A stretch of 64,000 nucleotides of DNA from the NCBI GenBank assembly GCA_025617745.1, contig CM046864.1, positions 26,536,199 to 26,600,198 on the forward strand. Reading direction: 5' to 3'. Shown piece by piece: positions 1-64,000 of this stretch. The position numbers and the translations under genes were made by a program. Every line of letters begins with the position of its first letter. The stretch's first letter is position 1. The stretch is from Heliocidaris erythrogramma. Its lineage: Eukaryota; Echinodermata; Echinoidea; Camarodonta; Echinometridae. The notes under the pieces were generated by a model. It was not told the origin of the DNA, did not search any database, and was given only the letters and a program-made list of their open reading frames with translations.

Positions 1-110
1 GATAATTTGTCGCTTTTTGAAGTTGAAAATGATGAGAACGATGGTGGCGACGAAAAGAACTATCATGCAAACAGAAATTCCAATTATCCCACCGGAACTG
101 AGCGATGCCG
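1..110 (-). CDS. Partial exon of a single-pass membrane protein (transmembrane segment)
   Basis: On the minus strand an acceptor (CATTCACAG) ends at 111. It opens a reading frame that stays open to the window edge. After a two-base split codon the frame reads Ala-Ser-Leu-Ser-Ser-Gly-Gly, then about 22 hydrophobic residues rich in Ile, Val, Leu and Phe, then Asn-Phe-Lys-Lys-Arg-Gln. This is a typical membrane helix followed by a basic stop-transfer, so the product is probably a type I membrane protein with its cytoplasmic tail beyond the left edge. The family cannot be named from one exon. It could be a receptor or adhesion protein. The acceptor phase (1) fits the possible upstream exon at 1123-1203. 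Confidence 0.5.
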
Positions 111-1122
111 CTGTGAATGGATTACAAATTAGACCAAATTTAAGGTGTAAAGTAGATACCCAGTAGATAGTAAATACCCAGAGGTCATATGGTGTATGAA
201 GTATAAAAAGGAGCAGATGTCCCCCATCCCCTTCCCGTTTGAATCATATCAATAGATTCAACAGTTCCCTTGTTCGGAAACGATTCCACTCCTACATGTA
301 TAAGACTCGTCTGTTTTGACCAAAGATAATATTGTACTTTGTTATCCCCCTGGGTAAACGTTCGATTAATGAGGCAACAAAGATAAACCTATACGTATGA
401 GAAAACAAGCATAATGCTAAAATGATCTTCCTTCATTTCATGATGAGGGCATCTCCTTAATTACCCTCATTATTGAAAGAAAGAAATGAAAACAGTCTTC
501 TCATAGGGTTTTACAAGCCATGTTACATTTGGGTCATGTTCGCATGTAATCTTAACGATTTCGCGGTTTTACCCAAATCCGGCGCAACTGAGTTTTTACA
601 TGTCATTTTCAATATGCTGCTGCTCGTTAAAGCAAGTACGGATGGAGGTCATTCAAAGTACAATTTACATGCATAATACTTCTAGTTTATGGAAAATAGA
701 TCATTATTGTCATAGAGCACATAGTGTAGTCACAATAACTCTTTGTTTTAGGGTTTCGTTTCTTTCTGGGATACACTGTATATATATATATCGATTTCCC
801 CACCCCCCCCCCCCCCCCCCCCACCCCCTAAAAAAAAAAACACGATACACTTTCAAAACGGCTCCAAAATTTTAAAAAAAGCTAGTAAATTTTGGGGAAA
901 TTCTTATATATATATATATATATATATATAGATTTAAGTTACGCAACCATTATTCTCTCATTTCCTTTCGCATTGTATATATATTTCCACGAGAGTTGCC
1001 AAAGCTGTTGTATATGTTATTTCCTCACATTATTGTTACTAATTATTCTAATGTATACATGTATCTCAAAGCATTCGCTTGGATCCAGCTGAGGCACGCG
1101 GCTTGTCTTTGTTCAAACTCAC
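111..1122. other. Intronic or intergenic DNA with simple repeats
   Basis: No convincing coding exon is visible. The stretch holds a poly-C tract near 803-822, an A-run after it and TA repeats near 780-792 and 905-930. If the membrane-protein gene model is right, this is one of its introns. Confidence 0.5.
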
Positions 1123-1203
1123 CTGCCCCGACAACGGAATTAATTAATAAGGTTGAAGATTTGTCAATCTGTCGGTCAATTGAATCTGGTGTCGCCGAAA
1201 CCA
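1123..1203 (-). CDS. Possible 81-nt phase 1-1 exon of the same membrane-protein gene
   Basis: The minus strand has a strong donor (GCAG followed by GTGAGT) with the exon ending at 1123, and a candidate acceptor (GGGTTAG) next to 1203. The 81 nt between them are open in the frame reading V-S-A-T-P-D-S-I-D-R-Q-I-D and ending S-V-V-G-A. Joining it to the transmembrane exon at 1-110 keeps the frame, because both junctions are phase 1. The weak points are that the acceptor lies only 8 nt from the divergent tRNA gene and that its pyrimidine tract is poor. It may be spurious. Confidence 0.27.
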
Positions 1204-1210
1204 CTAACCC

Positions 1211-1282
1211 GTCTCCGTGGTCTAGTGGTTAAGGCATTGGCGTTCTAAGCCAACGACCCGGGTTCGATTCCCGGCGGAGACA
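1211..1282 (+). tRNA. tRNA-Arg (anticodon UCU)
   Basis: The 72 nt fold into a full cloverleaf. The acceptor stem GTCTCCG/CGGAGAC is perfect. The D stem is GTCT/AGGC. The anticodon stem TTGGC/GCCAA encloses the loop GTTCTAA, giving anticodon TCT. The T stem CCGGG/CCCGG encloses TTCGATT, and the discriminator base is A. Six T residues at 1283-1288 provide a Pol III terminator. There is no intron in the anticodon loop. The gene lies between two copies of a direct repeat of about 50 bp (see the repeat at 931-1398). Confidence 0.85.
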
Positions 1283-1289
1283 TTTTTTC

Positions 1290-2315
1290 AGCCTTTGCAA
1301 AAATTTCAAAAAGGGAGGACAGCTCTGGGGAACTTTGATTTAAGTTACGCAACCATTATTCTCTCATTTCCTATCGCATTGTATATATATATATATATAA
1401 AGACAGTGTTCTGCGTCGGTTTTGGTAAAATACAAATAGAAAAGACAAATCAAAAAACCGTAGAGATATATATATATATGACTAGTTGGAGGTCTCTTCT
1501 ATCATATGACACCAAAAAAGTCCCAAAATATTTCATGCTTGGGTGAGCACTGCCCACTTTAATTTGTAATGGACGTGAAAATTAGGTTGCGCAGGAATTC
1601 ATTATCCATTTTGGCTGAGATGAGAAGTTCTCCAGCTTAGAAATTGCTTATGGTATGGTGAGTTTATGATAGATTATGATGGATATGGGCTTGTGCGGTG
1701 TATGACATGTTGTTATGTAATCAAAAATTTAAGCATCAGTGATCATAAATTTACTGCGGAAGTTTTAAAAGCATTACCCGCTGTTGATCTGTGGTAATTG
1801 GTGATGAATTATTAGGGTTGGGGTTTGTGCAGGGTATGGCATGGTTTATGTTACCATTATTCAGGAACAGAAATTTGATAATTCAGAATCAAACATTGAT
1901 CCAATCAATCAATCAATTAATCAACGAACCAATCAATCAAGCACTGATTCAATCAATCAAACATAATTTTAAATTGGTTTTTAAGGTCTGTTAATGTGTG
2001 TGGAGACCAGCTGCAAATTAGACAATTAGAAATGTAAATTAAAGATCTTAATGATTGAAAACATGGAAGACTATTATGCAGTATCTTTGTTGTTTGGAAG
2101 GATAATTGATATGGATTTAGCCGAAATTGGACTGCGAGACAATTTCAAACCCTCAAAGAGGTGATTTTTATTTTAAACAAATTGCACTTTCTAGTTGAGC
2201 TATTTGAAAAATTTAAAAAGGATTGTTTTCTTTGATACACATATTTTGATATTGCCAAATAGAAACGCATACCACTTCTTTTCTCAATATATGACCTTTA
2301 AGTGGAAAAAAGTCA
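1290..2315. other. Region between the tRNA and the 3' end of the minus PNPLA gene
   Basis: No gene is seen. It includes the second TA repeat (about 1380-1400), an A-rich stretch and a CAAT/ATCA repeat near 1890-1970. A TTTATT at 2167-2172 is an AATAAA on the minus strand, about 145 nt beyond the stop of the PNPLA gene, and is a plausible polyadenylation signal for it. Confidence 0.5.
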
Positions 2316-5300
2316 TCAGTACATCGGCGCCTGGTATGGGTAGCTATCGTATCCTTCGTCATACAGTCGAAACTTTTTCAGGAACTCTTTGGCATCCGAA
2401 ATCCCATCTATAAATGTTTTTTCCAGTTCCTCCCTCCGAGGAGGATACAACCCTTCCCCAAGTCGGAACATGTGCCAGGGCTTGATGACATAGTTATCTC
2501 TGCTGACGTCACGGAGACCCAGGGTGAGGTTGTCTTGCGGTCTGCTCAGTCCCGCATTCTTATTGGGTGCGATGGTTATCACGTGACCAGTGGGAGGGAA
2601 CCCGCAGTCGGCGGCGTCTTTGGGTGTGCCGGAGAGTGCACTCACGTCGACGTAATGCTGGTGAGGAATGCAAAAAATTTAGAAAAGAGGAGGGAATATT
2701 AAAGGAAAAGTCACACAATGCAAACTACCGATTTTGACCCCCTTTCTTTCTGCCCATCAAACTCATTCAAATGGTCATGAAATCAAAGGTTTCCAAAAAA
2801 AAAAAGACATTACATTTTGTCCGCACAAATTAAAAATATATACAAATGTCCTAAATGAAGGATTTGAATAATATTCATTGGAAAGACGGAGTACAAATAT
2901 ATGTAGTAACAAAGGTACCAAACATAATGACGCAACATTGTTCCTATTATATTCACCCTACATGCATTATATATCACTTCATAGCAGTATAATATTTCTC
3001 ATGAATTAACATTAAGGGCGATTTAGACCTACATGTTTATGATATTTCAGTCGATTTCTTTTTGTCGAAAAAAATCTTTTGAAAGCATTAAAGATTCAAT
3101 ACATCAGTGAAAATTCAATAACCAAGACATGAGGCGATTGTGAATGCACCAGATGTATTGGTAAACGAAAGGGCGAGTGGGGTGGGAAGAGGGAGAGGGA
3201 GGGTGGGCTAGTTTACATGGTTTGCATACCTTGCCCATTACGGTTGGGGCGCTTGCCGTGGGGTTTGACGGATAGTAAACTGCAGCGAGCAAAACCTGTA
3301 AAGTCAATGAATTACAGAGAGAGGTAGGAGGGGACAAAGAAAGGGTAGAGGAGGAGGGGGGGGGGGGGGGTGGAGAAGAAGAAATAAGAGATGACGAAAA
3401 TCATCAACAAGTTATCATAAGATCTTTAAAACATTCAAAAAGTATTTAAGGCAACAATTATGTTATTATCACTTTATATTTTTAAACAGACGATTATCAA
3501 ACTTATACCTGAGCAAATGATACAAATGATACAGGCCTATTACCCAAAGTACGTTGAACTTCGCTGATTATATAGCTAGGTTGGGTCTTACAAACCCCTT
3601 GCAATGGAAAGGCTTATTGAAGTCTATCAAGGAAAACTGGCACATGAAAGAGAATGTCTAGTTGATCAACTCAGTATTTTTATATACAACCAAAAACAAA
3701 ATACACATCAAAGTCTCTTCGACATAATGTGTGTGGGTGTGTGTGTCTGTGGGGGTGTATGTGTTATTTATTTACCTCTACAAGTGACTGTTTTGTCGAA
3801 TACGCTGTCACTACCTGCTTTTCACCAAAGAGATACGCCTTCCCGTCAACCATCACGATATCTGTCTTCGTGGGGGGCTTTAGTGGTTGTAATTCTTCCT
3901 CCAAAGTTTGTTGCCTTCTGCGCATGTGCACTGGGATGTTTTCTGTCGCCAGCAACTCTTGCAAGGGTACATGGAGCCGACTTGAACACGTGACATGGCA
4001 ATTATTCTTTTAGTTGGAATAGAAGATTAAAGGTCATATACAGGATGGACAAAAATCACTCCAGCGAAACATGAAATTCGATGAGAACACTCTTATTTTG
4101 GTTTATGTCAATGAAAATTCGACGTGAAAAGTATTTGATGGAATAAAGATATCTAAAATTGAAAACATAATTATAGTAAATAGTAACATATGATATGATT
4201 CATTACCTTTAGAAGTCCTTCGAGAATATTACGTAATTCCTGTGTGAGGTCAAATCCAGGGGTCAAAGCTCCCTGCGGAAGACTGTGTAACTTTGTAGAC
4301 AGAGAGAGAATAGCATCTAAATATTGCTGAAATAAAATAGATCAAAAGTTACAACTCAGTATAGTAAATATTTTCCAGTAGTTATACTAAACGCATACAG
4401 TATAATTCAATTGTGGGGGAACCTATTAAAAGCGAGGCTTGCCGAGTTTATAGGTGCCCATTTAGCAAAGAAAAGGAGCTGGAAAGTAGAAGTTGTGAAA
4501 TTAAGACGAGAAGAAACAAAGAAAGCATGGAAATCAGCACATGGAATCAAAACAGAACATAAAAATACTATTAATTCTAGAGAGGGGAAGGGAGATAGAT
4601 AGAGGGAGAGAGAAGAGAGAGAAGCAAAGTGCAGATCTAGATCAGCAACCTTGCAGTATGCTGTGATGAGAAAACAAGGGCGTTTTATAGTGCGTTAAGA
4701 TGGATATGGGAGGGATATTAATTATGATATGGGTTCAGCAAAACAGATGACCCCACTGGAAAAAGAGAGGACCCCACTGGAAATAAGCTTCAGAGCTTTC
4801 GTGGGTAATCCTGTTCAAGCTTGCTAATTTGTTATTCTACTACACTGTAAAAAATAACTGTAGATTAACAGGTTTTTTGACTTGTAAAATTACAAGTTTT
4901 CTGTTAATTTTCCTGCCATTTCACAAGAAAAATACCGTATTAAAAAAACGGCCAAAACTTGTAATTTTACAAGTCAAAGAAACCTGTTAATCTACAGTTA
5001 TATTTTACAGTGTATGTACAAATAAAATATGGCAAATAAAATCAATCAATCAAAATCAATAAATCAATCAATTTCGGTTCTTTTTTAAAACGGTGCAGTC
5101 TCTCTATTTCCTTAAGGTTTGGATCGAGACTGTTCCAGAATTTGTGTCGTGTAAAGACGAAAGTTTTGTGTGCAAAGAGGGATCTCGTGCGGGGAAGATG
5201 GGAAAAGTTTGATTGGGTACACTGTCAAAAATAACTTGTAGATTAACAGGTTTTTTGTAGATTAACAGGTTTTTTGACTTGTAAAATTACAAGTTTTTGC

Positions 5301-8282
5301 CGTTTTTCTGTTATACGGTATTTTTCTTGTGAAATGGCAGGAAAATTGCTATAAGAAAATTGCTATAAATAGCAATTTTCCTGCCATTTCACAAAAAAAA
5401 ATACCGTATTAACAGAAAAACGGCCAAAACTTGTAATTTTACAAGTCAAAAAACCTGTTAAAGGAGAATTAACCCCTGAGTACAAATTTACTTATATTGA
5501 AAGGTGTAATATATTCCTACTTATTGGCCTAAATCATTTTCTAATAAGATATTAGAAAAGGGTATAAATAAAGATATTCCAACACCCGGTATCGTCTCCT
5601 ACACTGTTAGAACGTTGATTAAAATTTTTAATCTTGTTGGTTAAAATTTTAATCAACCGAGGGTTACCAGGTGAACCACACATTTGTAGGTTAAAACTTT
5701 AATCAACGGCCTGTTGATTAAAGTTTAACCTGTGGTCGATTAAAAGTTTTAATCATTTGTTGGTTAATCGTATTTTGCTCAACGTTGGTTAAATTGGTGT
5801 TGATTAAACCAAAACATATTGTTGGTTAAATGTTTACCCATTTGTTGGTTATTTTTATTTTGTTGGTTAAATGTTTAACCATTTGTTGGTTAATCATATT
5901 TTGCTCAACATTGGTTAAAATGGTGTTGATTAAACTTAAACAAATTGATGGTTAAATGTTTAACCATTTGTTGGTTAGATTTATTTGATGAGAAACTCCC
6001 CGGAGAAACTCTTTTCATATCTGTAATTGTTGTCTAGCTAGCCTTATAACGAAATAGATCTATTCAGTGATCTACTTTCAGCGGTTTGGTAAGTTCGACC
6101 TTCTTAGACCTGGACTAGACTTGACTAAGCCAGGCCCACCGGTAGACTACGCCTACGCCTACATTGGTGCTTATATCTTTTTCTCAAAAAACTGTTCTAG
6201 TTTCAGTGTTTGTCATATTGCCCTGTCCGCGAAATATGGACATGCGCGAAGTTGAACACACCGCCATACCGCCGGCGTCGCCTCCTCGCTACCATAGGCG
6301 CAGTCAGTAAATCTACCGGTGGGCCTGGCTTAGCCAGGTCTAGTCCAGATCGAGCAGGTCGAACTTGCTCCCAAGCCGTTTAAATTAGAAAGAAAGAGCA
6401 CACTGTAGATCTATTTCTTCCCAAGATTAAGCTGGACAACAATCACATATATGAATAATAGTTTCTCACCTTCAAACACGCCGACAAACTCTTTGAAAGT
6501 CCCCACTCATTCAGCGACTTGAATGACAATGCCTTCCATTTTTATCGCAAACAATTTCTGTGATAGATTTGTGCACAGCGAATTTGTTCCAAATCCATAT
6601 GCGCATGCGCTGTTCGGTCACGCGATTGGTATTTTAATCAACTTTTAACCAACAAAAAGATAAAGTGTCTTGACAGTTAGCACTATCAGTTTGGCGGGAA
6701 AGCAGAGAACACTGTTTTTAATCAATGTTGGTTACAAAGTAACCAACAAGAATAAAAACAATAATTTTAATCAACAATATTTTTAACCCACGCAAGATTA
6801 AAAGTCATTTTTAACCGACATTCATTTTATAACCAATGTTGAGCGATTTTTAATCAACATTTTTTTAATCCGTAGTTTTTTAATACATGTTTTAACAGTG
6901 TACCTATTTACATGGGGGCTGCCATTTTCTTGCTGATTTGGATTTGTACATGAACCATTGAGAAATGTTCCGGTCAGGAAGATATTTTGAATCCAAGACC
7001 TAAATTGATTTTCTTCATTACCTAAAATCCCATATGTGACGAAAAATATAAAGTGGGTGTTTACATGATTTATAAAAATTAAATCTTTATAATGATACTT
7101 TTAAATTGTCTGGTTTTGCTTAACAAAAATCTGTTTTCTTGGGTTTGCCAAACAGAGCAGAACATAATATATGCAGCATGCATTCTGACTTTTCAAGTCC
7201 CATTATCCGAAAGCAGGTGAATGCATAGTTTGCCGCTATAGATGCTCAGGGAAGAAGCATCCATAAAATTTGAATTAATTTGCTCCGTCCATTGCGTCAC
7301 AGTATGTAGAAAATAGATTTATATTAAGCGAATATCGATTTTCAACAGAAATATATAAGGAAATCTTCAGTTTAAAAATAAATTGACATATCTATTCTAT
7401 ATTTTTAATCTCAAATGGGTTTTTAATTTTGAAAAAGGCAATTGGGCATTTGGATTAAGAAAATCTTCTTGTACACATAAAAAAATGGCAGCCCCCATGT
7501 ATTGCTAGCAGACGATACATATTGCTAGCAGATGATAAATTTTGCTCAGAAAATCTTGATTCGTATCGATCTCGTATATTTTGACGCGAAGCCATATAGT
7601 CTAACAAGTAGGAATAAATAACACCTTTGAACACTATCGTCTTTATTGTTTGAGGTTAATTCTCCTTTAATCTACAGTTAGTGTAGTTGTGGAGTGTATT
7701 GTAAGTTATGAAAAGGTCTGCGAGAGCATTCGGAAGTTCATTACTTATTAGTTGGAACATAAATTGACCCTGATTAAATGATTTACATGGAAATCACGTA
7801 TTGGCGTTGTCTCTTTGTGATAAGCATGTACTTTTGTTTTGTATTTTGTATTTTTCTTTCGAATGATCAAACCTTGGAATAATCATAACCACGTCAACTT
7901 TGTGTAGACTTCTATTCTGTTTTGTATTGGTGATTTAATAGGCCAATGATCACGATGATATTATAATTTGAAAATCATAATTGCAACAACTTTCTCTAAA
8001 ATTGTTTTAAAACTGTACTTCAAAGTCGCCTCATAATTGAACGGCTGAAGTGAAGCTCAGAAGTAAGCAATGTCTCACCAGCAATCTTTCCGGAACGGAC
8101 ACCATGAGTGCTGCCGTCAACACCCCGGTCGATATGCCCCCGTAGGACTCCACTTGCTGTATTAACCTCTTGCCATGGTCTAGGAGGCACACTGCACATC
8201 CGAGGTCGTACAACCCAAGAAAAGAGTTTCCAGAGAAGCTGATCCGGTAAGGACCCCGCCCTTCCATTCTGAAAGTACCTAA
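2316..8282 (-). CDS. PNPLA4-like patatin-domain lipid hydrolase, five coding exons
   Basis: The exons on the minus strand are 8282-8079 (ATG at 8267), 4326-4207, 3955-3776, 3295-3230 and 2657-2316 (stop TGA). All junctions have GT/AG ends and phase 0, giving 298 aa. The order of motifs fits the small patatin-like phospholipases of the PNPLA4 group. There is an N-terminal oxyanion segment S-G-N-S-F-L-G (residues 12-18), a nucleophile elbow G-I-S-T-G (44-48, Ser46), then A-L-T-P-G-F-D, which matches the conserved AVTPGYDF block. The third exon ends K-Q-S-L-V-E, matching the SREDLI block. The usual Asp-Gly-Gly of the catalytic dyad is Asp189-Val-Ser, so the aspartate is kept but the glycines are lost. 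The family hydrolyses acylglycerols and retinyl esters; activity here is uncertain. The acceptor just before the ATG implies an upstream noncoding exon. It is divergently paired with the paralog at 18462-35227. Confidence 0.8.
4843..5012. mobile_element. Palindromic MITE with TA target duplication
   Basis: This 170-bp element is nearly one hairpin. It opens with CACTGTAAAAAATAACTGTA and closes with the imperfect inverse, flanked by TA on both sides (4841-4842 and 5013-5014). The arms include an inner palindrome, CTTGTAAAATTACAAG. It lies in intron 1 of the minus PNPLA gene. A second, interrupted copy is at 5220-7683. Confidence 0.75.
5462..7666. mobile_element. TTAA-flanked non-autonomous element nested in the MITE
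   Basis: The ends are AGGAGAATTAACC (5462) and its exact inverse GGTTAATTCTCCT (to 7666). TTAA flanks both sides (5458-5461 and 7667-7670). Its target was the TTAA in the MITE arm, whose uninterrupted form is visible in the neighbouring copy at 4843-5012. TTAA duplications are known for piggyBac, Kolobok and related superfamilies. No transposase ORF is present, so the superfamily is open. It itself carries the TA element at 5602-6900. A lone copy of the end sequence occurs near 47372. Confidence 0.7.
5602..6900. mobile_element. TA-flanked element rich in GGTTAAA repeats, third nesting level
   Basis: It begins CACTGTTAGAAC and ends GTTTTAACAGTG, with TA at 5600-5601 and 6901-6902. The first 400 bp and the last 250 bp are built from variants of GTTGGTTAAATGTTTAACCA and its inverse, so the two halves pair widely. 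In the middle, about 75-bp inverted arms near 6075-6146 and 6308-6383 share the AAGCCAGGCCCACCGGTAG segment. No coding capacity is seen. Confidence 0.65.
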
Positions 8283-9360
8283 CTGCAAAATAAAAATTGT
8301 ATGATGATTAGTTGTGCAGTCACCGGATAAAGGTCCCGTGAAGCAGGGGCGTCGATCTGGATTTTTTCGGATTCATGGGGCAAGACAGCCTACCTTTATT
8401 GATTTTTTAACGCCTCTAAATTACATGTACCAGCTTCTCCACAGTTACATGAAGGAGGCAACAGAGAATTTGCGCGCGGAGCGCGTTGTGAAATTGAAAT
8501 CTGATCGTGCGATACTTTTTATATTTCACTGTATGGAAGGTTTCATCTCCCGAGATTTTCATCATTTTCCTTATTATATTTTACACCTGTGGATTTATTG
8601 GTGGGGCAAAACGATATGTTTGCCCTCCCAATATTCTGTCTGGAGGAGGGTGATTCAACCCCCCCCCCCCCCGTGCAATAATCGACGCCCCTGCCGTGAA
8701 GGAGACTAGAAAATAAAGACCAAGACAGTTTCTTCTGTTTCTTCTTCTTGTAAGTAAGGCAATTACTTTTCTCCACCCAGGTTTTAAGCCAAGGGTAGAC
8801 TAGTAGTATACTAGACATGCTAGAAGCAACTATCATTTTTATCTCGGTGTGCTAAAGACCGCAATGTGACCAGGGTAAGAAACTGATGTACTTAAGACAG
8901 TATGGAAAGCACAATATTATCAACATGTAACATAATCAAGTTAACCCGATATAAACGTGATATAAAAATCCGTGTGGATACACCTTTACATGAGTAGACA
9001 ATGAGACCTTGCGTTGTGGTGAGTCCATGCCCTTCAAGAAATCGATTCTCCCACCTCGACTGTACCTAATGAGAGGCAAAGTCCTTTGATGTCAAGAGTG
9101 GTCAAGTAGCAGTGCTGTTGTGTCTGCTAGTTGGCGACGCTGAACAGGGACGACACAATGGGTCCCTCAAGGATTTTCAATTGCCTGGTTCTTTCTTTAT
9201 GAATAGCGCACCAGACGCTGAACTCTGAACTCCAGACATAGGAAAGTGCATATGGGACGTGCGGGAAATAGTGATAGAGTAATACCTCAGTAACACCGCC
9301 AAACGAACTATAAACCGACCGATAATCAGCAACATCTTTGCTATCTAGGTACTTTGTTAT
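8283..9360. other. Upstream region of the minus PNPLA gene
   Basis: It should contain the upstream noncoding exon and promoter of the minus PNPLA gene. An AG/GTACAG donor context on the minus strand near 9065 is a weak exon candidate. A poly-C tract lies near 8660-8672. No other gene is seen. Confidence 0.4.
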
Positions 9361-9528
9361 TTATAATTTATATTTTTATTTTATTTATTTATTTATTTAT
9401 TTATTCATTTTTCTTTTTTTTTTATTATTTTTTTTTTAATTTTTAGCTTATTTTATTTTATTTATTTTTTTATTTTTTTTTATTTATTTATTATTATTAT
9501 TATTATTTTTTTTTTTTGGGGGGGGGGT
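9361..9528. repeat. T-rich simple sequence with TTTA repeats and a G tract
   Basis: Almost pure T/A sequence, mainly TTTA and TTA units, ends in a run of G near 9519-9527. Shorter GAT and TTA trinucleotide runs follow at about 9797-9822 and 9889-9911. Confidence 0.85.
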
Positions 9529-9999
9529 CTTTTTATATTGTTGGTCTCTTTCGCGGTCTGTATACTTTTGAAATCATAGGGAAACGCTCCATGCAGGCGT
9601 TGGTCATCAGTCAACATCAAAGAAATACATTCTCAAACCATTCATCAAAGTTGCATAATGCCAAAGTACCAATGAGAGGAGACAATAAATAGACTTTAGT
9701 CACCATATATTATGGCTATAGGCGATATAATTGAGATCCAAACTATGACATACAATAATGACGAGGAGAGAGGAGGATAAGAAAAATAAGAATAATAATA
9801 ATGATGATGATGATGATGATAACCATAAAGCAGATAACAAAAGCAATGACCATAATGTTCTTAATATCAACATCAACAACAGTAATAGTTATTATTATTA
9901 TTATTATTATGAGATTCAAAGGACAACAGAAGAGAAATTAAGGATAATAAATAGAAGGGTTAGTTTCATTATCCATACCATTTTGTAGGAAAATGAATT

Positions 10000-11950
10000 C
10001 CTATGAACTGTTTTTTTCTTTCATGATTAGATTTTCTAAAAAGAATTTGCAATATGGATGCGAGATCAACATCTTCTACCTTCCCAAAATTTTGATATCA
10101 TATTCATAACTAACATTAACAACATTCTACGGGTATAATAATATTCCACAGTTGCAGAGTCTAGAAACAGCGTCGTTTTGTAGGCTCACTGCTGCGGGTC
10201 CCCTCCTCCATAGAAAAACATTGATATCAGTTCATTTTCATAATGTCAAACTGTACAATACCTACCGAATAACGAACACCTCGGCCTCCAGTTCAGCAAT
10301 AGAATACCAACGCGTGGATCTCCAGGGCAACGCCAAGCCGTTTAGCTCCCAAACGACTCTGTGTCATACACGGCACTGGTCTGTTTGTATAGCACATGTC
10401 GTGTGTACTTCAACTCTTCGATTTTAACGGCGCGGAATTTACTGAGAAAACGCTTGGTGAATTCAATGACAAGTTCAAAATAATATGATTCGTTTGCGGA
10501 AATATCAAGTATTTATACATCAGTAAATTAATTCGACAGTGTTCAATCAAATCCGTCGTCTTGTATGGCCGAAACCCGTTATTGTTGATTAAAACCTCCA
10601 AGTGTGTGTGCTGTGATTGAGTGTGTGTATTGTCGGGGGGGGGGGGGGGGGATCGCTCCGCATGATTGACGGAGCGATGGAGATTAAAGGACCCCGTGAC
10701 GCTATACCTCTCGTCATTTTTTAATTTCAATTTCAATTTCAATTTTATTTTTCATTTCATCAGAATCATACAATATTTTATAAAGTGTAACAGAATAAAA
10801 TATGACAATGACTTTTTGTTGACATCACGAAATTCATTATGTAAAATTATTGTACAAGAAATCAAAAGAATGTATACCCTGTTGACAATTTTCTGAAGAA
10901 ATGGAGGGATCCACTGAAAAGCATTGCTTGTACATTGTGGAACCCTCTAAATAATATTACCTTTAATAGTAAACATAGGCCTAGTAAAAATAGAAAATTA
11001 TATCTAAACTACAACTTCAGTAATTGTATGTATAAATATAAACTACTGATTTAAGGATTCCTATACTTTTCCTATACTATTCCTATACTTTATTAATCCA
11101 TTTCAGAAATCTTGGGAAAGGATACTTTCGATAGACTGAAACAAATTGCCCTAAAAATATATTCTTCAATGTTCTTGCAAACCGGCAGTGCCTGCAAATT
11201 TAATAACCAAACTACTTCACCATCTTAAAAATGCTGATTATCTAAATTTTCATTCCTTTTCAAGAATCATTTAACTCAGCTTTTGTATATTATCCCTATA
11301 CTAAGTTTGCATGGATTAAATTAGCCTTACAAAAGGTAAAATGTTTATAAGTTCCTTTAAATGTCACGTGACCTATATCCTGAGTCCGATGGTGTGCAGA
11401 CAAAATTCTAACAGTACCTAACAAAAGGACAAAAAGAAAATTACCGATATATATCAAGGCACAAGCCAAAATAGGCCTACAAACAGTTCGTCACAATACA
11501 ACCGTATAAGAACTGTTAAAAAAATACACCAGGATTTATCTTTTGTGTTAGTTCGCATATCTCGATGTTAAATAAGTAAAAACAAGTTACACGTTTGTAT
11601 TGCAAAAGTGTTTACTCCATGTAAGCGGACGGCTGCACGAAAGGTGTTTGGGGATATAACGTTAAAATATATTCGTATCTTTTTTTTTTCTAAACAGGCA
11701 TTATATCTCCACATATTCGTCTCATTCTTATTTTCCTCCGTTTCTCCCTCCTCTCATTCTTCTTCTCTGTCTATTTCCTCTTCTTCCCCCTTTACCATTC
11801 TTTCCTTTTCAATCTCCTTTTTATCTATACATTTGCTTGCATTTTTGCTCTTTTTTTTTTGCTCTTTCTGGTTCTCCTTTTTCTTGTAGGAATTTTATTT
11901 CGCCTTCTGCTGTTTTTTTTTTCTTTTCCCCTTCATATCCTTTACTCCCA
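10000..11950. other. Intergenic DNA without a recognised gene
   Basis: A G tract lies at 10636-10651, a CAATTT repeat at about 10725-10750 and pyrimidine-rich sequence at 11700-11940. Open frames here are low-complexity. Confidence 0.4.
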
Positions 11951-11959
11951 AGTAGCTTT

Positions 11960-12121
11960 AAATTTCATAATTATTAGCCTTCTTGAAGATATCAAAAAGT
12001 GTATAACATCTGATTCTTTTAAAAATCATGTAAAAACAATTCAGAATCTGTTTAATTCTTAATTACTTTCTACATGCGCCTTGAGCACTCCACAGAGTGG
12101 ATTTGGTGCTATATGAGTTAC

Positions 12122-12184
<63 letters not shown>

Positions 12185-12185
12185 T

Positions 12186-12215
<30 letters not shown>
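11960..12215 (+). mobile_element. 3' tail of a non-LTR retrotransposon (5' truncated)
   Basis: The frame at about 11980-12060 reads L-E-D-I-K-K-C-I-T-S-D-S-F-K-N-H-V-K-T and stops. This resembles the last residues of many CR1/L2-type reverse transcriptases, which end in a pattern like LP-x-I-R-x-S-x-S-x-x-x-F-K-x-x-L-K-T. It is followed by GCGCCTTGAGCACTC, GGTGCTATATGAG and a long TTA microsatellite (12120-12212), which form the 3' UTR and tail. Confidence 0.55.
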
Positions 12216-12216
<1 letters not shown>

Positions 12217-12254
12217 TTCAAAACCCCAGAAAATTGTAAGTGAACTACTAGGCG

Positions 12255-13255
12255 TTAAAAAAAGGAAAACCAACTTTTAAAATTTCTTACAAGTGGACTA
12301 TAATTATATTCACCGGCGTTTAATTTCATATCATATGAAGTGATTCATTTGCTTTCCACTAGTGACTTGTTTAGGTTTCCAGGGACACGCATCGATGAAC
12401 ACCGTTGTCTTTAAAAATGTTGTGCAAAATTCCAGTTGGTTCACTTTCTTGTCAAACACAATAGGCATGGTTTGGGTTGAATGGCTTTGTTAACTAGCTT
12501 GGTTGCATGCACTTCATGGCCATCTGTTAGTAATGCTATGGTCACATGCCAGAAAATCAGCCTGCCCTGCGGCCGCACGGCGAGTTTTTAGCCAATTTCG
12601 CCCGGGCACCGAAAGGCGGCCGCCCGGGCACCGCTATTTGGCATTGCTCGGTCACCGCTGAAGTTTTAACGCGGAGTTAAAATTTCGGCGGGGCACCTGC
12701 CACTTTTTACTCCCCGCCCAAATACGCTCGGACCAGCCGGTCGATTTAGGTCAAAAATCGAAACCGCTAGATCAAAGGCTATCGAGCGGTCGCCGCCTGG
12801 TCGCCGCTGGGAGATTGGTTGGTCACCGGTTGGTGACCGATCAGGGAGTTCAAAATAGACCGGCGTCCGGGCGGCGCCTGAGACTGTCTTCTTTGCAAAT
12901 TGATTCCTATCTGAAAAGGGATTTATAAAGCAAAAATCCTGAATCATGGGTGAATAACATCTCATTAACGCAAATTTGAAATAGAAAATTATCCACAATG
13001 AGAATTAGAGGACCCAGGCCATTTCACAAAAGGCAATACCTTATAACATCGTTGTGTTTTACAAGAAAGTGAACCAACTAAATTTTTGCACAAAATGTTG
13101 AAGACAGTGGTGTTCAGTGATGCATGATTCTGGAAATCTGAACAAGTACCATTGGAAAGAGTATGAGTTACTCTTTCATATGGTATGGATTTTGATGTCA
13201 GGAAACATGTAGTTCATTTGCAGGAATTTTTCAAAGTTGGGTTTCCTTTTTTATA
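12255..13255. mobile_element. About 1-kb element with long imperfect inverted repeats and GC-rich core
   Basis: The segment at about 12255-12480 matches the reverse complement of about 13020-13255. Examples are CAGTTGGTTCACTTTCTTGT (left) against ACAAGAAAGTGAACCAACTA (right), and further out the two versions of TTCATATCATATGAAG and AAAAAGGAAAACCAACTTT. Between the arms, 12545-12895 is strongly GC-rich, with repeated GGTCACCG/CGGGCACCG motifs, in an AT-rich neighbourhood. No conserved protein is recognised in the core. Confidence 0.6.
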
Positions 13256-15447
13256 AAATTGACAGTATAATATAGATCCACTTGAAGTATTCTAAATCAC
13301 GTTATATTTGTGTAGTATTCTGACTCTTTTCAGATCCAATATATTGTGATGGCTAGAGCCACAATAACATCATGAATAAGGAAGTCGTGTGTGATGCCGT
13401 GCATCTTTGGAGTATTACCATCATATAGAAAAATTCCCCACAAGCTGTATTTCAGAATGTATAGATTTTCCAGTATGATTTGACAAAAGTTACAAAAATA
13501 AAGGAAAACATCAGGACAAGGGGACTTCCTTTTAAGCTCTATTTTGTTTGAAATAGGAGCTTAAATTTGTTAATATGTTGCCCTTTTAACGTTATTTACG
13601 CTAAAATCAAAGAAACCCTCTGACACTGTACCATTTTCTGGGGGATGGGAGCGCTTTCCGAAACCGTCAAAACTGTACATGGGCTTTTACACTGATCTCT
13701 ACTTAAAAAAAAAAAATACGGAGAGGAACTGGAGATCCTTGGCCTTTTATCGGAAATGCGCTTTCTTTCTTCAGATGAGAGGGGGCGGCACAGCCCCAAA
13801 AGGCACAATGTGTGATGTAAAAACAGAAAAGGGGTGGGGCATCTTTGATGGACAGGTTGAAGGGTCGAATCGCTACCTTAGACAAGGCATTTTATGAACG
13901 TGTTATCTCTCGCAGAATTGATTGGTTAACGACTGACGCCAAAACCACTGAGAATAATAACGTATAATATTTAGACTAGTCAGACACTAAAGTCCTTTGC
14001 CAAGATAATAATATTGCATGGCTTTGAGTGGGATAGAAGGTTATATCGCACGAGCTATTTCACGAGTCTGCACTACGAGTGAAATATTTTCAAAGCGAAT
14101 ACGATATACCCTTGTGTCCCACGAAAGAAAAGCATCAGAATAAAGTTTTATCCCTCGCTGACGGGGCAAAAACAGACTTGTGCTCATAGATTTATCATAG
14201 TTTTTTTACTGTACCTTGCTATTATTTTCATTATGAGGCCTATTATTATCTTTATTATCATACTCATTATTATATTTTTCATCAACATCATCATCATCAA
14301 GTAATATGCCGAAAGATTTGTTTACAAATTAAAAATTCCTCCCCAGTCAAGCTTCTTCGTTTACTAATCATCATCATTATCATCATCATCATTGTTATAA
14401 TTAAATGAGAAGCATATAGGCGGATGATAATAGGGCAATTGTGACCCCTCCATCTTCTGGGAGCTTGCGAAACAAAGAGCTCTTTTTGTAACTTTAAATC
14501 TGGTTTCTTTTATTTCATGACAAAACTACATTTTTGTTCTCGAAAACTCGATATTGATATTGATCCCGTACTCCTTTGTTAACAAGAGATCAGAAAAGCT
14601 TTGCTTATCAAAATACCTGTAAAGATTAATACAGTTAAGTAGACCTATATTGCAATGCTTTTATATTGTGCGAAAGAAATAGTCTGGATGCAATTGAGTT
14701 AAAGTTGATATGTAGTAAATAATCATTGTACTGTGAGGTAATGGAACCATGAAAATGATAAGAAATTGACTCAGTCACATGCACTACACACACAAAATGT
14801 GTATGTGACTACAAGCACATTCGGAAAGAAACTTTCGTCCAAAATTGTCAGCTATTTCTTTTATAATAATGAGGGCATTTGAAGAGCAACATTTTCAGAG
14901 GACATTAAATTTTGTTCTATCATATTCTTCCTTACTGATTGGAACATAATGAGAAAGCTCCCTGGTTTTACCCTGACCAGAATTCAATCTTCTCTTTAAC
15001 GAAGGGTCGACCTGGCTCAGGTCAATCCCCCATCTACCGGTTACCATCGCTACACAACGCGCTCTCACCCAAAGAGCACGTACGGTTTGGCCAAGCTATC
15101 ATGGAAGAGAATTGATTGTAGACGTGGAATTCAGACTCCTTTAGATCTTCAACCGCTATTTTCAAATAGGTATAGATGAGTCTTATGCCATACAGTCAAT
15201 AATTGTATCAAAACTTCAGGGATCAACTTTGAAGCACTTTAATAATCATGAACAATATCATCTAGGGCTGTTTTCATTTTGATTTGAAAATAGTGTTATG
15301 GGATGTAGGTGACATGCAAGAATTCACCCCCCCAAAATAAATTTGCTAAACAGCTAAATACTTTTGTTAACAATTTTTTTTTGCATTATTCCCCGTGTTA
15401 AAAATCGTATGCTCGATCTGTAATGAAAACCCAAGTCAGAAAAAATT
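13256..15447. other. Intergenic DNA without a recognised gene
   Basis: Only short open frames and CAT trinucleotide runs (about 14280-14300 and 14365-14395) are seen. A relatively GC-rich patch at 14990-15120 has no recognisable coding or RNA structure. Confidence 0.35.
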
Positions 15448-15513
15448 GGAACCAGCGGGATTCGAACCTACTGCTTGCCAGGCAGCGACTTAATCACCAG
15501 GCTATTCTGGTTC
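15448..15513 (-). other. tRNA-like sequence (tRNA pseudogene or SINE head)
   Basis: On the minus strand GAACCAG and CTGGTTC form an acceptor-like stem. GCTGC/GCAGT enclose the loop CTGGCAA (anticodon GGC), and GGTTCGAATCC is a perfect B box. The sequence is only about 66 nt and the D arm does not form cleanly, so it is more likely a tRNA-derived retroelement head or pseudogene than a working tRNA-Ala. Confidence 0.5.
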
Positions 15514-16204
15514 ACGGCCAAGTCACGATGAACTCGTAAATGAACTGCTACATACATTATAACTGGATGGTTGTATAAGTTGTTTCTGATAATATGGATT
15601 ATGATTTTTAATTATCCTGAGATTCTGTTATGGCAACGGTATATTGATGGTGTACTAAATGACTCTATAAACCCTCTTCCTGTTTTGAAGCATCTAAAAA
15701 TAGGTATGTTCTGAACTTCATTCAAAAGTCTTTTAACTGTCTGAATATACGAGACTATAATGTGGGTATCGCAAACAGAGAGGCCAGAGTACAGGGTACA
15801 AAAGAAGAGCACATAAAATGCCTGGAGGAATATGTCTGGTGAAAGAAATCATTCACAAAGATATCGTTTACCTTTTGACTGGGAGATAATAGGAAGAGAA
15901 AAATATCGTATTTGCTTTTTTGAGATTAACAGACTGGTTCCAAATTACAAGGACCATTTTGCTTGCATGCTTGAACAGTGCTTTGGCGTAGGTGCACGTG
16001 AGACATTTTGACAATCTTTGTTTCGACTTTTTTGTTGCAAGAAAACTGGTGATTTTAGGGACCCATTCAAAACTGACATAACTGACAGAAAGACGTTAAA
16101 CGTTAGCTATGTTTACTGGAATAAATGCACTCTATAATTGATTAATCAAAATGTTACTATCTTGTTTATGTAACATAATGTTATAACAAGGACAACACAC
16201 CCCT

Positions 16205-16326
16205 ATATCTCCGCTGTTCGGGACACTGGCGTTGCTATTGTTGTGGTTTGGGAGGAACTGCGAACGGAAGGAATTCCGTTTCATCGAAAGCAACATTCAT
16301 TTATCGACGATCTGCATGTCTTAGTG
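16205..16326 (+). other. Possible 5' noncoding exon of the plus PNPLA gene
   Basis: A moderately GC-rich segment ends at a very strong donor (GTG followed by GTAAGT at 16327). It contains no long open frame. The coding exon at 18462 is preceded by an acceptor (CCCATCAG at 18431-18438), so an upstream noncoding exon is expected, and this is the best candidate seen. RNA evidence would be needed. Confidence 0.3.
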
Positions 16327-18438
16327 GTAAGTTACTACATGGGAAGGAGAAGAACATTGGGAAAGTGTAGTAGAAGTAAGAGAGGAAATGAATTCTAATT
16401 TGACTCGATGATATATATGTAAATATGATTATATTTGTATACTTTGCTTATCATTAGTATTATGATTGCCTGTACACTTGATATTCAATAATTTCTTATA
16501 ATTCTGTTTTTGTTTGTTTGTTTTTTTGTTTAAAAACTCTATATTAAGGGGTCATTTTTGAAAAGCCTCTTGGGTATTTCATGATCTTGCCACTGTTTTA
16601 TTGTATTTATTTGTAATGATTTTTTTTTGTAATGTGTTTTTAAAGTGTAAACAAATGATTTGAATTGATGAGTTTTATACGTTATACATTTCCATAACTT
16701 TTCACATGACAAATAAATAACTTCTAAATAAATAATAAAGAGAAGGGGGTCGTCATATAAGCAAAATATTGAAGGAACGTCCTCTTATCTAAGCAAATGA
16801 TCACAAAAGCAATTCAAGCTTTAAGGGAGCAATTCAAAAGTGAGCAGTGATATTGAACATCAAAGAGGGAAAAGGGGAAGAAAAGTAATTCGTTGTCAGG
16901 TAGGGAAAATAATTATGAAAAAGCGACATAGAAGAGGAAGAAAAACATAGATAAATGGAATGACTGAATAACACAGGGGGAGAAGATCGATGTCAAGAAT
17001 ATGCAAGGGAAACAGATATCAACTAGCTGAGTCTAAGATTACCGAATAAAGGAAAAGCGTGGAAAAAGAAAGTAACCAATTTAACAGCATTACTTAATGA
17101 TAACATATATTATCCTGGACTTATGACGAATGACATAATGCTCCTTAATGAAAGGTTGATAACTGCCATACAGCCATGTTTCCTATATGGTGCGTTTTCA
17201 AAATTAGTAACAATTAAAGAAGAAGAAGAAGACGAAGAAAAGAATTAGGGAACTCATCAAATGATATATTTCGAGAGTACTGGTGTAAATGTACAAAGGA
17301 ATATTTTACACTCAGGATTCCAACCAGGCTGGATCTTGTTACACTACAAGTAACTCAGTAGGGGATAGCTAGGCTTTAAGTACAATAGCAATACAAAAGT
17401 CATCACACTTAACAACTGAAAAGGCTTGTAAATACGCGATCGATATTATTGATGGGTATCGTATTCCGAATGGGTTTTTACATTCGCTATGATACTTTAC
17501 GCAAGGGCATGTTGTGTGTTACAGTACTTTGTTAATGTCTCGAGAAAGTTGTAGCACTCATGTAAACACACAATACTGGTGTTGTTTTAAGGCTTGGAGC
17601 CTTGGACTATCCCCACTTATTTCAAATGGTCTTTAGGTTGTCTTTAGAAGTCAAGTTAATACAAAGGTCACGAAAAAGAAAAAGTAAGCCTACATGACAT
17701 GGTCCTGTATCCATTTTGGATAAGATGAAAAGGTTGAAAATGGTCCAGAATGCTGTATCATACAACATGGGCTCTTTAAACGTTTTGTAGTCACTGTAAA
17801 AAAACATTAAAAAAACAAAACAACAAGCTAAATGTGTTAATATAGCAACCAGGTAAATTCACATTCTATCATTTTACTCAACTTTTACAAGAAACAAACT
17901 TAAGGGCAGCCTATATCAGCAATTATCAACTAGAATAAACGAAAATTGATAGCTGGTAATCTTGTTCACGATGAAACAAATCCCCTTGAAAAGGAAACGT
18001 GTCTGTATGGAATCATGAACCTTCGAAATAACGAATCTTCGGGGAAATGAATTACGATACCTCCACCCTCCAACAAACACACACTCACACATATTGACAC
18101 ACACACACAAAGACAACCAAATATCCAACATGTACAACCCGTATCCCAAGAAAAGGCGATGGAACTTCTTTCAAACAACACTTTTATAGTTGTAAATCAA
18201 TATAATTGGTCTAACCTTTCTTGAAATTTATTACAACTCTCTTCTTTGAGTTTTGATACAAAACGACAACCTCTTACGTTTGAAAATAGACAATGATCAT
18301 TCCCTACATGTCACTACCATATTGCAGTTTGTCCATCAAGCTGTCAGTGGTCACGTAACATTCAAAATAATCTATATATTTTTTCTCTTGTCTGGATTAT
18401 TTTCCCTCTGTTTATCCATATTTTCCTTTCCCATCAGC
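16327..18438. other. Upstream region or intron of the plus PNPLA gene
   Basis: AT-rich sequence with a GAA run near 17219-17240 and an ACAC/CACA run near 18078-18112. No gene or clear transposon is recognised. Confidence 0.35.
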
Positions 18439-18461
18439 TACTTCCTAGGTATCCAAACATT

Positions 18462-18733
18462 ATGACGTTACACGTGTCTCCACCCTTTAACCTCTCGTTC
18501 ACCGAGGCATCCTTCTTCGGTCTAAGCAATCTAGGCGTGGCCCAATGCCTGCTCGATCACGGTACCGTCATCCTTTCCCAGATGCAGGCGATTGGCGGGT
18601 CATCCTCCAGTGCCATCGTCGCTGCTGTCATGGCAACGGCTCCTGAAAAACTAGCAGTAAATTTAAGGGTTCATAATTATTGTTCTCTGGGAAGCCTTCT
18701 TGTTATAAAGTTTTAATCTGTTGTCTTTGAGGT

Positions 18734-18764
<31 letters not shown>

Positions 18765-20453
18765 ACATGTAAACGCATTCAAACCGATGACATCGAACAA
18801 AGAGAACAATGGGTCATCGGTTGTCAACAATTGGTGAGGTTTATTCCGTCAATGAATTTTGTGACGCAATTCAATAGTGGAATCATAAGTTGAAATTCGA
18901 ACAATAGCTTACAAACGTGATTGTGTGTGTGGGTATGCGCGCGTGGGGGGGGGGGGGGGGGTGTGTACATGTAAACGCATTCAAACCGATGACATCGAAC
19001 AAAGAGAACAATGGGTCATCGGTTGTCAACAATTGGTGAGGTTTATTCCGTCAATGAATTTTGTGACGCAATTCAATAGTGGAATCATAAGTTGAAATTC
19101 AAACAATAGCTTACAAACGTGATTGTGTGTGTGGGTATGCGCGCGTGGGGGGGGGGGGGTGTGTACATGTATACGCATTCAAACCGATGACATCGAACAA
19201 AGAGAACAATGGGTCATCGGTAGTAATTCAATAGGTCATCGGTTATCAACAATTGGTGAGGTTTATTCCGTCAGTGAATTTTGTGACGCAATTCAATAGT
19301 CGAGTCATCGGTTGAAATTCGATCAATAGCTTACAAACATGTGTGGGTGTATGTGTGTGTGTGTAGAAGGATGGGTGCATCGTAATTTAAAAATATTGGT
19401 TTTCCGAAGATTCGTTATCTCGAAGGTTCAGGATTCCGAACACAGAGATTTCCTATAAATGGGGTTCATTACTCCGAAAATGAAAGCGGGTTCACAATTC
19501 GGAATATTTGGTGCATTATTGTGAAGGTTAATTTTCCGAAGTTTCTTTATTCCAAAATATAAATTTAGGGTTCATTATTCAGGAAAATTGTAATTCAAAA
19601 AAATAAAATAGGGCTCAAAAATGAAATGGGATTCATACTTCCAAAATTATCAAATAACACGGAGCCCCTATATAAAAAAGAAAATCAGGACGTGAAACTA
19701 AAAATCAGTTTTCTTGCATGGCTTTATATCTAACTGTTTTCTTTCGGTTTGTTTCCTTAGGATTTACTTTATGGCCTCTACGATATCGTGGACGAGATAT
19801 CGCCCCTTCCCTTTGGCGCTGTCACACCGGGATTTGATTTCATTGGTCGACTTCGCGCACTCCTCGACCGACTGCTACCAATGGAAGCGCACCAATTAGC
19901 ATCTCATAAATTATTCATCAAAGCTACGGAGCTCCGATTGGTCGACAAATACGACGCGCTGACGGTGCATGATGTAGATCAGGGGACAAGCTCGTCCGTG
20001 AGGTCGAAAGGACCTAAAGTGTTCGAGGTCGGTGATCGGGTCTGGACTTTAGGTGCCGAGCTCCAGATTTCAAGCTACGGTAGTCGAGAGGAGCTTATCG
20101 AGGTAAATTAATATAAAATTGTATTACCTTGACAAAGATTTGGACATATATAGCTGTTTGTTTTTCTGTCTCTCACCATCTCCTTCTCTTCTTTATATAT
20201 CTCTTTCTACCTTCCACCTTTCTCTCTCTCTCTCTCTTCCTTTCTCTGCCCCTTCTCACCCATCACTAATGTCCTTTGGCAAGGCATTAATCTACATTTG
20301 CCACTCTCCACCCAGGTGTAGTAAATGGGTACCTGGTAGGAATTTATTCCTTGAATGCTTTCAGCGCCATATAGGGCAGCTGGGCTAAACTTGAGCCAGG
20401 GTAATAATACTACTTCGGCGCTTAGAAACAGTGTATTAAGTGCAATATAAATG

Positions 20454-20525
<72 letters not shown>

Positions 20526-23500
20526 TCATCCTGTTAAAGGGCAATCCAACCTTCATAATAATGTGATTTGTGTGAATGCAGAAAAATCGGAGAAACAGAT
20601 AGGTGAAAGTGTAACCAAAAGTGGACAATTAATAAGATATGATTTTTTTTTTTTTTAAATAAGGTCCCATGTATTACATGAGGTAAAGTATATAGTGATT
20701 ACAACTTTTAAAAAAATTAGGTCCCATGCAATATGAGGTCCCATCAACTACATGGGAATTTCAAATTTACCGTATCGGTACGGTCACTCTGATGTAGCGG
20801 CGGTCAACTTTCCCATACACTGCAATGCACAAAATGACTAAAATGTCAATTTTTTGTCAAGTGTTTAACTCAGTAGGATCTCATTCTTTTTGGAGGACCT
20901 ACGGTATATATGTTGGTTACTGCCCCGAGGGTAAAGGTATACAGGAAAAAAAATGAATTTAATGATATTATGGTGTACGACAAAATGAGAGAGTTGATCG
21001 TGAATACGTCTCAATCGATTCACCAAATTGCCAATTTGAGATTCGCATAGATGTAGTGTTTTCATTTTTCTTACAGTCATCACTTTCTTATTCTTTGTCG
21101 AATTTCTTTAAAACTTTCACCACCCTGTTCCTCTTATATTTTTCCTTTCGCACAAATCAGCTCTTTACAAAGGTTGGATTGCCCTTTAATATTATGCATT
21201 GCTTTTATACTTACAAATAATTGGGCAGTTGTTTTCGGTCATCCAGTCTAATTTATTTATTTTGCTTTGTTACGTTTTAGCAATTAAAAATCATTTTGAA
21301 ATGTTATAAGTAACATCATATCTTAGGAATTCCTCTTAGTAGCAAGACAAATCACTACGGTAAGTAATTATACACAATTATAATTGTGATATTTATTTAT
21401 CTATTTCCTTTGGTCTTTTGATACCATTATTACGTAGGTGATCCTCGGCAGCGTCTTTGTCCCGTGGTTTACAACATGGACACCTCCTTCGTTCAATGGC
21501 AAGGTATGCTTTTTTAATACTTGGTTGTTAATGAATAGTGAAATCCACTTTTTTAAGGAGTCAGATTATAGAGATCACTTTCTCTAGAGTCGAATTTACT
21601 CAAAATCATAGTGGCAGCCACTCCAAAGTAGTGGTTGAATTCAAGATTTTGTAATTAAAAAAAGGGGGCACCCAAATTTCCAAAAATTTTCTTGACAAGC
21701 AAAAAAAAAAGAAGTTATCACACGTTTTCAGTGGGCTCTCTTAATTTCTTCATTATTTTGTCGTTCAAAATTATCTGACAAGCAAAAAAGAAAAGAAAAA
21801 CACCTAAGGGGGTGGGGGTATTTCGTCGCCAGTCTTACGAACCGGCGAATAGCCCACCCTCGCGTAGAAACACAGTTCAGAGAAAAACGCGTTCAAAGTT
21901 TTCGACTTTTTTGAGGCAGACTCGGTGAATACATATCCTTTTGAACGTTGTTTTCCAGCAATTATGCAAGACGAAATAGTATATATCCTGCTCTTCGATA
22001 TCATGTATGTATCAAACAACATATATGAAGAAAAATCAACTTATAAGCTTTCAAACCTATTCGCCGGTTCGTAAAAACGAAAAAGTGGTACCCTCGGTCA
22101 AGTATAGCTATTCGCCACTTATTCGACGGTTCGTAAGAACGAAGAGCTAGTACGCGCGGTCAGCGCATACGTATTCGCCGCCTATTCGCCGGTTCGTAAG
22201 AACGAAGGCTGTGTGTGTATAACACGCGCGTCTATGTGGGTCAACAAACTTTTCATAATTTGACGTCACAATGGAGGGTGCGTGTGAGTTAATTTTGTAT
22301 ATGAAAGTAATATGGTAGGTAATATTTGATTCGCAAAAGTACAATAAAAATAAAAGAACTAAACTTTTTTGTTCCATTCTGTATAGTACGTGTTAGTACA
22401 TGCATTATTGGGTATTCATTCGGTATATTTAACGTAAATTTCCTCTCATTTACAGCTTGACAGTCGATTGAAATCTGTCAACCAAATAATGATATATTTT
22501 GATTTTTTACTTGAACATTTTCTCCACCAATCCTACGACTGTTCTTTATCATTCTTTGTTTTAATATTCATTCTAGCTCATTCAGTAATATTTTCTATTT
22601 AATAACTCACACTTCATTAACATCTTCTCATTCCTTTCTCATCATTCATAACTATTCTCCCAAATCCACTTTCATCCTCTTTCACACGCCTGTTTTAAGA
22701 TAATTATGATAATCACTTTCAAAAAGATGAGATGAACTAGAAAGTATACAGAGAAAGTCTGTTTATTTCAAAATTGCAATCAAATTAAGTTAATTTCAAG
22801 ACAGCATTCATATCCTTTTCAATCCATCAATTTATATTTATTTCATAAGGAGTCATTTTAAAATTGATTTAAAAACATCATCCAATGAGCGTAAGTACTT
22901 CAAGCTCCCAATTTAATCAATTAAATTTGTTACTGTTATATTCAAGAAGTTTGGATATATATAATTTTGAAGTACATAACTTTGTTCCTACTGTTAATTT
23001 GTAATATAATTTTATTTAATTCAATAATAAAATGATAATCTATTTGACTTTTTACTTATAGTTTCAAATGATCATTGTACAAATGACAGCGGAAAGAAGC
23101 TGTATAGATTTTTCATGAAACATCAACGTATTTCACTTAGAGTTTCAAAAAAATCATTATATAAATGACAGCAGAAAGGAGCTGTAGCTTTCTCATGAAA
23201 CATCAACCATTTTGATTTAATCAACATTGTATTTACATTACCACAGAGATGGAGATTTGCTAATAGGTTATTAATACTGCTATTATTTGGCACCAGTGTA
23301 GGAATATAAGAGCCCCTTCATATGTAAAATGAAAAACTGCAATCTCCTAAATTTCTAGAATCATTCTGTTTTCCGTTTGGATTAAATATTTACAAATAGC
23401 AAATATGAGTATGTATACTTCAGAGTTCATTAGAAACGACACTGGAATGAAGTTACAGAATATCTATTAACATCAAATATCAATTTTCTTTGTATATAAT

Positions 23501-26500
23501 TCATTAATATTCAAATTTATTCGTCACAAACAAGGAAACAATATATTTGGCATAAAATCCTTTTACAACTTTTTCAGCAAATATACAAAATATCACTTTA
23601 ACATACTTTAAAATTCATATAAAGTAAGAAATAGATATCGCACATTATACATACGACAAGAATACAAACGATTCAACATGAAATGTGTATGGCAAAGCAA
23701 AGGGAAACACACAACAATAGAAGATGTCATAATGCAGAGGAAACCAGATGTTGAACAGTTGGAGATAAAGGAAAAGCACATGAAAAGATTTGAAGGAACA
23801 GAATCAAAGTAAAGGAGGTAGAACCAAAGGCAAATGTAGGAATAATGAGAGAGGAAAGACAAACATAGAGTAAAACAAGAAGGTGATGGATAGAGCAGAT
23901 AAAATTAAGTTGTGAAAGATATGAAGGGGAGAAAGAAAAAGATTATTAAAAAGAGAATGAAAGGAAGAGGATGAGGGATGGAAAGTGCCAAGACATAGAT
24001 ATGATATATCATACATATTAATAGTTTTGTAACTCAGACTTCTTCAATTTTAGAATATTTACATATGACTCGAATATATTTCATATATTTAATATTAACT
24101 GGTTTAAAATGAAATTATCGATAGCCATTTAGTTTCAAACTATATCTAAATAATAAATAAGTGTGAAGGTAAAAAAGTAAGTATTTTATCTAAACCAAGA
24201 CATTATTATATATACACTATAATATCAATCATTTAGATAACCTCAAAATTCTAGCACTGAGGTATGGGGAAATACATACAATCTAATTTTAGTTGTATAT
24301 TGCTGTCAGAAAATGGAAATGCGAGCGATATATCTTTTGTGCCAAAAACGCATACAGGCATACTCATGCCACTAATTTATTTCATATTACTTCTCAGTAA
24401 TTTACCTAATTCAGCACTAGAGAAAATGAATGGATTTCTATGTTTAGCAAAATGTAGATCAATGTATGACTAATTTTCAACATCCTTTGTAAGTTGGATT
24501 AATATCACAAAATAGTAAAGGAAACGCTTTAAAGATTTAATTCTATGAAGCTGAAATGTAAAGTGAATATGTTTTCTTTCAAAATTACAGGTTTATATCA
24601 AATTTTATACTTCCAGATGTAAACAGAACAGACCAATTTCATGACAAACATGTGTTTTCCTTCATTTATTTTTATTTTTTAGCCTTTGATGGAAGGCACT
24701 TTTTCGCTTGAGTAGATCAATATCTACCAGTACGTGTGTTACCTTTTATCCTCTTAGAAACTGCGTCGTGTCCAAGCCAACATTATAATGTAATTTTGCT
24801 ACTGAATCATTCATTCTACATTCATTCTACATTTGTCAGCCCTATTCATCTATCAGTATTCATATACATATATGTGTTAAGAAACCTCAAACTTCATCAA
24901 AGCAACTGACAGCTATGCATGTTTGTACATTGAATAGATGTCTGAATCCTTGCTGCTCACATTTCAAGAATTCAATCCCCTGAATACCATAGAGACAATC
25001 ATACCTAAGTGTAGATACATGATCTAGCTTCCCTAGCAAGAACATTCACTAAATTTAATGAATCTGAAAGTAGAAAAAAAATCTGTATCACCAATACCTA
25101 AATCAAATTGCACTTGTAGTTCTTCAGCTGTGATAAGACAGTTAAAATTAGAATAATATTACAAAGGATTTTCTGTTCAAGTTGGAAAAGAAATCTGACT
25201 CTGAATCTGGAGAGACAAACACCTCAGGTAATGTAACAGAAAGGCCAGAGTCTTCCAAACTCCAGGATCTATAGGAATAGGACCATCAGACATAAAGTAA
25301 CAATTAACAGAACACATGACAACCACGGCCACATAACACACTTGCTATACTTACCTGTCAATCAGAATCTCTCAAAAACTTGTTTTCATTATTAAGTTGA
25401 CCATCCGTGAAGCATTCTGAAATGTAAATGAAAAGTGTTAGTATCAAGACAAAAAAAGACAAATTGATGGCTAATATCCATCAGCCATGTGACCATTACC
25501 AATCTGATTACTCAGTTATGGGGAAGATTTTTGTAGAAGTCCATAAGATCTGGCTGAGAAACCACAGGGGTTGCTCCTTCACAAAGGCTTACGAGATCTT
25601 GATACTTGCCCCTCGAAAGCTTAGGCCTACACAAATACAGCTTCTGGGGAAGCCCGACTGCCTGCATTGGCCTACGTCCGTGGCCTAGAGTTATTGTGAG
25701 AAAGTCTTCCTGGCAGTGAGAAACCTTAAAGAAGATTTTGTCTGGGAAGTCCTTGTGTAGGCGCACTTGCTTGAAGGTCGTCCAGTCAACAGATTCGCCT
25801 TCATCGGACGATCTCGTCCTCAGCATACCTAGAGCCTGAGAATACGATTTCCAGTCTAGGATATCTGAAGACTGGACACACTTCACAATGTTAGGGCCTG
25901 TGACATATCTGGCTCCCTTAATGAGACTTGCCAGATGAGATGGATGCAGAATCTCAACGGTTTGGGAAACCTTCTTCTCAATTACAGAGTGGATAGCATC
26001 ACACTCACTCTGACCATGATTTGTCTCAAAGAAATGGAAAGTGATACAATTCACATTTACTGACTCCCTCAAGAAAGCGATTGCCATGGATGGCAGAACC
26101 GAGTTCTTGTTTTGGCCACTGCATCCATCGCTAAAGAGGTCAACTTCCCTAACACCCATGCTATCTACATCACGAAGGTAATCAAGAAGATATGATGCTA
26201 CTTCACATGAGCCCCTCTTTGTTATCGTCTCATTTGAGAAATAGCAGATGCCATCCCTTGTACGTAAATCATACACTGTAAGGTTGTAACAGGCCAATCT
26301 GCGCTTATAGAAAATTTCAGATCTGTTAGACTTTGGAACATATATGACCAGATGAACATGGATTTGTTTTTGATTTTTGCTTACTCTGATTTTTGATGCT
26401 CCTAACTCGCTCAATTTCAGCTCTATGTTTCATGTATACCTCGTTCATAGAGTCTTTACCCGCACTGTGTGTATTCACGTTGTCTTCACATAATCCACAC

Positions 26501-29500
26501 ATATCCTTTTTTGGCCTATGGATTTTGTACTGAAGCATTTTGAATACTCTTTTGTAGGTACTCAAGGATGCACACTCTCCATATTCTTCAACAAACATTC
26601 TATGCATTTGAGCCCGTGTCAAATCAGAAGCTAAGTACGTATAAGAAGAAGAGGCACGGCAGTAGTGTGAGGGAACCCTGGGAAATCTGGTGAGATGCTC
26701 AACAATTTTTTCCTTTTGGGTTGGATCAAGTTTTTGTTTTCCTCCTCTCTTTTCACCTTTGAGCACACCGGACTGATTGTTCCTCTTTTCAAGCACTGTT
26801 TTCACCTGTCTGTCAGAAATCCCCAAAGTTGCAAGGAACATCTGCCTACACACTGGGAATTTCTGTCCTTCTGGTGAACAACGGGGCAAGAAGTAGGAAA
26901 TTGTCCGTTTCTTACGACCCCCCTTACCACAAGGCTTGCTCTCAAGATACCTTGCGAGCCACTCTCGTTGTAGATTCAAACTGCCTATGTCATAAAAAGC
27001 ATTCCGGATATTGAGCATCTCTTGATCGCTAATCAAAGAACACTTCAAATTTTTCATTTCACAGGGTAGAGTATTAGTATTGCATCGAGAACGAGAAAGA
27101 TGCCTTCTACCATCTACAAGATTCCCAGACTTCTCTGACCGATACCCTTCACCCTTGTTACGCATTTGCTTTACAATACGGTTTTTAGATCTTATGCTTT
27201 TTGATTTCTTTGCCAGAGGCTGCTCAGGCTGTTCAACTGTATCACTATTAAACCCATCAACCTCAAAATGTTCAGGGAAGAACACTTCCATGTGATCTGC
27301 ACATGGCTCACTACATTCAAAGTGGTCAAAACAGAGCAATGCGAGGCACCTATGGCATGCAGCAAATACCTCAATGTGGCACATGTGGCTCTGGCAGTGA
27401 GCTGGACCTGGAGGGATGTCATCAAGCGGTAAAGCACTTATTCCTGGTGCCTGAGGTGGGAGAGCAGTAGGTTTCATCAGCAATCCTGATGTCTGAGTTG
27501 GGAGAGTAGTAGGTTGCATCTGCAATCCTGATGCCTGAGTTGGGAGAGCAGTAGGTTGCACCTGCAATCCTGATGCCTGAGTTACTGGACCTGTTGAATA
27601 ATTATTATGAAAATATATTAGCCAACTAAATCATGGACATACAAAAATATCATCACAAATATTTCCCACCTCCGAGTCACTGATTGAAAAACACAGTACG
27701 TTTTAAGATAACATTATGGCATGCAGCAAATTTCTCACCATTATGATTCTCGCTTTGGCAAGAAGCTTGAGCTGAAGGGATCGGAGTACATGTAGGTTGC
27801 ATCTGCAATCCTGATGCCTGAGCTGGGAGAGCAGTAGGTTGCATCTGCAATCCTGATGCCTGAGTTGGGAGAGCAGTAGGTTGCATCTGCAATCCTGATG
27901 TTTGTGTTTGGAGAGCAGTAGGTTGCATCTGCAATCCTGATGCCTGAGTTGGGAGAGCAGTAGGTTGCACCTGCAATCCTGATGCCTGAGTTACTGGACC
28001 TGTTGAATAATTATTATGAAAATATATTAGCCAACTAAATCATGAACATACAAAAATATCATCACAAATATTTCCCACCTCCGAGTCACTGATTGAAAAA
28101 CACAGTACGTTTTAAGATAACATTATAGCATGCAGCAAATTTCTCACCATTATGATTCTCGCTTTGGCAAGAAGCTTGAGCTGAAGGGATCGGAGTACAT
28201 GTAGGTTGCATCTGCAATCCTGATGCCTGAGCTGGGAGAGCAGTAGGTTGCATCTGCAATCCTGATGCCTGAGTTGGGAGATCAGTAGGTTGCATCTGCA
28301 ATCGTGATGCCTGAGCTGGGAGAGCAGTAGGTTGCACCTGCAATCCTGATGCCTGAGTTACTGGACCTGTTGAATAATTATTATGAAAATATATTAGCCA
28401 ACTAAATCATGGACATACAAAAATATCATCACAAATATTTCCCACCTCCGAGTCACTGATTGAAAAACACAGTACGTTTTAAGATAACATTATGGCATGC
28501 AGCAAATTTCTCACCATTATGATTCTCGCTTTGGCAAGAAGCTTGAGCTGAAGGGATCGGAGTACATGTAGGTTGCATCTGCAATCCTGATGCCTGAGTT
28601 GGGAGAGCAGTAGGTTGCATCTGCAATCCTGATGCCTGAGTTGGGAGAGCAGTAGGTTGCATCTGCAATCCTGATGTTTGTGTTTGGAGAGCAGTAGGTT
28701 GCATCTGCAATCCTGATGCCTGAGTTGGGAGAGCAGTAGGTTGCACCTGCAATCCTGATGCCTGAGTTACTGGACCTGTTGAATAATTATTATGAAAATA
28801 TATTAGCCAACTAAATCATGAACATACAAAAATATCATCACAAATATTTTCCACCTCCGAGTCACTGATTGAAAAACAGAGTCCGTTTTAAGATAACATT
28901 ATAGCATGCAGCAAATTTCTCACCATTATGATTCTCGCTTTGGCAAGAAGCTTGAGCTGAAGGGATCGGAGTACATGTAGGTTGCATCTGCAATCCTGAT
29001 GCCTGAGCTGGGAGAGCAGTAGGTTGCATCTGCAATCCTGATGCCTGAGTTGGGAGATCAGTAGGTTGCATCTGCAATCCTGATGCCTGAGCTGGGAGAG
29101 CAGTAGGTTGCACCTGCAATCCTGATGCCTGAGTTACTGGACCTGTTGAATAATTATTATGAAAATATATTAGCCAACTAAATCATGGACATACAAAAAT
29201 ATCATCACAAATATTTTCCACCTCCGATTCACTGATTGAAAAACGCTGTACGTTTTTTAAGATAACATTATGGCATGCAGCAAATTTCTCACCATTATGA
29301 TTCTGGCTTTGGCAAGAAGCTTGAGCTGAAGGGATGGGAGTACATGTAGGTTGCATCTGCAATCCTGATGCCTGAGTTGTGAGAGCAGTAGGTTGCATCT
29401 GCAATCCTAATGCCTGATTAGGGAGAGCAGTAGTTTGCATCTGCAATCCTGATGTCTGAGTTGGGAGAGCAGTAGGTTGGTTCTGCAATCCGGATGCTTG

Positions 29501-32500
29501 AGTTAGGAGAGCAGTAGGTTGCATCTGCAATCCTGATGCCTGAGTTGGGAGAGCAGTAGGTTGCATCTGCAATCCTGATGTTTGTGTTTGGAGAGCAGTA
29601 GGTTGCATCTGCAATCCTGATGTCTGAGTTGTGAGCGCAGAAGGTTGCACCTGCAAAACTGATGCCTGAGTAACTGGACCTATTGAATATTTATTATGAA
29701 AATATATTAGCCAACTAAATCATGGACATACAAAAATATCATCACAAATATTTTCCACCTCCGATTCACTGATTGAAAAACGCTGTACGTTTTTTAAGAT
29801 AACATTATGGCATGCAGCAAATTTCTCACCATTATGATTCTGGCTTTGGCAAGAAGCTTGAGCTGAAGGGATGGGAGTACATGTAGGTTGCATCTGCAAT
29901 CCTGATGCCTGAGTTGGGAGAGCAGTAGGTTGCATCTGCAATCCTAATGCCTGAGTTGGGAGAGCAGTAGGTTGCATCTGCAATCCTGATGTCTGAGTTG
30001 GGAGAGCAGTAGGTTGCATCAGCAATCCTGATGCCTGAGTTGGGAGAGCAGTAGGTTGCATCTGCAATCCTGATGCCTGAGTTGGGAGAGCAGTAGGTTG
30101 CACCTGCAATCCTGATGCCTGAGTTACTGGACCTGTTGAATAATTATTATGAAAATATATTAGCCAACTAAATCATGAACATACAAAAATATCATCACAA
30201 ATATTTTCCACCTCCGAGTCACTGATTGAAAAACAGAGTCCGTTTTAAGATAACATTATAGCATGCAGCAAATTTCTCACCATTATGATTCTCGCTTTGG
30301 CAAGAAGCTTGAGCTGAAGGGATCGGAGTACATGTAGGTTGCATCTGCAATCCTGATGCCTGAGCTGGGAGAGCAGTAGGTTGCATCTGCAATCCTGATG
30401 CCTGAGTTGGGAGATCAGTAGGTTGCATCTGCAATCCTGATGCCTGAGCTGGGAGAGCAGTAGGTTGCACCTGCAATCCTGATGCCTGAGTTACTGGACC
30501 TGTTGAATAATTATTATGAAAATATATTAGCCAACTAAATCATGGACATACAAAAATATCATCACAAATATTTTCCACCTCCGATTCACTGATTGAAAAA
30601 CGCTGTACGTTTTTTAAGATAACATTATGGCATGCAGCAAATTTCTCACCATTATGATTCTGGCTTTGGCAAGAAGCTTGAGCTGAAGGGATGGGAGTAC
30701 ATGTAGGTTGCATCTGCAATCCTGATGCCTGAGTTGGGAGAGCAGTAGGTTGCATCTGCAATCCTAATGCCTGAGTTGGGAGAGCAATAGTTTGCATCTG
30801 CAATCCTGATGTCTGAGTTGGGAGAGCAGTAGGTTGCATCTGCAATCCTGATGCCTGAGTTGGGAGAGCAGTAGGTTGCATCTGCAATCCTGATGCCTGA
30901 GTTGGGAGAGCAGTAGGTTGCATCTGCAATCCTGATGTTTGTGTTTGGAGAGCAGTAGGTTGCATCTGCAATCCTGATGTCTGAGTTGTGAGCGCAGAAG
31001 GTTGCACCTGCAAAACTGATGCCTGAGTAACTGGACCTATTGAATATTTATTATGAAAATATATTAGCCAACTAAATCATGGACATACAAAAATATCATC
31101 ACAAATATTTTCCACCTCCGATTCACTGATTGAAAAACGCTGTACGTTTTTTAAGATAACATTATGGCATGCAGCAAATTTCTCACCATTATGATTCTGG
31201 CTTTGGCAAGAAGCTTGAGCTGAAGGGATGGGAGTACATGTAGGTTGCATCTGCAATCCTGATGCCTGAGTTGTGAGAGCAGTAGGTTGCATCTGCAATC
31301 CTAATGCCTGAGTTGGGAGAGCAATAGGTTGCATCTGCAATCCTGATGTCTGAGTTGGGAGAGCAGTAGGTTGCATCTGCAATCCTGATGCCTGAGTTGG
31401 GAGAGCAGTAGGTTGCATCTGCAATCCTGATGCCTGAGTTGGGAGAGCAGTAGGTTGCATCTGCAATCCTGATGTTTGTGTTTGGAGAGCAGTAGGTTGC
31501 ATCTGCAATCCTGATGTCTGAGTTGTGAGCGCAGAAGGTTGCACCTGCAAAACTGATGCCTGAGTAACTGGACCTATTGAATATTTATTATGAAAATATA
31601 TTAGCCAACTAAATCATGGACATACAAAAATATCATCACAAATATTTTCCACCTCCGATTCACTGATTGAAAAACGCTGTACGTTTTTTAAGACAACATT
31701 ATGGCATGCAGCAAATTTCTCACCATTATGATTCTTGCTTTGGCAAGAAGCTTGAGCTGAAGGGATGGGAGTACATGTAGGTTGCATCTGCAATCCTGAT
31801 GCCTGAGTTGTGAGAGCTGTAGGTTGCATCTGCAATCCTAATGCCTGAGTTGGGAGAGCAGTAGGTTGCATCTGCAATCCTGATGCCTGAGTTGGGAGAG
31901 CAGTAGGTTGCATCTGCAATCCTGATGTCTGAGTTGGGAGAGCAATAGGTTGCATCTGCAATCCTGATGCCTGAGTTGGGACAGCAGTGGGTTGCTTCGG
32001 AAATGCTGATGTGTGAGTTGCTGGACCTGCTGAATAGTTATAATGAAAGTTATTAGTCAACTAAATCATGGACATACAAAAGACAATATTGTCCACCTTC
32101 TGGGTCACTAATTGAAAAATACAGTTTAAAGATGACATTATGAGCAAGTTGCTCACCATTGTGATTTTGGCTTTGGCAAGGAGCTTGATCAGAAGGGCTC
32201 GTACATGTAAGTTACATCTGTAATCCTACGGTATGAGTTGTGACGTGATATGTTATTCTAGGAGAGTCACTCAAAAATTGGTTGTCAATTAATGCAAATG
32301 GTCTGTTATCTTTAATCACTTGAAATATGCACAAAAGAATAAAATCCTGTCATACTTACATATCTTTATCTGCTCCTCAGAAAGACTGCAAATCGTTGGG
32401 ATTGAATTGATTTTCCTAACTGTAACACAGGAATTAATCAAGGAAACACAAGAGCAATACCATACTGATTAGAACTTTAATTTTATCCTTAACATATTCA

Positions 32501-35227
32501 TACATTTTATGGTGGATTTATTTCAACCAAAACTTTCCCAAATATTTTTTCTTCATTCTGCATAACATCGTAAGTCACATAATCTTATTCTTAGTATTGA
32601 GAGTTTACTAAACAACAAAAATCTACAATCACATGGAAGTCGAAATTGAGAAAATTGATTTGTGCATCCATCAAAACTCCACATTGTGCAGTTTTGAAGA
32701 GGTCAGGTAATTAAATTTTCAATTTTCAATTCTTTTTAATAAGTAAATAAAAAGTTCACTTTTTGATTAATTTACCAAAGTTAGCCAATGGAAGATTTTC
32801 ATCCTCATCACTGTCATCTGCATCTCCAGCATTGTCAGTGTCATCCTCCATATTCAAGTCAAGCTCCTCATCCATGGGCTCCTCTTCTGTATTTTCCTCA
32901 ACCATCAGAATTGTGCCCCGCCACCAACCATCTGGCCACTTCATTTTGACTATAGTCCCTTTACGTGGGGTACTGCCTTTCCGAAATTTTAGCTCTGACA
33001 TACTAACAACATTGGAACTACCATCCTTGTCCCAACAGACAAGGCAATCCCTGCTTGGTTCCATTGTAGGCCTCCCCTTAAGATTCAGGAGAGAACAATT
33101 TCAAATACACATTTCATAAGTCATTAGGGTAACTTTGCATTAATCCCACCTATTAATTCCCCAAAGTGTTTCACCTTGGGGCAATTAGCGAGTGCACATA
33201 ATATTCCATGAACTCTCTTAATAGCAGACATTATGTGGATGTAATAGTCTATACCTTTAGGTTTAGTATGGTAGGATTATTCCAAATAAGCAATTCCTCA
33301 AAACCCCTTAATAATGCTATCAAAATGTATACTATTCGGGTACAGATCTAGGTGAGATATAAACTTTTTGTGAGAAGACTGTAATTGTAAACTGTGTAGT
33401 CTGTTCTTCCCCAATACAGAAGGCATTCTACCTTTCTAGATTTCTAGATTCAACCATTAAGTTAAATCTAAATAATGTTAACTGTTTAGGCTACTGTTAG
33501 ATCTAGATCTAGGCCCGGTCTAGACTCTAGATCTATATTTATAACAGTGAGAAACTTATGAGTAATAACGTCAATCTGAACAGTAGGAGTAAAAGAAATC
33601 TAGGTAAGATATGAACTTAATGTCGACTAGACTCGGAGTCTAACGTTAGCATGGTTAGTCATAACTTGTTAGGTCTTAGGGGCCTAGATAGATCTAGCCT
33701 AAGCCTAGACCATTTCTAACTGTAGAACTCAAGTTAGACTAATTTGGCCCTGGCCTAGGCTAGTAATGGAATTTATGAACGACATTGGATTTTGCAGAGT
33801 TTAACTTCTGTGAGAAAATTTGAATCTTTAAGTGGTGAATTCAGATTCGTACTTGATCTCAGTTAGATTTACATATACGTTAGTTCGACTATACGGCTTA
33901 GCTTTAGGCCTAGGGAATAACTGCATAAATACAAGCATATGGGGCTGTTGAAGCAGATTTTATGGCATAAGTGACAAAAACAGCTTGTAATTTATATTTT
34001 TCAAGCAAAAATAGTTATACAAATTAAAATTAATGAAACACATATCTGTTAGGAAAGTTTTGAATAAATTAATACATTTATACTCACCTTCTGGATAAAC
34101 TTTGCTTATAACATGACGTATTCGCCGGTTCGTAAGACCGCGCTACAGCAAACTTCGGTCAGAACAGGCGTCGAATAGCTTTTCGCCGGTTCGTAAGAAC
34201 GCGCAGTGCTATTCGTCGTTCTAACCAAAATATAAAAAATGATATTACTCTAAAAATAAAGCGATTTGAGTAATGAAATTTTGTTACTCGATGGATTCGG
34301 ACATATACTATTCAAATATGCAAAAAAGTCAAAATCGATTTTTGGACCTAAATTTAGGCTATTCGCCGGTTCGTAAGACCGACGACGATTTAAGCACCCA
34401 AAACACCCCCCACGGTACGCCTATGCAAAGGATACGGTGCCTTTTGTAGATTTGGTCCCATCACACTTGCCCGTCGAATCTGTGGATGCATTAGACCCCC
34501 CCCCCCCCCCCCCCCCCCCCCATCCAGAAAGCAAATCGAAGCCCCCAACGTGACTGAAATTCTATTATTTATCGTATATTTACTTTTTAGGTCATCTCAT
34601 GATCTAATAATGTCAGTGAGAACTCTGTAATACCACTCTCTGATTATGATTATTTGGAAAGAAACACATGATTAGATTTGTGTGGGTTTTTTTTTTGTGT
34701 GGTCAAGCAATTTGTTTTGTTTTCTGTTTTTGTGTTTTGGTTTTGTTTACTTGTGAACTACAAACTAGATGTTTGTGAATAAACAAATTATCAGTGGCTT
34801 GTATTTTTAAACATGCATATGATATTCACAAGTTCCATCGCTTATTTATTACCAACAGTTCCTCGGTGACGTCACATTGTCCCGGAAGGAGAACCTCTCT
34901 GGCGATGTAACCTTCCAGTTCTCACCCGGAAGTCTGGTCAAGATCTCCCCGAGCCCGAAGAACCGCCTGAACATGCGCGACAAGATCGCCTGCGGATGGG
35001 TGGACACTACAGGCCAACGGTTTGACATCAGCGCTTTGCAGATGTATCGCGTAGGGGACGGCCTGTATCCACCGCCTAAGGCTTATCTGGAAACGTACTT
35101 TGCAGACGGTTACGAAGATGCGACAAGATTTTTAAAGTTTTATCACATTTATGATGAGAACGACAAAGGTTATGGACCCCGACAAGACTCCTACGCTTCA
35201 ATACATTCTGTGGATGACTTGCGATAA
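18462..35227 (+). CDS. PNPLA4-like patatin-domain protein with altered catalytic motifs, four coding exons
   Basis: The coding exons are 18462-18656, 19761-20102, 21438-21503 and 34859-35227 (TAA). All have GT/AG borders and phase 0, giving 323 aa. Conserved blocks match the PNPLA4 group: F-G-A-V-T-P-G-F-D-F in exon 2, S-S-Y-G-S-R-E-E-L-I-E at its end, and V-G-D-G-L-Y-P-P near the C terminus. The N-terminal glycine-rich oxyanion loop is replaced by T-E-A-S-F-F-G (14-20). The nucleophile elbow reads G-S-S-S-S (46-50), so the last glycine of GxSxG is lost. The Asp-Gly-Gly motif is Asp205-Val-Thr. It may therefore be a pseudoenzyme or have altered chemistry. Its exon 2 (342 nt) corresponds to two exons in the divergent paralog at 2316-8282. 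Intron 3 contains a 12.6-kb transposon. An AATAAA lies at 35838. Confidence 0.8.
18740..19350 (+). repeat. Three tandem units of about 200 bp in intron 1 of the plus PNPLA gene
   Basis: Units starting GTGTACATGTAAACGCATTC begin at 18761, 18963 and 19161. They share CCGATGACATCGAACAAAGA and the GGTCATCGGTTGTCAACAAT segment. Each of the first two ends in a GT-rich run plus a G tract. The third is more diverged and has an extra GGTCATCGGT copy. Confidence 0.85.
20265..20525 (+). mobile_element. 3' part of a SINE or short LINE with TTA tail
   Basis: The stretch GGCAAGGCATTAATCTACAT, then CCACCCAGGTG, AATGGGTACCTGGTAGGAA and GCGCTTAGAAACAG ends in a TTA microsatellite (20456-20525). This layout is typical of tRNA-derived SINEs of marine deuterostomes. 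No tRNA-like head is visible here, so it is truncated. It lies in intron 2 of the plus PNPLA gene. Confidence 0.55.
21824..22200. repeat. Left subterminal repeats of the 12.6-kb transposon
   Basis: Copies of TTCGCCGGTTCGTAAGA or close variants occur in the terminal repeat and at about 22060, 22122 and 22185, with CGGTCA(A/G)G between them. The same motif recurs at the right end at about 34121, 34182 and 34362. Repeated subterminal motifs are commonly transposase binding sites. That role is inferred. Confidence 0.75.
22200..25511. other. Noncoding part of the 12.6-kb transposon, 3' of its gene
   Basis: AT-rich DNA with no supported exon. Most of 21824-23600 is repeated at 36422-38275 in the second element, with small indels, including tandem variants of the GACAGC(A/G)GAAAGAAGCTGTA segment. 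Confidence 0.6.
25512..33064 (-). CDS. Transposase gene of the 12.6-kb element: 12 predicted exons, frameshift near the end
   Basis: The first exon is 33064-32776 (ATG, M-E-P-S-R-D-C-L-V-C-W, with an acidic C-terminal half and a phase-1 donor). Ten duplicated phase 1-1 exons follow (see 27739-32026). The last exon starts at 27590. It encodes more Pro/Gln/Thr repeats, then a Cys/His-rich segment (C-Q-S-H-M-C-H through C-F-D-H-F-E-C-S-E-P-C) and a basic region with A-T-L-G-I-S-D-R-Q-V. At about 26330-26410 the frame shifts. The downstream 300-aa frame contains L-F-S-D-G-C-S-G-Q-N-K-N and F-E-T-N-H-G-Q-S-E-C-D, a pattern seen in transposon-derived DUF7869-type proteins and consistent with an acidic-triad nuclease core. 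The frameshift may be a decay mutation or a base-calling error. Splicing is predicted from sequence only. Confidence 0.65.
27739..32026 (-). repeat. Ten tandem phase-symmetric exons encoding a 14-residue repeat
   Basis: The predicted exons (minus strand) are 32026-31724, 31573-31187, 31036-30650, 30499-30281, 30132-29830, 29679-29293, 29142-28924, 28775-28515, 28366-28148 and 27999-27739. Each begins after CAACAG or CAATAG (CAGCAG in the first) at GTCCAG, and each ends before GTGAGA. Lengths are 303, 387, 387, 219, 303, 387, 219, 261, 219 and 261 nt, all multiples of three. Each carries several 42-bp units encoding M-Q-P-T-A-L-P-T-Q-A-S-G-L-Q, then C-T-P-I-P-S-A-Q-A-S-C-Q-S and H-N-G. Introns are about 150 bp and nearly identical. 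Both borders are phase 1, so any number of exons can be joined or skipped in frame. Confidence 0.85.
34119..34387. repeat. Right subterminal repeats of the 12.6-kb transposon
   Basis: Three copies of TTCGCCGGTTCGTAAGA(C/A)CG lie at about 34121, 34182 and 34362, the last within the terminal repeat. They mirror the left end. The transposon gene starts at 33064 and is transcribed away from this end, so its promoter should lie between 33065 and this block. That stretch includes a CTAG/AGATCT-rich patch at about 33490-33540. Confidence 0.7.
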
Positions 35228-36417
35228 AGAAAACAAAAGAACAAAGTAATCTTGTAGAATAGTGTCGTAAATTGTTGTCTTCACTCAATGGCAGATGCAG
35301 GGGAGGGCGCGCAAGGGTGTGCTTTTGGCCCTACAAGTGTTTGTAGGCGGGAGCCCCTTCCCCGACGAATTCGATTCTGTTTTCTTTTCCGGGGGGGGGG
35401 GGGGCAGTCCAAGTATTTAGAGACTTGCTTCGGGAAAAAATATAATACAATGTATTTTATTTTATGAAGCCGAGGGGGAGGGGGTGTGGCAGTCCAAGTA
35501 TTTATAGACTTGCTTCCGAGTCGGGAAAAACATAATATTTCTTTTTATGAAGCTGGGGGGGGGGGCGGCTCGTCACATATTTTTATCATTCTGCCCCCCC
35601 CCCCCCCACCGACAATATTTTCCACAGGGACATTATCTGATAATGTTTGCCTACCAATGTGTGAAAAACGATCATTTGAAAATGATTGTGTTTGCTTTGG
35701 TCTTTCTGGATGGCCTCGTATACAGGAGGAAGTAAAAAGTTCTTAAATAGCTTTCTTAAGTAGTTTATAGAATACGGGCCCGGAGCAATTAAGTGTCGGA
35801 GCATTATGTCGGAGCACCGTCAAGGTGTGTCAATAGAAATAAAAGTATGTAGGCCTAAATAAGCTCAGTGAAAAATGTTTGGGCGTAAACCCTTCAAACC
35901 AAAATGTAATTTGAGGTTAAATGTAATTATCGATATACCATGAATGTAAATATTACGCAAATATACGCACAAAGTGTTGTTTTGACAAAGGCAAATATTT
36001 GGTATGAATCTAAAAAAAATTAATGCAAAAATGTTACTTAGAACTATAACTGATTTTTTTTGTGCTAATATTTGTATTTACATTTTATTTTTAATATTTG
36101 TATATACATTTTAAATAATACATTTTGAATAATATATGTCACTACAATAGCAAGTAATTATTTCAGTAATTTCTTTCTTTTTTTATTTCGCTGTGTACCC
36201 TCTGGTTTTGGATAACAAAAACAACGAAAGCCCCCATAATGTTAACACTCATGATGATAATTTTTCAAATATCCAACAGATTAAATTAAATTAAATTTGT
36301 GATATTTATACATCGTTATTGAAAATATGAAGTCCTTGGTAGGATGTTAACAAATTAAAAGCTCCATGCCTGCTCCGTAGCCATCCCCGCAGAGAGCTTC
36401 AGACCAAAGTCATAATC
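35228..36417. other. 3' flank of the plus PNPLA gene with G-tract repeats
   Basis: At 35391-35570 a unit of about 100 bp (GGCAGTCCAAGTATTTA, then GACTTGCTTC and a G tract) is repeated about two and a half times. Poly-C lies at 35594-35608. AATAAA at 35838-35843 may be the polyadenylation signal. No further gene is seen. Confidence 0.5.
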
Positions 36418-38275
36418 AATTCGTCGCCAGTCTTACGAACCGGCGAATAGCCCACCCTCGCGTAGAAACACAATTCAGAGAAAAACGCGTTCAAAGTTTT
36501 CGACTTTTTTGAGCGGTGAATACATATCCTTTTGAACGTTGTTTTCCAGCAATTATGCAAGACGAAATAGTATATATCCTGCTCTTCGATATCATGTATG
36601 TATCAAACAAAATATATATAGAAAAATCAACTTATAAGCTTTCAAACCTATTCGCCGGTTCGTAAAAACGAAAAAGTAGTACCCTCGGTCAAGTATACGC
36701 TATTCGCCACTTATTCGACGGTTCGTAAGAACGAAGAGCTAGTACGCGCGGTCAGCGCATACGTATTCGCCGCCTATTCGCCGGTTCGTAAGAACGAAGG
36801 CTGTGTGTGTATAACACGCGCGTCTATGTGGGTCAACAAACTTTTCATAATTTGACGTCACAATGGAGGGTGCGTGTGAATTAATTTTGTATGTGAGACT
36901 GAAAGTAATATGTTAGGTCATATTTAATTCGCAAAAGTACAATAAAAATAAAAGAACAAAACTTTTTTGTTCCATTATGTATAGTACGTGTTAGTGCATG
37001 CATTATTGGGTATTCATTCGCTATATTTAACGTAAATTTCCTCTAATTTACAGCTTGACAGTCGATTGAAATCTGTCAACCAAATAATGATATATTTTGA
37101 TTTTTTACTTGAAAATTTTCTCCAATGCTACGACTGTTCTTTATTATTCTTTGTTTTAATTTTCATTCTAGCTCATTCAGTAATATTTTCTATTTAATAA
37201 CTCACACTTCATTAACATCTTCTCATTCCTTTCTCATCATTCATAACTATTCTCCCAAATCCACTTTCATCCTCTTTCACACGCCTGTTTTAAGATAATT
37301 ATGATAATCACTTTCAAAAAGATGAGATGAACTAGAAAGTATACAGAGAAAGTCTGTTTATTTCAAAATTGCAATCAAATTAAGTTAATTTCAAGACAGC
37401 ATTCATATCCTTTTCAATCCATCAATTTCTATTTATTTCATAAGGAGTCATTTTAAAATTAATTTAAAAACATCATCCAATGAGCGTACTTCAAGCTCAT
37501 AATTTAATCAATTATTAAAATTGATTACCATATATTCAAGAAGTTTGGATATATATAATTTTGAAGTACATAACTTTGTTCCTACTGTTAATTTGTAATA
37601 TAATTTTATTTAATTCAATAATAAAATGATAATCTATTTGACTTTTTACTTATAGTTTCAAATTATCATTGTACATATGAAAGCAGAAAGAAGCTGTATA
37701 GTTTTTTTATATGAAACATCAAATTTTACTTAGAGTTTCAAATGATCATTGTACAAATGACAGCGGAAAGAAGCTGTATAGATTTTTCATGAAACATCAA
37801 CATATTTCATTTAGAGTTTCAAAAAATCATTATATAAATGACAGCAGAAAGAAGCTGTAGCTTTCTCATGAAACATCAACAATTTTGATTTAATCAACAA
37901 TGTATTTACATTACCACAAAGATAGAGCTTTGCTAATCGGTTATTAATACTGCTCTTATTTGGCACCAGTGTAAGAATATAAGAGCCACTTCATATGTAA
38001 AATGAAAAACTGCATTATCTCCTAAATTTCTAGAATCATTCTGTTTTCCGTTTGGATTCAATATTTACAAGTAGCAAATATGAGTATGTTTACTTCGGAG
38101 TTCATTAGAAACTGGAATGAAGTTACAGAATATCTATTAAACATCAAATTAAAAAAAAAAACATTGTTCTTTTTATATAATTCAATTATATTCAGATTTA
38201 TTCGTCATAAACAAGGAAACAATATATTTGGCATAAAATCCTTTTCCAACTTTTTCAGCAAATATACAAAATATC

Positions 38276-39199
38276 ACAAAGTCAGAAATATAGTCAGGCA
38301 GCCCAGTGACTTTTGATCAAACGAACGAGGTACCAATATCTGAGTATTGGAACATCCCGGGGGAACCTAGTATATGCAAATATGGACGTCTGCCGTGGTC
38401 CCTCTGCTGCGTGTGGCCCCAGGGGCCCGTTAAAATGGGCCCAAAAATGCATTTGATCAAAGATTATAGGTACCACATGAAACTCATGGTAAATATATTG
38501 GTTCATCACACACTTTACAGAATGGGCCTTGCCAGACAAATTTTCTGCTGCTTAGGGCCAGCCAGACGCCCCCAAAGGGCCCCAAAAATTGGCCTCGATC
38601 AAGTGGAGGAGATACCACTTGAAACTAATTTCAAATGAATACATGAATACCACAAAGCACAGAATGGCCCATGCCAGACAAATTTTCTGCTGCAAAGTGC
38701 ACGCCAGACGCCCCCAAAATACGCCCCAAAGGTCCAATATGGTAGCTTTGACCCAGTTTAAATATTCAAGGTACCACCAAAAACTAATTCGGAATGCTGA
38801 GGTTAATCTTACAGACTATGGAAATCATACTGACAGACACATTTTTCTGCTGCCCACACTATGAACACAATGACAAAAATTGCTCTGGTAGACAAAAGAA
38901 CATTCCTTCATTGCTATTTTGTAAAATAAGCAGAACAGGTTAATATGCATGTGACACCTGTTCTACATATTTTTACATAATAGCAATGAAGGGATGTTCT
39001 TTTGTCTACCAGAGCAATTGTGGAAGGTACCATAAGGAGCTGTATATTTTGTCCGCTTCTTTGCTCGCCATGTTCATAGTGCCAAGGGCCCCCAAAATTG
39101 GGGGCCCCGATCAAACGTAGAAGATACCACTTGAAACTAATTTCAAATGAATACATGAATACCACACCACAAAGCACAGAATGGCCCATGCCAGACAAT
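38276..39199. mobile_element. Foreign repeat block inside the deleted transposon
   Basis: Homology to the larger copy stops near 38276 and resumes at about 39199 inside a repeat exon. The block has tandem units sharing CATGCCAGACAAATTTTCTG and GATACCACTTGAAACTAATT (about 38600-38740 and again 39119-39198). It also has a hairpin with arms of about 62 bp (38879-38940 and 38956-39018). No protein is recognised. Confidence 0.6.
38879..39018. repeat. Inverted repeat of about 62-bp arms with a 15-bp spacer
   Basis: The arm ATTGCTCTGGTAGACAAAAG onward pairs with the inverse ending CTTTTGTCTACCAGAGCAAT. A shorter outer match (CACTATGAACA with TGTTCATAGTG) extends the palindrome to about 38857-39080. 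Confidence 0.8.
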
Positions 39200-40999
39200 C
39201 CTGATGCCTGAGTTGGGAGAGCAGTAGGTTGCATCTGCAATCCCGATGCCTGAGTTGGGAGAGCAGTAGGTTGCATCTGCAATCCTGATGCCTGAGTTGG
39301 GAGAGCAGTAGATTGCACCTGCAATCCTGATGTCTGAGGTACTGGACCTGTTGAATAATCACATGTATTATGAAAATATATTAGCCAACTAAATCATGGA
39401 CATACAAAAATATCATCACAAATATTTTCCACCTCTGAGTCACTGATTGAAAAACGCAGTTTTAAGATAACATTATGGCATGCAGCAAATTTCTCACCAT
39501 TGTGATTCTGGCTTTGGCAAGAAGCTTGATCTGAAGGGATGGGAGTACATGTAAGTTGCATCTGCAATCCTGATGCCTGAGTTGGGAGATCAGTAGGTTG
39601 CATCTGCAATCCTGATGCCTGAGTTGGGAGATCAGTAGGTTGCATCTGCAATCCTGATGCCTGAGTTGGGAGATCAGTAGGTTGCATCTGCAATCCTGAT
39701 GCCTGAGATGGGAGAGCAGTAGGTTGCATCTGCAATCCTGATGCCTGAGTTGGGAGAGCAGTAGGTTGCATCTGCAATCCTGATGCCTGATTTGGGAGAG
39801 CAGTATGTTGCACCTGCAATCCTGATGCCTGAGTTACTGGACCTGTTGAATAATTGTAATGAAATATATTAGTCACCTAAATCATGGACATACAAAAATA
39901 TCATCACAAATATTGTCCACTTCCCTGTCACTGATGGAGAAAAAAAAGTTTTAAGATAACATTATGGCATGCAGCAGGTTTCTCACCGTAGTGATTCTGG
40001 CTTTGGCAAGAAGTTTCATTTGAAGGGATGGCAGAAGGTTGTACCTGCAATCCTGATGCCCGAGTTGGAACAGCAATAGGTTGCATCTGCAATCCTGATG
40101 CCTGAGTTGAGAGAGCAGTGGGTTGCTTCGGACCTGCTGAATAGTTATAATGAAAGTTATTAGTCAACTAAATCATGGACATACAAAAGTCATCACAAAT
40201 ATTGTCCAACTTCTGGGTCACTAATTGAAAAATACAGTTTAAAGATGACATTATGGCATGCAGCACGTTTCTCACCATTGTGATTTTGGCTTTGGCAAGA
40301 AGCTTGATCTGAAGGGATGGGAGTACATGTAGGTTACATCTGTAATTCTACGGTATGAGTTGTGACGTGATATGTTATTCTAGGAAAGTCACTCAAACAT
40401 TGGTTGTCAATTAATGCAAATGGTATGTTATCTTTAATCACTTGAAATATGCAAAAAAGAATAAAATCCTGTCATACTTACATATCTTTGTTTGCTCCTC
40501 AGAAAGACTGCAAATCTGGGGATTGAATTGATTTTTCCAACTGTAACACAAGAATTAATCAAAGAAACACAAGAGCAATACCATACTGATTAGAACTTTA
40601 ATTTTATCCTTAACATATTCATACATTTTACAGTGGATTTATTTCAACCAAAACTTTCCCAAAATAATTTTTCTTCATTCTGCATGATGATAACATCGTA
40701 AGTCACATAATCTTATTCTTAGTACATTGTATTTAGAGTTTACTAAACAACAAAAAATCTACAATCACGTGGTAGTCGAAATCGAAAAAAAAATTGCTTT
40801 ATGCATCCATCATAACTACACATTGTGCAGTTTTGAAGAGGTCAGGTAATACAATTTTCAATTGTATTCTTTTTAATAAGTAAATAAATATCAAGTTCAC
40901 TTTTTGATTAATTTACCAAAGTTAGCTAACGGAAGATTTTCATCCTCGTCACTGTCATCTGCATCTCCAGCATTGTCAGTGTCATCATCTTCTATATTC

Positions 41000-41445
41000 T
41001 GAGAAGGCTCCATTGGTTGACAGTTCGTCAAAGAATTTTTCATTTAAAATTTTGTTAATTGTTTATAAATCTTTGAGTGGTCAAGCTCCCAGTTATATTA
41101 CCGAATTACTTAAACCCAAAGTCCAGTCACACAGTCACAGTCATAGCCTGCGCAGTTCCAGAGATGCATTCATGCTCCAGATACCCCATATTAAAACCAA
41201 AATCACCCTTGGTGACCGAGCATTTGCCATTGCTGCTCCAAAACTTTGGAACAGCCTACCTATTGAAATAAGAAGTTCTCAATCTGTAAATGTCTTCAAA
41301 TCAAAATTAAAATCATATTTGTTTTGTTGAAGTAAAACATTTTATAATTATGCACATGTTAGGAGCTCTCAAACAGCGCAACTGAATATATTTCGTATAG
41401 TAGTTGCGCTATATAAGTCTAATACTTATTATTATTATTATTATT
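41000..41445 (+). mobile_element. 5'-truncated non-LTR retrotransposon inserted in the deleted transposon
   Basis: It interrupts the first exon of the 6.6-kb element: the larger copy reads straight through at this point. The plus-strand frame contains V-Y-K-S-L-S-G-Q-A-P-S-Y-I and, near its end, G-D-R-A-F-A-I-A-A-P-K-L-W-N-S-L-P, the standard C-terminal end of CR1/L2/Jockey-type reverse transcriptases. It then has TTGCGCTATATAAG and a short TTA tail. Confidence 0.8.
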
Positions 41446-42987
41446 AAGTCAAGCTCCTCATCCATGGGCTCCTCCTCTGTATTTTCCCCAACCATCAGAA
41501 TTGTGCCCCGCCACCAACCATCTGGCCACTTCATTTTGACTATAGTCCCTTTACGTGGGGTACTGCCTTTCGGAAACTTTTAGCTCTGACATACTAACAT
41601 TGGAACTACCATCCTTGTCCCAACGGACAAGACAGTCCCTGCTTGGTTCCATTGTAGGCCTCTTTAAGATTCAGGAGAGAACAATTTAAAATACATATTT
41701 CATAAGTCATTAGGGTAACTTTGCATTAATCCCACCTATTAATTCCCAAGAGTGTTTCACATTGGGGCAATCTGCGAGCTCACATAATAGATCTATATTC
41801 CATGAACTCTCTTAATAGCAAACATTATGTGGATGTAATATACCTTTATTATAATGTTTAGTATGGTAAGATTATTCCAAATAAGCAATTCCTCAAAACC
41901 CCTTAATATTAATGCTATCAAAATGTATACTATTCGGGTACAGATCTAGGTAAGATATAAACTTTTTGTGAGAAGACTGTAAGTGTAAACTGTGTAGTCT
42001 GTTCTTCCCCAATACAGAAGTCATTCTACCTTTTTAGATTTCTAGATTCAACTAATTAAGTTAAATCTAATGTTAACTGTTAGTGTTACTGTTAGATCTA
42101 GATCTAGGCCCAGTCTAGACTCTAGATCTATATTTATAACAGTGAGAAATTTATGAGTAATAATGTCAATCTGAACAGTAGCAGTAAAAGAAATCTAGGA
42201 AAGATATGAACTTAATATCGACTAGACTCTGACTGAGTCTCACTAACGTTAGACTCAGTCATAACTCATATTCTAACTTGGTTATATAGACCATTTCTAA
42301 CTGTAGAAGTTAGACTAATTTGGCCCTGGCCTAGGCTAGTAATGGAATTTATGAACGACATTGGATTTTGCAGAGTTTAACTTCTGTGAGAAAATTCGAA
42401 TCTTTAAGTGGTGAATTCAGATTCGTACTTGATCTCAGTTAGATTTACAATTACATACAACGTTAAATCGACTATACGCGGACTACGGCTGAGCTTTAGG
42501 GAATAACTGCATAAATACAAGCATATGGGGCTGTAGAAACAGATTTTATGGCATAAGTGACAAAAACAGCTTGCAATATATTTTTAAAGCAAAAACAGTA
42601 ATAAAAATGAAAATCCATGAAACACATACATAAAATATGATCTGTTAGGAAAGATTTGGATAAATCAATACATTTATACTCACCTTTTGGATAAACTTTG
42701 CTTATAACATGACGTATTCGCCGGTTCGTAAGACCGCGCTACAGCAAACTTCGGTCAGAACAGGCGTCGAATAGCTATTCGCCGCTTCGTAAGAACGCGC
42801 AGTGCTATTCGTCGTTCTAACCAAAATATAAAAAATGATATTACTCTAAAAATAAAGCGATTTGAGTAATGAAATTTTGTTACTCGATAGATTCGGACAT
42901 ATACTATCCAAATATGCAAAAAAGTCAAAATCGATTTTTGGACCTAAATTTAGGCTATTCGCCGGTTCGTAAGACCGACGACGAATT

Positions 42988-44405
42988 GTTTATTCAATTA
43001 ATTAATTCTGTTATTACGTTTCGGTAAATCTGTGGTTGAAATGAAGAAGAGTGGGGCCTAGAGTAAGAGAGAAAGAAAGACAAGAAAGGGAGAGGTATTG
43101 AAAAAAAAGTTTGAGGAGATAGAGAATGATGAGATATGGATAGCCATCCAAATATATGACTAATCAGTATAAGTATAAGTGTGCATTTATTGTCCAATAC
43201 TGGAGGTTCTTCCACTGGCGATACTAAGAGAATCAAATTATTTCAAACATTTTCTTTCCCCATCTTATTCATCTCAACTCCTAAATAAATTCTCCTCCAA
43301 TTTAAATCTTTTAAACTAGGATATTTGAATTCATAATTTAAACCTTTTTCAACATCTTTTGAATGTGAACACACTTAACATGCTTATATGTTTCCTCTTC
43401 TCTATTACAAATTGAACTTAATTATTTTTGGACTACCCCAAAACGATACAAATGATGGTTTGTATAAACAATTTGATGTTACAATTTGTATTGAAATTCC
43501 AGTAGCTTGCTGTCATCGTTATCGTTATGATCGGCCACCTGTGACCATGGTGACGAAGGCTTAAAGGGCTGATCACATTTTGTCCGATAACGGTAACGAT
43601 AACGTAGATTTTCAATTAAAGGTACACACCCTACTACATGGTGTGTACGTGTGAGTATGCTCGTGTCTGTTCACAATAGGGCATCTCTGTATAGGGTGTA
43701 CCTTTAATAGACCGCTTTGGTAATGTATGCAAATTGTATACATACCTTGCAATAAACGTTGTTCCTTACAACCTAAAATCTTGCCGGACATAGCAACAAG
43801 TAATGTATGCAAACTTGATTCCAAGCATTGATACCTATTTTCAAGGCCGTACGCAGAATTTTTTTCCTGGGGGGGGGGGGGGGGGGGGGGGGGGCAAGAT
43901 GATCGCTTTCAAAGGAACCCATAATTTGAAGTTTAAAACGCGATTTAAAAAAGTATGATTTTGAAATTTCTGGGGGGGGGGGGCAACTGCCCCCCCCCCC
44001 CCCCGTTGCAGCCTTGCCTATTTTATTATAAAAAGCAGGTTAATGGAATAGCTCGTCACTAAATGCTCAGCGAAGAAATGTGCATAGATGTGAATACACT
44101 ATACAGAATCGGTCTATTGAAAACCTCGTTATAGGTCAAATGTGACCCAGGCTGAATGCTTTTTACTCTTTCTAAGCTAGGATAGTTAAAAGTAAAATGC
44201 GTAGGCCCTACATATTTTGGTAAATATCAAATATAATACAGAATATTAACCAATTATTTTTTAAGTACACACACTATACGTATATGTAGTGAAGAGATCG
44301 ATTCTTCAAATTCTGAAACTTCGATACCAGCATTTTTGTTGTTGTTGTTGATATTAATGGCACTGCCTTTTCATAAACTAAATTTGATTACATGTTGAAA
44401 AGTAG
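42988..44405. other. Gap with small palindromes and G/C tracts
   Basis: At 43614-43708 the inverted ends AATTAAAGGTACAC and GTGTACCTTTAAT form a small MITE-like unit. A related palindrome is at 59994-60166. Long G tracts lie at 43870-43893 and 43973-43982, and a C tract at 43990-44004. No gene is seen. Confidence 0.5.
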
Positions 44406-44408
44406 AGG

Positions 44409-44570
44409 TGTCGTCGTCGAGTGGTAGTCCAGTTGTTTAAATTGGGAATGTGAAAATCGTGGGTTCGATGTCCTTGAGCGAGGCTAGTTATTTACATTGC
44501 TCCGTTCCCTTAAATTAAATAAATTGGTGTTTGGCATATTAATACCAAGGTGTGAGTTTCTTTTTTGAAA
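44409..44570 (+). mobile_element. tRNA-derived SINE
   Basis: An A-box-like TCGAGTGGTAGTCC and a B-box-like GGGTTCGATGTCC are about 40 bp apart, as in a degenerate tRNA. The body that follows (TTGAGCGAGGCTAGTTATTT, then ACATTGCTCCGTTCCC) is the kind seen in tRNA-derived SINEs. Confidence 0.55.
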
Positions 44571-44989
44571 ATGTATAATTGTAAGAGTCAAGGTTTGCTG
44601 TAACATATTCCTTGCGATGTAAATCATATTTATATAAATGCACATGAGTGCCAGGACCACTACACACGCGCGGCAACTGCTATGAAAAAAACCATTGAAG
44701 ATTATTAAGAAAAAAAAAGATCCTTGACAGTTAGTGTATTATGAAAATGAAAGAGTATACCTTATGTCTCGAAATGGAATATTCCGCATAGGCCTATAGT
44801 ATCCCCGCCGCCCCAACAGTGTTTTTTCATGGTGACCGCTCCTCCCCTTAAAGGACGCTTCGTTGCCCCAGTTTCAGATAGTAAACCTAAAGTTTGTGAA
44901 GATCTGTGACTTTCAGTCATGGTCGCAAATCCAGGGGAGACCGTGGGACATGTCCCCACCTTTTTGAAGATATGCTAATGCCCCCCCCC

Positions 44990-45290
44990 CCCCCACACAC
45001 ACACACAAATTCAGGAATTTGCTTGTCTGAGAATTTTGGAGGAAAACTAGACCCCAAAGATGCGATAACCCTTTTTTTTCTTCTTTGTTTGGCTTGTCAG
45101 AGAATTTTTGGAGGGAAATTAGACCCCGAAAATGTGATAACCCTTTTTTTTGTTGCTTGTCAGACAATTTTGGAGGAAACTAGACCCCCAAAATATGATA
45201 ACCTCCTTCTTTTTTTGCTTGTCAGAGAATTTTCAGACATTTCGGACAGGTACAAAAGTAAAATGTGGTGACCCCCCCCCCCCCCTCCCG
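44990..45290 (+). repeat. Tandem repeat of about 75 bp (four units) plus poly-C tracts
   Basis: The unit GCTTGTC(T/A)GAGAATTTTGGAG, then AACTAGACCCC, GTGATAACC and a T run occurs at about 45022, 45090, 45155 and 45220. A related copy with two units is at 53105-53230, beyond the Merlin-like element. Confidence 0.8.
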
Positions 45291-45611
45291 AATTTCAAAA
45301 TGGAATTGCGCCACTGCCTTCAGTTAATTGGAGCAATGGAGCGTTGATTTTTTTCTTCTTATCGTTAGGAGCATATATATAGGCAGGGGCGGATCCAGGA
45401 TTTAGTATAAGGGGGGGGGGGGGGGAAGGGGCACACAAATGCAGGTTTGTCAACTTTTGGAAAAGGTATACCCGTATTTTGGGGGTCTTGTCAGCTTCTC
45501 GAAAAGTCGCTCAGTAGTGGGGGGGGGGGGGGGTTATGGGGGTACAGTTTCCCTCCATAGTTCTCTGACTAGCAAAAAAAAAGTCTTCATTCTAAAAGGG
45601 GGGCACAATCA

Positions 45612-45830
45612 AACTGGGCGTTGTGGCGTGCGACTGTAATCTAGCTACCAGTGGAAGTTATAAACTGATTCAGCGGACCGGTTCGAGACTGAGTCACGTC
45701 TTTCGGATGGTGACGTTAAAGGTCGGTTCCAAGACGTAAATAATCATATCTGATTGATACACGTCTGTAAAAACCCAATAAGCCAGTTCGGGGTTAGCGC
45801 ATGGTACTGAGATTGTACAAATGACCCCAA
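45612..45830 (+). mobile_element. Candidate SINE with a 7SL RNA-like head
   Basis: The start (GGGCGTTGTGGCGTGCGACT, then GTAATCTAGCTACC) closely follows the order of the conserved 5' Alu domain of 7SL RNA (GGTGGCGCG, CCTGTA, TCCCAGCTAC). A Pol III B-box-like GGTTCGAGACT lies about 60 bp on. The rest (CTTTCGGATGGTGACGTTAA and on) looks like a SINE body. Homology to 7SL is by eye only. A tRNA or chance origin is not excluded. Confidence 0.45.
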
Positions 45831-46059
45831 ATATCCACAGATATTTTAGACATGGAGGGTCCCTTTATGTGCACTTCAGAAAAATAACTCTGGGAGTGAT
45901 AGAGGTGCCTCATGAATAGCTTTTGTTTCCCCCTTTAAAAAGAATACTTCCACCTGGATATCATGGAATGCACCATTAGTGCATAATTGAATAATGATTA
46001 CATGACATTCATGAGCACATATCGAATATTAGTGTCAGTGGGTTTTAGAATTTGGTACA

Positions 46060-46949
46060 GATGACCTTTATCTGCTCATGCTCAGATTGCATCCCCGAAG
46101 TGGCTTATTACACACGGGCGGATCCCCTATGGTCAAAATGCATACTTTTCTTCCAAAGGGGGCCGGGGGGGGGGGGGGCACCGGCCGGGTGCCCCCCGGA
46201 TCCGCCAATGTATATAGGGTAGGCCTATTGTTACTAGTTGTTAGGAATCTTTTGACTTACGTCCAAAATCCCACGCATTATCTAGATATTTGATCGGGCA
46301 GATGTTTTTTTTTTTTCTTTTGATGATGCTGTGGCTTAACTTGAAGGGGGGAAGAAAGAGGCTTAACTGTGAGTAACGGACAATTAATGACTAGTGTTAG
46401 TGAAGTTGATAGCGGACTCAAAAGGCGAATCACAAAAGGGTCACGGCCGGTTCATTCTGTGTTCCTCTAAGAACCCGGATAACCAGGCCTTCTTGCTTAT
46501 AGAGCTCTTTTTAACTGAGCTTTAATCCCTCCACCAGATAAGTGTTGCTGGAACAAAACGGTATTCAAATATGAATAGGCCTTTTGTCTTGTCTTTCGGC
46601 TTTTTGGTCACTTTATTTGGTTTTGTGACTCCAAGGTTTAGAGTTCCTTTGAATATATTCTAGATTTCAATACTTCGTATCAACTTCATTCTTATGAGAC
46701 GAAAAGTACCCTTTGGAACATTATGCTTGTAAACCGGCTGGAGAGTAACAGCTCTGAGTATGGTGCCGCTTATAAATGGAACCAATTAATTGTATTTTAT
46801 CAAAATTTCAACCCATCTCTATAATAAATTCTTCTGCACTGGCGCGTTCGAGTTGCTAACTAGTTTGTCTTTTATACAGCCGTTTTATTGGTTTCTAACC
46901 TTAACCCACCAGTTATTACGTCGCGTTCGCGTAGTTTTTTAGTAAGAAA
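46060..46949. other. Upstream region of the Rieske gene
   Basis: A G tract lies at 46164-46178. The 150 bp before the ATG at 46950 are less AT-rich, include GTTATTACGTCGCGTTCGCG, and are the likely promoter and 5' UTR. No TATA box is obvious. Confidence 0.4.
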
Positions 46950-49900
46950 ATGCCTGGATCACTAAGTTTATCACCACAGGAGCGATTTCTCAAGAGATTA
47001 AAGAAACTTGGCACCCATGTTGATCCTGAAAAACAGACTTTCATGTGCGAAAAAGACGGCAGATTATACTTTCGTGTGGACTCCGTGAAATTCGAAGGTA
47101 TGTTGACAATGAATAATTTTTTTTTATGTATGGTGTACTGTTAATTGTTAATCACGTGTTTATCTTAACATGTACCGGGCATTGTGCCGAATGCAGTGCA
47201 TGCCAATAATAATTAATATATAGGCCTAGGCCTAGGCTAAACATAGTCATTGACAGTGGTCCGATGTATTGAGTTTTGTGTTTGTGTTGTAGGCTATCTA
47301 GTAAGAGGGGTATCCGCGCACCCCCCCCCCCCCCCAAATGACAAATACTAAATTAATACTATAAAAAGTATAAAGGAGAATTAACACTAGAATATAATGA
47401 ATGAATGAATTATTTTAGGCATAATCGTGATATAGTCCCCACATCACAAAGTGGGGATTATTAGAATCAGACCTACCAGAAAACGGCCTTTTCCTTGCGT
47501 ACGCGTTGACTGACGAAGCATGAATGAGCGCGCGCACACAAGTACCCTTTCCGAACTCCCTATAATATGGTCGTGATACTGTCCCAACGCTATGGGAAAT
47601 CGAGTTTGTTTTCTACGGCAGTGGGGATTATTCCAACAGTATAGTTATACTCGTGATACTGTCCCCACGCTATGGGAAATCGAGTTTGTTTTCCACGGCA
47701 GTGGGGATTATTCCAACAGTATAGTTATACTCGTGATACTGTCCCCACGCTATGGGAAATCGAGTTTGTTTTCCACGGCAGTGGGGATAACTCCAACAGT
47801 ATAATATACTCGTCATATTGTCCCCTCGCAACGAGAAATCTGATTCGTTTGGAAACGTGGTGGGGACAGTTTCCCAAAGGTTGTTAATAAACTGACATGC
47901 ATTGACTTCCACTTCTATGAAATTAAATTGTGAAATTCATTAATTATGCAAATTTATTCAAAATTAACGAAAAATGCTACTTCTCCTCTATTTCACATCA
48001 GATTTTGAATCTGATTGTTTTATCTGACGGGGCTTGGTGAGGGCTTCCAATTTTCTACACAGAATTTCGAAATTCATTAATCATGCAAATTTATGCTAAT
48101 TTATTCATCAACAAAAATGCATTAGAATCACAAAATATTAACTTAATTAGTAATTTCTTACATTTATCTAGAAGGATCTATCAGAAATTACATATATTAA
48201 CGCCATTCCACAGATATACACTTCCGGCGAGCCGGACATATTATGCATCTCGTAATTTATACTAATTCACTTGTTTTTGTCGAGTTAATGTATTTTTTTT
48301 TTTTTTTTTTTACCGTGGCACATCCATAAAAGAGAAGGGGGTGGTACGTCAGCTACGGGGGAATGTACCCCTTGCAATAAAATCCATGTTGAGATTTGTT
48401 TTGATTCTATTTTTTTTTCAGCAGTATATGTGACAGTCTCATGGGGGGGGGGGGGATAAAAATCTATGTTTAATCAGTTTTTATTTGTTTAGTTTTGGTA
48501 TTTGTTCTTTCAGTATGTGTGACAGACTCGATCAGCGTGGCAATTTTCGGGGAGGGGGCAGCAACAGGGGAGATGTGCCTCTTCCAAGAAAAATCAATGT
48601 TTGATGATTTGAAAAAAGATGTTTTTTTTTTTTGTATTAATGTTCTTTCATTATGTGGGACAGACTCATGGTGGCAATTTTCGGGGGGGGGGGGGGGGGG
48701 GGGGGGCGGATTCTGGGGCTAGTTGTTCAAGGGGGTGTGTGGTGGGGGTAGTAGTTTGGGGGATCAAATGTCGGGGTAATGTCATTGGGGGATAAAACTT
48801 CATTCGGGGGGGGGGGGGGGGGGGGGGGAGGATGATATCCTGTAGATCGTCATCGGGGGTGGGGGGGGGGGTAATTGTCCTGAGGGGGTAGTTGTCCTAG
48901 AATCCTTATCTTATCTCATTTTACCATGCATATTTTCATATTTCACCTGTCAAATATACTCATCAAAATATAAGATATGGACGACATTTCATGCACATCG
49001 TTCTGATAACATTGCAATTCTAGTTCATCTTGCTCTTCATTGAAAATAATCTTTCTCCCATCCTTTTCCTTTTCCCCTTCATCCTCCATCATCCTGCACT
49101 TACATCACACGGGGTTGAGACTGTGTGTGTGTTGACTTATACAGGGACCGGCCGGGGTAAAATGCTCGCCGGCATGCTTCGGTCCTACGGCCCTACTTTG
49201 CATGCATCTACATTTAGCGCCAAAATACTGATGATGGTACCAGTGTTACCCATTGGCTATCTTCAACTGTGCCGGACTGAAATCTACATGTATTTGCATT
49301 GAATTAAAATTTACCGCCAAGTATAAAGTATGCGGTCGTTCAATGTTGGAATCCCCCTTCTCTCTCGTTCGTTCAATTACGTCAAGCAATAGTTCCCCTT
49401 TCACCATCCCACCTCCTCTCTGTCTCTCTCTCTCTCTCTCTCACTCTTTCTATAGATGTATCTCCCTCTCTCTCTCTCACTCTCTCTATAGATGTATCTT
49501 CCTCTCTCTATAGATGAATCTCCCTCTCTCCCTCTCTTTCGCTCTTGCACTCTTTTTACTCCCTGTTAATGTATTCAAATAAGTATGCAAATCCCGCGCA
49601 CGTGCCGTGTCCGATGAGACTCTGGCAAGCGGCCGATGTTTGACTGATTGATCGGATTATCTTAACCTTTTGGTTCAATTTAAGTTTTCTTAGAATTATG
49701 CAGTTCATCTAATAGCTGATATTACTCAGAATATCTCTTTGACCTTTTTTAGTTTATTACTTCCCCCATTCATTTTGTACAGTATCGCTGTGCGGAGCAG
49801 ACGATGCTAGGCAGAGTTTGCCAGAGTACGCTATAGTGGGCGTGAATGTGAATAAATTAGTAAATAGTCATATTTCCCGCCATTTTAGGCTGCAATCAGG

Positions 49901-51962
49901 AATCTCCACTGATCAGCATGATCAATGGGGCCTGTTGATTGGTCGAAATGTGAATTTTTGAGGGGTGATTTGGATCCTCAAAAGACATATAAATAGGGTA
50001 TATAGGGCCTACATTGCAGTTGTGTTTCATGTTACTTTGCTATCATCATGGCCGGCAACTTTCGAAAACGAGTTTCTCCTCAAGAATGCAGTATCGCAGA
50101 TTTCTACAATCCTTGGAGCTTCCACTCCCTCTTCTTGTCGGATCCAGAGTCAATCCTCGAGTGGATGAAAGACCAACGCCTCCTTGCTGAAACGATGATC
50201 TGCGAAGAGTGCGGGAGGGAGTGCAAGTGGACATCGCGGAACGAGAAGCATCATGGGTTCACATGGCGATGTCGTCGAAAGGAGCATCGTGAGAAGGAGT
50301 ACAGCATCACGCGATACTCGTTCTTTGACCGTAGCCATTTCGTCATCCAAGACCTCCTCGAATTTCTAAGGACTTTCCTCCTGGGCGGTTCGCTCAAAGG
50401 TTGTTCCGTCCAAGCAGGAATGGACTACAAGAAAACGTCAGTCGATTGGGCCAACTTCACCCGCGATATTTTCAAGAAGTTCGTCGACACGCAATACAAT
50501 GCCCAACAGCCAGTCCAGCTCCAGGGCGAAGTCGAGGTCGACGAGTCCCTCTTCGGTCGACGTTGTAAGTACCATCGTGGAGATGGAACGAAAGGCGTGA
50601 AAGTATGGGTCGTCGGACTCGTGGAAAGAGCTACCAACAAACTCGTCCTCTATCCTGTAGATGACAGGACTGAGAAGACACTCCTGGCGATCATCAAGCG
50701 TCACGTCATCCCGGGTTCGCTGATCTACTCAGACGGATGGAGTGGCTACAGTCGTCTGAACGACAACGGATATCACCACTTCTCCGTGATCCACAAGGAC
50801 CAGTTCAAAGCGGTGTTCGAGAACGAAGCCACAGGAGAGAGGAAGGAGGTATGCACCAATAGAATAGAGGGGGCGTGGAAACACGCCAAAGATCACTTCA
50901 GGAAGATAAATGGGACAAAGATCTCCAACTTCGAGGCACACCTGGCGGAGGTAATATGGCGCAACCACATAAGGGGCCAGAACATCTTTCAGGCCTTCTT
51001 CGTTCTCCTCCGCGAGTGCTATCCTCTGACTGGTCCACCCCAACTGGAGATCAGAGAACCGCTGTTTAGTACGTGGTCGACCTGCAACGCGGACAGCTCT
51101 CTCCAAAGAATCAGCTACGCTGAATTGGACGAGGACGAGGACGACGGCGGCGAACACCAGACCAGCCATGATAACAACCGGGATGCTCTTCCCCTGCGTA
51201 CCTCTACCCCAGAGCAACCAGGGCCCAGCATGACCTCTCAGCGATCCAAGAAACGAAAGCGGTCATCAACGAGGCGAGTCTGCCATCCAGACGGGTATCG
51301 ACAAGTCAACCCTCCCTCAACAAGTGTGCAGCAGCAAAGGCGGTCGATCCAAAACGACTACGGAAGAGAGGCTTTCGTAAACTGGTCCTCGGACGATGAT
51401 TTCGAGGGAACATGAGTTACATAACTCATTAAAACCCAAAAGGCTCTTTTCAGAGCCACCACAACTCCAAGAAAGATTTTAGATTCACTCTTCTTAAAAA
51501 AAAAAAAAAAAAATCCCTATTCAATTTTGAAAGCTCCTGTCCTACATTTTCCTCTTCTTACATGTACCATAATCTTTTAAAATACCCTTTGTTTCGATCT
51601 CTCTCTCTCTCTCTCCCAACCCTCTCCTATTTTCCGCAAGTGTAATAGCAACATTATAAAAAACAAAAACAAAAAAGGGGGATTAGTATATATGAAGCCC
51701 CCGCCCCCCCCCCCCAAAAAAAAAAAAACAAAAACGAAAATTGCCACCATGCGTCTGTCCCACATAATGAAAGAACATTAATACAAAAAAAAAAAAACAT
51801 CTTTTTTTCAAATCATCAAACATTGATTTTTCTTGGAAGAGGCACATCTCCCCTGTTGCTGCCCCCTCCCCGAAAATTGCCACGCTGATCGAGTCTGTCA
51901 CACATACTGAAAGAACAAATACCAAAACTAAACAAATAAAAACTGATTAAACATAGATTTTT

Positions 51963-51996
<34 letters not shown>

Positions 51997-54143
51997 ATGA
52001 GACTGTCACATATACTGCTGAAAAAAAAATAGAATCAAAACAAATCTCAACATGGATTTTATTGCAAGGGGTACATTCCCCCGTAGCTGACGTACCACCC
52101 CCTTCTCTTTTATGGATGTGCCACGGTAAAAAAAAAAAAAAAAAAATACATTAACTCGACAAAAACAAGTGAATTAGTATAAATTACGAGATGCATAATA
52201 TGTCCGGCTCGCCGGAAGTGTATATCTGTGGAATGGCGTTAATATATGTAATTTCTGATAGATCCTTCTAGATAAATGTAAGAAATTACTAATTAAGTTA
52301 ATATTTTGTGATTCTAATGCATTTTTGTTGATTATGAATAAATTAGCATAAATTTGCATGATTAATGAATTTCGAAATTCTGTGTAGAAAATTGGAAGCC
52401 CTCACCAAGCCCCGTCAGATAAAACAATCAGATTCAAAATCCGATGTGAAATAGAGGAGAAGTAGCATTTTTCGTTAATTTTGAATAAATTTGCATAATT
52501 AATGAATTTCACAATTTAATTTCATAGAAGTGGAAGTCAATGCATGTCAGTTTATTAACAACCTTTGGGAAACTGTCCCCACCACGTTTCCAAACGAATC
52601 AGATTTCTCGTTGCGAGGGGACAATATGACGAGTATATTATACTGTTGGAGTTATCCCCACTGCCGTGGAAAACAAACTCGATTTCCCATAGCGTGGGGA
52701 CAGTATCACGAGTATAACTATACTGTTGGAATAATCCCCACTGCCGTGGAAAACAAACTCGATTTCCCATAGCGTGGGGACAGTATCACGAGTATAACTA
52801 TACTGTTGGAATAATCCCCACTGCCGTAGAAAACAAACTCGATTTCCCATAGCGTGGGGACAGTATCACGACCATATTATAGGGAGTTCGGAAAGGGTAC
52901 TTGTGTGCGCGCGCTCATTCATGCTTCGTCAGTCAACGCGTACGCAAGGAAAAGGCTGTTTTCTGGTAGGTCTGATTCTAATAATCCCCACTTTGTGATG
53001 TGGGGACTATATCACGATTATGCCTTATTTTTTAATACTGCAGAAATCCGCCATGAAGATGAACATTACATTTACAATGGAATAGTGTAGGCCTATCTAC
53101 ATCGTTCAAAATTTGCTTGTCTGAGAATTTTGGAGGAAAACTAGACCCCCAAAAATGTGATAACCTTTTTTTTTTTTCTTTCTTTTTTTTTTTTGCTTGT
53201 CAGAGAATTTTCAGACATTTCGGACAGGTACAAAGTTAAATCATGTAGCAACGTTTTGAGAAGTTTTTTGTATTTGGGGCTGAAAATTGATTTGGTTTTT
53301 AAACTTTACTTTTAGTAGCGAGTTCGATGAAACGGCACTTTCTGAATATGTATCTGTTAACACGCGAAACTCTATGTTGGAAAATCGCTGATAAAAAACT
53401 TTTCCAATGCTATTTTAACTTTTTGAAGACATCTGCGTGTAGCCAGATAGTTGCTTGTTCTTTTGATACCAAATATTTGACCGGAATCTCCGGAAAAGTG
53501 GAAATAGAGAGTATTGAAATCCTCCGACTTCGGAACACTACGCGATCTCGTTTTCACTGGTGGCCGCCATTTTGAAAATAATTCTGACTGACCTCTGCAT
53601 TTTGATACTACTTCGGTTCATCAAATTTGCGTAAGGCATGTTGTAATAGTGATCATATGCAACTGGAGATCGTAAGCTTTCATTTGGTACCAAGATTGCC
53701 GGGTTTTGGAGCATTTTTCCTGTTTTTCAAGGCCAGAGAATATTAAGTTTCAATTTGGGGCTATATTTTGCGTACTTTTGTGCCAGAAAACCTAAAAATG
53801 AGGAATGAAGGAGGGCGAGAAACCCTATGGAAACCCATATTTTTAGAAACTTTGAAGTTTTCTGAATCTAATGGTATGCAATGATAATGGATTCATGCTA
53901 GCGCATAGAAGCGCACTACACTAGAAAAAAAAAGGACACATCAGGAAAATGAGGAATCTCGTAGATTTTGCTTAGTAATATTGTACATGTATCTCGTTTT
54001 AGTCGTTACTTTCTATACTGACTATAGCCAAGTGGCATAAGATTTGTAGTTTAATTGTCTTGTATTTAGGAAATAATACCTTCAGAAAATAATAACATAT
54101 ATAAATTATAATATATATTATATATATATATTATATATATATA

Positions 54144-54182
<39 letters not shown>

Positions 54183-57100
54183 AATATATATATATTTATT
54201 ATATATGTTTGTATATATGTTATATATTTATATATATGTATAAATAAATATATAATCTATATATATAATCTATATATATATTATTTATACATCTATGATT
54301 ATATATATATATATTTATTTATATATTTATATTGATGTATATATATATATATATATATAAATATAATATACATTAATGAATGAATGAATGAGTTTATTAC
54401 CAAATCACAATGATACATACATACTGGTAAAAATGGCAATAACGTCTTGGTAAAGGAAGCTAACAAATAGCAGATGCTAATCGAGGTTAGCCCCGTAAAA
54501 TTGATTACATAAATCAATAGCAAATTAATTGTAAATGTACATCACATATATCTTTTTTTTTTAATAACACATATACATTATATACAATCAATAAAAGTAC
54601 ATGTAGTAATAACAGTACAACAACAACAACAATAACGACAATAATAACGAATATCAAGTGAACTTAAAATAAAATAACAAAAACAGCAAGTATATATTTC
54701 ATGTCTTAACCCTTTTTTATGTTTCTTTTTTATTCTTATTTATATGTTTTCCCATTTTTACCCATTTGAACCTCTGCAATAACATTTCATTAATTATTAT
54801 TATTATGACTTGTTTGTTGTTGTCTCATAATATTAATAGTTTAGAATGTTTTAAATTGTAATGCATTCAAGTTATTTTTTTTTCATTATAATATAGAACT
54901 TTAATTCTTTGGTAATTTTTCCAATGTCAGAATGAAAGGCGACAGACATGAAATGGGGATTCCGGACACTAAAATTGACTGTATCTTCCTCAATATTCAA
55001 CATATCAAGCTGATTTTACCACCATTGTTTTTCTCTTTGCATGCTCTTTCCAATGATACCAAATTTGTGGGGGTACAGTACAAAAGTCCAAAACTCACCG
55101 AACTCCCTACTTTTAGTTTAAAATCTTTAATATTTTAGACAGGAGAAAGATATTGTACGTCTGTATGTTAACACCATTTTGATAATGGTCATCTTAATTG
55201 CTTATCAGCAGAGTACCCAAAGCATTATATACATGTACATGTAAACCTCCATTCTGGGAAAATTTGAGATTTTCGACATACATCTACATGTATCTGTCAT
55301 GTCATGTATACAGCTAGCTTACTTACAGGCCATAACTTCTTATCTCGTAATTAATCCTATTCCTAATTCAAAGAAACTTGGACATCCTTTTCAGAATGAA
55401 ATTCTCCATGATTTAAAGTAACAAAAGTATATTTGTATGAATTTCCGTTGCCATGGTAACCATTATTCATGTACATGTAAATGTAATTTTGAAAATTTTT
55501 CAAAACAGGTATTGCTTTGAATGTGTATAATTCAGTGTAAATGTGAGTTAGATATAATAACCAGGCAGTTATGGTATTATTTGTAAATCTTATACACCCA
55601 AATAATCTTACGCTCAATTTTAACTCTTCAGTACATGGTTTGCCATAGACTTATGATTGATATCAATCGTAAGATCAATTTCAAGCTTTATGTTACAGGG
55701 CCCAGGCATGATTATTATTCTTTATCTTTATATCTTTTTGAAATCTTCATTTGTTATTTGCGCCGACACTTTGGAACTCTCTTCCTTTCCACCTCGGGAT
55801 GCACCATCTGTTCACAATTTCAAGAAATCTCTGAAGACATGCATGTTTACCTTAATGAAATAATTTTAGTTATGGTTATTGAAATGTTAAGATAATTTTT
55901 GAATACATCTATCATGTTCTAATTATTGTCATAACATTAATTTCAATTCTGATATCACTATTTGATTATTGTACCTTAAGTTGTTATGTTTATAAATTAT
56001 GTTTACTTTGTTAAGCGCATAGAGACAATTTTGTATTTTGCGCTATATAAGCATCTTATTGTATCCCCCGGCAGTATGCCGGAGGATACTTTGGATTCAG
56101 CAGCGTTTCGCCGCCGCCGCCGCCGCCGCGTCACATTCTTGTGTGCGCTCTAGCGGTCACATTTCTCGACGAATTTCTTTCAGACTTCCTGTGGACATGT
56201 ATCTTGGTAAAATCTGGACCCCTATAGTTTCTGGTGATGCTGCCCCCAGTGTTCCGTCTTTTATAGGGTAAAAGGCCATATTTTTGGGGATAGTTTGTGT
56301 GCGCTCTAGCGGTCACATTTCTCAACGGATTTTGTTCAAATTTTGTATGAAGGTGTCTCTTGGTAAAATCTGGAACCCTATAGATTTTGGTGATGCTGCC
56401 CCCAGTGTTCCGTCTTTTATAGGGTCAAAGGTCATATTTGGATAGATGTCTTGTGTGTACTCTTGTGTGCGCTCTGGCGGTCACATTTCTCAACGGATTT
56501 CGTTCAAATTTTGCATGAAGGTGTCTCTTGGTGTAATTTAAAAACCTATAGTGTTTGGTGATGCTGCCACCAGTGTTCCGTCTTTTATAGGGTCAAAGGT
56601 CATACTTGAAGGGATGGCGTGAGTTCACTCTGCAGGCCACATTTCTTGATGGATTTCTTTCAAATTTTGTATGGAGATGTATCTTGGTATAATCTACACA
56701 TCTTTACTGTTTGGTGATGCTGCCCTCATTGTTCCGTCCTTTATAGGGTCAAAGCTCATTTGTCCCTTTTGTGCACTCTTACATGTACTTCTGCATTTCT
56801 TGACGGATTTCATTCAAATTTTGTATGGAGATGTATCTTGGTATAATCTACACATATTTAATTTTTGGTGATGCTGCCCTCATTGTTCCGTCCTTTATAG
56901 GGTCAAAGGTCATTTTTCCATTTCTTGCACTCTTCTGCATTTCTTGACGGATTTTGTTCAAATTTTGCATGAAGGTGTCTCTTGGTGTAATCTAAAAACC
57001 TATAGTTTTTGGTGATGCTGCCACCAGTGTTCCGTCTTTTATAGGGTCAAAGGTCATACTTCAGGGCATGGCGTGAGTGCACTCTGCAGGCCACATTTCT

Positions 57101-60100
57101 TGATGGATTTCTTTCAAATTTTGTATGGAGATGTATCTTGGTATATCTCTCAACACATTTCTTTCAAATTTTATATGAAGATGTGTCTTAGTGAAACCTA
57201 CACATCTAAATTGTTTGCTGATGCTACCCCACTGTACCACTTTCTATACAGTCAAATGTCATATTCAGGTTGTTGTTAGGGTCAAATGTCATATTTTCGT
57301 TGCATGCATTCTGGAGGACACATTTGTTAACTCATTTCTTTCAGATTTTGTATGTAGGTCCATTATAGATTACACCTCTACAGTTTTTGGTGATGCTGCC
57401 TCTAGTGTTCCGTCTTTCATAGGATCAAAGGTCATATTTTAGTGGATGGCTTATGTGCGCTCTGAGGTCATATTTCTTCCGAATTTTCTATAAAAATGCA
57501 TTATAGTCTAATCTGCACAAATCGTTTTGGTAATGCTGCTCCTAGTGCCAGGGGATACATTTCGCATTGCGCGGCACCAGCAATGCACATTTCTAGTTAT
57601 TATTATTACTAGCCATCTTACCCGTATCGCGATTTTTTAAATGGAGCGTTTAGTGCATAAACGTGTTTAAGATGTGGGAATTTTAGGCAGGAAAAACAGG
57701 ATATAGTACAAATTTTTTGACTTTTTGTTGCTATGAGAAGATAATCCATTGTTGTAATTGAATGAGGAAAAAATAATGAAATGAAATGTGGAACCAATTT
57801 TGTTGGGGGCGGGGGGGGGGGGGGGGGGGGGGGTGCCTGGCATAGGGTGGTGTGGTTTGTTAGGTACTTACCTCTCAGTTGAGGATTCCTTCATAGACAA
57901 TATAATATAAAAAATGTATACCGGTATATAATATAAAAATTCATACGAACCTTCAAGCTGCGGTACGGCATTGCGACCAAAATGTGGCGCATATCCATCG
58001 GCAGTGCGACTAACTAAACATGAATGAAAAGTCTTAATTTCAAAATTCATATTCATACGAACCTTCAAGTTGCGGCGCATATCCATCGGCAGTGCGAATA
58101 AGTGAACATGAAAATTCATATTCATACGAACCTTCAAGCTACGGCGCATATCCATCGGCAGTGCGAGTAAGTGAACACGAAAAGTCTTATAATATAAAAA
58201 TTCATACGAACCTTCAAACTGCGGGTTCCGACATGAGGCGATGAGAGATGTTTTTTTTTACAGCGGCGCGCGGATGTACAGCACTGTTGATTTCCTATGC
58301 GCGCGGAGAAGTTTATAATCGATTATGTTCATGATCGACTGTATGTGTTATGAAACAGTGTTTATTTTTACCTTTGACCCCAGTGATGACCCCAGTGACG
58401 TTTTAAAAAAAAACAACCCCTCAAGGGCAATTCTGGGGTCCCCCTACATACACCATCCGAGTTTGGTGAAGATCTGTCGAAGGATCTAGGAGGAGTAGGG
58501 GAACAAACAGACAGACAGACGAACAGACAGACAGACAGACGAACAGACAAACGGTTCTCGAATTATAGTATGATAGTATGATTATGTCACTATGTTTTTA
58601 ATTGTGCCTAGCGATGTCTTTAATAAATTCTTTCTAACTGGAACAACCAATATTAGCTTGCTCATGTTGAGTGAAATATGCTGAGAGGAGATATTTCTAT
58701 GAATATGTGATTCATACATACATGTTCATGTAACTTTAGAGGTACATGTATGCAACAAATATATGAATAATACAATCTACCACTCTGATAATAATGTGAT
58801 AAATTCCTTTTTATATCCAATGTCCTAACCTCAGTTGCTTTATTGTACTGTGATGGTAAGCTGTAGGCACTATGATTTGAACATCGAATATATTTGAACA
58901 TTTGAAAATTTGATGTGAACATAGTCGTGATGGGACGTCATTAACAATTTTTTTACGGATTATATGTATACAGTATTAACAAAAAGGTTTAACGGTACAA
59001 GAAAGCAAAATTAGTCTGTTGTCAAATTAATTGGATGATCTTTTGTCCCTCATATTTGGGGGTGAAATACTTGTTCAGATTTTCATTTAATTCACCCCCC
59101 CCCCCTCTCCCCCATGACACATGTACATGTAATCACTTGTTTGTTTATTAAAGAGTTGCTCTTTGATCACTGATTGATATAGTATGCTGAAGTATTTAAT
59201 GATCGCCTCTGAAGTGAGTTTATGTATGATTATAATTGTAGAAGGCTTGGAACTATTATCAAATTGTCCCTTGTTTACAGAAACACCCTGCCAGCATCAT
59301 AAGATTTGTCTTATTTTCTTCCTCCTCCTTGTCCCTCTGCAGACCTCTATGATTGGTCCAACCCTGACCAGAAATGGAAGAGTCATCGGGTTAGTGGTCG
59401 TCAGCTGAGGCGGTCCAACAGTATGCCTACAGGGAGCCTGGTCCAGCTGAATGATGAAGGTATCGCTCTCTTCCGCTACGGGGAACTACTCTTTGCCATT
59501 AAAGAGAAATGTCCCCATTTAGGTGAGAAAAATAGATGATTTTAAAGGGAAGCTTGAGTTCTGGGAAAGGTAAAAACTAATTTGTGAGCTTTCTCATTCT
59601 TTTTATGTTAGTTAGGAACGTTATCATTGTTACGGGTCCTGCTCACACCATCATCACCATCATCCAGCGATGAACAAGGTACAAAAGAACGAGGCGAAGT
59701 CGTGGTCGTAGGTTTAGAAAAACTCTATTCTTCCTCTTCGGCGTCCATTTTACAACTCGTCCAACATCAACTCGTCCCTCGTCACACTCCCCTCCATAAA
59801 AACATACTTATGAGTGTAACGAAAGAAGTATGTACATAATTAAATCATCCCTATCGATATCGTACATCTATGACAAATTTGTTCTCAGCCAATCAGATTC
59901 AAGGATTTCAGTAGCTTGTAACCACTATCGTAACTCGTTATTGATAGCAAGTTTATGAAACAGGGCCCAGAACTCAACTTTATCTTTGACACTAAAGGGC
60001 TGGTCACACTTGGACGGTAACGATAACAATATTTTTCATTAAAGGTCCACCCTGCACCTGTCTTAACGATGAACATACACAAGTATACTTACTTGTACAC

Positions 60101-61811
60101 ACAACATTTTAGGGTGTACCTTTAATTGAAAATCTTAATCACGTTATTGCTATTGGACAAGTCTGACCAGACCGGACCAGGCTGAGATTCAAATGATACA
60201 CAGTGGAACCTGGTTATAACAAACTTCTTAGGACCTTAGAAATAATTTCTAATTGATACCTTGTTGTATGAGGGCTAGAAAACCTAAAAATAGAAATAAG
60301 TTAGGCTGACAAAATTACGTTGTTATAACACACAAATTTGTTTTGGTAATGTTTTTTTTAACATGATCCCATTGTACCAGTTTCCAAAGCTGCCTAAAAC
60401 TACATGTAGGTGATCAGTTTATAGTTTAAAGGGCCCCTGTCATCAAAATGCAAGTGGTTACCTGTTGTAGCTGTAGCTGTAGCAAGTTTTTTAACTGGAT
60501 GAGGATCAAATGATGCACAGTGAAAATTTGTTATAACAAACTTCCTGAGACCTTAGAAATAACCTCTTATATTGATACCCTGTACAGGGCAAGAAAACCT
60601 CAAAATATTGAAAGAAGTGGAGTTGACAAAATTACATGTACGTTGTTATAACACACACATTTGTTTTGGTAGTGTGTATTTTTTAACTTGATCCCATCGT
60701 ACCAGTTTTCAAAGCTGCCTAATACTAGGTGCTCAGTTAAAAACAAAATGCAGTGTGTCCCAACTTGAGAATTTATAAGGCCAAATAAAATTAATTCTTG
60801 CGCCAGTATCTTGCTATTGTGTGATATGATTCTATAAATGTGAAGTGAAGTAGCGCCACCTGGCGTCGCCCTCTTGGCCATGGTAATAAACTCCATCACA
60901 GATCATACCTCAAAGTCGTCCAGTATTTTCCTTTATTTAATTAACCCTTCGTTATTTAACTAACCCTTGGCGCTGGTTTCTCGGGTTACAGCAAGGTTTT
61001 TTGCGTGTCACATCTGTGTATCTTGTAATACACAGATAAGTGAGCAATGTAGGATGTGTGTGGTGCACAGCTAATGTTTTTCATTCCCACTTGCCATTCA
61101 TAAACATGTAAAAAAAAATTGTTTAAAATGCCATGGTAAACCAAGGCAGTTTTCCAAGACATGTGTGAACTAGCCTTTACAGTTTCGACCCTGTGTTAGC
61201 CTGCTGCATCAAAGAGGTGCTGCACTGCATTCACGATGAGCATGTGCTGCTGAATACTATAAAAGAAAGAAGAAATGGTTAGGACATATACTACAACATG
61301 TCCTTATGATTACAGTTATGGAAGGTCGGCTCCTTGGAAAGAAATCATAAGGAAGACCTCTGACTCATAGGTTTCTTTGATGATATCATTGCAGAACGTG
61401 GAGTAGTAGGGTACAGAGATATGAAACCGATGGCTCCAGATCATAGCAGTTGGAAAGACGTTTGCTCTAGAACATTAAGTGGGTCACTGAACCTGTCACT
61501 TGACAGATCACTATTGAAGATGATGTTATGATATTTAACCATTTCGTTTTCTTGTCACCTCTGAACTTGGTATCCTAGGAGGCCCTCTGCACATGGGTGA
61601 TATAGAGGTCTTGCCTGACATGTCTATCTGCGTCAAATGTCCCTGGCATAAATGGTGCATCGATCTGACCTCTGGAGAGGTCACATTGCCCAAGGGTCGT
61701 AAAGAGGTCAGCACCGTGACCTTTCCCACCAAGATCGACAAGAGCGGGAGCATCTTCATTGGGTTTGAGAACTTCAGCGGGAAGTATTTTTCAGGTGATG
61801 GAGATTTTTAA
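46950..61811 (+). CDS. RFESD-like Rieske [2Fe-2S] domain protein, three exons
   Basis: The exons are 46950-47097, 59343-59522 and 61579-61811 (TAA). Both junctions are phase 1 with GT/AG borders, and the joined frame gives 186 aa. The Rieske cluster ligands are Cys106-Pro-His108 and Cys130-Pro-Trp-His133. They lie within C-P-H-L-G-G-P-L-H-M-G-D-I-E and C-P-W-H-K-W, which match RFESD, a small soluble Rieske protein of animals that is probably an electron carrier of unclear role. The last codons (K-Y-F-S-G-D-G-D-F) also resemble the family end. A GT at 61795 could be a donor but reading through gives a natural terminus. Exon 1 (basic, M-P-G-S-L-S-L-S-P-Q-E-R) is linked by phase and continuity, not by homology. 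Intron 1 is 12.2 kb and contains the Merlin-like transposon and a Helitron. An AATAAA lies at 63102. Confidence 0.75.
47572..47880 (+). repeat. 80-bp tandem repeats in the left arm of the Merlin-like element
   Basis: Units beginning CGTGATACTGTCC start at 47572, 47652 and 47732, and a diverged fourth (CGTCATATTGTCC) at about 47811. Each holds GCTATGGGAAATCGAGTTTG and GGCAGTGGGGATTATTCC. The mirror copies are at about 52568-52872 in the right arm. They may be transposase binding sites, like the related terminal GGGGATTATT motif. Confidence 0.85.
49585..50020 (+). promoter_or_regulatory. Histone-gene-like promoter of the transposase
   Basis: Elements in order: octamer ATGCAAAT (49585-49592), E2F-type TTTCCCGC (49873-49880), inverted CCAAT (ATTGG, 49938-49942), GATCC within GGATCC (49972-49977), TATAAATA (49988-49995) and a cap-like ACATTGCA starting at 50011, about 24 nt beyond the TATA box. 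A further E2F-type site (GCGCCAAA) is at 49217-49224. GATCC about 10 bp before TATAAATA is a known feature of sea-urchin histone promoters. The ATG is about 36 nt after the cap-like site. Confidence 0.6.
50048..51415 (+). CDS. Merlin/IS1016-type DDE transposase, intact, intronless
   Basis: The 455-aa ORF starts at an ATG in good context (ATCATGGCC). Residues 52-75 have the spacing of a zinc ribbon (Cys52, Cys55, Cys59, Cys75). The catalytic domain follows the IS1595/ISXO2 pattern: V-E-V-D165-E-S-L-F-G, I-Y-S-D229-G-W-S-G-Y and T-N-R-I-E274-G-A-W-K-H, giving a complete D-D-E triad. The C-terminal 100 residues are Ser/Arg/Lys-rich, with K-K-R-K-R as a probable nuclear localisation signal. Such enzymes excise and insert the element by binding its ends. 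The ORF is undamaged, so the element could be autonomous. Its 5' and 3' flanks look like those of a replication-dependent histone gene. Confidence 0.9.
   Translation: MAGNFRKRVSPQECSIADFYNPWSFHSLFLSDPESILEWMKDQRLLAETMICEECGRECKWTSRNEKHHGFTWRCRRKEHREKEYSITRYSFFDRSHFVIQDLLEFLRTFLLGGSLKGCSVQAGMDYKKTSVDWANFTRDIFKKFVDTQYNAQQPVQLQGEVEVDESLFGRRCKYHRGDGTKGVKVWVVGLVERATNKLVLYPVDDRTEKTLLAIIKRHVIPGSLIYSDGWSGYSRLNDNGYHHFSVIHKDQFKAVFENEATGERKEVCTNRIEGAWKHAKDHFRKINGTKISNFEAHLAEVIWRNHIRGQNIFQAFFVLLRECYPLTGPPQLEIREPLFSTWSTCNADSSLQRISYAELDEDEDDGGEHQTSHDNNRDALPLRTSTPEQPGPSMTSQRSKKRKRSSTRRVCHPDGYRQVNPPSTSVQQQRRSIQNDYGREAFVNWSSDDDFEGT
51442..51476 (+). promoter_or_regulatory. Histone-type mRNA 3' end: stem-loop plus purine-rich downstream element
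   Basis: GGCTCT-TTTC-AGAGCC (51442-51457) is a perfect 6-bp stem with a 4-nt loop, preceded by AAAA and followed by ACCA. Ten nt after the stem comes CAAGAAAGA (51468-51476). These match the two signals of replication-dependent histone mRNA: the stem-loop bound by SLBP, and the element that pairs with U7 snRNA, in its sea-urchin form. The stem begins 26 nt after the stop codon, as in histone genes. No AATAAA is seen downstream before the right arm. A variant ATTAAA at 51428-51433 lies before the stem. Confidence 0.9.
51497..51700. other. A-run and CT repeat between the transposase and the right arm
   Basis: An A-run (51497-51513) and a CT repeat (51600-51614) precede the right inverted-repeat arm. 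No coding sequence is seen. Confidence 0.6.
53025..54094. other. Rieske intron 1 between the Merlin-like element and the TA repeat
   Basis: 53105-53230 is a copy of the tandem repeat found at 44990-45290. The rest (53230-54090) is unrecognised. No exon is supported. Confidence 0.5.
54095..54370. repeat. TA-rich microsatellite
   Basis: About 270 bp consist mainly of TA with interspersed TTTA/TAAA units, followed by GAATGAATGAATGA at about 54375-54390. Confidence 0.95.
54391..55630. other. Intronic DNA without recognised features
   Basis: AT-rich, with a CAACAACAACAACAATAA run near 54618-54640. No exon or transposon boundary is supported. Confidence 0.4.
55640..56063 (+). mobile_element. Decayed 3' end of a non-LTR retrotransposon
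   Basis: The frame near 55770-55860 reads R-D-A-P-S-V-H-N-F-K-K-S-L-K-T after a shifted match to the usual L-W-N-S-L-P. It is followed by AAGCGCATAGAGACAATT and GCGCTATATAAGCATC, a LINE/SINE 3' UTR. The TTA-type tail is interrupted by the Helitron-like element and resumes after it at 57597. Confidence 0.65.
56064..57596 (+). mobile_element. Helitron-like non-autonomous element with internal tandem repeats
   Basis: The 5' end is TC (TCCCCCGGCAGTATGCCGG) right after an A, and the 3' end is CTAG right before a T. This is the classic A^T insertion without target duplication. A 7-bp hairpin, GCATTGC/GCAATGC (57564-57570 and 57580-57586), lies 10 nt before the end. The interior is at least seven diverged units of about 130-200 bp sharing GGTGATGCTGCC, GTGTTCCGTCTTTTATAGGG and CACATTTCT(C/T). 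No Rep/helicase ORF is present. Confidence 0.7.
57600..58225. repeat. G tract and tandem units of CATACGAACCTTCAAG
   Basis: After a long G tract (57808-57832) there are four units containing CATACGAACCTTCAA(G/A), about 57950, 58057, 58123 and 58203. Three of them carry GGCGCATATCCATCGGCAGT and a (A/G)TGAA(C/A)A(C/T)GAA segment. Spacing is about 70-110 bp. No function is recognised. Confidence 0.75.
58370..58590 (+). mobile_element. 3' tail of an RTE-like retroelement
   Basis: The phrase CATCCGAGTTTGGTGAAGAT, then GGAGTAGGGGAACA and a GACA/GACG run, and the ATAGTATGATAGTATGATTA tail resemble the 3' ends of RTE-type elements in invertebrates. Recognition is by pattern only. Confidence 0.4.
59523..61205. 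other. Rieske intron 2: palindrome and a 300-bp direct duplication
   Basis: 59994-60166 is a palindromic MITE-like unit (GGTCACACTTGGACGGTAAC with its diverged inverse, inner arms AAAGGTCCACCCT/AGGGTGTACCTTT). About 60195-60420 and 60505-60740 are direct copies at roughly 80 percent identity, sharing TTGTTATAACACACA and CCAAAGCTGCCTA. Confidence 0.6.
61206..61515 (+). pseudogene. Fragment of a LINE reverse-transcriptase C-terminal region
   Basis: Broken frames read W-L-G-H-I-L-Q-H, then V-M-E-G-R-L-L-G-K-K and D-D-I-I-A-E-R-G-V-V-G-Y-R-D-M-K. This follows the order of the tail seen in many RTE/L2-type elements (GH-x-x-R, I-x-E-G-R-x-x-G-K-R-G-R-G-R). It has stop codons and indels and is a dead remnant just before the last Rieske exon. 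Confidence 0.5.
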
Positions 61812-62618
61812 ATGCTACGGTATGTCATTTAAAGGTCCATGCCACTACCCATGGTCCAAACAGAGTAAATTGTCCTTGCAGCATCCAAGGGGAATGGTTT
61901 TGGGAGACCTTTTTGTGAGTTGAAAGGATGTGTATGTATTGACCTATTTATTATTTCCGTCAATAACCTCGTCAGGGAAAATTCAATTTGTTATCTATTC
62001 GTTCTGAAGTCTCCTACCCATGGTATTAACACTTTAATGTATACGGTGTAATGCACCAGCGAAAACACATGGCATTTATCTGTTGCTACAATGTATGTCA
62101 ATGTGTTGGCACACACGCCAACATCTAGCTAGCCCCTTTACCTCCTTGATCTGGCCTGTGCTGTTCCATACATAACCAAAACTCCTTAAACGGTGTTTAA
62201 AGATAAATTTGAATTCTGGTCATGTGATTACATTGTGAATGAAATTGCCTCAAAGCAATTGGGAAAGGTTAATCATGTCTACATAAGAATTGGTCTATAC
62301 TGTGAGGTTTTGGAACCCTCAAAAATTTGAAATTGGCTCAATCTCGCGAAGAAGCACATGGACTGCACACAGAAATAGGTATATGGGACTACACACACAT
62401 GTATCATGAATGTTTGGCCTTAAAACTTCAGATATTTCTTGTCATATTTCAAATATAAGGGCATTTAAACTTTTAAAGAGAAAACCTTATCAGGGGCATT
62501 TCTACTACAGTGTATTTTCTTCTTACAAACTGACATAAAAGGAATCAGAAGCTCAACTTATTTTCACCTTTCCCAGAACTCAGCCTTCACTTTAAATCCT
62601 GGCTGAATTTAAAAAGAC

Positions 62619-62760
62619 CTGGGGAGTGTTTCATCAAGCGTTTTGTCAGTGATTTTCACCGACAAATTTGCTCTCAACCAATCAGATGCAAGAATTTCAG
62701 TAGCTTATAACAGTTGTCGGTGAAAATCACTGACAAAATGCTTGATGAAACGCTCCCCAG
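62619..62760. mobile_element. Palindromic MITE of 142 bp
   Basis: The ends CTGGGGAGTGTTTCATCAAG and the inverse CTTGATGAAACGCTCCCCAG pair, as do GTCAGTGATTTTCACCGACA and its inverse. The centre contains CAACCAATCAGATGCAAG. A diverged relative of the centre is at about 59875-59925. Confidence 0.75.
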
Positions 62761-62950
62761 AGCAATCTTGCCACTATGATAGTCTAATTTGATCTCAGAT
62801 ATTTTAACACTCAGAGACTTTTTATTCATTGTAACATGTCGGTAAAGTCCTGCATTGTATGAAAACATTAACAAGAATACATGAATATATGAAATATGAA
62901 TCTGAAGCCACCAAGAAAAAAATCCAATCAATCTTGCGAAGAAATTGCTC

Positions 62951-63072
62951 CTGGGGCCTGCAACATAAATCAATCTTATGATAAGTCTATGGGAAACCAT
63001 GTACTGAAGATTTACTGAAGATTTACAATAGATCATAAGATTGATCGTGTCTCTTTATGTTACAGGCCCCAG
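62951..63072. mobile_element. Palindromic MITE of 122 bp
   Basis: CTGGGGCCTGCAACATAAA pairs with TTTATGTTACAGGCCCCAG, and AATCTTATGAT pairs with ATCATAAGATT inside. A partial relative lies at about 55645-55705 (TTTATGTTACAGGGCCCAGG). Confidence 0.75.
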
Positions 63073-64000
63073 GTAACATAATCCATAATTCCATATCATG
63101 AAATAAAAGCCACAAGATGCATTGTGAATATTTAACTACTGAAGAAAGTAATTTGAAATTTTGTAAATTCTTCTCACTTCAAGAACTTTTTGTGTGCTTT
63201 TGCCTTTTACTGGATGAAATATTGCTGTACATTAAGGCATTACCTTTTTTTTTAAGGACATACAAAGTACTGAGTTCAGCAATTACTGGATAGGTTAGAG
63301 GATCTAAACATCCTCCCCATCGGTATAAAGTAAGATAGTAATATTTTTATGAACCATGTCTGCATATACATTCCTGTATGTTCATGCTGGAAATGAGCAT
63401 TTGATCATGTCTTTTTTAAAGGAATTAATCTAATATATATAGATTTGGTAAAAATCCTTTTTTTTAACAGTTCTTCATTTACAATTTTCACTGCAGTTTG
63501 ACTGGAAGTTTGTAGATTACATAATGCGCCGTTGTAATGAATTATTGCAGGTTTTCACAATGTACAAATAGAAGTTTTTTTCTTTCTTTTTGTTTTTAAA
63601 CATTTCATCAGCCCAAGAACTGTCACAAAATTATGTGTAAGAACTAAAATTTAGATTCTTTTATTTGTTTCCGACTTTCCGTCCATATATTTTTCATTGT
63701 GCTGTTGTACTCTTTAATATCTATCCATCGAAATGCCTGTCTATTTTATATCAGTAATTGAATTGTGAGAGTCACATCTGTGTTCTAGGGCTGGGACTAA
63801 AATCTGGGTACTCGGGTCCCGGGTCAAAAAATTAGATACCCTTTACCCCAAAATACACAGTTTTTAACATGTGGGACTGATCATGAGGAAAGAGTTTTAA
63901 AAGTGGCTTAAAACCCATTAAATTTGTAATTGTTACAAGTGATATCATTCATCAATAGCAATTAATTATCAACACTTCTAAAATCTTCCTTCATGATGTT
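63073..64000. other. 3' flank of the Rieske gene
   Basis: AT-rich sequence. AATAAA at 63102-63107 is a possible distal polyadenylation signal for the Rieske gene. No other gene is seen to the window end. Confidence 0.4.

Follow-up and report, generated by a model that had tools for sequence, protein, structure and literature searches.

Transposase genes of a Merlin element and of three further DNA transposon superfamilies in a sea urchin genome end in histone-type 3' signals

Our analysis supports a model in which the transposase gene of a Merlin element of Heliocidaris erythrogramma very probably ends in a working, poly(A)-independent 3' signal of the replication-dependent histone type, which would tie expression of the transposase to S phase and early cleavage. 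The two parts of the signal are present in their expected positions and on the strand of the gene, they are conserved among copies and match those of host histone genes, and the host genome encodes an SLBP domain. The arrangement is wider than the single transposon of the original prediction and occurs in four superfamilies of DNA transposons. The features of the window (the whole stretch of 64,000 nucleotides that was analysed) are as follows.

47410..47417, no strand: left target-site duplication, TTATTTTA
47418..53024, plus strand: whole Merlin element, family A, 5607 bp, start GGCATAATCGTG, end CACGATTATGCC (self-comparison)
47418..48683, plus strand: left terminal inverted repeat, about 1.27 kb (self-comparison)
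47566-47884: four 80-nt tandem units in the left terminal inverted repeat, the fourth unit 61% like the reference
50048..51415, plus strand: Merlin/IS1595-type transposase ORF, 455 aa, single open frame (ORF list, Pfam)
51413..51428, plus strand: hairpin TGAGTT-ACAT-AACTCA overlapping the TGA stop (RNA fold, copy comparison)
51442..51457, plus strand: histone-type stem-loop GGCTCT-TTTC-AGAGCC, putative SLBP site (Rfam RF00032; RNA fold)
51468..51476, plus strand: histone downstream element CAAGAAAGA, putative U7 site, 10 nt 3' of the stem, also found behind host histone genes
51735..53024, minus strand: right terminal inverted repeat, about 1.29 kb (self-comparison)
53025..53032, no strand: right target-site duplication, TTATTTTT, a 7/8 match to the left copy TTATTTTA

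The gene had been described as an intact Merlin-like transposase, and this description is borne out: the 455-residue single frame contains DDE_Tnp_IS1595 (Pfam; E 2.1e-23; 83.4 bits, cutoff 27) and lies in an element with terminal inverted repeats and a target-site duplication. In the self-comparison of the window the inverted arms are 97.7% identical, and the outermost 40 nt at either end are perfectly complementary. Both termini, read inward, are GGCATAATCG with the terminal GG present, and the target-site duplication is 8 bp long with one mismatch. Elsewhere in the window, many minus-strand ORFs with PTALPTQASGLQMQ-type repeats occupy 25512-32060 and 38914-39876, with longer ORFs beside them at 25512-27567, and a tRNA-Arg (TCT) lies at 1211-1282; an equal-score tRNA is found at 6344-6415 of L009, near the Merlin copy of that locus.

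The histone-type signal sits inside the element, between the transposase gene and the right arm. A perfect GGCTCT-TTTC-AGAGCC stem-loop had been predicted 26 nt past the stop codon with AAAA and ACCA flanks, and it reads exactly so at 51442-51457, with 26 nt between the TGA of the 455-residue ORF and the stem, AAAA before it and ACCA after it. The accompanying claim of a downstream element at histone spacing also holds: CAAGAAAGA follows 10 nt past the stem and is identical to the host histone element. The covariance-model scan proposed at the time places a Histone3 (RF00032) match at 51437-51482 with 39.8 bits against a gathering score of 34 (E 3.4e-8 for the window), the sole other Rfam match over cutoff in the 64 kb being a tRNA.

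That this signal is an accident of a single copy, or of chance, is ruled out by its genome copies and by pattern controls. The stem pattern GGCYCTTTTNAGRGCC has 131 matches in the 1.06-Gb genome against 1 for the reversed control, and the stem-loop followed within 4-16 nt by AAGAAAG occurs at 66 sites against 0 for the reversed pattern; copies lie on many contigs, and we give next to no credence to chance or an assembly artefact. We read 53 of these 66 sites and found 25 at histone genes, 23 in DNA transposons or their derivatives and 5 in unclassified repeats (stem matches that lack the downstream element, L098 and L099, were left out of the counts). The view that such signals hardly occur outside histone genes thus fails in this genome. 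The 23 transposon sites comprise 13 in Merlin A (transposons and derivatives), 4 in Merlin B, 3 in Tc1 elements of two families and 3 in pogo elements of two families, L084 being assigned to pogo by its resemblance to L032 around the stop. The remaining 13 were judged by their matched string: for 4 of them it equals, or is closely related to, that of a transposon or repeat site, and for 9 it is histone-like. No recognisable ordinary host gene appeared among the 53 sites read, although the 5 unclassified ones, which have no Pfam match over cutoff, may be such. Four of these five (L079-L082) belong to one repeat family, in which a small ORF (about 85 aa) ends in GGCTCTTTTAAGAGCC plus CAAGAAAGA, and L079 seems to contain tandem copies of it; the fifth (L088, C12:50860000-50861400) forms with C12:50888181 a two-site repeat with a 174-aa open frame, a stem-loop and then CAAGAAAGA.

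A genome search with RF00032 met a large number of candidates, of which 75 were scored, 73 of these being over cutoff, and 56 of the 75 were examined. Histone genes precede 28 of these sites. Merlin A accounts for 15 (7 of these without a transposase match in the examined sequence), Harbinger family 1 for 7 (4 at the transposase and 3 at a convergent second ORF), Harbinger family 2 for 2, a single Tc1-like family for 2 and a pogo-like family for 1, and one site (L096, C20:23260123) stays unclassified. The host histones include a sperm-type H2B with SPRK repeats, an early-type H2B and a sperm-type H1, which we take to be sea urchin types. Their stem-loops and downstream elements are nearly identical to those of Merlin A; one host 3' end, for example, reads GGCTCTTTTCAGAGCC-ACCAATTTTC-CAAGAAAGA, the same ending as in the Merlin transposon. 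We found no histone match within about 1.5 kb on either side of transposon loci L031-L033, L036-L045, L050, L053 and L055-L058, and rejected capture beside a histone cluster for these loci.

A protein search of the whole genome (1.06 Gb, 26 contigs) with the transposase returned at least 87 matches, and 20 regions were then fetched. The gathering threshold of RF00032 is exceeded in 7 of these 20 related loci, and these are the family-A loci, 7 of 7; in one of them (L020) the downstream element is CAATAAAGA instead of CAAGAAAGA. Family B (L014, L015, L016 and L021) shares 55-59% amino acid identity with the window transposase (55% by tblastn for L014 and L015), and all 4 fetched loci have GGCTCTTTTGAGAGCC and then CAAGAAAGA, 9 nt past the stem compared with 10 nt in family A. 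The stop-to-stem-loop distance in family B, measured in L016 alone, is 49 nt, and the Histone3 score is 28.7 bits, below the cutoff of 34 (L014 and L016, scanned at a lax threshold). Loss of the stem and element from other copies would have counted against the original prediction; in the DNA, the fetched A copies and family B keep both. Among the listed transposase matches that reach the C-terminus, 12 of 12 Merlin matches have a sense stem-loop within 150 nt downstream, and all 12 belong to A or B because the C-terminal filter leaves no others.

The nine other fetched Merlin loci (L018, L019 and L022-L028, several of them broken) have no such stem-loop behind the gene, which rules out that all Merlins are alike in this signal; the sole Histone3 match among the nine is a weak one in L026 (19.1 bits), on the opposite strand and away from the gene. 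A quick tree of partial proteins with a midpoint root splits A and B from the remaining Merlins with a support of 0.69. A single gain on the A+B branch followed by retention is the simplest history, and is likely but not firm, since the support is just 0.69. Long inverted pairs occur in 5 of the 7 fetched family-A loci (L010, L011, L012, L013 and L020, and not L009 or L017); at the settings of our inverted-repeat search no terminal inverted repeats were found in family B. Upstream of the gene, A and B both have a TATA-like box, and their comparison revealed no convincing shared histone promoter. Seven Merlin-A derivatives (L031, L036, L039, L044, L045, L053 and L074), which were found via the stem-loop, keep it without a transposase match in the examined sequence, and most of them also keep the last codons of the gene.

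The carriers outside Merlin are identified by Pfam domains over cutoff: DDE_Tnp_4 in two Harbinger-type proteins (L055, L064), DDE_1 in two pogo-type proteins (L032, L085), one of which also has HTH_Tnp_Tc5, and DDE_3 in two Tc1-type proteins (L072, L087). In a coordinate test, C-terminal transposase matches were compared with listed stem-loop sites on the same strand up to 150 nt downstream. Among the matches listed, a sense stem-loop follows 6 of 51 Harbinger matches, 3 of 11 pogo matches and 5 of 8 Tc1 rows (at least 40% identity, reaching residue 205), and opposite-strand stem-loops within 150 nt number 0 in all four superfamilies. This first test used six hand-picked distant pogo rows, and the count was repeated more widely over 68 pogo and 107 Tc1 rows on contigs C1-C14, where the plain-stem list is complete. 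Here rows are pieces, several per copy, and a sense stem lies within 600 nt downstream in 5 of the 68 pogo and 7 of the 107 Tc1 rows listed; among the same rows, no stem lies elsewhere or on the other strand within 600 nt. Of the five stem-bearing pogo rows, three come from a distant lineage (27-29% identity) and have their stems further off, 399, 399 and 477 nt beyond the match; apart from these and some broken pieces, no more than 70 nt separates the stem from where the transposase match ends.

Individual Harbinger copies illustrate the distribution at finer scale. A second Harbinger-2 copy (C4:20834105, L063), whose match ends at residue 434 and falls outside the C-terminal filter, also has the stem-loop, and a Harbinger-1 copy of 98% identity (C14:29393743) has no exact stem behind its transposase. 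The Harbinger element at L055, L056 and L057 consists of two convergent genes, each ending in its own GGCCCTTTTAAGGGCC stem-loop, the second gene having no Pfam match. Most listed Harbinger, pogo and Tc1 rows lack the signal in the coordinate tests, which suggests several gains. The histone-type signal is therefore a property of particular families, scattered among relatives that lack it. Apart from these carriers, a dense one-strand array of repeated Tc1-like transposase pieces lies at C5:41394998-41408687 (G000).

We regard it as improbable that the stem-loop is a relic, taken up by chance when an ancestor acquired the 3' end of a histone gene and carried since as a passenger without a role. 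A source would have been at hand, given how nearly identical the stem-loops and downstream elements of the host are, and the seven of the 15 examined family-A Rfam sites that lie in derivatives without a transposase match fit a passenger. However, the signal persists in both A and B although the remainder of the untranslated region has diverged: when the first 110 nt of the two 3' UTRs are compared, the best local alignment falls exactly over the stem-loop and downstream element (score 44; the highest of 5000 dinucleotide shuffles reached 37), and outside the signal they hardly align. Its confinement, in four superfamilies, to the sense orientation and, with the exceptions given above, to the 70 nt behind the transposase match likewise argues against a passenger, as does a stem that is paired throughout the families.

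This pairing was compared across a set of 12 sequences (8 transposon genes, 2 unclassified repeats and 2 host histones), in all of which six of six stem pairs form. Six of them have C-G at pair 4 and six have U-A, and the other five pairs are invariant; the two versions mirror those of host histone stems. Mismatched stems could have entered the comparison, because the pattern by which most sites were collected allowed Y and R at pair 4. A test for conservation with compensatory changes had been proposed. Stem and element are kept, but only a single pair of the six varies, and this one double change is no excess over shuffles, 360 of 500 of which reach the same number. A compensating change, G-C to C-G, does separate Merlin A from Merlin B in the second hairpin, at the stop codon, which reads TGACTT-TCAT-AAGTCA in family B (L014, L015, L016 and L021). 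A hairpin at or after the stop and upstream of the histone stem-loop is also present in many host histone loci (L070 and L089, for example). Between the stop and the stem-loop, folding is stronger than in shuffled sequence (p < 0.05) for 12 of the 27 histone genes and 4 of the 9 transposon genes compared, counts in which relatives are not independent and the stops used for four histone genes (L030, L035, L048 and L054) are probably wrong. Transposon 3' UTRs may thus resemble those of host histones in the second hairpin too.

A perfect 6-bp palindrome is also a feature of DNA, and the element is full of inverted repeats; the stem-loop might accordingly act as DNA, for example as a site for the transposase or a host factor. 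We consider this highly improbable, as the loop and downstream element fix its orientation, no reverse stem-loop lies beside the listed transposase rows, and the loop and flanks fit the histone RNA consensus.

Reading the signal as RNA raises the issue of the machinery that would recognize it. Two adjacent pieces on C16 encode PF15247, the SLBP RNA-binding domain, each of them over cutoff; a stop letter falls inside one of the matches, as happens where an exon ends. No U7 snRNA exceeded the Rfam cutoff in the genome, and searches with U7 motif patterns gave 0 matches, or no excess over the control (5 matches against 4). The missing U7 is presumably a failure of detection, because the host histone genes carry a conserved downstream element.

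It is rather unlikely, in our judgement, that the stem-loop serves mainly as a transcription end or as a backup beside ordinary poly(A) sites, with expression that is not limited to S phase. Harbinger elements give this idea some ground: their downstream elements are weaker (CAAAGAAA, CCAAAAGA), A[AT]TAAA occurs 53 and 95 nt past the stem-loop of the first gene, and AATAAA occurs 13 nt past that of the second gene in L055, so some of these mRNAs could be polyadenylated. There is also a parallel in Caenorhabditis elegans, whose histone genes, according to passages of PMC1924863, keep polyadenylation signals past the hairpin, perhaps for termination. The downstream elements of Merlin, pogo and Tc1, however, match those of the host, and a pattern search of the 384 nt 3' of the Merlin A stem-loop found no A[AT]TAAA.

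We therefore favor a model of histone-type processing. Against it weigh the sub-cutoff Histone3 score of family B, the missing U7, the single varying stem pair, the weaker Harbinger downstream elements, the Harbinger-1 copy without an exact stem and the many relatives that lack the signal. Passages of PMC1924863 describe how histone transcripts are processed: the hairpin is bound by SLBP, which also controls translation, the downstream element is paired by U7, and the transcript is cut past the hairpin. By analogy, we envision that the stem-loop of the transposase pre-mRNA would be bound by SLBP, that the U7 snRNP would pair with CAAGAAAGA, and that the transcript would be cut a few nucleotides past the stem to yield an mRNA without a poly(A) tail. 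Production and translation of the transposase message would then follow those of histone mRNA and be highest in S phase and during the rapid early cleavages.

Histone mRNA is abundant in cleavage embryos, and cut-and-paste elements gain copies by leaving replicated DNA for unreplicated DNA. S-phase timing would be selected because of this gain. Escape from silencing linked to poly(A) could be a further benefit. Extending the argument, we lean towards the view that unrelated superfamilies repeatedly and independently took over the histone 3' end, which would restrict transposase synthesis to periods of DNA replication, above all in early cleavages; replication-coupled mRNA metabolism would then be a niche in which selfish DNA turns cut-and-paste into copy gain.

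The original prediction knew of no described transposon with such an arrangement, and our search agrees: none with a histone stem-loop was found in a full-text literature search assessed by titles and the starts of abstracts, its scope being published articles outside preprints and most subscription journals. Histone-type 3' ends are generally regarded as almost confined to histone genes; the components described here are known, and to our knowledge it is their combination and its recurrence in four superfamilies that is new. If the signals are used, they would link transposition directly, at the molecular level, to S phase in an animal, they would mean that messages other than those of histones can depend on the histone pathway in nature, and they would make the old question of copy gain by cut-and-paste elements through replication timing testable in a classic embryo.

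Compared with the 3' end of replication-dependent histone mRNAs (RF00032), the Merlin signal has the same 6-bp stem, 4-nt loop, flanks and CAAGAAAGA 9-10 nt on, and differs in being attached to transposase genes of mobile elements instead of a histone. Passages of PMC8101967 define membership of the Merlin superfamily by an IS1595-type transposase, terminal inverted repeats with a terminal GG and a target duplication of 8 or 9 bp, and the window element shares the DDE_Tnp_IS1595 transposase, the GG termini and the 8-bp duplication. Its terminal inverted repeats of about 1.27-1.29 kb are longer than the 24-462 bp given there for described Merlin elements, a range that we take to be descriptive and no condition of membership. 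It differs also in its histone-type 3' end, a feature absent from the main text of PMC8101967, where 'histone', 'stem-loop', 'hairpin', 'UTR' and 'polyadenyl' occur 0 times. The PIF/Harbinger, pogo and Tc1/mariner elements of the same genome likewise encode DDE transposases and include particular families with a histone-type stem-loop past the stop, whereas most of their listed relatives are without one.
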